NCBI GenBank assembly: GCA_033032865.1
Contig: JAWHQI010000028.1
Coordinates: 7,397,001-7,461,000 of the forward strand
DNA: 64,000 nucleotides
Direction: 5' to 3'
Origin: Dactylorhiza incarnata
Taxonomy: Eukaryota > Streptophyta > Magnoliopsida > Asparagales > Orchidaceae
Shown here: positions 1-64,000 of the stretch, piece by piece
Layout: every line of letters starts with the position of its first letter
Position numbering within the stretch: the first letter of the stretch is position 1
Notes under the pieces: generated by a model
What the model was told of the DNA's origin: nothing
What the model saw: the letters and a program-made list of their open reading frames with translations, nothing else
The model's database searches: none
Program-made: the position numbers and the translations under genes

Positions 1-17
1 ATAAGCAAGTTGATTTT

Positions 18-1030
18 TTATTTTAATTCATCATTTTTGGCCTTAAGATTATCCCTAGTTTTATTAAAAGCCATTGTGCTATTTTTAAGAGTGGAAATAA
101 TTGAATCAATATGAGTTTGATAATTATTTCTAAATTCCTCAAATGTTTCATCCATCTCTTTGATTTCAATTTTATAACTTTTGCATGTAGCACAATTACT
201 TCTCAAAGATGAATTTTCTAAAGATAATTTTTCATTTTGTTCTTTTACAATTAATAGTTCTTTTTCAAAATCCTTGAATTTTTCATTAATATTATTTCAA
301 TCAAAACACGGTTTTATATTTTCAAATAAACTGCAAGGTGGAGAATAATCAAACACATCAATCTTTGTTTCTACATTAGTTTTAGCTTTTAAGTTTTTAT
401 TTTCTAAGCGTAATTTTGAATTTAAATTTTCTAATTTCTTAATTTTACGCTTAGTAGTTTGTAGCAATTGTAATGCAGAAATATAATTGCAAAAGATGGA
501 ATTTGATTTCCTTACAGCGCTTGCAGTGAAATTTGAGCATAGAGTTGCTTTGTTATCTTTATCTTTTTGACATTCATCTTCCAAAGATAAGATTTCTTCT
601 TTTTCACTTGTTGTGCTCTCCATTGATTCATCGTGAGAGGAGCTTTCTTGAACATCTGTGCGAGCTTGTGTGTTCTCTAATTCTTGCGTTTGTTCCATAC
701 CTATAAGAGAAAAATCATACATTTCTTCAAAAAATTTCCATACCTTGTATGCATTGGAAAAGCAATAAATCAATTTGAAAATTTCTTGAGATAAGGCACA
801 AAAATACTATTTAAAGCCTTTGCATTTAGGTTACATTCTTTTTTATTTGTTTCATCCACTAGTCTTACTATTGCTATATTCCATGCTTCGATATCAAAAT
901 TTTTAATAAATTTTTCCATTAACAATTTCCACCCTTTATAATTTCTCCCTTCGAATAAAGGTGGTGCAAGAGATTTTTTTTCTTCATAAAAATTTCCCCC
1001 ACTAATAGAAGCGAGATCATGAGACGCCAT
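18..1030 (-). pseudogene. Broken gag of element E1
   Basis: Starts at the ATG at 1,030, 36 nt past the primer site. The first 86 residues (MASHDLAS..., with LAPPLFEGRNYKGW) look like the N-terminal segment of copia-type gag (DUF4219/UBN2 type). That frame ends near 770. A second open segment (297-773) continues with an acidic Ser/Glu-rich stretch and a Lys/Leu/Asn-rich coiled coil, and a third (18-206) is also coiled coil. The UBN2 core and the CCHC zinc knuckle expected between them are missing, so an internal deletion is likely. Family role: virus-like particle formation for a non-autonomous element. There is no sign that this copy makes a working protein. Confidence 0.65.
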
Positions 1031-1065
1031 TATTCCAGGTTGTTAAGCCCATTTGGAATAACCTA

Positions 1066-1077
1066 GCTCTGATACCG
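1066..1077 (-). promoter_or_regulatory. Primer-binding site of E1 (initiator-Met tRNA)
   Basis: The minus strand reads GGTATCAGAGC, matching the 3' end of plant initiator tRNA-Met, two bases from the TG...CA LTR end at 1,080. This fixes the element's orientation. Confidence 0.8.
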
Positions 1078-1079
1078 CT

Positions 1080-2203
1080 TGTTGGATCTGTAGGCGCCCT
1101 TAGAGGGGGGGTGAATAAGGGTTTTAAATATTTATGTTATATTTTGAATGACTTGAAAGAATAAGATATTAAAATACTGCTTTTAAATAAAGATCTAAAT
1201 TGTTTTATAATGAAAGAGAGGATAATAAACACTTTAGAGAAATGAAGAATAAAATCAATTTTATTACACAAAGAGACACATGATTACTATTCATAAAATT
1301 GATTACAAAATTAGATTTCTATAATGCTATAAATCGGAGGCGAATAATTATAAAACTCTTTTTTGTTTTCTATCATGACTCGTATCCCCACGAACTGGTG
1401 GCCCTAGCCTATCCTTCCCCCGGATACGGCCTCAATCCGCTCTAGCCAATCCTTCCCCGGATATTGCATCAAGCACCCCTAGACCTAACCTAGATCTAGT
1501 CGCCAACACGAGGCAAATTTCTGCCCTAAGTCCTACCCAGACCTAGTCGCCAACACGAGGCGAATCCACTAAGTGATTATAAGGATAAAGATGTGAAATA
1601 AACAACAATAATATAAAAAACTCCCTCTAAAGAACTTCTGAAGTCGGAGATGAAGGATCGCTGTAGAATAAGCGTGGTTGAAGCGATCGTCCTTCGGATA
1701 TAGCGTGACGAAGTCCTCCTTCAGAATCTCTCTAAGCTTTTTGGTGGGAGATCAACTCTTGGCCGAACAAGGCTCTGGAATTATGGCACTAAACCTCTCT
1801 TCAACTTCTCTAAGGAAAATGAGAGAAGAGGGCTCCTTTTATAGGAGAGAGCGCTAGCGCTTGTGCTAACGCTACCGTCGGCGCTATCCCAGTATAACAT
1901 TATTCTGCGTGTGCGTATCTTTCTTTCCAAGGAAACATTGTCGGCTTTCCTCTTGGGCTCCTCGCTACCGCCTGTGCTATCAGCTACAGCCTGGCGCTAG
2001 CGCCTTCTAAAGATGTTCCCAGAATTGCTCTAATCAAATCTAGCACCTGCGCTAGGTGCTACCGCCGACGCTAGTGGGAATCTAGGAATTTTTGATTTCA
2101 AAGTTGGGGGCAACCTTCATGTGTTGTCCTTGAGTCGTATGGACTTGTTTGCATGTACACTTAACCACACAAGATCAAATACACATAGGATTTGTTATTC
2201 TCA
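1080..2203 (-). repeat. 5' LTR of E1
   Basis: TGTTGG at 1,080 and TTCTCA at 2,203 give TG...CA termini. The box GAGGGGGGGGTGAATAAG near 1,107, shared with the other gag-only LTRs here, lies next to the primer-site end. At 1,380-1,570 are family-specific imperfect repeats (CGCCAACACGAGGC twice). At 1,848-2,075 is a cluster of GCGCTAGCGC / GCTACCGCC words. The outer end is inferred from the CA and the change to A-like sequence; no TSD could be checked. Confidence 0.65.
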
Positions 2204-2316
2204 AACCTAGGAGATGCGGAAGACCATTTTCTAACATCAAGCCCATGCCCTTTCTTCCACTATGGGAAGGAGTGTTTTCCTTCCTATAGGAGCTTCCATT
2301 CTTCTAGTGACCATAC

Positions 2317-4944
2317 TGTTAGAAAGGGGTGCGGCCCTGCCCACCTCAAGGAAGTATCCAGGCGGACCTCCTTTCAACCCCTAGCCAAGGGCTGCAGCCC
2401 AACCAAGCCCAACCCCTCTCCTCCCCTGATCCCAGGAAGGCGGGTTGTTGAGGTCATCTCCCGGGATTCGATCCCATGACCTCCTTGATAAGAAGCTCTT
2501 AACACAGCCCTCATCACCCAGCTACGCTGCAGCGCAGTTGGGTGATGAGGGCTGTGTTAAGAGCTTCTTATCAAGGAGGTCATGGGATCGAATCCCGGGA
2601 GATGACCTCAACAACCCGCCTTCCTGGGATTAGGGGAGGAGAGGGGTTGGGCTTGGTTGGGCTGCAGCCCTTGGCTAGGGGTTGAAGGTAGGTCCGCCTG
2701 GATACTTCCTTGAGGTGGGCAGGGCCGCACCCCTTTCTAACAAAAAACTGATTTTTTGTTAGAAAGGGGTGCGGCCCTGCCCACATCAAGGAAGTATCCA
2801 GGCGGACCTACCTTCAACCCCTAGCCAAGGGCTGCAGCCCAACCAAGCCCAACCCCTCTCCTCCCCTGATCCCAGGAAGGCGGGTTGTTGAGGTCATCTC
2901 CCGGGATTCGATCCCATGACCTCCTTGATAAGAAGCTCTTAACACAGCCCTCATCACCCAGCTACGTTGCAGCGCAGTTGGGTGATGAGGGCTGTGTTAA
3001 GAGCTTCTTATCAAGGAGGTCATGGGATCGAATCCCGGGAGATGACCTCAACAACCCGCCTTCCTGGGATCAGGGGAGGAGAGGGGTTGGGCTTGGTTGG
3101 GCTGCAGCCCTTGGCTAGGGGTTGAAGGTAGGTCCGCCTGGATACTTCCTTGAGGTGGGCAGGGCCGCACCCCTTTCTAACAAAAACCGGTTTTTGTTAG
3201 AAAGGGGTGCAGCCCTGCCCACCTCAAGGAAGTATCCAGGCGGACCTACCTTCAACCCCTAGCCAAGGGCTGCAGCCCAACCAAGCCCAACCCCTCTCCT
3301 CCCCTGATCCCAGGAAGGCGGGTTGTTGAGGTCATCTCCCGGGATTCGATCCCATGACCTCCTTGATAAGAAGCTCTTAACACAGCCCTCATCACCCAAC
3401 TGCGCTGCAGCGTAGCTGGGTGATGAGGACTGTGTTGGGAAAATGATTTCTCTTAACCCCTAGAAATGAGTTTTATGAATGAATAACAAGACTAAGTAAA
3501 TATGCGTCGAATGGTATTCGACGCTACGTCGAAATATAGTCGACGTTTTCTTCAGGATATGTCGAAGTAACTTTAGGAAGATTTCGACGTATGGTTTGTC
3601 GACGCTACTCTGATTTCTAGTCGACGCATATAGAGAAGTCGACGCACCTTTGTCGACGCACATTCCTTATATCTCTCTCGACGTCGGGCTAAGATGAATT
3701 CGACGCTTACGTCGAATAGTAATCGACGCACGTCGATCTTTATGACAGATTTAAATCTGCGCCAAGATCTCTTTCCTTCTTTTCTGAAGATCTGATTTAT
3801 ATAGAATGATGTTAATATTTTATAGCCGTTCTGAATCATTCTTTCCTTCTATTTGATTCTTGGCTAATGTGATTAACTCTATTTTGGATATTATTTGAAA
3901 TCTGAATTAAAATTTTCCATTTATGATTATATCTGCTATGGAAATATTTCTCTCTTCCTAAATCTCTGGCTGCTAATTAATTCCTCTCCTATAGTGCTAT
4001 CTTATGACACAGAGCTATAAAATAAGGAGGAAGTCGGCAGGAAATGCAGTTGAGTGATCTACCACATACATTTTGATATAGAGGAAAAGCTCCCAAAGAA
4101 AAAGAGAGATATTTGAGAAAAAGCTCTGCAGCAATATTCAACCATTTCTTCCTTTACTCACTGCTCACTGCTGCAAAATCTGTTTGCTCTCACTAAAAGA
4201 GAGAAAGGCTACAAATCTTCTTCTCTCTATAGAAGAAAGATTTAATTCATAACTTGTGCTTCCAATCTTCTTGCTAGGAAGAAGATTCATTCTTGTCTTT
4301 ATTTCTTTCTCTTTCTTTATTCTTATTCACTATTGTAAAAGAGTTTTTAGAATCACTCTTCAAAAAATTCAGTGTACTGGTTCTAAGAGTCTCCTTTTCA
4401 AAAGACTCAGTGGGTTCTAAGAGTCTCCTTATCAAAAGACTCAGAGTGGTTCTAAGAGTCTCCTTATCAAAAGACTCAGTGCAAGTTAGTGAATTCCTAC
4501 CAAGAGGGTAGAAGAGTGGACTACCCAAAGTTTGGGGAACCACTATATTTTCTTGTGTTGTGCTGTGATTTTCTCTCTTGCATTTACTTTAATTGCTTGT
4601 CTAATTCTTGTTGGTGTGTGGGAAGTTCTAATCTGTGATCATACACATATATATATATATTAACTTTGCACAAAATATTTTAAATCTCTATTCACCCCCC
4701 CCCCCCCCCCCCCCTCTAGAGAATTCTAGTGAGGTTAACTGTGCACTTTCAGACTGTGTTAAGAGCTTCTTATCAAGGAGGTCATGGGATCGAATCCCGG
4801 GAGATGACCTCAACAACCCACCTTCCTGGGATCAGGGGAGGAGAGGGGTTGGGCTTGGTTGGGCTGCAGCCCTTGGCTAGGGGTTGAAGGTAGGTCCGCC
4901 TGGATACTTCCTTGAGGTGGGCAGGGCCGCACCCCTTTCTAACA
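2317..4944. mobile_element. Six-arm palindromic array (3 x 426-bp foldback units) with TSD CATAC
   Basis: Six 213-bp arms alternate in orientation: 2,317-2,529 (-), 2,530-2,742 (+), 2,757-2,969 (-), 2,970-3,182 (+), 3,195-3,407 (-), and 3,408-3,432 joined to 4,757-4,944 (+). The last arm is split by a solo LTR. Each head-to-head pair starts TGTTAGAAAGG and ends CCTTTCTAACA. Pairs are joined by self-complementary linkers of 14 bp (AAAAACTGATTTTT) and 12 bp (AAAACCGGTTTT). CATAC at 2,312-2,316 and 4,945-4,949 flanks the whole array. Each plus arm contains a tRNA-like B box (GGATCGAATCC) preceded by GTGTTAAGAGC, so the arm may derive from a tRNA-related SINE or a TRIM-like element. It sits in the gag reading frame of element A. 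Confidence 0.85.
3433..4751 (+). mobile_element. Solo LTR, TCGACG-word gag-only family, TSD GACTG
   Basis: TGTTGGGAAAATG at 3,433 and GCACTTTCA at 4,751, with GACTG on both sides (3,428-3,432 and 4,752-4,756). It interrupts the sixth arm of the palindromic array. It carries a cluster of TCGACG words (3,500-3,740), three imperfect copies of GGTTCTAAGAGTCTCCTT (4,379-4,480), and the complement of the conserved GGGGGGTGAATAG box, here expanded to a run of about 22 C (4,694-4,715). Box position gives plus orientation. No coding sequence; LTR-LTR recombination is the usual origin of such a structure. Confidence 0.9.
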
Positions 4945-6773
4945 CATACATGCTTTCATGGTCATACCTATTGGAGGGAAGCAGCACCTTTTGAAAGGTG
5001 GTTTGAGGCTTAGCCTTCTCCTTGCTCTTTTCTCCACTCCCTTCTCCCACTTCCATTTTATTGAATCCAAGTCCTCTCTTATTGGTTTGAGAGGAAAAGG
5101 TGTCAATTATAAGAAGCACAGATTTGGGCTTGGAGAATTGAACCACTAAGCTCTTTTCCTTCAGAAGATTCACCTCAAGGTCCTTGATGACCTTGTTCTT
5201 TTGATAGATGGGGCTCAGATGGATAATTGTCATCCCCTTTAGATGGCTTATTTCTCTACTCATCTGAGCCGCCAGGGTAGATGGTTTAGTGCACCTTTCC
5301 TTATCCATCGTAAGGGAAGCAATTTCTTGGGATTGCATCTTTGCCAGCTTTTTGCTTTTCTTCAGAGCTTCCAAAAGAACACCATACCTATCAATCAATT
5401 GATTGACATCTTCCTCAGATTTTGAATTACTTCCACCAAATGATGAAGGTGCTACAGATTCCGGGCTTGTCTCATAATCAGATGAAGAGATGATATGAAT
5501 TAGTAACTATTCATTTTCAGAGTTGTTCTGACTTGCTTCATCATCAGTGAGGGCCATGAGTCCAAATTTGATATTGTCCTCATCATCATCCTCTATGTCA
5601 CTGTTTGAGTGAGATAGAGGGGCCCTGATTCCTAACCTAGCAGCAGGAAATTCATCATCTCTTTTAGCTGCAAATAGCCCAATGTAGGCTTCTTCCTTGT
5701 CATCTGAATCTGAAGTTGAGGATTCAGATTCACTCCAGCTCTTCCCTTTCTTTGCTAGGAAGGATTTTTCCCCCCTTCCTATCCTTTTGGTGATGTGGCT
5801 TCTTATCACCTTTTTCTTTTCTTTTGACTGGATAGTCAGCAATGACATGTCCAGGCTTGCTGCAGCAATAGCAAATTATGTTATTTGAAACGTGTTTACT
5901 AGATTTAGGTTCATACTTGTCACACTTGGGGTGTTGTCTTTCTGATCTACTGTGGTCCTTCTTGGAGTGTGAGGAGGAGGAGGGTTTGTTCTTCCACTGC
6001 TTCCTCCTCATCATCTTCTTGAATTGCCTTGTAAAGGCAGCAAATTCCTCATCAAATGGGGAGCAGTTTGTGGAGGCTATCTCAGAGTTTTCACTTTCAG
6101 CAGTCCTCTTTGGAGGAGACAGCATCTTGGCTTTGCTCTTCTTGGAGCTGTCAGCTTTGAGAGCAACAGCTCTCTCCCTTGGGTGAGCCCTTGAGGAGGT
6201 GTCATCTTCCTTTCTAGCAGATAGATGCATCTCATAAGAGAGCAGCTTCCCAAATAATGTGTGAGTGGGAGTTTCACCTAGTTTGGCCACCTCCCTAATG
6301 GCACAAATCTTTGTGTCCTAGTCTCTAGTTAGAGTTCTAAGGAACTTGTCATTCAGCTCATAATCAGTGAATACTCTTTCATAAGTTCTTAGCTCATTGA
6401 CTATGCTGAAGAACCTTTCATAATAGATTGAGATGCTTTCTTGGCCCTGCTGCCTGAAAGCTTCATATTCCTGATTTACTAGGAATTTTCTATCATCCCT
6501 CACCTCAGCTGTCCCTTCCATATATACTACTAAGGTATCCCACATTTCCTTGGTTGTATTATAGTGCACCAAGTTCTGAAATGTGGAGTCATCAATAGCA
6601 TTAACTATGATGTTCTGGGCTCTTTTGTCCATAGTGAACAAGGTAAGTTCATCCTTGGTTAACTCATTAAATGGCTTGGCCACTCTTCTAGTTGGATCTA
6701 TTGTGGAGACAGTTTGGAAAGTGAAGGGACCTTTCTTAACAGTAATGTAGATTCTAGGGTCAGATGCTTCCAT
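4945..6773 (-). pseudogene. gag of element A (broken)
   Basis: Segments in order on the minus strand: 6,773-6,318 is the N-terminal part with a UBN2-type domain (MWDTLVVYMEGTAEVRDDRK, then a YYERFFSIVNELRTYE region). 6,290-5,730 continues after a stop with a basic region and a CCHC-like knuckle, CYCCSKPGHVIADY, in which the last Cys is Tyr. 5,848-5,507 is Ser/Asp/Glu-rich. 5,398-4,950 is coiled-coil-like and ends at HESMYV where the palindromic array begins. The array entered this frame at its target CATAC. Stops and frame changes between segments mean it is not translatable as one protein. Unlike B and C, no family word was seen in this coding part. Confidence 0.75.
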
Positions 6774-6940
6774 AAATAGTCTAACCCTCTACTTTCATAT
6801 GCCAAAATTTGTTTTGTTGCATATGGGCAACTTCTTGGAGCCCATCTCCTTCTGCATTCCAGTGGAAGCCATTGGATGCGGATAAGACTATTCCTTTGTA
6901 GAATTTGGTCAGACGGTTATGTCTTTCTTGACCAACCTAC

Positions 6941-6951
6941 CTCTGATACCA
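6941..6951 (-). promoter_or_regulatory. Primer-binding site of element A (initiator-Met tRNA)
   Basis: The minus strand reads TGGTATCAGAG directly inside the LTR end. A gag ATG lies about 170 nt downstream at 6,773. Confidence 0.75.
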
Positions 6952-6952
6952 C

Positions 6953-7995
6953 TCGATAGTTTGTTTAGGATGTAGTCTTAGTGGGGGTGAATAGGTTTCT
7001 TTTTCTTTTGGCTATAAATTAGCTGTTTTCTTATTTTAAGTTAGTTATGTATCAAGCATCCAGAAACCACACTAAGATTTATAGAGGTTCCTCAAGATAG
7101 GGTGTCTTGAGTAGTCCTCTTTCCCCCTTCACCTTTCTAACACAGAGTTAGAAAAGGCCAATACCTCTAAACTCAGTTCCAAGATCTTACAACACAGATC
7201 CCTCGGGATCTCTCAGGTTTTCTCAAACCTTACCTCAGGCTTAACAGACCTACCTCAGGCTCAACAGCCCTACCTCAGATCATCCAATGATCCAACACTC
7301 AAGCTGAACACACAGCTCTACTTCTTAGGCTAGGCAACCCTACACTCAGGCAACTATGCCCTACAACTCAGAACTGTTAAGTTCCTACAACAATAACAAT
7401 GTATGAATAACAAAAGTAGATGGAATACACCTAATCTTCTATTGTTGAACAGCTGCAGAAGCAGTCTTGAATCTGGGATGAGTCCAATGGCCTCAACTTT
7501 GACTCTCCTGATCCTTGACTTCAGAGAAAGAGTGAGGATCAATTTACCCTATCTTGACTTGATCAAGATGAGCAATCAATTCTCTCCGTGCAGCTTCAGG
7601 TAACAGTAATGAAGGTTTTCTTGGCTGTCGGCAATGGAACAGTAATGTTCTTCTTTTTTGTGAGTGATCGATAGACTTTACAAAGCCCTAATTGTTTCTT
7701 TTATAATGCTCTCGAATTTCAATGGCAATCAGATATCCTCCTGACATAGCATGGGAGTGATTGGAACATCATTTTCACTTTACAGCTCTTTGTGCCAAAA
7801 GTAAAGCTCGTCTGCATATTTGAATCTGTCTCAGTGGATGGGCTGAGACAGCTTCCTGTCTCAGTGGCTGCATGTGTTCTGTCTCAGCGGATCCGCTAAG
7901 ACAGGCAGTTATCTCAGCGAATTTTATCTATCTGCAACTTAGCTGGCCTAGGCTCCTTCTCAGCGACTCTTGGTCTTGTCTCAGCGGTTTAGTTA
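6953..7995 (-). repeat. 5' LTR of element A, part 1 (continues at 24,138-24,324)
   Basis: The inner end near 6,953-6,962 abuts the primer site and the outer end is TGTTGGGAATTTG at 24,324 (minus). GTGGGGGTGAATAGG is at 6,980. Imperfect ACCTCAGGC repeats occupy about 7,200-7,370. A cluster of CTCAGCGG words lies at 7,820-7,990 and resumes at 24,150, including a near-perfect 22-bp palindrome at 7,881-7,902. G2 is inserted after AGTTA (7,991-7,995). Confidence 0.75.
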
Positions 7996-9344
7996 TGTAA
8001 GACCCCTATTTTCAAGTGCATGAAAAATGAAAATGATTTGAAGTCTGGGAGCTAGCGCTAGGCACTAGGGCTAGCGCTGGCGGAAGTATCCCTAAGCGGT
8101 ATCGACTTTGAGCTAGCGCCAGGCGCTAGTGGCTAGCGCTGGCGGTAGCTGGAAAATCATATATGCAGCAAAATCCGACGTTTCTTCTCATTTTCTCTGA
8201 AAACCCCTGCATTTCTGAGAGCAGTGGGATGAGAGCTGGGAAGGAGATCAGTTGGAGGTGATCCTTTGTTGTGTCGGGAGGGAGATTAGTGAAGAAGTAC
8301 CTACGTGCTTGTGCCATCGCAGATTCCAGCCAATTCCCTCTCAGTTCTATGGCACTGAAACGAGCAATGAGGGTAACGATTCTCCTCCCTAATCCTTGGA
8401 CATGTACATCCTTTGATTTGCATGATTTGGAAGACTTCTACTAATTAGTAGATCGGATCTTCCGGTGGGTTGAAGTTATTCCCCCATAAATTGCATATAG
8501 AGTCCAGAATGGAAGTACGGACATAAGCATGCTGTGTGAAGCCCATCTGGACAGGTTGGTCCGGATTGGCAATGTTTATTGCTTGTAGCGTGCCGAAGAA
8601 GACTCCGTGTAGATGCTGTGTTTTGGGTTCTTGTACTGTGTTGTACAGCAAAGTGATCTGGAGATGTTTCCCAGAAAATACCCGAAAAATGGTAGCAGAA
8701 CTGGGATCTGTTACTAGCGCCAGGCGCTAGTGTTAGCGTCGGCGGTAGCTCCAGGTGAGCTAATATGTTGATTCCTGGAGGTGTTTACCCAGTGGTAGAA
8801 GGACAGGGTTCTATTACTAGTGTCGGGCAGAACTAGGTTCTGTTGCTAGCGTCGGGCGCTAGCGTTAGCGCCGGCGGTAGATCCCAGTATGTAGATTGTG
8901 TGATCTTGTGCGACCTAAAGTCCTGGGGACTAGTTGTGTAGCAGAAGAAGCTGAAGGGCCTAAAAAGACTAGGTTTAAGTGACGGACACAAGGTGAAGCT
9001 TACCTGCATCGTGCAGAGTTGATCGCGATGATTGAGCACGGGCCTAGCTGATCCGAACCCACCCATAGTGGTGGTGAAGAGGTCGCCCCTCGGTGCACCG
9101 GGCTATGGAAGAGTGCCGAAACTTCATGTGTGCAACCTAGCTCAAGTTGTTTGTCTAAGTTGAAATAAGACTTAGCTTGGAGGCATAACCCGGGGAGTAT
9201 GCCAAAGTGTGCCTTGAGAGCACGAAGCGGATGGCTGTGGATGCCTACGCTAGTGTTGTTTGCGGATACATGTGTTTATATGTTGTTGACTCTTACTTGT
9301 AGGGATGGAGTACCGCCGCCCCAAAAAGGTGTGGGGTCGTTATA
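7996..9344 (+). repeat. 5' LTR of G2 (first 1.35 kb, interrupted)
   Basis: Collinear with 22,339-23,690 of the 3' LTR throughout, with scattered substitutions. It stops at GGTCGTTATA, where TGAAAGTGAGG of element B begins. It contains GCTAGCGCC / GGCGCTAG / GGCGGTAGC words at 8,050-8,150 and 8,715-8,885. Confidence 0.85.
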
Positions 9345-10805
9345 TGAAAGTGAGGTTAGATCTTAGATTTACTCTAGAGTGGGGGTCGTTTTTATAGCAG
9401 AATTAAAATAGTGATATTTATAAGTGTATAACAAAGTGAGTTATAAAAACAAAATAAAGAAATCACACAGCACAGCACAGAAGAATAAACACAAACACAG
9501 AGGACACAAGGATCTATAGTGGTTCCCCAAACAACTTGGGTACATTCACTCTTCTACTACACTTGGTAGGAATCCACTACAGGTTTTTGATCAGGTGCCC
9601 TGCCACCAATGGAGGTTTGATCATGTGCCCAAAACACCAACTACAGGTTTTTGTTCAGGTGCCCTGCCACCAAACAGTTAACTTTTAAAGGGAGCTAGAA
9701 CCCTGTATATGATGGGAAAAAGAAGGTTTATGAAGTTCTTCTCTGTCAAAAATCCGAGAGAAATGGTTGACAGTTGGTGATGGAGCTTTCACTTGAATGA
9801 ATCAAATCTTCTTTGATGCTGATGAATCTGAGAGACAATGTTTCTCAGATTTGTTGTTGTTCTTGAAGATTTGGACTTGCAGCAGTAATCTGAGAGATTA
9901 ATCTTGTTGATGTTCTCGGAGAATGAATGTGCTGCTTGAGGATGAACACTGTAAATCTTTGACTTTTTGTGTATTTTCCTCTCTAGAATATCTTCTCTGT
10001 CGACTGATACTTCTCCATTGTGTCTGTGGTACTACTCTCTTTCTTTCTTTGACAATATAACTCTGATTTTAATTTCAAATCCTCTGAATAAGGAATATAA
10101 TAATCAGGAGGATTAATTCTTGGAACTGCAAGCAAGACTTTAATTCCTTTTCCAATATGCCAAACGGTTACTTTCTCGGGAAGAGAATGGAAAGGAATAA
10201 ATAGAAGAAGGAATTAAATTCTTGTCTTATCTGGAAATAAATAACTGCAAAGAATAGATCCGTTGCTGATAGTTGATCTGAGTTCAGAGAATAGAATAAA
10301 ACTGATCTGTAGAAAATTTGTCGAGCTGAGATAAGAATTCGTCGATCTGAAGGTTGAGTTCATCGAACTGAATGTTTATTTCATCGAACTAAACTTCTGT
10401 TGTTGATTCATCGAACGTAGACTGGAGTTTGTCAATCTCAAGTTGGAGTTCATCGAACTGAAGAATAGACTGCTTAATCTGGCTGGAAGAATTGAATTAG
10501 TCGATCTAAGAAGCACTTTCGTCGAACACAGAATAGAGTTTGTCGAACGCTGAGACTTGGGAAGTTCGTCGAACGCTGAGACTTGGCAAGTTCGTCGAAT
10601 TGGAGCAAGACGTTCGTCGAACGCAGAATGCATTTCGTCGAACACAGATAGCAGTTCGTCGAACGAAGAACCCTAACTTTTCCTTAAGTTCTAGCTAACT
10701 TAACAGCCTAAAACTTTGACCCTTAGACTATACAATGGGGGTCAACTTAGTCCTAGTCAACAGATAGTGATCCTAGCCCAAATCAGTAATAGCGTTGTTC
10801 CAATA
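9345..10805 (-). repeat. 3' LTR of element B
   Basis: Runs from TGAAAGTGAGG to the CCAATA end at 10,805. It is collinear with 18,114-19,545. It holds the box AGAGTGGGGGTCG (damaged; compare 18,146), imperfect repeats of CTACAGGTTTTTGATCAGG at 9,575-9,680, and about ten TTCGTCGAACG-type words at 10,320-10,665. The purine tract AATAGGGGGAGAT follows on the minus strand just outside. Confidence 0.8.
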
Positions 10806-10930
10806 ATCTCCCCCTATTTGGGTTAGGACACTATTTGACAAAATCAATTAAATAAACAAAACATCAGATAGTGATCCTAGCCCAAATCAGTAATAGTGTT
10901 ATTCCAACAATCTCCCCCTATTTGGGTTAG
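10761..10930. repeat. Tandem duplication across the PPT/3' LTR junction of B
   Basis: CAGATAGTGATCCTAGCCC...TTTGGGTTAGGACACTATTT occurs at 10,761-10,845 and again at 10,865-10,945. Each copy contains the LTR end and the purine tract. The second copy keeps the better LTR end (CCAACA before ATCTCCCCC), the first has CCAATA. Confidence 0.8.
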
Positions 10931-10938
10931 GACACTAT

Positions 10939-11690
10939 TTAACAAAATTCAAATAATAAAACAACAGAAAAACATAGAGCATATATATCATCTGCTTTGG
11001 CTTTGTTTATCTGAGCTGGAGGTGACTTCACCAAATCAACTTTATTTGTTACTTCAACTGTAACTGGAAAACATTGATAATCTTCTTTAGCAAAGCAATC
11101 ATAGGAATTGGAGCTGTAACTGGAGCTTCTTCTATAACAACAACCATATGATTCTGCATCTGATTCTGCATCATAACTGCATCTGAAACTACAGCATATG
11201 GAGCTTCTTTCTAAAGTATCTTCCCTTATCAAAAAGCATCTCCCCCAGCCTATCAAAAGCTTCTTCATGAAACATTTAAAGCATCTTTCCCTATCAAAAG
11301 GAGCTTCTTCATGAAACACCTCCCCCTTCCTAGTTTCAGGAAGACCTGAAGCTAGGCCCCTAGAAGAAGGGACATTTGAAGAGGAGGAAGGGAATGATGC
11401 AATCTTATTTCCAGAAATTTATCCTGATAATGTTGTTGCATTCTTTGTCTTAAGGGTATGAACCCATTCCTTTATTTCTGCTACTGGGAGTTTGATCCAA
11501 TTGAAAATCCTTTGATATCAGTTGAAATCTCTGATATCAAAGGAAAGAGAGTTTGATCATGGTGGTCATGAACTTCTTAAGTTGTTGTTCTTCAAACAAA
11601 TGAAGAATGTCTTGGAAGAAATGACTGCTTGAGATAGTGGTGCTGTACCTGCAAAATGTCTCTAGTAGAGGTAGTGTTCCTCTCCTTATT
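10939..11690 (-). pseudogene. ORF2-like tail of element B (degraded)
   Basis: Minus-strand open pieces include a segment matching the tail of element X (here GEVFHEEAP, in X GEIIQEEEVP), then a Val/Lys-rich end (EVTNKVDLVKSPP). It is separated from the gag ORF by noncoding sequence. Interpreted as remains of the 3' reading frame of these gag-only elements; function unknown. Repeated GAGCTTCTTC and CATCTGATTCTG units disturb the frame. Confidence 0.4.
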
Positions 11691-11697
11691 TAATATG

Positions 11698-13133
11698 TTA
11701 GATGTTCTTGACCCAGACTACCTTGGGTCCTATTGTCTTTCCACAAAAATCTAAAATGTAAGATATCTCAGGCTGATCCTTATAGCCTTGTGGATGATAT
11801 CTCCTTGGAGGAATTATCCACTCAGTGAAAGAATTTTTAGTATATTGAGAATATGAATTCTTCAAATTTTTAGTAATTTTTCCGTTCGATGAATTTGGAT
11901 GAATTCGTCGATCGTCGTTCGACGGAGTGAAGTGCTTTCGTCGAGCGCCGTTCGATGGATAGATGTACTGAAATTCTGAGTTCAGCTTTCGTCGAGCTCC
12001 GTTCGGCGAATTCGTGGGATTTCGTCGAGCTCCGTTCGACGAATTCCGTTGAATTCCTTTATTCTTAATATTCTTGCTTGAAATATTTTTACTAGCATCT
12101 ATAACCTCTTTGCTCATGGCAGAAATGAATTTTATAGGTGTAGATAACATATTTCTCTTAAGAAAATGTGGTTCACTTGATGATGCACCCAAGCCCAGTC
12201 TGCCACTGAGTCTGGAATTCACTGTGCTTGTGATGTCCATCAGTTTGATACTTCTCCCATTGAGGGATTCTTCAAACATCGTAGCTTCAGATAACTTGTT
12301 CTCAATGAGAACAACATGTTCTCTGGAGGCAACCAATTCTTTCTTAAGATTGACATTATCTTCACTTAGTTGGTTCATTTCAGCCAACTTATTTTTGAGA
12401 GAGATTATTTCCTTCTCAGATTTAATTAAGTCTAAGCAAAGATTTTTGAATTCATCTTTGAATTCATTTGAATTAAAATCAAAGTTAGATATTACATGAT
12501 CACTGTCAACTTCAGATTCTGATTCATCTGAATTGTGTCCTGAGGCATTGATAGCCATCATGCAGAAGCTTCTTTCTTCTTCATCATCCTCATCATCACT
12601 GGAACTAGATGATGATGCATTTTCTGACTCACTGCTTGAGTCATAAATGGCCATCAAGCATTGGTCTTTTTCCTTTGATTCTTCTTCATCTTTGAAAGAA
12701 CTGGATGAAGACTCTGATTCTGACTCACTTCAAGATTCAGCTACAAAGCCTCTTCCTTTATGTTTGTGTTTGTGGGAGGAGGGCTTGCTGGAGTCTCTTT
12801 TCCTTCTTATGATTTTCTAGACACTCAGGCAGAATGTGTTCTGGTTTCCTGCAGCCATAACAAATAATTTTTTTAGAATTGGATTTATCATACCTTGGCT
12901 TTTCTCTTGATCTGGAGTCCTTCTTTCTGAAATCCTTCTTATCCATTTTATAAAATCTCTTGGCTAGTAGGCTCATAATTTCCATTTCTCCTGGAGCTTT
13001 TTCTTCCTCTTTTGTAGCTTGGAAAGTTATGCTTCTCTCCTTCTTGGATGCTGGAGATGAGGTAGATTGTTCAGCTTCTCTGGACTTGATAAGCTGCTCA
13101 TAGGATTTTAGCTTGCCTAACAAGGTCTCAGTA
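11698..13133 (-). pseudogene. gag of element B, C-terminal half (zinc knuckle, acidic, coiled coil, word hairpins)
   Basis: Continuation of the gag begun at 17,949 and cut by the solo LTR; one copy of TSD CAGTA is at 13,129-13,133. In order: TETLLGKLKSYEQLIKSREA, a basic stretch, a good CCHC knuckle CYGCRKPEHILPEC near 12,830-12,870, then a frame break near 12,730. A 319-codon frame (12,657-11,698) follows with a Ser/Asp/Glu-rich start, a coiled coil (KSEKEIISLKNKLAEMNQLS), a region with several SNGARR repeats (about 11,880-12,050), and an end containing GPKVVW. The SNGARR repeats are encoded by the same TTCGTCGA...TCGACGAA dyads that fill this element's LTR. Confidence 0.75.
11880..12050 (-). 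repeat. Four dyad-word hairpins inside the gag coding region of B
   Basis: TTCGTCGA followed by 6-7 nt and TCGACGAA (or one-base variants) at about 11,904-11,925, 11,936-11,957, 11,987-12,010 and 12,019-12,043. As RNA each would form a short stem-loop. Each encodes an SNGARR-like peptide. Confidence 0.75.
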
Positions 13134-16100
13134 TGTAACATGCCATTTCGCGCTAGACCACTCGGAGACGTTTTGACTACCCGGTTTTGGTATTTCCAGT
13201 GCGTGCTCGGATTTGGATTAATTGGGGGAGAGGAATAACAATATTGTTGTAGGAAATTTGGGAATGGAATAACAATATTGTTGTAGGAAATTTGGGAATG
13301 GAATAACAATATTGCTGTAATAACAATGTTATTTTTAGGATTCCGTTCGACGAACGTCGAAGGACAGCTTCGTTCGACGAACGTCGAAGAGGCAGCTGTG
13401 TTCGACGAAAGTCAAAGTATAGGCAGCGCTCGACAAATTAAATTAGGCAGCGCTCGACGAATTAATATTATGCAGCGCTCGACAAATTAAATTAGGCAGC
13501 GCTCGACGAATTAATATTAGGCAGCGCTCGACGAATTAGAATTAGCCGCAGATCAACAGAAATATAGCTGTTGCCGCCGTTCGACAAAAATCCAGATTTC
13601 GTCGATCTCAAATCTTAGCAGCGCCGTTCGACGAAAATCCCAGCGCTCGACAAAATATATCCTTCAGCGGTAGATGAATTTACAGTCGAACGGCGATCGA
13701 TGAATTGAAGAGCTCGACAAAATATATCCTTCAGCGGTAGACGAATTTACAGCCGAACGGCGATCGACGAAAATTGAAGCGTTCGACAAATTTACTGTTC
13801 CCGTTCGACGAATCTGGGAGTTTTTCTTCCCGTCGCCCGATAAAGCCTGAATGCTTCTATTTTAAGCTAGAAGTGGAATTAAAAAGTCAATAGATGGTTG
13901 GCACAAGTCTTGGAACTTGGAGATTGCATTAAATGCTCATTAATGTTCTCTCTCTCTCTTCATTCTCCATTAAGCCAAAAGTGCAGAACGCATAAAGGGC
14001 TGATCTCCTAATCCGAGAACTATTCATATTCTTCCTCTCCTTCTTCTTCTTTCTCTCACTTCAGGGAATTAGTTGGGGGAATCTTTGAAGGAGCAAAGCT
14101 TGGAGGAAATTTGGAGCTTGGCCGACCACCACCATGCTTCCATCAAGATGAGCTCCATCCATGCCGAAAAATAAGGTGACTTCCTCCCCTCTCCCTTGGT
14201 GCTAGCCTCTTAGATCATAATAGGAGAGATGAAGGCTCAAGAGAGCTTCTCGTGTGAGCTTTAATGGTGTTTCCTTAGGAAGTCCAAGCCGGAACCTCAA
14301 ATTTAGGGCATCGTTCGCCGCCAGGTCTTAGGAATCATTTCTTCTCTTCAAGAAGAAGGGATGGGATTTGATTTGGGGCAAACCCATGGTCGTTGAGGGA
14401 GAGTGAGGGGAATGTTTATTCAGGGATTTTTAGAAGGTGAAATGACCCAACTCATGTTTGGGGAAGATGATAAATAATACTCTGTTAAATGGGTTTTTCT
14501 TTTATGGTATAATATGTAATAAAGTTGATAACAGCTCCTTGCTTGGGGCTGTTTTATTTTACAACATTTCACTTGGCAATTAGGGGGTGAAATTGTGCAC
14601 AGCTGAGTTCAAGCCATTTTTTTAGGCTTGGTCCCACTGGAATTAGACTTCGGGCTCAACACGAATGTTGTAGCCCTCGGAAAGAGCTTTCCAACGATAG
14701 GTTACCCATTTTCTGAAGTGACATGTAGCTCCCTAAGGGTCCAGTCGAGTGGACTGTCCAGAAAGCTGGAATGGGTTTAGTGCATGATGTTTTTACTGTC
14801 CAGATTTCTGCAGTTGGCTTCATAGCAGATTTTTGGTAGGACCCTCTTAGATCTGGGTTTAGAACTCAACAGGAATGTTGTAGCCCTTGATGTTAGCTTT
14901 CCAAATTGGGGTGGATCGTAATGTTTGGACAACTGTAGCACCCAGAAATCCAGTTTTAGTAAACTGTGTCATAATACCTTCGATCTCAGTGTTTTGTGGA
15001 TTTCTCCCATTATATTGGTTGGATGCTCATGAATATTGGTAGAGACATTTGTGATAACAATATGTACATCCCTGTTGAAATTCATAATTTATGATTAAGT
15101 AGTATTAAAATTATTGTCGTGTTATTTCATAACTTGAAGGGGATATAAATGCTGAATATGAAGCCTGTTTGGGCCGGAATTTTGTATGAATCATGTATAT
15201 GCTAGCATTGGCTCGTGATAATGATTTCAGATTTATTTCTGTTAAGATGACTCCTTGAATGAACCTTCAATTGTAGATTTATGTGGAATCATAAAAAGTA
15301 CATGTATGAATTAATATTCATATCGCTTGATAATCTATTGGATGGTGTAGATTGGTGATAACCTCTCCATAAGGTTGATAGCTTTAATCGTGTTGAAACA
15401 CGTTGTGATTTGTACATAAAACGATCGAATATTGGTGATATGTTCGGGCTTACATATTTAGTAGAATATGAATATGACGTCGTACGCACAAGTAGTCCTA
15501 CAGGATCTTGTAGAGTAATTTCCATGATATACACTCGCTACTGCATAGAGTCATGATAGCTCGGTATGGATAGCATTGATGGATCAGTGTGGATTATAAG
15601 ATATGGTTATATCTTATGGTGAAATGTTAAGGACCCGGTGGTTGGGAGCCTTGGATGCTAATTAGCATCGGTTGAGTTGGTATGATGTGAAAGGTAAGAA
15701 GGCTCCATTCGTGAGTCCTTGGGTGCTTGATAGCACGGTTTATGCATGGGAATTACATGAAGGTGCATGGTTCACACATGGTGGTGTAGTGATCCTGGTT
15801 GAAGGATTACTTGTGGCGGGTCTACGGGCTTGCTAGTCGTGACACCGACAGAAGCCGGCAGTTAGACTCTAGACCGGTTGGGTTGGACTCTTGGTGCTCA
15901 CCTACCCAAGTCCCCTTCTGTGTCCTTGGAGGCTCCGCTGTGTGTTCTTAGCGTCGAGCAGTACGCAGGGGCTCCGCTGTGTGTTCTTAGCATTGAGGCG
16001 TACATAGGCCTAGGTCTGATAGTGTTCATACCCACCTAGTTGTGGAGGAGCCCATTCCACAGTCTCCATCTGGCCACGACGCGAGGTGCCTGAGTGGTTA

Positions 16101-17345
16101 GCTATCCTCGAAAAGCGGGAACTAAAGGTCTATGTCGACATAGCAAAATGCATGGGTGAGTTCATCATATCATAATCATTGTATTACATTCATCCTGCAT
16201 AATCATAGCATTGCACCGCATCGGGTCCATCATATAAATTAGTATGGGCTCTTTTATATGATGGGTCCCAAATTGGAAACCTTAACTTATAAGTTTGTAT
16301 GGGAATTCATATAAGTTAAGGTACGATATGAACTTCTTACTTATGTACTTGTTCACTACTTGCTTACATTCTGTCATTGCCTTACTACTTGTTAGCTGTG
16401 CTTATTATACCTGTTTCTAGTACTTGCATTTATTACCATTGCTACTTATATACTTATGAACAGCTTAGTTAGTGTCATTGCAAGTACTTGGGTACTTATA
16501 CAACCGACATGTATATACAACCATTCCTGTCACCTGCTTGTATATTATTGCTTATATTGCACCTTTCCTTCCTTTCCTTCCTTTCCTTCCTTTCCTTCCT
16601 TTCCTTCCTTTCCTTCCCTTCCTTTCCTTCCTTTCCTTCCCTTCCTTTCCTTCCTTTCCTTCCTTTCCTTCCCTTCCTTCCCTTCCTTTCCTTCCCTTCC
16701 TTCCCTTCCTTCCCTTCCTTTCCTTCCCTTCCTTCCCTTCCTTCCCTTCCTTCCCTTCCTTCCCTTCCTTCCCTTCCTTTCCTTCCTTTCCTTCCTTTCC
16801 TTCCTTTCCTTCCTTTCCTTCCGCCAAGGCAGTCCTTCCTTTCCTTCCTTTCCTTCCGCCCAGTGCCTTGGAGTCGCCGGGGGAGCGGATGTGAAGCCAC
16901 TTAGTCTTTATGACTAACGGTTGCTACGTCCCTCTTTTTAGGAGTGTTCCTTAGAGCAGCAGTGCACGGTGCTGGAGGAGGATAGTCAGGTCAGGATGAC
17001 AGGGTCGGAGACCATGATACCTTGGCTACCGTCAGTGACAGAGGCGAGTGAGTGTTTTGAGATGTAGCCCTTGGGGCATTTAGCTTGATACTCTGATGAT
17101 TTGCAGGAGCTTGTGTAGCTTTCTGTCTTTCTTGTACTTACTGTTTGGACATTATTACTTATTGTGAATCTATGGCTTTTAATGCTTTCTTTTATTGATG
17201 GGTTGGCGCTGTTTGTTGGTTTGGTCGGCAGGATAGGCATCTTGTGGGGGAGGCTAGCTCGTGTGCTGGCGCTTCCGCAAGGCGGCTGTCCTGGGCATAA
17301 GACTTCCCTCGGCCGTGTTTTGTGTTCCGGGAGGGGGGTCTTACA
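13134..17345 (-). mobile_element. Giant (4.2 kb) solo LTR of gypsy type, TSD CAGTA
   Basis: Plus-strand ends are TGTAACATGCC and GGGGTCTTACA. On the minus strand it begins TGTAAGACCCC like G2, so it lies on the minus strand. CAGTA occurs at 13,129-13,133 and 17,346-17,350. It splits the gag of B exactly. It contains a 29-bp tandem repeat at 13,226-13,320, a TCGACGAA word cluster at 13,340-13,830, a repeated GGCTCCGCTGTGTGTTCTTA unit at 15,930-16,000, and a pyrimidine tract at 16,562-16,858. No credible protein was found in it. Confidence 0.85.
16562..16858 (+). repeat. Polypyrimidine microsatellite (CTTTCCTTCC)n / (CCTTCCCTT)n
   Basis: About 270 bp of nearly pure C/T in 9-10-nt units on the plus strand, interrupted once by GCCAAGGCAG at 16,823-16,832. 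It produces long meaningless open frames in all plus frames. Mirror-repeat polypyrimidine DNA can form triplex (H-DNA). Confidence 0.9.
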
Positions 17346-17350
17346 CAGTA

Positions 17351-17949
17351 GAGATCTCATTGAGGCTTCTGGCTTCCTTGATTGGCCAGATCCTAGAGTC
17401 CCATGTGCTGGGGAAGCACATTAGGATCTTATCATTTATCTCAGTGATAGAGATCACTTTGTCCAGAGACTTCAGCTCATTGATTATGAGGCTGAGCCTG
17501 TTGTACATATCTGCAACACTCTCAGATTCTCCTTTCTTGAAATTTTCATACTGAGAGATGAGATGAGATCTTCTATCTTTTCTCTCATCTGCTGATCCTT
17601 CAACCATATTGTTGAGTGAAATCCAGATTTCTCTTGCTGAAGTGCATTCCACAACTTTTTGGAAAATGTCATCAGATATTGTTTGTGCCAAGATATTCAT
17701 TGTTTTGGCATCTGCACTTCTTTGTTTCTCTTGAGCATATGTCCACTCAGGAGGTGGAACAGCATTGTTGTTTGCTGCTGTTTCAGTACTTGTTGTTGCT
17801 GTAGGAGCAGGAGGTCCTGTCAAAATAACATTAAAAATATCTTCGTCAATAGAATTCATGTATAATCTGATCCTTGCCTTCCATAGTGCAAACTTATTTA
17901 GATTGCACATAGGAGGTCTTGTGCTTAAGTATTCTTTATTTTGTGCCAT
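17351..17949 (-). pseudogene. gag of element B, N-terminal half
   Basis: ATG at 17,949, about 150 nt inside the primer site. The roughly 200-residue segment has MAQNKEYLSTRPPMCNLNKF, a copia gag UBN2 domain (TSAREIWISLNNMVEGSADE, YNRLSLIINELKSLD) and ends at LNEIST, where the TSD of the solo LTR begins. The next residues resume at 13,128. It is intact within this half. It pairs with the 5' LTR at 18,114; element C has a clear homolog. Confidence 0.8.
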
Positions 17950-18101
17950 GAGTTTTTAGAAAAATAATACTCTAGAAAAACTTAAGATCTAATTTATCTT
18001 TTGATTCAGGTGTTAGCCTGTAAACAATCAATCAACCTCTGATACCAATTGAAAGTCCTCAATTGAAAGTATCAGATGTTTTCTTGTATAACCAAACATG
18101 C

Positions 18102-18113
18102 TTTGATACCAAT
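18102..18113 (-). promoter_or_regulatory. Primer-binding site of element B, with a second copy at 18,040-18,053
   Basis: The minus strand reads ATTGGTATCAAAGC next to LTR end TGAAAATG. An almost identical stretch (CTCTGATACCAATTGAAAG on plus) occurs about 60 bp further in. The inner copy matches tRNA-Met better than the one beside the LTR. Confidence 0.7.
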
Positions 18114-19545
18114 TGAAAATGAGGTTAGATCTTAGATTTACTCTAGAGAGGGGGGTGAATAGAGTATTAAAAACTTTTAACTTATTTCTATAGCGGAATT
18201 AAAATTGTGATATTTATAAGTGTATAACAAAGTGAGTTATAAAAACAAAATAAAGAAATCACACAGCACAGCACAGAAGAATAAACACAAACACAGAGGA
18301 CACAAGGATCTATAGTGGTTCCCCAAACAACCTGGGTACATCCACTCTTCTACCACACTTGGTAGGAATCCACTACAGGTTTTTGATCAGGTGCCCTGCC
18401 ACCAATGGAGTTTTGATCAGGTGCCCAAAACACCAACTACAGGTTTTTGTTCAGGTGCCCTGCCACCAAACAGTTAACTTTTGAAGGGAGTTAGAACCCT
18501 GTACAAGATGGGAAAAAGAAGGTTTATGAAGTTCTTCTCTGTCAAAAATCTGAGAGAAGACTAGTGGATTGTGTTGTTGTAAAGCTCCCCCTGTCTGATA
18601 GAAATGGTTGACAGTTGGTGATGGAGCTTTCACTTGAATGAATCAAATCTTCTTTGAAGCTGATGAATCTGAGAGACAATGTTTCTCAGATTTGTTGTTG
18701 CTCTTGAAGATTTGGACTTGCAGTAGTAATCTGAGAGATTAATCTTGTTAATGTTCTCAGAGAATGAATGTGCTGCTTGAGGATGAACACTGTAAATCTT
18801 TTTGACTTCTTGTGTATTTTCCTCTCTAGAATATCTTCTCTGTCGACTGATACTTTTCCATTGTGTATGTGGTACTACTCTCTTTCTTTCTTTCTTTCTT
18901 TGACAATATAACTCTGATTTTAATTTCAAATCCTTTGAATAAGGAATATAATAATCAAGAGGATTAATTCTTGGAACTTCAAGCAAGACTTTAATTCCTT
19001 TTCCTTTTCCAATATGCCAAACGACTACTTTCTCGGGAAGAGAATGGAAAGGAATAAAATAGAAGAAGGAATTAAATTCTTGTCTTATCTGAAAATAAAT
19101 AACTGCAAAGAATAGATCCATTGCTGATAGTCGATCTGAGTTCAAAGAATAGAATAAAACTGATCTGTAGAAAATTCGTCGAGCTGAGATAAGAATTCGT
19201 CGATCTGAAGGTTGAGTTCGTCGAACTGAATGTTGGTTTCGTCGAACAGAACTTCTGTTGTTGATTCGTCGAACGCAGACTGGAGTTCATCGATCTCAAG
19301 TTGGAGTTCGTTGAACTGAAGAATAGACTGCTTAATCTGGCTAGAAGAATTGAATTAGTCGATCTGAGAAGCACTTTCGTCGAACATAGAATATAGTTCG
19401 TCGAACGCTGAGAATTGGGAAGTTCGTCAAACGCTGAGACTTGGCAAGTTCGTCGAACGCTGAGACTTGGCAAATTCGTCGAACTGGAGCAAGACGTTCG
19501 TCGAATGCAGAATGCATTTCATTGAACACAGATAGCAGGAGTTTA
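18114..19545 (-). repeat. 5' LTR of element B (outer end deleted)
   Basis: Collinear with 9,345-10,670. Contains the box CTAGAGAGGGGGGTGAATAG (18,144-18,163), repeats of CTACAGGTTTTTGATCAGG (18,373-18,470), and TTCGTCGAACG words at 19,170-19,530. It ends at GATAGCAG, fused to G2 gag. Confidence 0.8.
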
Positions 19546-19929
19546 TGACCCTGGTCAATATGGCTCGTTCCTTGGAGAGGGATATGAAGCGGTCCCAAAG
19601 CAGGAAGGACCTAGCTGTGGTAAAGCCAGAGTTCAAAGCACCGAGCTCTGCGAAGTCTGGGCAAGGCAAATGGAGGAATAGAGCGAGGCCTTCTGGGTCA
19701 GCTCAACCTGCTGCATCGGGAGTGACGACTAGGTGAGGCCCACTCATCTATTTTAACTATGGCAGGCTGGGGAATTATGCTCGCGAGCATCGCAGCGTCT
19801 CCCAGAAAGGGAAGATAGCGGATAAAGGAAAGGCGGCAGAGTCACCTACATCCCATGCTGCTCCAGCCCAGCCTAGGGTGTACAATCTTGGCCAGCATGA
19901 GGCCATAAAACAAATCGATGTGGTGACAG

Positions 19930-20007
19930 GTATGCGTTAGTATACAACTTTTGTTGCTTTTTATACTTCATACCTTGTGCATTGCTTGTTAACATTATGT
20001 GTATTAG
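19930..20007 (+). other. Putative intron between gag and protease of G2
   Basis: GTATGC at 19,930 and GTATTAG at 20,007. Removing it joins ATCGATGTGGTGACA to GGCTTTGTCTTAATATTTAAC in one frame and gives the usual residues leading into the protease DTG site. Unspliced, the frame stops within a few codons. Confidence 0.6.
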
Positions 20008-21365
20008 GCTTTGTCTTAATATTTAACACTCCGGCGAGAGCACTATTTGACACGGGATCTTCGCATTCCTTTCAATCGGAGGCCTTCATACAGCAACTTG
20101 GAGTGCCTTCATCCTTGATAAAAGGAAAGTTAGATGTGATGCTACCCAATGGGTGCTCTATGCATGCGGATCGAGGCTGTGTTGTAACGGTACAAATAGG
20201 AAGTCAAGATTTCGATTTGGAAGCACTAATACTGCCACTTTCGGAGTTCAATGTGATCTTTGGTATGGACTGGCTATCTGCGCAGCAGGCCTACATTGAT
20301 TGCACTTCTAAGGAGGTCATACTGGGGAGGAATATCGAATGTGCGACTACGTTTGCTGGTTTGCGTGGATCGAGCAAGACGTTGATGTCTGCTGTCCAAG
20401 TAGTCAAGGCAGTTCGGCAGGGCGTAGAATTGTGTTTTGTGCTAGTGGGGGTTGCAAAGCCTCAGCCCAGTCTGAGTGACGTTCCTGTTATCTCTGAGTA
20501 TCCTGATGTGTTTCCTAAAGATCACCCTAGGGCACCACCTCAGCGAGATATAGACTTCACTATAGAGCTGGTGCCAGGTACCAAGCCTATGTCACGCTCT
20601 CTATACCGAATTGCGCCAAAAGAGATGGCGGAGTTGAAAGCTCGGTTACAGGAGTTGCTAGAGCAAGGCTATATACGCCCAAGTACCATCCCCTTGGGGT
20701 GCTCCGGACCTCTTTGTGAAGAAGAAGGACGGAAGTCTGCGTCTATGCATAGACTATCGAGAATTGAACAAGCTGACCGAGAAGAACAAGTATCTGATTC
20801 CTCGAATCGATGACTTGTTTGATCAGCTAGTCGAATCAACGGTGTATTCAAAGCTGGATCTTAAGTCTGGATACTAACAGTTGCGGATTCGGGAGTGCGA
20901 CATTCCCAAGACGGCATTTAGTACCCGCTACGGTCACTATGAGTTTACCGTTATGCCGTTTGTACTGATGAATGCACCATCAGTGTTCATGGATCTGATG
21001 AATAGGACCTTTAGAGAGTGCCATGACCGGTTTGTGATCGTCTTTATTGATGATATTCTGGTATACTCTCAGTCTGAAGAAGAACACGCGATTCATTTAC
21101 GCGTAGTTTTGGAGACCCTGCGACGAAGTCAGCTGTATGCCAAGTTCTCCAAATGTGAGTTTTGGCTAACCTCGGTGGCGTTCCTTGGTCATGTGGTGAG
21201 TGGTGAGGGTATCGCGGTAGATCCGGCAAAGATAGTTGCTATCCAGGAGTGGCCCGTTTTGAAGACAGTAGCAGAAGTTATGAGTTTCCTTGGACTTCCC
21301 GGCTATTATCGGCGCTTCGTGGAGAACTTTTCGCGGATTGCTCTTCCTCTCACAACCTTGACAAG

Positions 21366-21831
21366 TATGCAAACAGGAAAAATAAGACCGGAAAAATGGA
21401 GAATAACAATTTTTATTTCCAAAAAACTTGATTATTACAAAAGTATAACCTCATTTATATAGAATGGAGGAGAGAGAAGAGATTACAAATAAACAATGTA
21501 AGACTAAACACTATACAGGACAAAATACAGAACTTGGCGGTTAGACATAGGGAGACCGCCGAGACTGCTGAGACCGCTCGGTCTGAGATAACAGACCCCG
21601 CTCCTGAACCCTCCAGAGAACAAGCGTTCTGTAAAGGATAGACCGCAGGAAGTAGGGCTAGACCGCCTGTCTTTATCTTCAACTCGCCAAGCCTCAGAGA
21701 CCGCGCGGTCTGAAACGAACAGACCGCCAGAGAGAAAGGAATCTAGACTGCCTAGTCACCAACCAGACCGCCCGGTCTCTAGACAGACCGCACGGTCTCC
21801 AGACAGACCGCTCAGTCTCAACACTTCAACA
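21366..21831 (-). mobile_element. 466-bp solo LTR with AGACCGCNCGGTCT words, TSD ACAAG
   Basis: Inserted in the RT/RNase H connection of G2. ACAAG at 21,361-21,365 and 21,832-21,836; removing the insert restores the frame. The minus strand begins TGTTGAAGTGTTG and ends near TTGCATA; a TATATAAATG stretch lies at about 21,450-21,460 (minus). Five 14-bp palindromic words at 21,571, 21,698, 21,765, 21,785 and 21,805 (the last with one mismatch). Confidence 0.8.
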
Positions 21832-22325
21832 ACAAGGAAGGATCAGAAGTTCGTTTGGTCACCAGCGTGTGCACGAGCTTTTGAGGAGTTAAAGAGTCGT
21901 CTGACCACAGCACCAATCATGTGTTTGCCATGTGTTGCAGAAGGCTATGAAATTTACAGCGATGCGTCAGGGAGCTGCTTAGGCTGCGTACTTCTTCAGA
22001 ATGGTCAAGTGATAGCTTATGGCTCTCGCCAGTTGAAAGTGCATGAGCGGAACACGATCCATGACTTGGAGTTGGCGGCCATGATCTTCGCTCTGAAATT
22101 GTGGCGACACTACTTGTATGGCATGAAGGTTTATATCTTTACGGACCATAAGAGCCTAAAGTATCTGCTAAATCAGAAAGAGCTCAATATGCGACAGCGA
22201 AGGTGGATGGAGTTCCTGGGGGACTACACTTTCGAGATACACTATACTCCCGGGAAGAAAAACATCATCGCAGATTCATTGAGCCGAAGAACTTCTGCGC
22301 AAGCCAGCTTGGACGAAATTCTTTT

Positions 22326-22338
22326 AAGGGGGAAGGAT
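22326..22338 (+). promoter_or_regulatory. Polypurine tract of G2
   Basis: AAGGGGGAAGGAT immediately before TGTAAGACCCC of the 3' LTR. Confidence 0.75.
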
Positions 22339-24137
22339 TGTAAGACCCCTATTTTCAAGTGCATGAAAAATGAAAATGATTTGAAGTCAGGGAGCTAGCG
22401 CCATGCTCTAGGGCTAGCACAGGCGGTAGTGTCCCTAGCGGTACTGACTCTGAGCTAGCGCCAGGCACTAGTGGCTAGCGCCGGCGGTAGCGGGAAAATC
22501 ATATATGCAGCAAAATCCGATGTTTCTTCTCATTTTCTCTGAAAACCTCTGTATTTCTAAGAGCATTGTGCTGAGAGCTGGGAAGGAGATCAGTTGGAGG
22601 TGATCCATCGTCATGCCGGAAGGGAGATTAGTGAAGAAGTACCTGCGTGCTTGTGCCATCACAGATTCCAGCCAATTCCCTCTTAGTTCTATGGCACCGA
22701 AACGAGCAACGAGGGTAACGATTCTCCTCCCTAATCCTTGAACATGTACGTCCTTTGATTTGCATGATTTGGAAGACTCCTACTAATTAGTAGATCGGAT
22801 CTTCCGGTGGGTTGAAGTAATTATTCCCCCATAAATTGCATATAGAGTCCGGAATGGAAGTACGGACATAAGCATGTTGTGTGAAGCCCATCTGGATAGG
22901 TTTGTCTGGATTGGCGATGTTTATTGCTAGTAGCGTGCCGGAGAAGACTCTGTGTATATGTTGTGTTTCGGGTTCTTGTACTGTGTTGTACAGCACAGTG
23001 ATCTGGAGGTTTTTCCCAGAAAATACCCGAAAAATGATAGCAGAACTGGGTTCTGTTACTAGCGCCGGGCGCTAGCATTAGCGTCGGCGGTAGCTCCAGG
23101 TGAGCTAATATGTTGATTCCTGGAGGTGTTTACCTATAGGTAGCAGGACAGGGTTCTATTACTATTGCCGGGCAGAACTGGGTTCTGTTGCTAGCGACGG
23201 GCGCTAGCGTTAGCGCCGGCGATAGCTCCCAGTACACAGATTGTGTAATCTTGTGTGACCTAAAGTCCTGGGGACTGGTTGCGTAGCAGAAGAAGCTGAA
23301 GATCCTGAAAAGCCTAGCTTTAAGTGACGGGCACAAGGTGAAGCTTACCTGCATCGTGCAGAGTTGATCGCGATTATTGAGCATGGGCCTAGCTGATCCG
23401 AACTCGCCCATAGTAGTGGTGAAGAGGTCGCCCCTCGGTGCTCCGGGCTATGGAAGAGTGCCAGAACTTCATGTGTACGGCCTAGCTCAAATTGTTTGTC
23501 TAAGTTGAAATAAGACTTAGCTTGGAGGCGTAACTCGGGGAGTATGCCAAAGTGTGCCTTGAGAGCACGAAGTGGATGGTTGTGGATGCCTACGCTGGTG
23601 TTGTTTGCGGATATATGTGTTTATATGCTGCTGACTCTTGCTTGCAGGGATGGAGTACCACCGCCCCAAAAAGGGGTGGGGTCGTTATATCTTGGTCAGC
23701 TAAAGCTGACCGGTTGCTTGTTTTCCCCCCATTGTTTTGGTGGATTTGTTTGTACAGATCCTGGAGAGACTAGCGAGAAATAGCGGGTTGAAGCCCCTGC
23801 TGCTGTGTTATGCTGGCCCTCGAAGGCCAAAGCTTTTGTTTACTAGTTTTCATGTGTGGCCGGCATGCGTGCCGATGTTTGGAAGCCACTCTCGATGTAA
23901 ACATTTTAATAATCAAACCTTATTGTATTTTCATTCCTAGTTGTAAAGTGGACAAGTTGAAAACTGAGTTTATCTTAAATTAATAAATGCTTCCGTTGTG
24001 TAACTCTTTGAGCTGAGATGGTTATGTTTATAACTGTTTGAAACTAATTAAGTAATGTGCTCTTCTGTTTGTTTAATATAGCGTGGGGTCCCAGCCGGAC
24101 CTACTACTATATTCTATGTAATGGGGAGGATGTTACA
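22339..24137 (+). repeat. 3' LTR of G2 (complete, 1.8 kb)
   Basis: TGTAAGACCCC to GATGTTACA. Carries GCTAGCGCC-type words at 22,395-22,495 and 23,060-23,230. The 5' LTR matches it to 23,690. Residues of A's LTR continue at 24,138. Confidence 0.85.
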
Positions 24138-24324
24138 AGTTGAGACTGAGAGCTCGTCTCAGCGGTTTTGGCAGCAAACCAACTGAACTTTCTTCATACC
24201 CTGGTATGAACTAACCATGCATAACTATGGGAGGAAATGGGATTTATCAAATACAACTTTGTACTTATCATTGAGTGTGAAGCCTCTTCAAATCAAGGGA
24301 ATATTGAGGGTCAAATTCCCAACA

Positions 24325-25908
24325 ACTTGAGAGGTAATTTGGCGGGCATGATGTCTTCATTCTTTACGAGAACATCTGCAATGAGTTGAGGCACCTCCTC
24401 CATCATGTCACCTTTGTCTTCCTCCTTTAGGGTGGCCAAGTAAGTTAGTTCACCCTTCTTGAATCCCTTTGCAAGTTGCATGGCCGATAGCTGTTTCGGC
24501 CCCTCCTTTGATGATCCTTGTACCGTTGGAACCATGCATGCATTTCCTTCCTCCAAGATGCAAACTGAGCGATGTGTCGGCATGACGATGGCTTGCATCT
24601 TCTCCAGAAAGTCCATCCCAAGGACGACCTTGACGTTATCCATAGGTGCGATTGAGAAGTCCACCCGGCCCTTCCAGGTGCCCATGCCAACTCCACATTG
24701 CGCGTAAATCCTTCAAGTGGCCTCACATGGACATTCACAGTTTTGATTCAACCTCCGCCCTTCGTAACCTGTAAGACCAATCTCTTGGCTTCTCCTTCGG
24801 TCATGAAGTTGTGTGAATCTCCAGTGTCGATTAAGGCCTTGGTTGTCTTCCCATTGACAATAGCTACCACATACATCAGCCCCTTGCTCGATGTAGCTTT
24901 CGTTGGCTGCACATTCAAAGCATTTAACAATTGTAATGAACTCATTTGAGAAGTACCTTCCTCCGATGTGGTGACATTTTGACTCTCCACAATAGCTAAT
25001 AATGACCCCAACTTTGGGCATTTGCTCATCAGATGTGGCCCCTTGCACACATAACATCCGCCTCTGGGTGCGAAGTTCTTCTTCCTTTCCTCGAACTCCT
25101 TCCTTGGATCGGGAAAAGTATTTGGCCATCCTTTGAAGTGTACCGCCTTGTTGTCTCGCCGGTCTACCCCACCTTTTCCATAGCCCACCCTGTCCTTCTT
25201 CTCCTTGATAGGATTTGGTTGGCGCTGGAACTCAATAAGAGACCCGGCGATGGCAATAGCATCCCGGGTGGTTCTTGGGTCCTTCCTCTTGACCTCTTGT
25301 TTCACCCAATTTTGCAGCTCATCGATGAAGTTAAAGAGAAGGATATGTTCGGGGACATCGAATACCTGAAGTGATAGAGCGGTAAACTCCTTAACATAGT
25401 CTCCAATGACACCCTTCTGTCGTAGCTCCCTGAGCTTCCGCAAGTTCTCATCCTTCACATTCTCAGGGATGAAGTTCCTTCTCAACTCCTGCTTGAAGTC
25501 CTCCTAAGTATCGATCCGGTAGAGTCCCTTTGCAATATTTGCCTGGATTTTCCTCCACCACAATGAAGCAAGGTCTTCCGAGTAATAACCAGCATGGCGT
25601 ACCTTTAGTGCCTCATCTGTGATGTCATATCCTTCCATGTATTTCTCCATGTGCCAAAGGAAATTCTCCACCTCTAATGCATCCCGCTTTCCTGCGAACT
25701 TCTTGGGTTTGGGCACATCAAGCTTTGCATTTGTCATGGCTGCACCAATTCCACCATTTCCACCATTTGTAACAACTCGCCTACGCACATCATCCACTTC
25801 AATTTCGAGACTTGTGAGGCTTTCTTCCAAATTGCTTATGATGGTATCAAAAGCGCCTTCCGACTTGCTCATAGTTTGCTCCTTGAGAATGTCAATATCC
25901 GCCTGCAA
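24325..25908 (-). pseudogene. G1: gypsy gag-protease remnant (host of element A)
   Basis: Minus-strand gag begins at 25,908 (MQADIDILKEQTMSKSEG). A retrotransposon gag domain follows (PKPKKFAGKRDALEVENFLW, ASLWWRK), then an in-frame stop near 25,502, resumption at 25,485 (FIPENVKDENLRKLRELRQK), a short-spacing zinc knuckle CYVCKGPHLMSKC, and a retropepsin motif ALIDTGDSHNF near 24,825. After frameshifts around 24,740 the protease C-terminus continues (VVLGMDFLEKMQAIVMP). It ends at PAKLPLKLL where A's LTR begins, so RT onward is not in the window. Chromovirus-like. No LTR of G1 was identified. Confidence 0.8.
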
Positions 25909-26062
25909 CGAACATTGTAGGCAAAATTAAGATATTTATTAAATATTTTTATAAATTAAGATCTTTAGTTCTTTACTCCTAAATGAAATGAATATTTTAA
26001 GTTTAATTTAATATTAAACACTAGATTCTGTAAATTTCAATCATTAATGACATATTTTTATC

Positions 26063-26486
26063 GGTGATTGCTATCAGCACTACAGTTTTGCTATCCGTAC
26101 TTTATTTGTATGAGTTATTACCCGTCTTTTGGAAATATGTTTTGTATATGCATTTTTAGGAAAAGTGATCAACACGAAAGTTGTAGATCTCGTCGAGATC
26201 TACAACTTTCGTGTTGAACATTTTCCTAAAAATGCACGCACAAGGCGTATTGCCGCCCTGATTGAAACATGAGCATAACTATAACGAATTTTGGAAATAC
26301 GCCATGTACATGAATTTTTAGGAAAAGTGTTGAACAAGAAAGTGGTAGATCTCGTCGAGATCTACAACTTTCGCGTTGAACATTTTTCCTCAAAATATAT
26401 GTACAAGAGTTATTTTCAAAAGGCGTATGATAACTCATACAAAAAAAGTGCGGATAGTCAAAACTATAGTGCGGATAACAATCACC
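26063..26486. mobile_element. 424-bp foldback MITE with two internal palindromes
   Basis: Terminal inverted repeats GGTGATTGCTATCAGCAC / CAATCACC extend about 70 bp with mismatches. Inside are two copies of a hairpin centred on TAGATCTCGTCGAGATCTA (about 26,186-26,212 and 26,346-26,372), each flanked by inverted TTTTAGGAAAAGTG / CATTTTCCTAAAA. Flanks TTTTTATC and TTTTTATT are a possible 8-bp imperfect TSD. No coding. Confidence 0.7.
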
Positions 26487-26573
26487 TTTTTATTTTCATT
26501 ATTGCCAATACCTCGAGCAGTTGGACTTGCAAAAGGGGAAATTTATATAGCCGACAGCCACCCGTAAAAAGGA

Positions 26574-26950
26574 GTAATTTTTAGGTACAAGTAGCGTGCA
26601 CAGAGCTGTGCACGCTACTTAACAGTTACAGCCGTAGTTACAGTCGTAATTCCAGGTTACAGTCGTAATTTCAGGTTACAGCCGTAATTTACATAATTAC
26701 GGCTGTAACTGTTAAGTAGCGTGCACAGCTCTATGCACGCTACTTGTACCTAAAAATTACTCCGTAATTTTTAGGTACAAGTAGCGTGCACAGAGCTGTG
26801 CACGCTACTTAACAGTTACAGCCGTAGTTACAGCCGTAATTTCAGATTACAGCCGTAATTTCAAGTTACAGCCATAATTTACATAATTACGGCTGTAACT
26901 GTTAAGTAGTGTGCACAGCTCTGTGCACACTACTTGTACCTAAAAATTAC
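26574..26950. mobile_element. Two tandem 187-bp MITEs sharing 20-bp TIRs
   Basis: Copies at 26,574-26,760 and 26,764-26,950, separated by TCC. Each starts GTAATTTTTAGGTACAAGTA and ends with its complement, with an inner inverted GCGTGCACAGAGCTGTGCACGC and repeated TTACAGCCGTAA units. TAAAAA precedes (26,565) and follows (26,951) the pair, a possible TSD for the composite. Confidence 0.75.
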
Positions 26951-27611
26951 TAAAAAGAGCTTCTTGGGGTTAAATCGTGAAACAGAGACAAGTTTCCCGG
27001 TTACCCAGCCGACAGCCCCTCCTACCTGCGAACTACATCCTCGTCTCCTCCACCGGTAGCATGCCGGTCTCCGGCGACCCATCCCTACTCCTTCCCGTCG
27101 TCGTTCAGGTCCAGATTTTGCTGCCGCTTCCGGGGACCACCTTCACGAACACTGGAGATCTCTCCTTTGTCACCCCCACGAAATCGACGAGCCTTCGTCA
27201 GTTTCGTCACTTCCACCCACTACCTGATAGCTTCATACTAGCCCTGCCATGCGTGTCTCTGCTGGGTCGCCACCTCCAGATCCTCCAAGTCCATTCATTC
27301 ACATTCCCATTCCGATCCGGGACTGTTTCCGACGTCTCCTCACTCAGACCGGAAGGTATATCTCTTTTTCATTCTGCTAGCTCTAATCATGCTAGCTTAA
27401 TTTATGTTTACTTTTATAAGATATTTAAAAATATCAAGCTTGCCTCTTAACTATCATTTTTACTTGTTATCTTTGATTTAAAAAAAAAAACTCTATTGTT
27501 CGTCTTGGTATATACCTGTGGATGATTTATTTCAAGTTGTTAATTATGTTCGAGTGCTAGGCTCGTGTTGAGTCATATGCGACTTTTGATTTAATTATCT
27601 CATTTTGTTGT
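26951..27611. other. No supported gene
   Basis: Contains a 157-codon open frame at 26,977-27,450 rich in Pro/Ser/Leu with no recognisable domain, then AT-rich sequence with an A-run at 27,480. It is not called as a gene. Confidence 0.5.
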
Positions 27612-27619
27612 CCGTGAAG

Positions 27620-29518
27620 CAGGGGCGGATCTAGGAATATTGACTAAAGGGGCCAGTCACCAGGCGAAACCAATTTTTTTAAATAAAATTTTAAATATAA
27701 AAAAATAGACAATTTTTGGACAAAATATATTATAGATCTTCAATAAGCAAAAAAAATACAAACAACCACAAATATGTTACTTCAATTGTGCACGACAATT
27801 TTTCACTTCATAAAATTCATATACAATCTTTGTCAATTTTCTCCGTCATTTCTTGCTTAATGTATAAAGTCATGCAATTTGCAAGAAATTCGTCCTCTAT
27901 CTTGTTGCGAAGTCTCGTTTAACAAGTTTCATAGCAGAAAATAACCTTTCTGTGGTTGCTGTTGATACCGGAAGAGTCAAAATGAGTCGAATCAATTTAT
28001 CAATAAGATAGTACGTCTTCGATTTTTTCATTTCCACCAATTTCTGATAAAGCTTGAACATTGTAGGCAAAATTCTTGAAGTCCTTATGAGAAAAATATC
28101 AAGCTGATAATGTTGCAACTGAGTATTCAACACATAAATTTCATGCTCGTTGAAATCTTTAGGATAGAAATTCTTTGCAATGACATATATATCATCAATA
28201 TTGAAAGATTTGTATTTATCACTTGGATCTAAAGTCATACTTAGACGAATTAGTTTCATAGAAATTTCATTGAATCTAGAGTTGAGCTCCTGCAACACAA
28301 CCTATTGTGGAATTAAAAATGTCCACTTGAAAATGATGTTCCACTGTAATGATATCACGTGGACTTCGAAACTGACGATCACTAAATCGAGCATTCATGT
28401 CGGGAACTTCGACTTCATTTTTCTCACAAAATATGTTCACAACCTTTAAGAATTTTCCCCAGCCAGATTCTCGCAATTTCTGAATGAGAGCTTTTGTTGT
28501 TGAAACTAAATTTATAGCATTTAATATATCCTTAGATTGATGTTGCAGTGCTTTGTATAAAACGTCACTGATTCCCAATAGAAATGATACAAATTTAGTA
28601 ACAATATTTCAATGTAAAGTAAGAAACCAAAACATTCCTAATTTATGGTACTAATGTTTCTATGAATGTGTCTAATGTTACTCCACTTGATGTCACAATG
28701 ATGCTGATGCAAACAAAAACTATAAGAACACTAATAATATGTATGAAAATATTTATCCTGATTTCGTGATTTTCATTTTTTTGAAGTAATTGCGATTGTA
28801 ATTTGTTCATAGCAGACTAGCAACATGATCAATGTAATTAAGGGTCAAAATCTTTTCTTGAGTGCCTTTAGAAAAAAAGATCAAGCTTTGATATCAAAAT
28901 ATTCAACACCAATCACTTTGCGCAATTGTACAGACGATTAAAGAACAAGAAATCTGATTTGGGGATTTTTTCCCCATGCGGCACCTTCAGTCTACACTCT
29001 ACAGGAATTGAAAATTTTGAAAAACAAGATTTGAAAATAATTCCATAAGTAAATCAGATTTGAGCTCTCTGACCTAGAAGAAAAATTCGAACAGTGGATG
29101 GAGAAAGTAACAGCTGGACTGCCAAGTGCCGGAGATTGGAGACGAGAGACGAAGAGATCCAGCAAGGTCATGACTCGTGAGGATTGAGGGCTTGCTGGAC
29201 AGTTGGCGGAGGCGCCGAGCAGTCGAGCAGAGGGAGCAAGAGCATCGTTGAAGTCTGCGAAGGGAGGCGACTAGCGAGCACCAAGCGAGCGAGAGTGGCG
29301 AGTTGCGGACCTACGGTTGCTTAGGAAATAGGAATCGAGAAAGACTGAAAGAGGGGATTTAGGGTTCACTGGTTCAAGTGTTAAGGAATTTCTAATATTT
29401 ATGTTTTAATTTATAAGTTATAACTAATATATGTATTTTTTTTAAATTTTCTTTGTGGGTGTGGGTGTGGGTGGGGGGGGGGGGGGGGGCGCCACGGCCC
29501 CCCCTAAAACAGCCCTTG
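27620..29518 (-). mobile_element. hAT transposon, zinc-finger-MYM/TTF type, internally deleted
   Basis: Left end CAGGGGCGGATCTAGGAAT, right end CCCCCCTAAAACAGCCCTTG, giving short imperfect TIRs. CCGTGAAG (27,612-27,619) and CTGTGAAG (29,519-29,526) are an 8-bp TSD with one mismatch, the length expected for hAT. The transposase C-terminal half lies at 27,850-28,578. About 28,600-29,450 holds noncoding AT-rich sequence plus a G-run at 29,473. Confidence 0.85.
27850..28578 (-). pseudogene. hAT transposase C-terminal half
   Basis: First segment, 28,578-28,276: residues around DILNAINLVSTTKALIQKLR, a GWGKFL motif and ITVEHHFQVDIF, the region before the dimerisation domain in zinc-finger MYM-like hAT proteins. 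A frame change near 28,290 leads to 28,298-27,850: QELNSRFNEISMKL ... NFYPKDFNEHEI ... LILTLPVSTATTERLFSAMK, the hAT dimerisation signature. The TTF zinc finger and DUF4371 part with the first catalytic Asp are missing. It is not functional. Confidence 0.85.
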
Positions 29519-29521
29519 CTG

Positions 29522-29819
29522 TGAAGTCAAGCTTCGATATTAATTTTAAAATGAACTCAAATTTATTATTGAAAATCAAATCGAGATTTCTGGTTTACAT
29601 CATAAAATACAAGAAATTTAAAGAAAATCCAGGATACAATATATCGAGGCAAGCTCGATATCTAAACTCTTGAAGTCAAACTTCGATATTAATTTTAAAA
29701 TGAACTCAAATTTATTATTGAAAATCAAATCGAGATGTCTGCTTTACATCATAAAATACAATAGATTTAAAGGAAATTCAGGATACAATATATCGAGGCA
29801 AGCTCGATATCTAAACTCT
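29522..29819. repeat. Tandem duplication of a 149-bp unit
   Basis: TGAAGTCAAGCTTCGATATT... at 29,522-29,670 is repeated at 29,671-29,819 with a few substitutions. It lies just outside the hAT element and overlaps the right TSD. Confidence 0.85.
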
Positions 29820-30058
29820 TGAGGGCAGGATTTTTGTAAGATTCTCTCTCCTCTAAGAGCCTAAACAAGATAAATAATCCAAGATGCTCTAAAGACTCAC
29901 CTCCATTCTTTATATAGTCGGGAGTGACATATACATAATTGCGTAGATGCCACTAGATATATAGGTAGATAGGAGGACAAAGGACTGGCCCGAAAAGTCT
30001 TATCGTATCATCAAGCTTATGGTATTGGTTAGTTTGTAGAGTGACTTTACCTGAAGAA
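29820..30058. other. No feature recognised
   Basis: AT-rich unique-looking sequence between the 149-bp duplication and the miniature LTR element. Confidence 0.5.
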
Positions 30059-30063
30059 GCATG

Positions 30064-30528
30064 TGTTGGGAGGTACGGCTTGCAGGCTATGGTCCAGCAA
30101 TGCCCCCAGTGTTGCGGCCCTAGTCGAATCAGAAGGGCGTGTCCCCTGAGGGCCTAACTGGCCGCCCCGTGGATCCTTCCTAGGGTAGCCAGCTCTATAA
30201 AGGAGCGGTAACGCCTTCCCCAAATAGTCCGGGCTTTTGAGAGAGTTGGTAGCGCCGAGTCCCTACAAGTGGTATCAGAGGAGGTCACGAGTTCGAAACT
30301 CCGGGGTCGTTCCTGGGGGGGGATTGTTGGGAGGTACGGCTTGCGGGCTATGGTCCAGCAATGCCCTCGGTGTTGCGGCACTAGTCGAATCAGAAGGGCG
30401 TGTCCCCTGAGGTCCTAACTGGCCGCCCTGTGGATCCTGCCTAGGGTAGCCATTTCTATAAAGGAGCGGTAGCGCCTTCCCCAAACAATCCGGGCTTTTG
30501 GAAGAGTTGGTAGCACCAAGTCCCTACA
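30064..30528 (+). mobile_element. Miniature LTR element (TRIM/SMART-like), 204-bp LTRs, 57-bp interior, TSD GCATG
   Basis: LTRs at 30,064-30,267 and 30,325-30,528, both 204 bp, TGTTGGGAGG...TCCCTACA, with about 17 differences. The interior is only 30,268-30,324: primer site TGGTATCAGAG at 30,270 and purine tract TGGGGGGGGA before the second LTR. GCATG at 30,059-30,063 and 30,529-30,533 is a perfect TSD. Each LTR has a TATAAAGG box. No coding capacity; it must use another element's proteins. Confidence 0.9.
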
Positions 30529-30533
30529 GCATG

Positions 30534-31084
30534 TGTTGCCAACTCCAAATCAATACTGAGCTAATATATTATTTCATTATATGCATATATATGCAGAGGA
30601 TATAGATGGAAAAACACTTGCATTGGGTTGCCAAACAAATGAAAAATGTAAAATAAGTTCTTGATAGTAGTAAATATATTAAGCATTTAAGTTCCTTTAG
30701 CAGATAACTTAGAAAAATCAGGCAGAGCTAGAGGAAAAACCATTATAAATCAAGTAGCATTTGTACAATGCCGGAAAGCAACTAAAACATGTCTATATTG
30801 AGTATGCAAAAAAGAGAAGGAACAATGTTAAGAGTGTAGAAGGAGCATGTCTATATCGAGAATGAAAACAAAAGGATCATGTCTATATTGAGTATGTTGA
30901 GAACAATATTAATAATATATTATAATAGTATAGCTAAACATCAATGAGTAACAATAAAGAAACCTTACTTTCTGTAGATATATTATGACCTGCCAGTAAC
31001 TTGTTTATGAAGATTTGATGACTTTTAAGCTTTGCAGAGTGAGTAAACAAAATAGTGAAAATCAGTTGAAATGATATAAAGTTA
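30534..31084. other. No gene seen; AT-rich, LINE target
   Basis: Contains three variants of CATGTCTATATTGAG(T/A)ATG (30,787, 30,846, 30,880), a minor local repeat. The LINE target TATCTTAAAAGGTAAATG is at the right end. Confidence 0.5.
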
Positions 31085-31102
31085 TATCTTAAAAGGTAAA
31101 TG

Positions 31103-32215
31103 TATCATTGACAACTATCGGGAAAGACAAACAGATTTCCATATGCTGTTTATCGATCTGGAGAAGACTTATGATAGGGTTCCAAGAGAGGTCTTGTGGA
31201 GAGTCTTCGAAAAGAAAGGTGTAAATGTATCTTACATTGACGTAATCAAAGATATGTATACAAATGCAGTATCCAGGGTGAGGACATCTGGAGGATTAAC
31301 ACAGGATTTCCCTATCGTTGTTGGCTTACATCAAGGGTCGGCTTTAAACCCTTATCTCTTTACCCTTATCTTAGATGAGCTCACCAGACATATCCAACAA
31401 GAAATACCTTGGTGTTTATTATTTGCAGATGATATTGTTTTGGTCGATGAGACGCGTGAGGGTGTAAACGCGAAACTTGAATCTTGGCGAGACACTTTAG
31501 AAAAGAAGGGTTTTAGGTTGAGCAGGACAAAGACAGAGTATATAGAGCTTAAATTTAGTAGTGCAAGAAGGTCGGATGACTCCGTTATTAAATTGGGTGA
31601 CCAAGATATTTCCCGTAGTGAGTGCTTTAAATACTGGGATCGATAATTCAAAAAGATGGAGGTGTAGATAAAGATGTGATACATAGAATCCAAGCAGGGT
31701 TGTTGAAGTGGAGAGGCGCGTCTGGGATCTTATGTGATCGTAAAGTACCATTAAAAGTTAAAGGCAAGTTTTATCGTACTGCAAGCAATGCTCTACGGTT
31801 CTGAGTGTTGGGCAGTGAATGGTGTACATGAGCAAAAAATGGGAGTTGCTGAGATGAGAATGCTTAGGTGGATGTGTGGTCACACGAGACTGGATAAAAT
31901 GAGGAATGAATGTGTCAGGGATAAGACAAGAGTGGCGCAAATTGTAGAGAAGATGCGAGAAGCTCATTTAAGATGGTTCAGACATGTACATAGGAGACCA
32001 TTAGAGGCACTTGTTAGGCGTTGTGAGAGTTTAGTTACTAGACATGTTAAACGGGGGAGGGGTAAACCAAAAAAGACTTGGAATGAAACTATAAGGAAAG
32101 ACATGATGTACTTAGGCATTAGTGAGACTATGATTAAAGATAGTGCGTAATGGCGACAGAGTATCCATATAACCGACCCCACTATGGTGGGATAAAGGCT
32201 TGAGTGTTGTTGTTG
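31103..32215 (+). mobile_element. 5'-truncated RTE-type LINE with 18-bp TSD
   Basis: TATCTTAAAAGGTAAATG at 31,085-31,102 and again at 32,216-32,233 is a perfect 18-bp TSD. The 3' end is a short TTG repeat (GTGTTGTTGTTG), typical of RTE LINEs and without poly-A. Only the RT and C-terminal part of the ORF is present. Confidence 0.9.
31143..32150 (+). pseudogene. LINE reverse transcriptase (RTE clade), truncated and frameshifted
   Basis: 31,143-31,646 contains RT blocks: MLFIDLEKTYDRVPREVLW, LHQGSALNPYLFTLILDEL, and catalytic FADDIVLVDE. A frameshift lies near 31,640. The C-terminal part resumes by 31,788 ([34 protein letters not shown]) and ends near 32,150. The endonuclease domain is lost with the 5' truncation. 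Family role: target-primed reverse transcription; this copy is dead. Confidence 0.85.
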
Positions 32216-32233
32216 TATCTTAAAAGGTAAATG

Positions 32234-32573
32234 CATGAACTTTAATACAAATTACTACTTGGACACATAATTTAAATCACGATAAGCCAAACTCTTAATG
32301 CTCTCTTGCCCCTTCGAAACCCCATGTGTTGACATCTTCGCCGCACACTTCCCGTTCACGCTGAACATCATAAGAGATGGATCAAAAAGATAGAGAGTAG
32401 ATAACCTCAAGAGAATAGTACCAAAGGCAAAACAAAAAAAACACCTAACTACTCCTGCATGGTCCTCCCGAACATGACACGAAGTAGTGCACATAAAGTC
32501 CTTAAAAAGACATTTCAATTTAAAATGAAAGCAAAATAAAAAGCGAATGTTGGTAAAATTATAGAATGTATTT
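32234..32573. other. No supported gene between LINE and copia element
   Basis: A minus-strand open stretch here (ending in LAYRDLNYVSK) has no domain I recognise. ACTAT at 32,574-32,578 is the copia target. Confidence 0.4.
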
Positions 32574-32698
32574 ACTATTGTTATTAAAAATATTAGTCTC
32601 ACACCTTGTACCACCACATTATGTTCCTTCATGCTTAGTATAAATAAAGGGTGAGACCTCCATATGAGGTACTCAGTTTTTCTCCCAATCCCGTAACA

Positions 32699-32711
32699 TG
32701 GTATCAGAGCC
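32699..32711 (+). promoter_or_regulatory. Primer-binding site of the copia element (initiator-Met tRNA)
   Basis: TGGTATCAGAGCC directly after the 5' LTR. Confidence 0.95.
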
Positions 32712-33038
32712 AAGTTAGGTTTTTTTTTCCCGTTCGCCGCTCTTTCTCGCCCGCTCCGTTCGTTTTCTCGCCCGCTTCATCTCTCTCGCCCGCTCCGTCC
32801 CCGCCGACAAAGCCTCGCCTGCGACATTCCTCTCTCCTGCGTGCTTCTGCGTGCCTCCCGTGACATCGACGGAGGTGGGGCTCGTCGTGATGCCGCCTGC
32901 CGTCTGCCTCGACGACGCCTAATGCTGCTCTGGCGATACCTGTTGTGCTGCTCCGACAAATATGGATGCCCTGCTCCGACGTATCTTGATCCCGTACGGT
33001 GCAGTGCTGCGACTGCCTCCTGTTTTGCTAATCGTTGC

Positions 33039-33873
33039 CATGGGCTCCTTTGTTACTACTACTACTCCGACAAGCACTACTCCGACCATTGCTTCCGCAG
33101 GGGACTCTACCAATACCTTTCCTCCCAACGCGAGGATTGCAACTACTATCCTTACCTCCTCCAATTTTCAATTATGGAAGAAGGGGGTTACTATGTCTCT
33201 TGCAGGCATACGACGTACTCACCACCTTACTCGTCTCCCAACTCATGAAGTGGGGAGTACCGAATATGATGACTGGTATAGTGATGATTGCCATATTTTT
33301 GCTCTTCTCCTGAGTTCCATGGATCCATCTGTCCAGCAAATGTGCAAGAACTGCGACAGCACCAAAGAACTATGGGACACTCTCCACATGATGTTCTCTC
33401 AGGCGAACAACCTCTCTCGACTTGGTGAACTCTTCCTCAAGATAGCTGACCTGAGACAGGGAGCGCGTCCTGTTACCGAGTACTTTGCTGAATGGAAGGT
33501 TCTGGCTGATGAGATTTTAGACCTTTGGGAAATTCCCTCTACTAGGGAAGGCCATCAGGCTCAACGTGAATACATGGTGCTCCTTTGGCTGTTGAATGGA
33601 TTGGATCCACACTTCTCCACAACGAAGACTGAAATGCTAGCGAGTCCTACTACCCTTCAGACTGCTAGTGTGTACTATCGGCTTACTAAGGCTGGCTCCA
33701 TCGATACTTCGTCATCTGCTCTACATACATCCTCCGGCGAGTCGATAGCTCTTGCTTCACGAGGAGAAGGGGAACTAGTCGGGGGGGGCGCTCTGGCCGT
33801 GGTCGTGACACTGACACAAGGCATTGTGCCCATTGCGGGCGCCGGGGACATACAAAGGATACATGTTGGCTGA
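33039..33873 (+). pseudogene. copia gag
   Basis: Likely start is the ATG near 33,039 (MGSFVTTTTPTSTTPTIAS); the frame is open from 32,962. UBN2-type gag domain: NFQLWKKGVTMSLAGIRRTH, STKELWDTLHMMFSQANNLS, RQGARPVTEYFAEWKVLADE. A frameshift near 33,770, next to an eight-G run, moves the zinc knuckle CAHCGRRGHTKDTC into another frame (about 33,825-33,866). In the gag frame the protein ends at 33,873 without the knuckle. Confidence 0.85.
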
Positions 33874-36800
33874 TTAATGGAAAGCCGGACTGGGCCTCCA
33901 AACCTCCTCCACCTCGGTCGGCACACCTGGCTTAGTCTACTTTTGTACCTCCGGGATCGAGAACTGTTGAAGTATACGAGGATGAGTATCGGCGCCTGCA
34001 GGCTCTCCAGGTTGACTCACCAACTCATAGTGCGGTTGTGGCTCAAACCATTCAGCCTGTTTGTACCTCACAGAGGTCGGTCCAGTGGCTGGCTGATTCT
34101 GGTGCTTCTGATCACCTGACTAGTTCCTCAGGTATCTTACACTCATACAAACCTCATAGCGGAGCTTCAATTACTGTTGTTGATGGCTCCACGGTTCTTA
34201 TTGTTGGGTTTGGTAGCTGCAATGTGACACCTAACATGACACTCTCCTTAGTGGCGCATGTCCCTCAGTCTGCTTACAATCTATTGTCTATTAGTAAGCC
34301 TACAAATGATTTGAATTGTATTGCTATATTCACCTCTTCTGGTTGCAGTTTTCAGGAATAGTCGACGAGCCGTATTATTGGTAGAGGGAAGCTGCGTGGT
34401 GGCGTCTATGTCCTGGACGAAGTTTCCCACCTTGCTTGTACCGCAGCCTCCACCAAATTCCTAGATCTTCATTATCGTCATGGTCATCCATCTATGCAGG
34501 TCATGCGTCGTCTGTATCCTGAGCTTGGGAAAGTTTCCCCTCTTAGTTGTGAGTCTTGTTTGTTTACTAAACTCCACAGAGTTAGCTATAGTCCTCGTCT
34601 TGATGCTCGTGCTTCTGCACCTTTTGATTTACTTCATTCAGATGTTTGGGGACCGTGTCCTGTTCCTACGTTGTTAAGGCACAAGTATTATGTCACTTTC
34701 ATTGATTATTTTTCTCGTATGACTTGGGTTTATTTAATGAAAAATCGTTCTGAGCTACCTTCTGTTTTTCAAAACTTATGAAATGAAATATTCACTCAAT
34801 TTTCTGTCCGTGTTAAGTGTCTTCGCACTGATAATGGCCGGGAATACCTGTCTCAGTCTATGTCTACCTTTCTTTCTGACAAAGGCATAATCCACCAAAC
34901 TACTTGCCCGGATACCCCTCATCAAAATGGTGTTGCCGAACGCAAAAATCGGCATCTCCTTGAAGTCACCCGGGCAATCCTCCACCACAAACACGCATCC
35001 AAACACTTCTGGGGGGATGTCGTACTTACTATTGCACACCTTATTAATCATCTTCCCACTCACATCCTTCAGGGGGAAACACCCTACCACACTCTCTATC
35101 CTGACCATCACGGTCCCCTCCTCCCTTTGAAGGTATTTGTGTGTGTCTGCTATGTTCGGGATGCTCGTCCCTTTGTCTCCAAACTTGATCCTCATGCCTT
35201 GAAATGTATCTTCCTCGGCTACTCTCGGACCACTAAAGGATATCGGTGTTACTCTCCTGATCTCCACCGATACATCCTTTCCTCTGATGTCGTCTTCCGG
35301 GAGTCCGACCCTTATCTCTCTTCTGGATCCTCTCATCTTGATCCCTCTCTTGATGCTCTATTGGTCCCTAGGCATGAACCTGCTATCATTTCACCGGCAA
35401 TACTCCCGTCGCTCTTCTGATAATACAGTGGTGCCACCACCTCAGCCTACCTCTGTTACTGATAATGCGACGACTGTTCCTCCGGAAGAACCTGCTGCTG
35501 TACCTACTACTATTCCGCCATCTAGCCTAGAGGTTCCTATTGTAGTCCGGAAAGGAGTTCGGACTTGTCGGGAGAAACCGCTCTATGTTAACTCTTACCA
35601 GGGTTTGTCTGCTTCTCATAGAGCGCTGAACTCGACTCTTGATCGACATCATCTACCATCGACCGTGGCGGAGGCCAAAGCTCATCCTGGCTGGGCGGCA
35701 GCCATGCATGACGAATTGACTGCTCTCCAACAGAACAGTACATGGGACCTGGTTCCCTTACCTCCCGACAAGAAGGCAATTGGATGCAAATGGATATATT
35801 CTGTCATAGTGAATGCTGATGGTTCTCTGGACCGCCTAAAAGCCCGCCTGGTTTCCAAAGGTTATGCTCAGACTTATGGCGTGGATTATGATGAAACATT
35901 CGCTCCAGTTGCGAAGATGTCCTCTCTTCGAATACTCCTTTCACTTGCTGCCTTCCGCCAGTGGGCCTTACACCAGTTGGATATTAAGAATGTTTTTCTC
36001 CATGTGCTCCTGGATGAGGAAGTTTATATGGAACAACCTCCTGGGTTCGTTGCTGAGGGGGAGCGTAACAAGGTGTGCCGTCTCCTAGCGTCCTTATATG
36101 GATTGAAACAATCCCCTCGGGCTTGGCTTGATCGGTTCCGAGCTGTTGTTACCCAGTTCGGGCTTACCAAGAGTACTAAAGACTCGTCTCTCTTTTATCA
36201 GAACTCCTCGGCTGGTACTATTCTGCTACTGGTATATGTTGATGATATTGTTATCATAGGCAGCAACTCAAAAGGAATATCAAATCTCAAAGCATTCTTA
36301 CACTCTAATTTCCAAACAAAAGATCTAGGCCCATTGCGGTATTTCCTTGGGATTGAGGTGATTCATGATGATCACTCTCTCTTTATTTGCCAACGAAAAT
36401 ATGCTCTTGATCTTTTATCTGACCTTGGGATGGCTAACTGTGGCCATATGGATTCTCCGCTGGAACCAGGGGAAAAGAGTCTTCATGCCGAAAGCAAACC
36501 TTTTGAATCACCAGAGAAGTACCATAAAATTGTTGGAAAATTAAACTACCTCACCGTGACTCGTCCGGACATTGCTTGTGCGGTTGGTTAGGTCAGTCAG
36601 TTCATGGCAACTCCAACTATGTCTCAGTGAGAGTCCGTTCTCCGGATTATCAGATACGTGAAGAAGGATCTTGGTTTGGGAATATCATACAAGAGTCGAG
36701 GTAATTCCGATCTAGAGGCATACAGTGACTCTGACTGGGCAGGATGCTTAGCCACCCGAAAATCAACCACGGGATTCACTGTCTTTATGGGCGGCAATCT

Positions 36801-37191
36801 TATCTCCTGGAAGAGCAAGAAACAAACCACAGTTGCCAGATCTAGTGCTGAGGCAGAATATCGGGCTATGTCCCACACCGTTGCTGAGATCATGTGGATG
36901 AGGCAGATTCTCAGTGAAATTGGGTATCACGTTCAAGATCCCACGCCTCTATGGTGTGACAATCAAGCTGCAATCCAGATAGCCACGAATGTCGTGTTTC
37001 ATGAACGCACAAAGCACATAGAGGTCGACTGCCACTTTGTTAGAGAAAAGTATGAAGAAGGTCTTGTTTCGCTAAAGCATGTGAAGACCGGAGATCAAGT
37101 TGCAGACATTCTTACGAAAGGGGTTACGGGGACTCGAATGTACTATATATGTAACAAGTTGGGTCTGGGAAGTTCCCATGATCCAACTTGA
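33775..37191 (+). pseudogene. copia pol: protease, integrase, RT, RNase H (multiple stops)
   Basis: In order: zinc knuckle CAHCGRRGHTKDTC; protease WLADSGASDHLT (34,090); integrase zinc region (YRHGHPS...CESC), catalytic core (SDVWGP, RTDNGREY, HQNGVAERKNRHLLE); RT from 35,700 (GCKWIYSVIVNADGS, FAPVAKMSSLRILLSLAA, LYGLKQSPRAW, catalytic YVDDIVI at 36,236); RNase H (YSDSDWAGC, SSAEAEYRAMS, CDNQAAIQIA, HIEVDCHFVRE), ending at 37,191 before the purine tract. Stops at about 33,940, 34,361, 34,780, 36,590 and 36,629, plus a frame change around 35,420. All key catalytic residues survive despite the breaks, so inactivation looks fairly recent. Confidence 0.9.
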
Positions 37192-37198
37192 GGGGGAG
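37190..37198 (+). promoter_or_regulatory. Polypurine tract of the copia element
   Basis: GAGGGGGAG immediately before the 3' LTR TGTTATTAG. Confidence 0.85.
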
Positions 37199-37334
37199 TG
37201 TTATTAGACATATTAGTCTCACACCTTGTACCACCACATTATGTTCCTTCATGCTTAGTATAAATAAAGGGTGAGACCTCCATATGCGATACTCTGTTTT
37301 TCTCCCAATCCCGTAACAACTATGATAATTGGTG

Positions 37335-37463
37335 GGGCGATGCATTTCATACATATGCAAGTTGTTGTTAAAGAGAAGAATAGTAAGAAGTTTCAATTGT
37401 TTAGGACCCAAAGATTCTCATTGAGTGCACTTGGAATCATCACAAAAGTAACCGTGAGTAATT
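37335..37463 (+). pseudogene. Possible exon fragment resembling a FAD-linked (lactone-type) oxidase
   Basis: A short plus-strand frame reads VVVKEKNSKKFQLFRT then RFSLSALGIITKVTV. The ALGIITKVT block resembles the substrate-domain motif that follows the FAD domain in gulono/galactono-lactone oxidases. It is followed by a donor-like GTGAGT. No other exon was found upstream or downstream, and the copia element sits just before it. This is a weak motif match in one short frame. Confidence 0.25.
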
Positions 37464-38039
37464 GATCAACATTTTGCAATGCAAATAAGAGAAAGACCAC
37501 CGTTCATTTTTGCAGATCATAACTAAAAGCGAAGTCCATTTGCAGTTTTTGTAAAGGTGTAGAGAAGAAGAAAAAAAAAATCTTTGAACAACAATTGGAA
37601 AACTCTATAGAGTAAGCCAAAATATTGATATTGATGTAATAAAAGTCTCGATTACCTACAACAAAAAAACTACTCATTACCACTAAAAATATTGATTAAG
37701 TGTCAACAACAAATTCGAAAGATATTTTCTATCACGAGCGCGACCAGTAAGGATGCACAAAAATGATGAAAATGAAAGTACACAATAATTTCATATTGAT
37801 ATATTGCATCTGATTCTATATGTGCATCATCACTAAGTATAATAAAGAACCTTGACATAACATTTTGAGGATTATTGTTGTGCAATGTATGAAGGATTCT
37901 ACCCGTACTTTTGAGCACTTATAAGGAAGTAAGAAGCATGGATGAAAGAGAGTGAGGGCATAGAGAAGTTGGGTAAGAGATAATGGGATGGAGTAAAATA
38001 TTACGTTGGACAATCCCTAGATGCGATCACCTGGAAGGA
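37464..38039. other. No feature recognised
   Basis: AT-rich sequence without a supported frame or clear repeat. Confidence 0.4.
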
Positions 38040-38930
38040 CACCAGTAAGGAAGAAGAGACAATAAGAAGAGGCATGCATGGACCGCGTGTTTTGAGGAGT
38101 GCTCCATTTTTTTGGAAATTTAAGGGCGATGGATGGGAAGGGAAGCAGAGGGAATTGATTCATCGACGGCAATTGGGGATCGATTGTTAGCGAATTTATT
38201 TTGGAAGATTCACAAGTGGAAGGAGGAATTCAAGGGTTTGAAGTTTCACCGAACTCTCTTGTCGAGCCTTGCTGGGCAGGAGAGAGAGAGAGGTGGCGAT
38301 ATCGCAGGATGAGCAGGAGAGGTGGACAAATCATGAGATTGAGGATCAAGTGTATGAGCATCCAAAGATTAGGTCTGGAGAGGTTTTTAGTTAATTGAAA
38401 GTGAGTAGGATAGTGAACGTGAATGTTGATCAGGCGGTTATTATGGATTTGATGGTGAAATGCATTACTCATGCAATATTTTTTCGTATAAAGAAATACT
38501 ACATCAGTATGCATTTCACCATCAAATCCGTAAGAACTGTCCGATCAATTTCCGCGCTTAATATCCCGCATAGTTTTTAATCTCCTGCTAAATAACATGA
38601 AAACCCCATCCAACCCCAATCTCTCGGTGTTGTCACACTCCAACTCTCAATCCTGCGATTTCGCAACCTCTCCAACTCATCTCGCGGTATCCCCATCTCT
38701 CTGTCTTGCTCAATCAACGCTGACGAGAGAGTGCGAAGAAACTTCAAACCTTCGGATCCATGATCCATCCTTCCACTCGTGAAGCTTCATGAAAACATTT
38801 CATTGCCAATTGACTCCCAACCACCACCGACCACATCTACCGCCCTTACATCCTTCCTAAAAAATTCAGTCGCACTCCTCTAATCATGCGGTCCACGCTC
38901 GCGTCTTCTTATCATTTCTTCTTTCTCACC
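38040..38930. repeat. About 0.9-kb imperfect inverted repeat with a 21-bp perfect inner hairpin
   Basis: The left arm (about 38,040-38,440) and right arm (about 38,560-38,930, inverted) match over most of their length; both carry GCATGGACCGC-type, AGGAGTGC and GGTTTGAAGTTTC blocks. The centre has perfect 21-bp arms at 38,445-38,465 and 38,509-38,529. Both arms encode a similar peptide: plus GFEV/GFKFHRTLL-like, minus GLKFLRTLSSALIEQDREM with an open frame at 38,768-38,577. It is either a foldback transposon with captured sequence or an inverted gene-fragment duplication. Confidence 0.6.
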
Positions 38931-39059
38931 GGTATTCTCCCAAGTCGACATGCTAATCGAGGGCAATGGTGAGCGCGCGAAAGGAGAGTTTTTCTTGTTC
39001 GCCTCTTCTGATGGCATATCCTCCAAATCTACAAAGAGAGAAAAATATTATAACTACTC

Positions 39060-39440
39060 CCTATATGAGCTCAAGCCCCACTAACAGTCTCCCTCTCTCT
39101 CCTAATTACCCCTCCCTTACTCGAAACTCCCAGTCCCCAATTTCTCTCTCTCACATCACTGGCTAGCCTATGGATGCCCAATTTCTATTCAAAAATTTAA
39201 ATATAGAGCAAACCTCTTGCTGGAATTCAATTCCACCACTGGAATCCTCCCATATTCCCCTCCGACAGTCCAAATTCAACAATCCATGGTCCCTTCAGCT
39301 ACCAACACCTCGACGAGCATCCATTAAACCTTCTGATCCATAGTCATTGAAAGTTCATTGAATTATTGTAACCCCTCAGTACTGAATACTTGTGTAAATT
39401 CACTATTTTGTGAATTATTAGTTTGTAATCATTGTGATGG
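39060..39440 (+). repeat. Dispersed repeat, copy 1 (copy 2 at 50,230-50,620)
   Basis: Both copies share GGATGCCCAATTT, CTGGAATTCAATTCCA, TATTCCCCTCCG(A/G)CAGTCC, AATCCATGGTCCCT and TTAGTTTGTAATCATT in the same order and orientation, with about 75-80 percent identity by eye. No reading frame is conserved and the type is unknown. Confidence 0.65.
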
Positions 39441-40049
39441 AGTGCAACGACCGACACAAGTCTATTCCAATTGGAGGTAGTGAATCGCTTTCTGTTCGGG
39501 TGGTCCGAGTCCACAGTTGTGCCCGGATGGTCGTTCTGAGTCATTTTGATATATTATTTTATGTATTTTGAGTTGTATTTGACACCCGATCGGATCGGAC
39601 AATATGAGTCGTTCAATCCGGGTGCCCTATTTGTGTTGAGTATAAATAGATGCAAGTACTTATTTGTGGGCATCGAAGGTTGGCTGCAATTCTTGCAACC
39701 GTCGGTCGCAGTTCCTGGTGCGACGCCAGAACTTCTCCTCCTTGGTGTGACTCCAAGGTGAATCCATCTCTTCCCCCCCCCCCCCCCCCCCCACCTGCTA
39801 GCCCGCGGTTTCCCCCAGGTCGTACGCTCCCTCAGCCTCCCCTACGGCCTGTTTCCCCCACGTAAACCCTTCACCATCCGCTCCTGGATCTGCCGCCCCT
39901 TCCCACTCAAGCTGCTACCGGTCTCAAACACCCAACCCTAATCCTTCCCGTACTAATCTCCCCTGCCCAAGCCTCCTACAACCAGTTTTCCCCTTCACCG
40001 AGCCCCACAACCCTTCCCCTCCCTTTCTTGTAGCTACTCACCACCGCCT
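39441..40049. other. No supported gene; C-run at 39,773-39,792
   Basis: GC-rich in its right half. A TATAAATAG occurs at 39,640, but no credible frame follows. Possibly older transposon sequence flanking element D. Confidence 0.35.
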
Positions 40050-40899
40050 TGTTGAAACCAGAAACCTGGTCTCGACGTTCGAAAGGGGGATGCAGCTAAC
40101 CCTTACTTGACCTGAGCTAGAACCCTCGACCGGTAGCTATGAACTGAAAGACCTCCCCTTGAAAGAACACTTGAGTCTAGAGACAGAAGACCCCTTAAGC
40201 CGCAGCGCGGAGGTCCCACCACACACCCGGAAGCTCATAAGGAACTTCCCCTCCCCAGCCAATGCTGAGCCTGGGCACCTTGGAGGGCACTAAGGACCAC
40301 CTCACCGTCAACCTTCGATGACAGGGGAGGGGAGTGCTTGCTCACAAGACACACGTGAGGGAGGGGGTAGAGACCAACCCTTCCCAAGGTGCCCATGGGG
40401 GTCTATTTATAGACTTCCCAAAATTGGGCTGCGGATAGCCGAAATTCCACTATCCGCAGCTCGACCATGATCACGAACGAACAACGCAGGAAGGGAGGTG
40501 AGTGGAGGTTGAGACGTCCACTCCCCCCCCCCCTGCCGGGGGTCGGGAGAGTGGACCGAATGGTCCACTGCCTGGGCTGGGCGAGTGGACCACTCGGTCC
40601 ACTCCCCTTAGGGGCGAGTGGACCCACGGTCCACTCACCCGAGTGCCCGGGGCGAGTGGACCACAGGTCCACTCGCCCCTATCCCTGGGCGAGTGGACCA
40701 TGGACCACTCGCCACTCCTGGGCGAGTGGACCATAGGCCCACTCGCCCAGTCCACTTCCTCCCCCCCCCCCCCCGGGACTTCCTTTTTTGACCCCGACGG
40801 CCCCCAACGGGTCGGTTTACGGCTCCACGGTCACCCTCTCTATCACGACCCCCTCCACGTCGGGTCACACCGGCTCGGAAAATATGAGGGTTGTACACA
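40050..40899 (-). repeat. 3' LTR of D
   Basis: Minus strand TGTGTACAACCC...GGTTTCAACA. A TATA box (CTATAAATAG, minus) lies near 40,410. Words of the form GAGTGGACC...GGTCCACTC fill 40,548-40,748. A related LTR occurs in plus orientation at 55,898-56,660 (Y); shared blocks include the start, the TATA region and CTTCCGGGTGTGTGGTG. Confidence 0.8.
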
Positions 40900-41034
40900 A
40901 TCCCCGCTCTTTTCGAGTTTGTCTCAAGCTCGGAAAAAAAGTCCAACCCACCTATTTGACGAATAGGTGGGACCTAAGGGGAGTCCGCGAAGGGCCCTGC
41001 CAACGGGATACTCCTGCCGAGCTTTTCAGCTGAA

Positions 41035-42420
41035 CCTGACTTGAGTCGGAAGGCGAACATTTCTCCACTTAACAACCCTCCTGTGAGCCGAGCTCAACTG
41101 GAGGTGGAGAAAGCTCAACACCTTGGGCCGAGCTAAAACTCGACCTGAGGTGGAGGAAGACTCAACACCTCTAGTCGAGCCGAACTCGGCCGGAGGTGGA
41201 AGGCGAACCTTTCTCCACTTAACAACCCTCCTGTGAGCCGAGCTCAACTGGAGGTGGAGAAAGCTCAACACCTTGGGCCGATCTAAAACTCGACCTGAGG
41301 TGGAGGAAGCTCATCATCTTACCAAATCAATTACCTTTTCTGAAGTATTGCCTGCAGCGAGTCGACCCGATGAGTCTCCCATCTGCCGGCGTTACCGAGC
41401 CCGGTGAGTGGTCTCTAGTCGGGGATCTTTCCGATTGGAGGCGGAAGTACCCGTCCGCGCCCTAGGTGCTTACCTTCACCTGGGGGCAGAGGAACTCAAT
41501 GCCTTCCCAATCCAATTACCAAGTAGCGAGTCGACCCGATGAGTCTCCCATCTGCCGGCATGATTGAGCCCGGAGAATGGTCTCTAGTCGGGGATCTTTC
41601 CTATTGGAGGCGGAAGTACCCGTCCGCGCCCTAGGTGCTTACCTTCACCTGGGGCAGAGGAACTCAACGCCTTCCCAATCCAATTGGAGGCGGAAGTACC
41701 CATCCACGTCCTAGGGGCTTAGCTTGCCTGGAGGCAGAGGAACTCAACGCCTTCCCAATCCAATTGGAGGCGGAAGTACCCATCCACGTCCTAGGGGCTT
41801 AGCTTACCTGGAGGCAGAGGAACTCAACGCCTTCCCAATCCAATTACCAAGTAGCGAGTCGACCCGATGAGTCTCCCATCTGCCGGCATGATTGAGCACG
41901 GAGAATGGTCTCTAGTCGGGGATCTTTCCGATTGGAGGCGGAAGTACCCGTCTGTGCCCTAGGTGCTTACCTTCACCTGGGGGCAGAGGAACTCAACGCC
42001 TTCCCAATCCAATTGGAGGCGGAAGTACCCATCCACGTCCTAGGGGCTTAGCTTGCCTGGAGGCAGAGGAACTTAACGCCTTCCCAATCCAATTGGAGGC
42101 GGAAGTACCTATCCACGTCCTAGGGGCTTAGCTTACCTGGAGGTAGAGGAACTCAACGCCTTCCCAATCCAATTACCAAGTAGCGAGTCGATCCGATGAG
42201 TCTCCCATCTGCCGGCGTTACCGAGCCCGGTGAGTGGTCTCTAGTCGGGGATCTTTCCGATTGGAGGCGGGAGTACCCGTCCGCGCCCTAGGTGCTTACC
42301 TTCACCTGGGGGCAGAGGAACTTAACGTCTTCCCAATCCAATTGGAGGCGGAAGTACCCATCCACGTCCTAGGGGCTTAGCTTGCCTGGAGGCAGAGGAA
42401 CTCAACGCCTTCCCAAAGAA
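41035..42420. repeat. Hierarchical tandem repeats in the 3' noncoding part of D
   Basis: 41,035-41,310 holds about 1.6 copies of a roughly 160-bp unit (CCTCCTGTGAGCCGAGCTC ... GGAGGTGGA). 41,340-42,420 holds several copies of two interleaved modules: a roughly 170-bp unit starting AGCGAGTCGACCCGATGAG and a roughly 88-bp unit (TTGGAGGCGGAAGTACCC ... CTCAACGCCTTCCCAA). Long repeat arrays between integrase and 3' LTR are common in Tat elements. Confidence 0.85.
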
Positions 42421-42655
42421 CTAACCTCATCTGGGGGATGGAGGAGCTCGATATTTTCGCGATACAATTCCTCTTCTTGAAACCTTACCAACCTCTGCTC
42501 CCATGAGCCAGAGTAACTATCATAAGCTGGAGTAAGAGGTATTTCCAAAGAGAAAATCAATATACATTAAGGATAAAAACGTTTTAGATCGCCGCCACTC
42601 CAAGTATTACCAAGGGGGATTCCCTCAATATTTTGAAGGCGATACCCTCCTGACT

Positions 42656-44458
42656 TCAGGGCCTCCAGGATAAATAGGGCCCCTCCCAATTGGGCTGGAG
42701 CTTTCCTACGTTTGCCGACCTTCCCGCGGCGTCGACCTTTTTGAGGACTAGATCTCCTGGGATGAATTGTTTGATTCTAATGTTCTTATCGAAGTACCTA
42801 GCCATCCGACGCTTCAATTCTTCTTGTCGAACCGTTGCGAGGTCCCGTAGCTCCTCAACCATATCCAGCGAGAGCCGTTGCTCCTCTTCATTGTCCATCC
42901 TCCAGTCTTTGTCTCCCTCCTTGGCAGCCACGACCCGGGGGGACCTGACCTCAAACTCCACTGGGAGCACGGCTTCTGACCCATGGGAGAGTTTGAATGG
43001 CATTTCTCCCGTTGTCGTGTTGGGCGTCGTTCTCAAGGCCCACAAGACTGAGGGGAGCTGCTCCACACAGTTCCCCTTCAAGTTTTCCACCTTCTTCAGC
43101 AAGTTGACTATGACTTTGTTTGCAGCCTCCACCTGCTGATTGCTCCGAGGATGGTGAACAGAGGCAAAGCGGAGGTCGATGCCCACTTGACCGCAGAAGC
43201 TAATGAGTTCGTCGCTAGCGAACTGCGGCCCATTGTCTATCACTATGGCGAGGGGGAGTCTGTGCTTGCAAATTATTTCTCCCCAAATAAAGTTCTTTAT
43301 TACCTGCGAGGTTGTCTTTGTCAAAGCCTTAACCTCCACCCATTTGGATAAATAGTCAATCATGACTAACAGGAATCTCCTCTGACCGCTGGCCTGAGGG
43401 AACGGACCGACCAAGTCCATCCCCCAGATGGCGAAAGGCCAAGGTGCAGTGATTGTTCTGAGCCTTTGCGCAGGTTGCAGTTGGAGCGGCGCGAAGAGCT
43501 GACACTTCTGACATTTCTTTGCAAACTCCATGACATCCTTTCGAAGGGTCTTCCAGAAGTATCCCTGCCTCAGCACTCTCTTTTCTAAGGCTTGGCTTCC
43601 GCATTCTCCGGAGTGGATTTCTTCCAAGACTCTCGGAACTTCATCCTCCGTCACGCACCTTGCTAGGAGCCCTGTCAAGGTCTTCCTATACAAGCTTTCT
43701 TCTCGCATCAGGTAGTATGTTGTCTTGTATCTGAACCGTCTCTTATCCAGGACCCCCTCCGGGAACTTGCCTGAGGCCAGAAAGGTAAGGATTGGGTCTA
43801 CCCACGAGGCCCTTTGATCAATCTCCATCAGCTCCCCTTCCTCGATGGATGGGCGGAACAGCTCGGTCACCGTTCCTCCCGCGCGAGGGCCGTACTTCGT
43901 CAACCGATCCGCTCGGACATTTTCCCCTCTCGGAATGTGTTGAATGGAGAAAGTGTGGAACCACCCGATGAGATCCCTAACCTTCGCCAGATACCTCTGG
44001 AGGGTTGGCTCTTTCGCCTCGAACTCTCCTCGAACCTGGGAGGCCACTACCATCGAATCTGTGAAAACCTTCACGTCCCGGATTTCCAGCTCCCTTGCCA
44101 GACGAAGCCCTGCCACCACTGCCTCATACTTGGCCTGGTTGTTGGTCACGAGGAATCGGATGTGGATCGCCTGCTCGATCCTGGTCCCGTGTGGACTGAC
44201 CAGGATCATCCCTCCACCGAGGGAGTTCTTTCCTGATGCCCTGTCCGCGAACAGATCCCATGCTACCAACCCGGGGGACTCTTGCTTGTCCACCTCAGTC
44301 ACGTACTCTGCCAGGAAGTCTGCTACCGCCTGCGCTTTCATCGATAACCGAGGGACGAAGGTGACATCAAACTCGCTAAGCTCGACCGACCACTTCGCCA
44401 ACCTGCCCGAGTGCTCCACTCCTTCCATAATGTTGCGAAGGGGGTGGTCGGTCACCAC
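42656..44458 (-). CDS. Tat gypsy pol fragment: RNase H C-terminus, archaeal-type RNase H, integrase
   Basis: An uninterrupted 600-codon frame, the longest in the window. The first about 55 residues end the retroviral-type RNase H (FDVTFVPRLSMKAQAVADFL). A second, archaeal-type RNase H follows with acidic residues in LFADRASGKNSLGGG, AKYEAVVAGLRLARELE, KVFTDSMVV and ENVRADRL. Integrase: a zinc region with Cys pair KKCQKCQ but the second His of the HHCC motif replaced (CGSQ), then catalytic GMDLVGPF, VIDNGPQF and the Glu in QQVEAANK. The C-terminus extends to GKLQPNWEGPYLSW. The upstream ORF is lost, so it is not expressed as a normal polyprotein, but the absence of stops suggests D is young. 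Confidence 0.85.
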   Translation of the reverse strand: MVTDHPLRNIMEGVEHSGRLAKWSVELSEFDVTFVPRLSMKAQAVADFLAEYVTEVDKQESPGLVAWDLFADRASGKNSLGGGMILVSPHGTRIEQAIHIRFLVTNNQAKYEAVVAGLRLARELEIRDVKVFTDSMVVASQVRGEFEAKEPTLQRYLAKVRDLIGWFHTFSIQHIPRGENVRADRLTKYGPRAGGTVTELFRPSIEEGELMEIDQRASWVDPILTFLASGKFPEGVLDKRRFRYKTTYYLMREESLYRKTLTGLLARCVTEDEVPRVLEEIHSGECGSQALEKRVLRQGYFWKTLRKDVMEFAKKCQKCQLFAPLQLQPAQRLRTITAPWPFAIWGMDLVGPFPQASGQRRFLLVMIDYLSKWVEVKALTKTTSQVIKNFIWGEIICKHRLPLAIVIDNGPQFASDELISFCGQVGIDLRFASVHHPRSNQQVEAANKVIVNLLKKVENLKGNCVEQLPSVLWALRTTPNTTTGEMPFKLSHGSEAVLPVEFEVRSPRVVAAKEGDKDWRMDNEEEQRLSLDMVEELRDLATVRQEELKRRMARYFDKNIRIKQFIPGDLVLKKVDAAGRSANVGKLQPNWEGPYLSWRP

Positions 44459-44474
44459 TCTGATTGAATGAGCC

Positions 44475-44603
44475 TGAAACTATAAGGAAAGACATGATGT
44501 ACTTATGCATTAGTGAGATTATGACTAAAGATAGGGCACAATGGCGACAAAGGATCCATATAGCCGACCCCACTATAGTTGGATAAAAGCTTGAGTGTTG
44601 TTG
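44475..44603 (+). mobile_element. LINE 3' fragment (RTE type), 129 bp
   Basis: Matches 32,084-32,215 of the LINE above (GAAACTATAAGGAAAGACAT ... TAAAAGCTTGAGTGTTGTTG) with about 90 percent identity. It lies exactly at the D/C junction. No TSD was found. Confidence 0.8.
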
Positions 44604-44739
44604 GTGATGTATACCCTAAGTCCTTCTACATTAATTATTCCGGCAGTTGAGTATTTTTAGTTGTGTCCATTCCACAGCTGGTTTATGGAGGGACTGGTCT
44701 GTACTTGTATTAAGAATAAACGTTAGAAGGAGCCAATTA

Positions 44740-46841
44740 TAGCTTGGGTCCTGTTTGTCTTGTATAATAATTAATGTTGGAATTAAAAGGATTTCTCATG
44801 TATCCCTTAGGATTAGAGTTTATTGGTAGATTATACCAACAGTCCTTCGTAAAGTGTCCCACCTTATGACAGCAATGACACTCATATTTATTATATCTAA
44901 TTTTTCTTTTCATGTGAGTGTTGTGAGAATGACTGTGAGAGGTGCTCAGATTGATTCCATTAGATCTGTTGTAAAGAAAAGCAGCAGTCTGAGAGAAAAT
45001 ATCAGATCAAATAGTATTCGACGCATATGAGTGCGTCAGATATTATTCGACGGAACTTGGTAGTTGCGTCGAATAGAGTTCGACGTGGCATATTTGCGTC
45101 GAGTAGTATTCGACGCATACTCTGAATACTTGCGATTGCTCAGATTTTTGTAATTTTTATTCATTTCTCCAGCTGAATTTCTTGGAGCTCTTCCAAGGAT
45201 TCCTTCCTGATTGGATGAGCTTGGAAGGTTTATATTGTTATCGTTATTGTTTGATTTTGATGTTGAAGGAATGTCTTCAACTAAGGGGACTTGAGTTTTG
45301 CCTTCTGGTTTAATAAAGTTCACTGGGTTTTTCCAGGCAAGTGTGCTAGAGGTACCCTGAGCAGTTAAAACATTAGCACCCAAGCCCAAGTGTTTGAATC
45401 TCACATTGAGATTTTCAGTTATATCCTTGAGCTTATTACTTCTTCCATTAAGGCAATCCTCAAATTCTTTTGCGTTTCTAAGAGACTCCTGAAGGTTAGC
45501 ATTTTCTGCCTTTAGGGCTGTTATTGTTCTATTTAAGGTGGTTATCTCACACCTTAGTTGTAATTTTCTGCTTTACATACTTCTTGGTTTAGAGCAATAA
45601 TCTCTTCTTTAAGAGATACAATCTCCTTCTCAGTCATTTCTTGTTCAGGACACATTTCCTTAAAGAATTGTTTAAATTCATTTGAAGTAAAATCTATTTC
45701 ATCTAATAGAGTTACCTCATCTTCCACTTGAGGGAGTTATTCATCAGAATCTTCTAAGGCCATCAAGTCCATCATTCATGCGCCTTCTTCTTTTCATCTT
45801 CTGAGCTCGAGGAGTTGTCCTCTTCAGAGTTACTCCAGGTTTCGACCATAAAACCCTTGCCCTTCTTCTCTGTGTACTTTTCTTTGGATCATTTTCTTCT
45901 TTAGATCCTTTTTTGGCTTCTCATTAGTGCTCTCAGTGCACTCAGAGGAGATGTGACCTGCTTTACCACAAGTAAAGCAGATTATATCTTTAGGAGTCTT
46001 GTCATACCTTGGCATTGTATGACTTCTCAACTTTCTTCTGGATCTTTTAGACGATCCACTTTTTGAATCTTCTTGCTAGAAGACTCATCACTTCATCCTC
46101 AATACGTGGGGTTCCTTTAGTGTTGGCTTTTAAGACAATAGATTTCTCCTTGGAGGAGGAGGAACTCTTTAGCATTGCAGCTTCTGCTTCCCTGGTCTTG
46201 ATGAGGAGTTCATAAGATTTGAACTTACCTAGGAGATTCTTAGTAGTAATCTCTCTTTGACTTCTAGACTCTCTTATAGCCCAGATCATGTTGTTTCATG
46301 AGCTTGGGAGGCACATGGGGATCTTATCATTGATCTCAGTTATTGAGATCTCCTTGTCTAGGCTCTTCAGTTCACTTACTATAATGTTGAACCTGATATA
46401 CATATCAGCTATGGTTTCTTCATTTTTTTTTCTTGAAATTCTCATATTGTGAAATGGGAGAAGATCTCTTATCTCTCCTTTCATCAGAGGATCCCTCTAC
46501 CATTCTTACGAGGGAGTCCCATATCTCTTTGGCAGATTGTCAATCTGCAACCTTCTGGAAAATGTCATCAGACATTGTACTGACCAATATGTTCATGGCA
46601 TGACATTGTTAGCTCTAGCCTTCTTATTTGCTTAAGTCCATTCAACCTTGGGTGTAGGCACCAACTTTCCTTCAGAGTCCAACTTAGATGGAATTACTGG
46701 ACTTGTCAAAATGGATTCAATTATGTCTTCATCAATAGAATCCATATACAATTTAATTCTAGATTTTCATAAAGAAAATTTATTTAAATTACACACAGGA
46801 GGTCTTGTTGTGGCATATTCTCTGCTTTGTGACGTGTTCAT
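44740..46841 (-). pseudogene. gag of element C, two zinc knuckles, word-encoded repeats
   Basis: Starts at 46,841 (MNTSQSREYATTRPPVCNLN), a clear homolog of the gag of B. UBN2 region near 46,480-46,300 (DMYIRFNIIVSELKSLDKEI), LLGKLKSYE-like block at 46,240, first CCHC knuckle CFTCGKAGHISSEC near 45,960, acidic and coiled-coil regions, then 45,404-45,036 with YASNTTRRKYATSNSIRRN encoded by TCGACG dyads. A second knuckle, CHCCHKVGHFTKDC, lies near 44,860, and a TGPKL block at 44,750 is equivalent to GPKVVW in B. Several frameshifts and stops separate the parts. Confidence 0.7.
45015..45118 (-). repeat. Dyad-word hairpins inside the gag coding region of C
   Basis: GCGTCGA...TCGACGC (45,096-45,116), CGTCGAA...TTCGACG (45,067-45,084) and a weaker third pair around 45,017-45,036. 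The same TCGACG word populates the LTR of C (47,935-48,268). Confidence 0.75.
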
Positions 46842-46936
46842 GTCTGTGATATAAATTTTTTCTCAAGGGATTAAGTTCTCAGGGATCTTGTTGATCAATG
46901 TGTTACCCTTTTTTTGATCTTCTCTCTGATGACAAT

Positions 46937-48428
46937 TGAAAGAGAAGGTAATTTTTTGAGAAATACTCTAGAGGGGGGTGAATAGAGTATTTAAATTTTA
47001 AGAGGTTGTTTTCCTGTTTTCACATATTCACACAACAATCCAGTTTTTATCACAGAGAAAATAGAAAGCATAGAGAAAATGCACAACACAGACGACACCA
47101 AATTTTATAGTGGTTCTCCAAATATTGGGTACGTCCACTCTTCTGCTTCAGCAGGAATCCACTATGACTAGTGTTGTGTTTTTTGATAAGGAGACTCATA
47201 GAACCAGGACTTTTGATAAGGTGTCCAAGAACCACTGAGTCTTTTGATAAGGAGATTCTTAGAACCACTGAATCTTTTGAGGAGAGATTCTCAGGACTCT
47301 TTGTACAGTTCGGGCTGAAGTGAAGTTTCCACAAAGATATCTCTTGTCAACAAGGTTCTGGAGATGTAATCTTGATAGAACAATGTGGATTCATGCAGGA
47401 ATAACATCAGCTTCGTTATTGAGGAAGAGAGAGTTGATTCTCAAGAGAAGAGAAAATCTTCTTGTTGTCTTCTGAGAATAGAAGACTTCTTGTTTTTCTG
47501 TCTTGCTTGCTGCAGTTGTTCTTCAGTGTAGAAGAATGCTCCAGAGGCAAAGACGGAGGAGAAGCAAGCCTATCAATTTTTTGGTTGCTCTGTCTATCTC
47601 ATTTTTTGTTCTTCACTGTTAAATTCTGTATATTGTTGTATTTGTATCTTCTTTCTTTATTCCGTCCTATTTTTTGGCAGACTGCACGACTGAAAATATT
47701 CAAAAATCTTCCTAATTGCTGGTAGACAAAAATTTTCATTATTGCTTTTCCAAATCAAGTTCGAATGGACTTAAATTTCTTTCTTGAGACGGCTGGGAGT
47801 TAACTCCCTGTGCTTAATATATTATTTACCAAATCAAGTCCCAAGGTAAATATTTCCTTCTTGAAATGAGTTGTAACGGCTAGAAGATAAGGCCGTGAAT
47901 ATCTTGGAGAACATTTATCTTTTACTGAAGGGACTTCGACGCAGTTTCTTAGAAGTTGATGCAACTTTTAGAAGTGGAGAGGAGAATTCTGAGTAACTCT
48001 GGGAAGATGTCGACGATGTTGAACTTTACTAATCGACGCAGCTTGGACTTCACAAATTGACGTGGCTCTTAGAAGTAAGAGAAGAGAACCCTGAGTAACT
48101 CTGGGAAGAAATCGACGCAGCTTGATCTGTACTAGTCGACACAGCTTGGAGAGGTAGGGAAGAGAATCCCGAGTAACTCTGGAAAGATGTCGACGTTGCT
48201 CTGAGTATATTTCGACGTTGCATCGATTCCTATCGACGCTGTGTTGAACACTTTTCGACAATTCGACGCCATTTTGAGAATTCTATGTTGTTTTGAGATC
48301 TTTGATGTGTTCTTGAGTTGCACAGATTTGCCCTTGACTCAAATTACCCTTCTGTACAACATAGGTAATATCCTATTTGATCACACTTCAAACTATATAT
48401 CAAATCAAGAGGTGGGTTTTTCCCAACA
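46937..48428 (-). repeat. 5' LTR of element C
   Basis: TGAAAGAGAAGG at 46,937 to TTCCCAACA at 48,428. Box CTAGAGGGGGGTGAATAG at 46,968, repeats of TTTTGATAAGGAGA at 47,180-47,290, and TCGACG words at 47,935-48,268 within repeated CCTGAGTAACTCTGGGAAGA units. It shares sequence and word type with the solo LTR at 3,433. Confidence 0.8.
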
Positions 48429-48433
48429 CATGG

Positions 48434-48729
48434 GCATACAGAGGTTCATCTTGAAGTGGGCCGAAGCTTAGAAAGGACACATGCTTATCACTTTACAAAC
48501 TCTACTGCACCACTACAATTTCCTCCCGCACATAAAGATCCCGATTTTACGAGTGTCGTCAACTCGTCATGATTCCGTTATTGCCTGATTACAACTCCCA
48601 GCCCACCCACAATTTCCCTATCAGAGAGATTGTGTTGTATCTCTAGTACAATTTGACTACGGTATAGACGACCTTGATGACATCACATTGATGACATCAC
48701 TCGCAGTGTCCGCATTGATGCCCTTCTTT
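48434..48729. other. No feature recognised
   Basis: Low-copy-looking sequence between the LTR of C and the gypsy gag relic. Confidence 0.35.
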
Positions 48730-49960
48730 CGATGACCCTAAAACATTTATTGTTTGGATCCAGGACATGGATCAATATTTTGAGTGGACGAGTGTAGGGT
48801 TCTCTTTACTAAGATGAAGTTACACTGTCAGGCAAAAAATTATTGAACGAGCTTTAGAGAGGATGCTAAAGCTAGTGCGGTACCATCACATCTCCTGATG
48901 GACAAATACGAAGCATGGACTTAAACAAAAATATCTTTCTGCTTCATGCAAGAATTACCCCCTGGACCAATTCTCTGCTTTACGGCAAGGAACTCTTCCT
49001 GTAGTTGAATATATGACGTGTCTCGACGAGTTAATTGTTAGGCACAAATATCAGAGAGGAGTCCGTCACGACCACATCTCGTTTCCGAGCTGAATTGCGT
49101 CATGAGATTCGTAGGGAGCTCATTACACATTTTTTTAGAATCTTTTGAGTAGATATGTTGACTTGCCATCGAGTGTGAACACTATTTGCGGACCAGGGGT
49201 CCGAGGCGGGGGATTGCACAACTCGAGAGCTCGATATTTAAAAGAGCACCCCAAATTTGGGACCCCATCTCTACACCTAGTCATGTCCCCACAAACACTA
49301 AAGACAAAGCCAGGGGACCCCAGACCCAGTGAGATTCAATGTTTTCATTGTCAGGGTAGAGGACACGTAGTAGCCTAGTGCCCTACGCAAAATCTACTTA
49401 TAAAGGAGGATCCTGGTCTCAGTCCCGGCAGCGGAGACGCCTACATCCGATGAGATAATAGCTACAGTGGAGGAATGATGAGAGAGCGATCAGATAAAAC
49501 ACTAGAGATGGGAGTAGTTAGGCGTCTTCTCCATACTCCCGTTACACATGAAGACTGAAGGTGTACTATTTTTTTACACTTATTTTCCAAGCGCGGGAGG
49601 GACTTGCAAGTCTACTATCGATAGTGGTAGCTGTGTAAATATCATTGCTTAGAAGGGGCCCAAAAGTAAAATCGGAACCACATCCGCACTCTTATCGAGT
49701 CATTCAGATTGAGAAGACTGCGATCCACATCACTTGGACATGCTTAGTACCGATCAGTCTTGCATCATTTGAGGATAGAGTCTGGTGTAACATCATTCCC
49801 ATGGACATTTGTTCATGTACTCTTGTGGAGACCCTGACTTACGATCACGACATGGCGTGTTATGGGTCATCGAACACATGCATAATTTTTTATCAAAGGC
49901 TGCAAGGTTACATTATCCCCAACTCAACCCAATGATTCTATAAGGGGAGGGTATAGCCAT
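48730..49960 (+). pseudogene. Decayed gypsy gag with zinc knuckle and start of protease
   Basis: Plus-strand translation across frames gives KTFIVWIQDMDQYFEW, then a QKYLSASCKNYPLDQF / SALRQGTLPVVEYMT gag core, a knuckle CFHCQGRGHVVA followed by a stop where Cys is expected (49,376), and a protease-like VYYR..GSCVNI region. Many stops. The element type is Ty3/gypsy gag; lineage uncertain. No LTRs seen. Confidence 0.55.
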
Positions 49961-50229
49961 CAATTAGCACTGGTATTACAAAGCCCGTCGACATCTCACG
50001 ACATAGAGACTTCAGGAGTGACGAGAGAAAGAGAGTCGTGACATTTTCAACATTTATTTAGTGGTTGCCTTGCACATTGTTGAAGTCACTTCAGATTTGT
50101 GGCAGTCCATCTTGTTGTTCGTCATCTCTTAGATGTTTTTAATGACATCAACCAAACCCAGTTCCCCCATAAATCGAAAATCCCCTCCACTAGCTTACTT
50201 CCCCATTCTACACTCATCAGCAATCAATT

Positions 50230-50620
50230 CCCTACTCCATAAATGCGTCTAAGCCCCACCAGCAGTTTCCCTCCCTCCCTCATTCCCCCTTCCCTAATTG
50301 AAACTCCCAGGCCCCAATTCCACTCCCCCACATCACCTACCAACCCGTGGATGCCCAATTTTTGTCCAGAATTGTAAATCTGGACAAAACCTGCTACTGG
50401 AATTCAATTCCAGCCACTGGAATTCTCACCTATTCCCCTCCGGCAGTCCAAATTCAGCAATCCATGGTCCCTCCAACTACCGTCGCCCAACCTAGCATCC
50501 ACTAAACCTTCTAATTTATAGCCATTGTAAGTTTATTGAATGATTATAAGTTCTTTATGATGATTTTTTGTATAAATTCACTTTTTTGTGGTAATATTAG
50601 TTTGTAATCATTATTCCAAA
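50230..50620 (+). repeat. Dispersed repeat, copy 2
   Basis: Partner of 39,060-39,440, same orientation, 11.2 kb away. No frame. Confidence 0.65.
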
Positions 50621-50766
50621 CCCCTTGGAACTTTTCGAACTTGGTTCGCTTGACTATTTGCTTTATAGCTTTCTCGTATGTGTAATGCATAACTTGTTTG
50701 ATACTAGAAATCTTGCTTAATTGTGATTATTATGTTGTAATTTTATAACTCTCATCTATTGCAAGG

Positions 50767-51261
50767 TAGTCGTGTTCATAAAAGCCGGGCCCGGCCCAGA
50801 AAAAGCCTGGCTAGGCCCAGTCCCGGGACAGGCTTTGGGGGTCTAACAGGGCCCCCATATAGGGCGATTGCCCGGCCCGGCCCGGGCAAGCCCAGTTTTC
50901 CAGCCCAGGCTGGGACTGGGCCCGGGCAAAAGCCCGGCCCCCATCCAATGGCTCTTAGAGCCATTTCTGCATGGCAGCGCTGCCATGCGGCAGATTGCCT
51001 ATGGCAGCCTAGGCCCTAGGTCCAAAAAAAATTAAAATTAAAAAAATATCCCCCCCCCAATCTCTCTTCCCAACCGACCCCCTCTCTGTCTCACACTCTC
51101 TGTCCAATTTTTTTTAATTATTAAAAAAATAAACAAAATAAAACCGGGCCAGGCCTTGGCAGGCCCCCTCTTGGAGAGGGGGTCCGAGCCCGGGTGGCAA
51201 AAGCTTGGGCTCAGCAGGCCCGGTCCAAGCCCTGACCTGTCGGGCTTTTTGGATACGGCTA
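50767..51261. mobile_element. hAT-type MITE rich in GGCCCGG motifs, TSD TTGCAAGG
   Basis: Ends TAGTCGTGTTCATAAAAGCC and, inverted, TAGCCGTATCCAAAAAGCC. TTGCAAGG at 50,759-50,766 and 51,262-51,269 is a perfect 8-bp TSD. Many GGCCCGGGC subterminal motifs in both orientations at 50,785-50,945 and 51,140-51,245. No transposase. Confidence 0.8.
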
Positions 51262-51269
51262 TTGCAAGG

Positions 51270-51614
51270 AAGTTGCCCGGTTATTGTCCAGTTCATATGT
51301 TCATCTTCATTAGTCTCCAAGTGTACTATTAGAGGCCACCCTACCTCAATTCTAGCGTACGAAATGCAATCTCCTCCCCTATAGCAATCCTCATTCCGTC
51401 TTTACCTGCAGGATGAAGTTCTCACCAAGTGCATCCCTCTTTCTATCTTCGTCCATGATGGGTAGACCTCGCTCATGTAAAGTAATTCTCGCCAATATAA
51501 GCCATATAGCTCCCTTTTTGAGGTCGTTGTGCTCGTTGCTCAGGGACCTCACTTAGCTCTAGTATACATCGTACCTTTCTCGCATCCAACATCGTCACAA
51601 TAATGTAATCAATC
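51270..51614. other. No feature recognised
   Basis: Joins the MITE to the duplicated F-box-pseudogene segment; it precedes the duplicated part and has no counterpart at 59,090. Confidence 0.35.
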
Positions 51615-52851
51615 GTCTGCATGGTCAATCGTCGCTTAAAGACAACCATGCATCTTATAGCTCCAGACTCTTAACTTTTGGCGCAGCGGTTGCTGAGAAC
51701 AAATAACCGGCAACATTGCCAGTCCTCCTAGATAGGCATGCAAAGAACTTGAGTCTGGAAACTCGGCTCAGGTCTGCCCGGTTAAAACCCTGTTAGGTTG
51801 GGCCGAGGCCCAGGCCAAGACAGGCCTAGGGGGCCTCGACAAGCCCCATTTTTAGGTTGTTCCCGACCTGGTGTTCGGCCCGGCCCATAAGGGCCTAGCA
51901 GCAGGTGGGTAAACCTGTACAAGTTTGGGTGTTGTGCCTAACTGTAAAGCTTTGTAGGCACATCTTTAGTGTTGCGCAGCGGCCCAACCATTATTGTTGG
52001 GCAGCACCCAGAGACATGGCTGACTGGGCCTGGCTCAGCCAATCAGATCCAAGCACCCCCTTTCAACGGGGCATTGGTCTGGAATATTGCCCGAGGCTGA
52101 GCTTATCTAGCCTTCTCTGCACAACTAGTCCTTGGGAATATGCTCATGCATCCACTGCCCCCTAGTGCACATACAATTATCATTAGTCATGGTGGATCCC
52201 ATCCTCGTGTCAACCCCATCTTCTGCATGTTTTACACTCGGCGATCTCCTTCAATTGGGCAGACTAAATATATATCTCCTTTGAAGAAGATACGAGGGTT
52301 TGGAAATTTTAAGGAAAAGAAGCACTAAATAGAGGAGGTTGTGAGAAGAAACTGTATGGTTTCTGAGTTAGGGGTGGGTTCTCAATAACTTCTCCGTTTT
52401 AGTTCTAAAATAAGGTTCTACTCAAACATCTCCAAAGATAATTTGGGATGCAACACAAGGGATTTTAATTTTTTACAACTCATAACCGTCACGACCATTG
52501 ATAAAAAACATAGTGTTATAGTTTGATTTCTCTACCGACTACCGCCATCGGAGGAGCTATGTAACATTGGACGATACCCAGTGGATTTTGACAGAGAGAT
52601 TAGACTCTGGTTCATCGCCAATTATATCACTAGTGTCTATCTTTGGTGGAGTGATCATGGATATTGGCATGGAAGAGACCAGAAGCAGTTAGGAATGAGG
52701 TTAACAGTGCATTAGAATTTTTGAAAAAAAATATACGATTCGTTTACTCCAAGTTTTCCTTATTTTCTTGAGAATATTAAAAAGAGAGTATTTTTTATAT
52801 TGAAGTAAATTGGATGATATTTATTTCGACAATATTCCGGAATATACTCAT
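51615..52851 (+). repeat. 1.24-kb duplicated segment, copy 1 (copy 2 at 59,090-60,327)
   Basis: From GTCTGCATGGTCAATCG to TACTCAT the two copies are collinear with very few differences. Each contains a GGCCCGGC-rich block and an F-box pseudogene fragment. Copy 1 is cut at 52,851 by element Y, copy 2 at 59,090 by the LTR of X. Confidence 0.85.
52489..52690 (+). pseudogene. F-box gene fragment (paralog of the gene at 61,240)
   Basis: One frame with an internal stop reads SEELCNIGRYPVDFDREIRL, aligning with SEKLLDLADNLVDFNGELGL of the intact gene, then LWFIANYITSVYLWWSDHGYW against LWVVDNDIIDVWILEECWVK. Only the F-box-associated region is recognisable; no F-box motif is left. Confidence 0.65.
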
Positions 52852-53924
52852 CAACTCTCCGTTGCCCCTAGCGGGTTCGGCCCCGGTCGAGCTTTCGGCG
52901 AGCACCTTCCCTTTTGCGAGGGCGGAAGGCTGCTTCTTCTTCTTTGGCGGCGGAGGATTGAGGGCCGACCCGCGGGCGCGAGTCGCTTCTTGGAGGAGGA
53001 GGTGCCCCGCGGCAGGCATCGGCGGCGGCGGAAGCGAGCTGGAGGCCCGAAGAGATAACCGTAGTACTCGCAGGTGGGTGGAGTGGAAGATCTCGCTCCC
53101 CTACGAATACCAAGGGGCAGGTCAGGAAAAGTCGATAAGGTGTTAATAATGAGAGAAAGAAAGAGATCGCGAGTCAAACCTGCCCCAGGCGGTACGGGGA
53201 GTAGCGAGTCCACATGCCGCGGTAGACGACATCGAAGTGGGTGGACATGAATTTGAAGAGATTGGCCTCGTGGCCGCAGAGCTTGAGGGAACGGTAGGTG
53301 GGCTCGTCCCGCTGGATGGGCGAGTAGGGGACATTGCCGAAGGGCCCCTTGACGAACACGAACTTTTGCGCCCAGTAGTGGCTTTTGTTCACCGTCTCGT
53401 GAACTTTGGCGTTCTGGCTCGCGAAGAAGGCCGTGCCGTCCTTGTTCGCGCGGAAGGAGAACAACTTGCGCAAGACCGGCAGGCTGAACTCGATACGCTC
53501 CTCTCGCAGGTAGCAAGCGAATCCTACCGTGACTGCGACAGAGTTGTGGGTCATCTGGCCCAGGACCACGCCGTAGTAATTCAACAGTTGATGGATTCGC
53601 GGAAGGTAGTTAGAAAGAAATCTTAAACTGATGCGAGAAAGGAATGCGAAGGGAAGGGGTGCGAGCAAACACCTGGCTGATCTTCGGCCATAGGGGAAGC
53701 CGCATGCCCACATCGAAGTGGGCAGCGGAGATGGCGAGCTCCTCCGAGTAGAGGTCGTTGATGGCCTCGGTCTTCGTTGGGCGGCGAGCAGAAAATCCCG
53801 ATGAGATATAGTTGGCCACCACCGAATGGTACTCGCTCTCGGTGAGCGAGCAAGCGAAGAAAGAATGGTCGCGGAAAGTGATCGCGCACTTTGCCCGACC
53901 CTCTGTATCACCGTCACCACCCAT
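52852..53924 (-). pseudogene. Antisense gene 2 of Y: putative gypsy-type transposon protein (PF04195-like), 3'-truncated
   Basis: ATG at 53,924; TATAAATA on the minus strand about 110 nt upstream. First segment to about 53,673: MGGDGDTEGRAKCAITFRDH ... AAHFDVGMRLPLWPKISQV. A frame change (very short intron or indel) leads to LPRIHQLLNYYGVVLGQMTH ... VGFACYLREERIEF, ending LGQ at 53,180. A 79-nt intron with GTTTGA...TTCGTAG (53,101-53,179) precedes a last segment with LNPPPPKKKKQPSALAKGK, a basic NLS-like run, cut off by the breakpoint at 52,851. The sequence fits the 'putative gypsy type transposon' domain; molecular function is unknown. Confidence 0.6.
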
Positions 53925-54323
53925 AACTGTTAAGTCGGAAGCAAATGCGAGAGCGAGAAGGCAAGAATTCGCGAGAAAGAAAGAGAGGTCGAGGGAGTTA
54001 AATGCGGTGGTTGACTATTGATGGCCGGCTTATTTATAGGAAACCAAAGGCGGCGGGGAGGAACCGAGGCGTCAGGGGTGCGGAAAGCCGAATCCCGCCG
54101 TAACGCGCCTCGGTACTTAAACCCTCCAGCTCCCAGAGAACTCGCAGCGATACATCGGGGATGGGTCGCTGTCAGGTGAAGCGAGTCCCCGACAAGCCGC
54201 AAGAGAGGGGCGTTGAATAGAAAGGGTTAGCGAAAGCAATAAGAAGCAACAACATAAAGCGAGTAATGATAAAAGGAAAATCTCACGATTATGCGGGAGG
54301 CATCAAAGTGATATCATCATAGT

Positions 54324-55702
54324 TTACAAGTCACAGAATATAAAAATAATAGTGAACAGGTTATTCGTGCGAGTTCGCCAGGCGAGTCCGAGGAAGGTCA
54401 GTAGCGGATCCACCTCCATCGAGCTCGTCCCCGCACCCCCGAGCTCGGCGGCACGCGCGGATAATGATACGCGCGAACCGCACGGAGCTCGCGCAGCAGC
54501 AGCCGGATTTGGTCCTCCGCCCGTGAGAGGTGCACCCCGGGAGAGGTCCTCGAGGCGGGCGTCAGTTTGCAGCTCGGCGAGAACTCGGGCTAACTCGTCC
54601 TCGAACGTGGCGAACCGCTCCTCGCAGTTCGCTCTGTCCTCGCGCGCTCTGTCCCGCAGATCTTGCAGCATATACCCTTGCTTCTCGAGCACGTCCGCAA
54701 CTCGCCGCTTCATCGCCTCAGGGTCTCGAGGGTCGCCGAGGAAGTCAATAATTTTGTCCGGTGAAGGTAGGGGCGACATCTCCTCCTCTCCAAGCTCCGG
54801 CTCGGTGGAGGACTCCGGGACACCTGCGAGAAAAGATTTAGCAAGCAGCGCGAGAGGTATTTTGTTGATTTGTAACTAACCAACCTGACAAGGCCGCAAC
54901 CGCTTTACCGGGTCGCTGGCGGGAAGAGCTCGGTTGCCCCTTGACGGGCTGCGAAAACTTCATTGTGACAGATTTTCCTAGACCAGGAACGCGGAGGAGG
55001 TTGCTCGCGACCAGGGTGTCGACGGGAGGCCAGTTGTCGGGGCTTCGATGGCCCAGAAGGGTGAACCCAGAGGCAAGGATTGTCCCGTCCGGTGGGGGCT
55101 GCGAGCCCAGTGGAGGCTGCGAGTTCGGCAGAGGTTGCGAGCTCGGTGGAGGTAGTGAATCAAGTGGGGGCTGCGAACCCGGCGGGGGCGGAGAATCTAT
55201 AGGAGGCGGCGAACCCAGCGGGGTGGCGCGTCTCCCGGGAGTCGCGAGGAGATCCTCTGTGAAGATTGAAAAAGCTCAGTGGGAGAATTCACAAAAAAGA
55301 CAATTTGGAATCTTACCCGGTCGCGGCGAAGGCGACAGGTCGAGAACCTCCACGTGGGCGGCCGAAGAATCATTTCCCCCAGGAGTGGGGAGGCGAGTAT
55401 CATTTGGAGCCCCGCTCGCAAGGATTCCCCCCAGGGACGCGCTCTGAAGATTAAAATATTAGCACAAAGATAAGGGAGGAAAGGCAGGCGAGTCTGCGTA
55501 CCTGTCCCGCGAGTAAGGGATCATGCAGCATATCCCAGAGAGAGGACGAGGTCGTCCCGAAACTCCGCCACACCGCCTGAGTCCTCTTCATAGGAGGAGG
55601 TGAAGTTCGTCATGCGGCCCATGGAATAAGCCGATTTGTGACCGAATTCCCCTTCGCGCGGGACTCCGCTAGGCGAGCTCGAGCTTCTTCCGAGACGGGC
55701 AT
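54324..55702 (-). pseudogene. Antisense gene 1 of Y: four-exon gene, Pro-rich and coiled-coil protein
   Basis: Exons 55,702-55,502, 55,443-55,317, 55,256-54,885 and 54,823-54,324 keep one frame through three GT-AG introns of 58, 60 and 61 nt (donors GTACGC, GTAAGA, GTTGGT; acceptors CTTCAG, TTCACAG, CTCGCAG). The product is about 399 residues: N-terminus MPVSEEARARLAESRAKGN, exon 3 Pro-rich repeats (GSQPPLDSLPPPSSQ), exon 4 a charged coiled coil (DPEAMKRRVADVLEKQ, REDRANCEERFATFEDELAR). One TGA at about codon 31 breaks it. A minus-strand TATAAATA sits at 55,785-55,778, about 76 nt upstream of the ATG. I do not recognise the family. Consistent phases across all four exons argue that it was a real spliced gene. 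Confidence 0.65.
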
Positions 55703-55777
55703 TTTTCAGCAACGGCAGTCGCGAATAACGAGTGGAAGGAAGGAAAGAATGGGTCCCTCATCACCCTGAGATGTTGG

Positions 55778-55785
55778 TATTTATA
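55778..55785 (-). promoter_or_regulatory. TATA box of antisense gene 1 (a second one for gene 2 near 54,030)
   Basis: TATAAATA on the minus strand, 76 nt before the ATG at 55,702. For gene 2 the minus strand reads CCTATAAATAAGCC near 54,025-54,040, about 110 nt before the ATG at 53,924. Confidence 0.5.
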
Positions 55786-55897
55786 GCGCTGGAGATGGGA
55801 CCCACCAAAGATTCGTGCCAGCTCATCCTCGTCCGGCGAACACGAAGGGTTGGATGTTTCTTCGCGAGCCTATCGTAAACTCGGGAAGAGCGGGGAC

Positions 55898-56660
55898 TGT
55901 GTACAACCCAGTGTTCACCGAATCGCGGAGGAGCTAATCGCAAGCAAGGGGAAGAGTACTCGCCGATTCGCGGCGAGTACCCTGCCAGGGCGAGGCGAGG
56001 TGGAGCAAAGACCTCGCCCGCGAGAAACGAGCGGCGGTGGTTTAACGAGTCCCAAAGGACCGCTCTGGGGTGCATTTAGCCAGAGCGAGTCGGATAAGGT
56101 CTCGCAGCGCCAGTCGGGCGTGGCGAGTGGAGGTTCGCCCCCACTTGCAAGAAGAGCTCTCGCGAGCCCAGCTCGCTGAGAAGCTGGCGAGTGGCGCCTT
56201 CACGGACCACTCGCCCAGCAGGGGTCTGCAGGTGAATTTACCCTGATACCCCTGGTGGGCTGCCAATAGCCCTCCAGAACAGCAGAGTTTGGCTGTTGGC
56301 ATACCAGTTTGGGGTGCGTATAGCAAAACCAAAAGGTGGGATTGCGCTATTAGCAGACCAGTTCAGAGAGGCTATAAATAGATCCTTTGGGGCACCTTGG
56401 GAGGGCATGCTAGATCTTTGCTTCTCCCTAGATTCTTTGGTTAGCTCGTCAGGCTCTCCAAGGTGCCCAACTTCAACTTTGGCTTGGGAGGGGAAGCGCT
56501 CTAAGATCTTCCGGGTGTGTGGTGAGACCTCCGTGCTGGAGCCAAGGGTCTGTGTTTAGCTTTTAGTCTCCGGTCTGTTACTTCCGCAGGATCAGTAGGT
56601 GCTACCTGCCCCCTCTAAGGGGTCTGATCTCCTCGTTGGTGCCAAGTTCTGGTTCCAACA
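55898..56660 (+). repeat. 3' LTR of Y
   Basis: TGTGTACAACCC to TTCCAACA. Contains GGCGAGTGG / CCACTCGCC words at 56,110-56,220 and a TATA box (GCTATAAATAG) near 56,370. Related to the LTR of D. Confidence 0.75.
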
Positions 56661-58090
56661 ATTGGCACATTCCTTTTTGAAAATATGAGTGTCTCCTCCT
56701 CAACAATCCTGTTAGCATCCTTGTCTGTATCAATGCCAACATCTTTTTGAAACTCCACCTGAGTTGATGTAATATTTTCAACTGTGAGGACAACTTTATG
56801 AGCAATTGTAAGTATTTCCTCTTGAATCTGTTCACCAGGTGTGGGAAACTCCCCCTTGGTTTGTGCAGGCACTGCAAAATGAATTCCTTGAATTTTTGGA
56901 ATGTTTGAGGCTGGTACTTCCTCCTCTTGGATAATCTCCCCCTTCTGAACCTTACTGGCCAGTGAGGTTAAGAAAGATTTAGTGATCTTGGAGGAAGAAA
57001 TCAGTGTCCTAATTGACTACATGGAGTCCTTTGTCTCCTTCATTTCATTTTCCATTTGTGTATATTGATGTTGGAACTTCCTGGCATGTATTTGCATTAA
57101 TTCAGAAAAGGTTCCAGTTGCCAGATCAACTGCCTTAGTGATTGCCTGTTCAATATCAATAGTAGGGATTGTATGAGAGGTAGAAGGGATATCAATAGAA
57201 GGGGTTGGTTGAAGATGGGCCTATTCTAGAGAAGCAGGAAGAATTGCTGCAGTAAAATGTTTTGATATCATAGGAGTATATGAAGGTGGTTGTTGATAAG
57301 GAGTCTGAGCTGTTTGAATATTAGCTGGCGTATTAGGTATAGATGCTGCACGGTCATCAACAACTGGAGAAGAGGGTGGAGATGGTGGAAATTAACATGG
57401 CTTCAGAATTTGGCGAGTCCACTTTGAGAAAATCTCGATATTGATACTTTTTCCAGGAGGAATGTGCACTCCTTTGGATCTGCACACCACTGGATAGTGG
57501 TGATATAACGCTTGACTCATAATCTGCATGTACGCATTCTCTTTATGGGCATACTTATGTCCAATCAGTTTTAGTAGGCATATTCCCCAGTTGATTCGTT
57601 TATTCAGAACCAGAATTCCCATGATTTGTAGATGCTTATTTGGAATTGCATCATGAGCAGAGATCTTACACAATAATAGTTTGCCTATTATATCGGCCAA
57701 GAACCGATATTCCTCAGAGAGATCATTCTTCTTGAGATTAATTGTTTTTTCTTTGTTGAAGTTCATGATTTATAGGGCTTGTTGGGTTTCTTGCACTGAA
57801 ATGTCAGAAGACTCCTCGCCTATTGGTAAATCAAATGTGAGGTTCAGTAATTCCTCTGTGATGTGGATGTCGGCAGCAGAAATTTTCCCTCGTCGGGACC
57901 CATCCTTGTCGATGCTGATAGTGTCTTTCAAGTCAATTAATTCTACACTATATATTTTGCTCCTTGTAGAATTTAGTTTTTTGAGTCCTGCAGTTTGGAA
58001 GAGACCCAAAATTCCTTTGAAATTTTCAGCAGCAGCATTGAACGATTCGATTTCAACATCGAACCCTTAATTCACCTTTGGAAGAGCCAT
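56661..58090 (-). pseudogene. X: ORF2 of a gag-only element ('putative plant transposon protein'-like)
   Basis: Minus strand from ATG at 58,090 (MALPKVN then a stop). Segments: 58,009-57,770 (ENFKGILGLFQTAGLKKLN), 57,766-57,392 (EEYRFLADIIGKLLLCKISA, NKHLQIMGILVLNKRINWGI), then a Pro-rich linker and a coiled-coil-like tail (GEIIQEEEVPASN) to the junction with Y at 56,661. The middle resembles the domain annotated in plants as putative plant transposon protein. The tail matches remains at 11,300 in B, so it is the 3' reading frame of this element class. No gag is present between it and the LTR. Confidence 0.55.
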
Positions 58091-58099
58091 TGAATCTTA

Positions 58100-59089
58100 C
58101 AAGAGTACCTGCAAAAACAATAGAAGACGAGAGGAGGGGAGCAAGAAAACAGGAGAGCAAGGGAGAACATTCGAAATCACAATGAAGTCTAACGACTGTG
58201 TTACTTTTAGAAGACGATTCGTCGTGGTTTAGGGTTTTACTCGAAGCAACGTCGAAAAGAAATAGATGCAGCGCGCCAAAATAGGTTTAAGTAGCTTTTT
58301 GAATAATCCTCAGAATCCATTCTTTGACTGTTAGGATTCAAATAACTTTCATGTATACATTCTGAATAATCCTCAGAATCCATTCCAAGAAGTTTCCAAT
58401 TCTTTGACTGTATTCGACGTTGCGTCGAATATCTTCTGACTTCATATCGACGCACCTTTGAATTCTACTAGAAGCAGCTTTGAGATCTGCTTCAGAAAAC
58501 CTCATCTTTGAATTGAACTTTGTTATCGACACTGCATTGATTCCTACTTATCGACGTATCCGTCGACATTAATACAAATGAACATAGACTTTGACTTCTG
58601 GCCTATGCGTTGAATTCTTCTTGAAAGAATGTAGACTTCGATTTCTGACTTTTGCGTCGAATACTAATCGACGTTCCGTCATGTTCAACATTCATCTGTA
58701 CTTCGAATCCTTCTCGATGCAATATCACAATCTTCCCGACGTCATTTGACTTAGAAGAAAACGAAGAATGCATCGACTTAAGACTTCTGTCTCTGCGTCG
58801 ATACCTAGTCGATGTTGCGTCGACTACCAATCAAATGAAGCGTCGACTGCCTGTCTGAGAGACATTTACTTTTATTTGAAGTTGCGTCGACTTCTTTTCG
58901 ACGCAGGTTTAACTCAACTGATTTTTGGTCTCTTTTTGACTAGCCTTTGACACCCTAAGGTGGATATGATAACCTAGGACTTCTAAAAACCAACTTACCC
59001 TCATTATACAACCTGGGTAATAATTCCTAGATAATGAAATCACTTTTACATAATTTGTAAGGTAAATCATGAGGGTGTTTTTCCCAACA
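58100..59089 (-). repeat. X: LTR-derived region with TCGACG words (inner end lost)
   Basis: The minus strand starts TGTTGGGAAAAACACC at 59,089, like C. TCGACG / GCGTCGA words at 58,240-58,910. Direct repeats TTCTGAATAATCCTCAGAATCC at 58,300-58,385 (two copies). Neither the GGGGGGTGAATAG box nor a Met primer site follows; ORF2 begins instead. A deletion between U3 and ORF2 is the simplest reading. Confidence 0.6.
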
Positions 59090-60327
59090 GTCTGCATGGT
59101 CAATCGTCGCTTAAAGACAGCCATGCATTTATAGCTCGAGACTCCTAACTTTCGGCGCAGCGGTTGCGGAGAACAAATAACCGGCAACATTGTCAGGCAT
59201 AGGTAGGCGTTCAAAAATCTTGAGTCTGGAAACTCGGCTTGGGTCTGCCCGGTTAAAACCCTGTTAGGTTGGGCCGAGGCCCAGGCCAAGCTAGGCTTAA
59301 GGGGGCCTCGACAAGCCCCATTTTTAGGTTGTTCCCGACCTGGTGTTCGGCTCGGCCCATAAGGGCCTAGAAGCAGGGCGTTGCCCACCTGTACAAGTTT
59401 GGGTGTTGTGCCTAACTGTAATGCTTTGTAGGTACCCATCTTTAGTGTTGCGCAGCGACCCAACCATTATTGTCGGGCGGCGCCCAGAGACATGGCTGAC
59501 TGGGCCTGGCTCAACCAATCAGATTGAAACACCCAATTTCAAGGGGGCATTCGTCTGGAATAAAGCCCGAGCCTGAGCTTATCTAGCCTTCTCTGCACAA
59601 CTAGTCCCTGGGAATATGCTCATGCATCCACTGCCCTCTAGTGCACTTACAATTATCATTAGTCATGGTGGATTCCATCCTCATGTCAACCCCATCTTCT
59701 GCATGTTTTACACTTGGCGATCTCCTTCTTCAATTGAGCAGACTAAATATATATCCCCTTTGAAGAAGATACGTGGGTTTGGAATTTTCAAGGAAAAGAA
59801 GCACTAAATAGAGGAGGTTGTGAGAAGAAACTGTATGGTTTCTGAGTTAGGGGTGGGTTCTCAATAACTTCTCCGTTTTAGTTCTAAAATAAGGTTCTAC
59901 TCAAACATCTCCAAAGATAATTTGGGATGCAACACAAGGGATTTTAATTTTTTACAACTCAGCACCGTCATGACCATTGATAAAAAAACTTAGTGTTATA
60001 GTTTGATTTCTCTACCGACTGCCGCCATCGGAGGAGCTATGTAACATTGGACGATACCCAGTGGATTTCGACTGAGAGATTAGACTCTGGTTCATCGCCA
60101 ATTATATCACCAGTGTCTGTCTTTGGTGAAGTGATCATGGATATTGGCATGGAAGAGACCAAAAGCAGTTAGGAATGAGGTTTACAGTGCATTAGAATTT
60201 TTGAAAAAAAATGTACGATTCGTTTACTCCATGTTTTCCTTATTTTCTTGAGAATATTAAAGAAAGTATTTTTGATATTGAAGTAAATTGGATGATATTT
60301 ATTTCGACAATATTCCGGAATACTCAT
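59090..60327 (+). repeat. 1.24-kb duplicated segment, copy 2
   Basis: Collinear with 51,615-52,851. It begins at the LTR end of X, and its right end leads into unique sequence toward the F-box gene. Confidence 0.85.
59970..60170 (+). pseudogene. F-box gene fragment, copy 2
   Basis: Same fragment as at 52,489 (VDFDxEIRLWFIANY region), about 1.2 kb upstream of the intact F-box gene and in the same orientation. It has a stop in frame. Confidence 0.65.
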
Positions 60328-61239
60328 TTCTATATTCAACACTCGCAAAGACATATCTACTAAATGGATAGAATTGCTTATAAAGATAATTGTTTATTAA
60401 GGAAAATATTTTTTTATTTAAATTTTATTAGCAGAACATAATTTTGGAATTAAATGTTACACTAATAGAATGCCTAAAAAATCGGAAAGTTTATAATCAT
60501 ATATATATATATAATATACAATAAATATTTATACCAATATATATACCAAGCATAAGGAAAATACGCCGACACCATCAAAAAAGTTTGAATCACGACCACC
60601 CAATTTAATAAATCATCTTATTTTCGTCCCTAAAGGCTTCGTCGCCTATCTGGAAACATTTGGCGTCTACCTATCATGTTCTCCTTCTTCATCGATGTAT
60701 CTAGGCCATTGAGGGGGCAAGATGGCAGTTTTTTTTTATATTCTCTCATCTTCCATCTAGTATGGGGGAGATATAAAAGAGTTTGAAAACAATACCAGTA
60801 GACATGTAACATCACCAAGCGAAGGAAATGACTTATCAAAAGGCCAGTGAGTTGGCTATTCTTATTGATGCCCTTATTGCCTTACGATCATTCCTGCCAG
60901 TAAAGAAATGATAAATAAAGAGATGTATTGATTTTGCATATGAATATTGAACGTTGTTTGTTCTTCTGTTTTGTTTTTTAGTAAGTTTATGGCATTAAAT
61001 GTTTGTTTTTTTGTTAGTTCACAAGTTTTTTTGTTTACAATTTGCTTATAAAGAGATGTATTGGTTGACAATTTTCAGTTTGGTCATTTTTTGATGATTT
61101 TAGTGCAACAAAGAAATGATTAATTGAATATTACAGCATTTGATTGGAATATTAGGGATTTTTCTTTTGAAAACTGTAGCTAAAATTAATATATTGATCT
61201 AATGAAGCTTTTTTATTTGCTTGTGTAAAACATTAATTT
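60328..61239. other. AT-rich upstream region of the F-box gene
   Basis: No gene. Contains (AT)n at 60,500-60,512 and a duplicated ATAAAGAGATGTATTG (60,914 and 61,050). Promoter elements could not be assigned with confidence. Confidence 0.4.
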
Positions 61240-62616
61240 ATGCATGATCTCACTATCTTCTTCTCTTCTAATGATGACTGCTCTATGTTTGCTATATCGA
61301 TATGCGGACATATTGAAGCATTTATTTTTGTTATACCAATTCGCAGGGTAACTTGGAAGAAAGATTCAAACTTAATCGAGATGATGAAGCTTCTTACAGT
61401 CAAACTGAAGATGATTTTGATGCGGCATGCACATAAGAGAAATAGGAGAAAACAGGAAGGGATGATGAAACAGATGGCAAAGTATATGATTGTGAAGAGG
61501 AAATCGACAAATAAGGACAAGATAGCAACAATCTCGATGCCACGTGTTCTGTTGCATCCACTGGAGAAGAGTGTTGTTATCCCGGATGATGTGATCTCCG
61601 AGATTCTTGTGAAGCTGTCGGCGAGATCCGTGGGAAGGTTCCGGTGCGTCTGTAAGTCATGGCTCTCCATCACCACTAATCTCTCCTTCATTCGCGCCCA
61701 CACCCAACACAATCGTTTCACAAACCAATCATTCATGGTTGAAGGACTAGAGACACAAAGATATGGATATTATTTGGCTTCTGCGGAATCCAACACAGAC
61801 GTAGGTATCACTCTCTGCAAGTTGCACGGGATGAGTTTTCACGAAGTAATAGCCTCATGTGACGGACTCCTGTACGTTGCTATCTTTTATGACTCATACA
61901 TAATCAATCCCCTCACAGGCTACTCCATCCGTGTGCCGTGCCCTGGCATATTCTTGGGCTTCTATTTCCACCATTCCACATCCAAATACCGTATCATACG
62001 AGTTACGAACGATATCGTGTCCGTGACTATCGTTCTGGTCATCGGCGAACAGTCCTGGAGACGCCTCCCTTGCCGCCTCCCTTGCCGGCCCCCAAAGTCC
62101 TTTTATCACAATTCACTAGATCTCAATGGATGCCTATTTTGGCTTGCATTTAAAGAGCAATCTCACTGTAAACAACCCAACACCATCATGACCTTTGATA
62201 CAGAGTCGGAGGTCTATAGTTTACTTTCTTTACCGCTGTCAGAGAAGCTACTTGACCTTGCAGACAACTTGGTGGATTTCAACGGAGAACTTGGACTTTG
62301 GGTTGTCGACAATGACATCATTGATGTTTGGATCCTGGAAGAATGTTGGGTCAAGAGATATTCAATCAACTATTTTAGTTTGAGTGGATGTTCTGTCCGA
62401 TTAGGTGGGCGAAATGACCTTTGGATTGGAGGTGATGCAGTTTTTGTCAAAGAGAACGAGCTCCTCATTGATGTCTCTGAAGCACGATATCTTATTCGAT
62501 GGAATTTCAAGTCTGGAGCTTGTTGCTGCTATCAGAGAGAAATCCATTGTGAGCACATTGGTCGTTATTACCCTTATATGGAATCATTGGTCCATCCTGA
62601 TTTCTTTTTAACATAA
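61240..62616 (+). CDS. F-box protein with F-box-associated domain
   Basis: Substrate-recognition subunit of an SCF ubiquitin ligase by family; the substrate is unknown. The open frame is 458 codons. The F-box is at residues 113-152 (VIPDDVISEILVKLSARS then RFRCVCKSW), followed by a roughly 300-residue F-box-associated region: DGLLYVAIFYDSYIINPLTG, then TFDTESEVYSLLSLPLSEK, then GELGLWVV and NDLWIGGDAVFV. The first 99 residues before MPRVLLHPLEK look unlike coding sequence; starts at 61,462 (Met75) or 61,537 (Met100) give a more usual length of about 360-385. An AG acceptor (TTCGCAG at about 61,346) leaves an upstream intron possible. No stops or frameshifts. Two pseudogene relatives lie upstream in the same orientation. 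Confidence 0.85.
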   Translation: MHDLTIFFSSNDDCSMFAISICGHIEAFIFVIPIRRVTWKKDSNLIEMMKLLTVKLKMILMRHAHKRNRRKQEGMMKQMAKYMIVKRKSTNKDKIATISMPRVLLHPLEKSVVIPDDVISEILVKLSARSVGRFRCVCKSWLSITTNLSFIRAHTQHNRFTNQSFMVEGLETQRYGYYLASAESNTDVGITLCKLHGMSFHEVIASCDGLLYVAIFYDSYIINPLTGYSIRVPCPGIFLGFYFHHSTSKYRIIRVTNDIVSVTIVLVIGEQSWRRLPCRLPCRPPKSFYHNSLDLNGCLFWLAFKEQSHCKQPNTIMTFDTESEVYSLLSLPLSEKLLDLADNLVDFNGELGLWVVDNDIIDVWILEECWVKRYSINYFSLSGCSVRLGGRNDLWIGGDAVFVKENELLIDVSEARYLIRWNFKSGACCCYQREIHCEHIGRYYPYMESLVHPDFFLT

Positions 62617-62929
62617 CCATACCCATATGTGGTTTATTATGAAGTTATGAATGCATTAATATAACTTATGAACGCATATTGTATGGATTTTGTTGTTATA
62701 TATGTATTTTGGTTTGTGTTTTCTCATTAGAGCATAGTTTTCACAAATATTCACACATAAGTTTGTTATTTTCTTGAATCAAAGTCAAGCCGCTCTAGTG
62801 ATGAGCTAAATAAGCATAAAATGAGGAACAATGTCAGGAATAAAATTAGGAATTTTGCAAAATCAATGTTCTTCCTACATGAACTACATATCTTTACACA
62901 ACTACTTGTCGATTATGATAACTTAGGGT
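62617..62929. other. 3' flank of the F-box gene
   Basis: AT-rich; no gene. A polyadenylation region is expected here, but no single signal can be singled out. Confidence 0.4.
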
Positions 62930-63090
62930 TCGTTTGATTTGGCGGTGGCGGTCATGAACGTTGTGGTTATCAATTGTCGTTCGTGAATGCCCGACCTCAT
63001 CTAAAGGAAGTTCATCCACTTTTATATTCTAAGTTAGTTTTCTTTTATTGGTGGCCGTCATAACCAGTACCATGCCAAACACTTTCTATG
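62930..63090. mobile_element. Possible MITE
   Basis: Left end GGGTTCGTTTGATTTGG and right end CATGCCAAACACT are imperfect inverted repeats of the kind seen in many plant MITEs. Within and after it, GGCCGTCATAACCAGTA occurs twice (63,053 and 63,115). No TSD was confirmed. Confidence 0.25.
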
Positions 63091-63640
63091 ATTGCGGCTT
63101 TTTTGTCCCGGGGGGCCGTCATAACCAGTAAAAGTTTTCTTTTATTGATGAGCTAAATAGAGTACATAATATTGGATCCCAGAATCCTTCTCCCTCTATT
63201 TCCTTCTTAATTTCTCCCTCCTGAAACATCTCTTTACCCTCTATTATCTTCATAATTTCTCAGTCATACTGTTTGGAGCATACATACGAGTTATTATTAC
63301 TCTTGCTTTGATAGATCAATGCAAATCTATGTTGAAGAGCCCCTTGAATCCATGAGGATAGACCGGACGCGACCACCGAGAAATTATCTCAGCAGGTGAA
63401 ATTTTATATTTAAGGATAGTGGGAGACTCTTGTCAGGCGATTACAACAAATTCCTTCTATTTGTTGCGTGTTGCTTGCGCTCTCACGGATCGGAGAAATC
63501 AAACCATCTTAGCTCGAGAGTGAGTTTAGAGCGCAAACAGTCAAAAAGAGAACCAACTGCAGGACAACGACATATTTTACGTAGAAAATCAGAAAAGGGA
63601 AATAACCATGGGGCAGGATGCTCAGCTCTGATAGAAATCC
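63091..63640. other. No feature recognised
   Basis: Short frames only; nothing with a domain. Confidence 0.35.
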
Positions 63641-64000
63641 ATTAGTTGTGGTCGATTGCATGAGTTAGAGTTCTCAGGAGGGTGACAGGTCACCGCTACT
63701 TTTACAAGTAACCTGAGAAAAAAGTTTAAGTCTTCAGCAGCGCTCGGGGGACCGATCTCTAGAGTAGAACTGTTGCAGGTGGAGCTAACGCTGAGTAGGA
63801 GAGTAAACATGGAGCCAAGTCTTCGCCGGAAAACCTCAGAGTTCTTCTCTTTTTTTTCTGTCCTAAAAAATGAAGTCCTGGGCGTCCTTTTATAGTTTTT
63901 CACGGGGGCACACTGGTAATTGCGTCCTTCCAGATGTTGAGCGGGCGAATAGGTGCGCATGATTTCGGTCACCTGGATCACCAATTTTTAGAAAATGACA
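63641..64000 (-). repeat. Possible LTR or promoter region of an element running off the window
   Basis: The minus strand has CTATAAAAGG near 63,885-63,895 followed by a long CT-rich leader, as in plant LTRs. No primer site or LTR end lies inside the window, so this is only a suggestion. Confidence 0.2.

Follow-up and report, generated by a model that had tools for sequence, protein, structure and literature searches.

The Cassandra TRIM arrays are the nearest known kind of element to the palindromic array described here from the orchid Dactylorhiza incarnata, which lies in a 64,000-nucleotide stretch of contig JAWHQI010000028.1 (hereafter the window). In the passages of PMC7215508 that treat them, Cassandra elements carry Pol III boxes in their LTRs, have TGGTATCAGAGC as primer-binding site (PBS) and form arrays of at least 12 LTR copies with spacers, which their authors ascribe, as possibilities, to recombination and template switching. 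Measured against these passages, our element is likewise non-coding, bears Pol III motifs within its unit, forms chains of the LTR-spacer-LTR kind and shares the PBS TGGTATCAGAGC, here exact in locus L027 only. It differs in its palindromic unit, in a linker that is usually 12 bp long and self-complementary, in usually having no PBS, in chains that mix orientations and families, and in A/B-box-like motifs instead of the 5S-derived boxes A and C, which it lacks; Rfam gave no 5S rRNA match to window positions 1500-6000 (E up to 1) or to one arm (E up to 10). Wukong and the retrozymes stand farther off. The maize TRIM Wukong is likewise small, non-autonomous and tandem; the sections of PMC4528315 that describe it mention no palindromic unit, and put TRIM LTRs at 100-250 bp and the internal domain at 100-300 bp. 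Plant retrozymes (PMC4918200) are likewise short and non-autonomous, and other papers assign them to the LTR type. Ours, in contrast, is palindromic, and neither a hammerhead nor any other ribozyme was matched by Rfam over the same intervals and E values.

Plant SINEs carry A and B boxes, and here too A-box-like and B-box-like motifs lie near one arm end. Unlike in SINEs, however, the target-site duplication (TSD) is exactly 5 bp, the outer ends are TG..CA without an A tail, the arms are usually paired, and neither a tRNA-related head nor an A-rich or simple tail with a TSD of variable length was found. Foldback elements and MITEs combine an inverted-repeat body with a short TSD, whereas the present linker is near-constant, units form long chains and one array holds a PBS. 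Among the literature matches listed, mostly without subscription journals, no paper dealt with palindromic LTRs or palindromic TRIM or SINE chains; the phrase 'palindromic LTR' does occur in two papers on LTR-finding software. The initial annotation had read TG..CA termini and a 5-bp TSD as the mark of an LTR-retrotransposon integrase. The ends and the constant short TSD are indeed as in LTR elements and TRIMs, but an exact PBS next to the 5' LTR was seen in L027 only. The repeated units lie in mixed orientation, the would-be internal domain usually measures 12 bp, and the common linker, judged by eye, leaves little room for a polypurine tract. Since the ends, the TSD and the one PBS-bearing array point there, we group the element with LTR-type non-autonomous elements; because just one array has an exact PBS junction of the copia type, it is not established as a standard TRIM.

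The array and its relatives in the genome

The array occupies positions 2317-4944 of the window and, as the initial annotation had it, consists of six alternating 213-bp arms (-,+,-,+,-,+) between two copies of CATAC, at 2312-2316 (where L010 supplies an empty-site relative) and 4945-4949. In the arm alignment all six are 97.7-100% identical to the query arm, arm 6 over positions 23-213 only. Arm 1 (2317-2529, minus strand) and arm 2 (2530-2742, plus) form unit 1, whose centre is of the b|a type described below. In arm 2 an A-box-like motif, AGCGCAGTTGG, lies right at the symmetry centre (2531-2541, plus; pattern RGYNNARNNGG), and a B-box-like motif, GGATCGAATCC, follows at 2585-2595 (plus; pattern GG.TCGA..CC). 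Linker 1, the 14-bp AAAAACTGATTTTT (2743-2756), leads to unit 2, made of arm 3 (2757-2969, minus) and arm 4 (2970-3182, plus); linker 2, the 12-bp AAAACCGGTTTT (3183-3194), leads to arm 5 (3195-3407, minus) and arm 6 (3408-4944, plus), the latter split into 3408-3432 and 4757-4944 by an unrelated solo LTR. This LTR (1,319 bp; 3433-4751, plus) is no part of the array, has the termini TGTTGGG...CTTTCA and its own 5-bp TSD, GACTG (3428-3432 and 4752-4756), so that the array itself makes up only about half of the 2,628 bp. Inside it are CGACG-rich near-repeats (3503-3730) and three 35-bp repeats (4378-4481). Elsewhere in the window, a separate cluster of inverted repeats, 67-147 bp each, lies at 26086-26951.

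Besides the split of arm 6, two details of the initial description need amending. Its self-complementary linkers are so fully in linker 2 and only in part in linker 1, and the CTGCAG that it placed at the centres reads TTGCAG at centre 2. The terminal T run of linker 2 could act as a Pol III stop. One unit plus linker folds as a single long hairpin (-474.6 kcal/mol for 438 nt), so a read-through RNA, if any is made, would be mostly double-stranded. As for the tRNA link proposed for the body, neither ARAGORN nor Rfam found a tRNA in the array region or in a single arm, which leaves A/B-box-like motifs only. A microRNA precursor was also rejected: the 22 Rfam matches of this kind on the array each scored under the family gathering score, as any near-perfect hairpin might.

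The element is widespread in this genome, far beyond one locus. A search of 3.27 Gb in 3,184 contigs, of the kind that the initial annotation had called for, gave at least 253 matches to the first palindrome, the window's included (40 of 1,258 candidates scored), and at least 187 to a single arm (40 of 904 candidates scored). A 30-bp centre pattern, which is its own reverse complement and thus marks the same places on both strands, matched 158 times genome-wide against none for a control pattern. Together with the palindrome matches, this argues that the structure in the window is not due to chance. A 19-bp arm pattern also matched exactly in 16 viral-contig stretches.

Arrays and their outer TSDs were tabulated at 30 parsed loci (labelled L plus a number). 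The parse excluded L013 and L018, which duplicate the L012 locus, the short excerpts L001-L008 from places already covered, L051 and L053-L055, for which the longer L056-L059 stand in, and the later loci L060-L073. The L012 locus is present on three contigs, as L012, L013 and L018, each time with the same array of three units; L018 has many single-base deletions. Each parsed locus holds 2 to 17 arm pieces, and complete simple arrays have four (L010), six (L009, L024), eight (L022) or ten arms (L027); because mostly best-scoring loci were sampled, array sizes are biased upward and lone units perhaps under-counted. Lone full-length arms that stop at the palindrome centre were seen in L060 (1027-1249), L063 (892-1113), L064 (932-1153) and L065 (921-1133). 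These half units, at four of the six loci of one sample, have no matching 5-bp flanks, and may be unfinished extension products or breaks at a palindrome tip.

At least six arm families can be told apart: A (213 bp), B (222), C (238), D (232), F (211) and G (about 213); the palindromic units measure about 420-476 bp. A, B and F are 85-91% identical to one another, C is 73-75% identical to these three, and D and G reach only 53-63% identity to every other family. All six share the first 17 nt at the centre bar one, which fit RGYNNARNNGG (at arm position 2 in 6/6 families), the motif GG.TCGA..CC (6/6) and the block CCTCAACA.CCCGC. The first pattern is that of an A box and the second that of a B box, so that both motifs are box-like; their conservation can be explained by common descent too. 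The linker is exactly AAAACCGGTTTT in 35 of 57 linkers of 8-22 bp, most others being one or two bases off, and it recurs in further families beyond the six. More arm families occur in L066, L069, L073 and other loci, with ends such as TGTTGAA..TTCAACA, the same linker and centres that are mostly not a/b.

Insertion and composition of the chains

An exact 5-bp TSD surrounds the whole array in 16 of the 23 arrays having two recognisable outer ends. Four of five TSD bases match in L025, and L021, L030 and L033 have no TSD; in L020, L028 and L056 one end sits in a linker and is thus not an outer end. Outer ends are TGTTAG/CTAACA with few exceptions, such as AGTTAG at the left end of L026 and TGTAGA in L059, and in the 16 arrays with an exact TSD they abut it directly, with no A tail. 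When the flanks of 15 arrays were joined and compared with the other fetched loci, at least five of those tried, the window's included, had an uninterrupted relative across the junction: the window in L010 (87.5% over 328 bp), L032 in L019 (97.3% over 588 bp), L026 in L027 (75.5% over 593 bp), L034 in L065 (72.1% over 592 bp) and L058 in L014 (79.8% over 509 bp). Each relative has a single copy of the target, diverged in some. Over the 60 bases on each side of the junction four pairs align without a gap and L058-L014 with one single-base gap; the joined junction of L010 has an additional gapped 71% match across it. The single insertion with a 5-bp TSD that had been proposed for the window is thus borne out by its CATAC copies, by the 16 of 23 arrays and by the empty sites.

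Separate TSDs round each arm, which would have spoken against that proposal, were absent from the junctions inspected. Independent insertion of each arm was rejected, there being no inner TSD in these junctions. L015, judged by eye, seems to contain an array nested in another and flanked by a TSD of its own, ACCTC: at 3939/3940 and 5158/5159 an array follows the arm's own ACCTC (position 80, 14 bp beyond the B-box motif). In L016 a different TGTTGG sequence follows the same ACCTC at 5281, and this arm site is a possible insertion hot spot.

Several chains are mixed. L026 holds C, D, C/B, B, B, B/F-like and C pieces within a single CTGGC duplication, L057 has B|C, C|C and C|C within TAAAC, L059 combines F and G arms within AAGAC, and in L019, truncated at its right end, normal linkers join A, D and A. 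Five of 86 centres are hybrid, three of them informative (L056, L057, L059), those of L058 and L025 being too short to tell. Each arm of the L056 and L057 hybrids fits a single family at all six sites diagnostic for B and C, which places the exchange at most 53 nt from the centre; in L059 an F|G unit joins its two families at the centre. Exchange at or near the centre, together with intact linkers flanking a foreign family, points to assembly before integration. At least some arrays are built in this way, as their mixed families inside one TSD attest, and to that extent the assembly before integration proposed for the window array holds.

Matched arms and the asymmetric centre

The two arms of a unit are closely alike in the five families measured, with mean identities of 98.2% in A (23 units), 98.3% in B (36), 98.7% in C (10), 98.5% in D (two units) and 94.8% in F (one). 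As the families have diverged by up to 47%, changes must time and again have come to be shared by both arms; the palindrome, in other words, is regenerated over and over. The commonest stem variant of family A, column 62, differs between arms in one of 22 units against 10.7 expected at random, and column 143 of B in eight of 34 against 16.7 expected. Random re-pairing of arms reached the observed distance in 0 of 500 trials for A and one of 500 for B. Rarer variants (columns 89 and 139 of A, 51 and 52 of B) are unmatched, with three units differing against 2.9 expected, as would fit later mutations.

Two units from one array differ hardly more than the two arms of one unit (1.10% and 0.97%, respectively, in A, and 0.92% and 0.88% in B), so that array-wide copying may explain part of the matching. 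In L022 the arms differ at one stem site, and the difference keeps the same a/b phase in four of four units, which indicates that whole units were copied there. A model in which every unit was re-matched independently is weakened by this phase and by the similarity within arrays. Gene conversion after insertion could be an alternative source of the matched stems.

The centres of A, B and C depart from symmetry in one and the same way, with CAGCGCAGTTGG in one arm (a) and CAGCGTAGCTGG in the other (b). Of the 80 centres counted in the sampled loci through L065, 69 have this a/b form. At each of the central positions 6 and 9 the two arms disagree in 19 of the 22 units of family A; among the 34 units of family B they do so in 31 at position 6 and in 32 at position 9. 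Among the first 50 listed of the 158 genome-wide centres, 35 were a/b, seven symmetric and eight of other form, 38 of the 50 lying in loci already sampled. The 12 newly listed centres comprised one a/b, four symmetric and seven otherwise asymmetric ones. Because these are mostly not a/b, the a/b centre is a mark of families A, B and C and does not extend to the superfamily at large.

A possible mechanism and its alternatives

We tentatively propose, with slightly less than even confidence, that the array in the window is a copy of a non-autonomous retroelement superfamily that moves as preassembled chains of palindromic units. The palindrome would most likely be renewed during reverse transcription, by strand switches at both ends of a template whose ends are self-complementary, and the product would then integrate in the LTR manner. 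Each arm may be, or may formerly have been, transcribed outward by Pol III from its A and B boxes, with a putative start 10-20 nt upstream, that is within the opposite arm, and a stop in the T run of the linker. Such an RNA would be self-complementary at its 5' end (the centre) and at its 3' end (AAAACCGGUUUU). The reverse transcriptase of another element could then extend the RNA ends on themselves or on a second such molecule, and each strand switch would add one inverted arm, yielding alternating chains, renewed palindromes, mixed orientations and mixed families. Finally, an LTR-type integrase would insert the chains with outer ends TGTTAG/CTAACA, their ends having presumably been trimmed to CTAACA in some way; the enzyme source and the transcripts are likewise postulated. 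With both template ends self-complementary, the alternation, the variable number of arms and the mixed families would all be accounted for, as would the palindromic linker, the central exchange points and the a/b form found in A, B and C, and the 69 of 80 a/b centres would be expected because the cDNA end would carry a short leader from the other arm. A bolder extension, which we regard as doubtful, would make this a class of retroelements with self-primed chain extension: both ends of the RNA or cDNA would prime on their own partner or on that of a relative, no PBS would be needed, alternating chains of related families would form before integration, the palindrome would be renewed every round, and a Pol III leader derived from the opposite arm would have left the fixed a/b mismatch in A, B and C as its footprint. 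As the a/b centre is not general, we rate both the chain proposal and this extension slightly lower. Other points that weigh against the chain proposal are the missing TSDs of L021, L030 and L033, the mix of like and opposite orientations among neighbouring units, and the failure to find a tRNA in the arm.

The alternative that survives best, though we consider it unlikely, is a TRIM-type LTR retrotransposon like Cassandra, in which the palindrome is the LTR and the linker a vestigial internal domain; after insertion, unequal LTR recombination would build the arrays, inverted arms would flip units and gene conversion would keep the arms matched. It accords with the TG..CA ends and the 5-bp TSD, with the likeness of units within an array and with the whole-unit copying with flips in L022, and with the Pol III boxes and the arrays of 12 or more LTR copies that the sections of PMC7215508 cited above describe for Cassandra. 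Two oppositely oriented linkers of L027 have TGGTATCAGAGC exactly behind CTAACA, so that a PBS stands right after the LTR-like end. The 30-bp linker of L059 (3205-3234) holds a degenerate PBS four bases from the arm end, with TTTT before TGTTAG, and presumably resembles the 3' part of initiator tRNA-Met. However, the exact CTAACA-TGGTATCAGAGC junction occurs nowhere in the genome beyond the two in L027, and 55 of the 57 linkers of 8-22 bp are without a PBS. Being unique to L027, that PBS may be the relic of an ancestor or a capture from a copia-type template. This exact junction, searched genome-wide, was the sole probe for an autonomous partner and revealed none. In the window, TAACA followed by TGGTATCAGAGC, a copia-like PBS, lies at 32699, outside the array. 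Post-insertion crossing-over alone, moreover, would not be expected to give mixed-family chains with intact linkers inside one TSD (L026, L057, L059) or exchanges at the centre.

A less probable source still is a DNA transposon of the foldback or MITE kind, mobilised by a transposase akin to retroviral integrase. DNA transposons of the Ginger/TDD types have TGT..ACA ends and 4-5-bp TSDs, and the palindromic body, the TGT..ACA ends, the 5-bp TSD and the lack of a PBS in most linkers would suit such an origin. The linker, however, is not target sequence, being identical in 35 of 57 cases, and neither the PBS in L027 nor the mixed-family chains fit. More improbable again is a rod-shaped circular RNA of one unit plus linker, reverse-transcribed by a rolling circle into chains as in retrozymes. 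Circularised, unit plus linker does fold to a nearly complete rod with two hairpin ends, and neighbouring units share their orientation in 23 of the 36 decided pairs (12 further pairs had no call); yet the remaining 13 pairs are inverted, mixed families would need template switching besides, and no ribozyme family was matched in the Rfam searches of positions 1500-6000 (E up to 1) and of a single arm (up to 10). An assembly artefact is scarcely credible: although palindromes are hard to sequence and the L012 locus appears on three contigs (L012, L013 and L018), the structure recurs at 30 parsed loci with differing flanks and TSDs and with clean empty sites.

Long near-perfect palindromes are generally unstable, yet a mobile family in this genome produces them again and again and is able to insert many arms in one event. 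If the proposed renewal by strand switching is true, a parasite of retrotransposon enzymes could dispense with a primer-binding site. It would also provide an origin for natural mobile hairpins that would encode long double-stranded RNA, which may affect small-RNA silencing. The a/b centres and the hybrid units make the strand-switch point open to direct testing.
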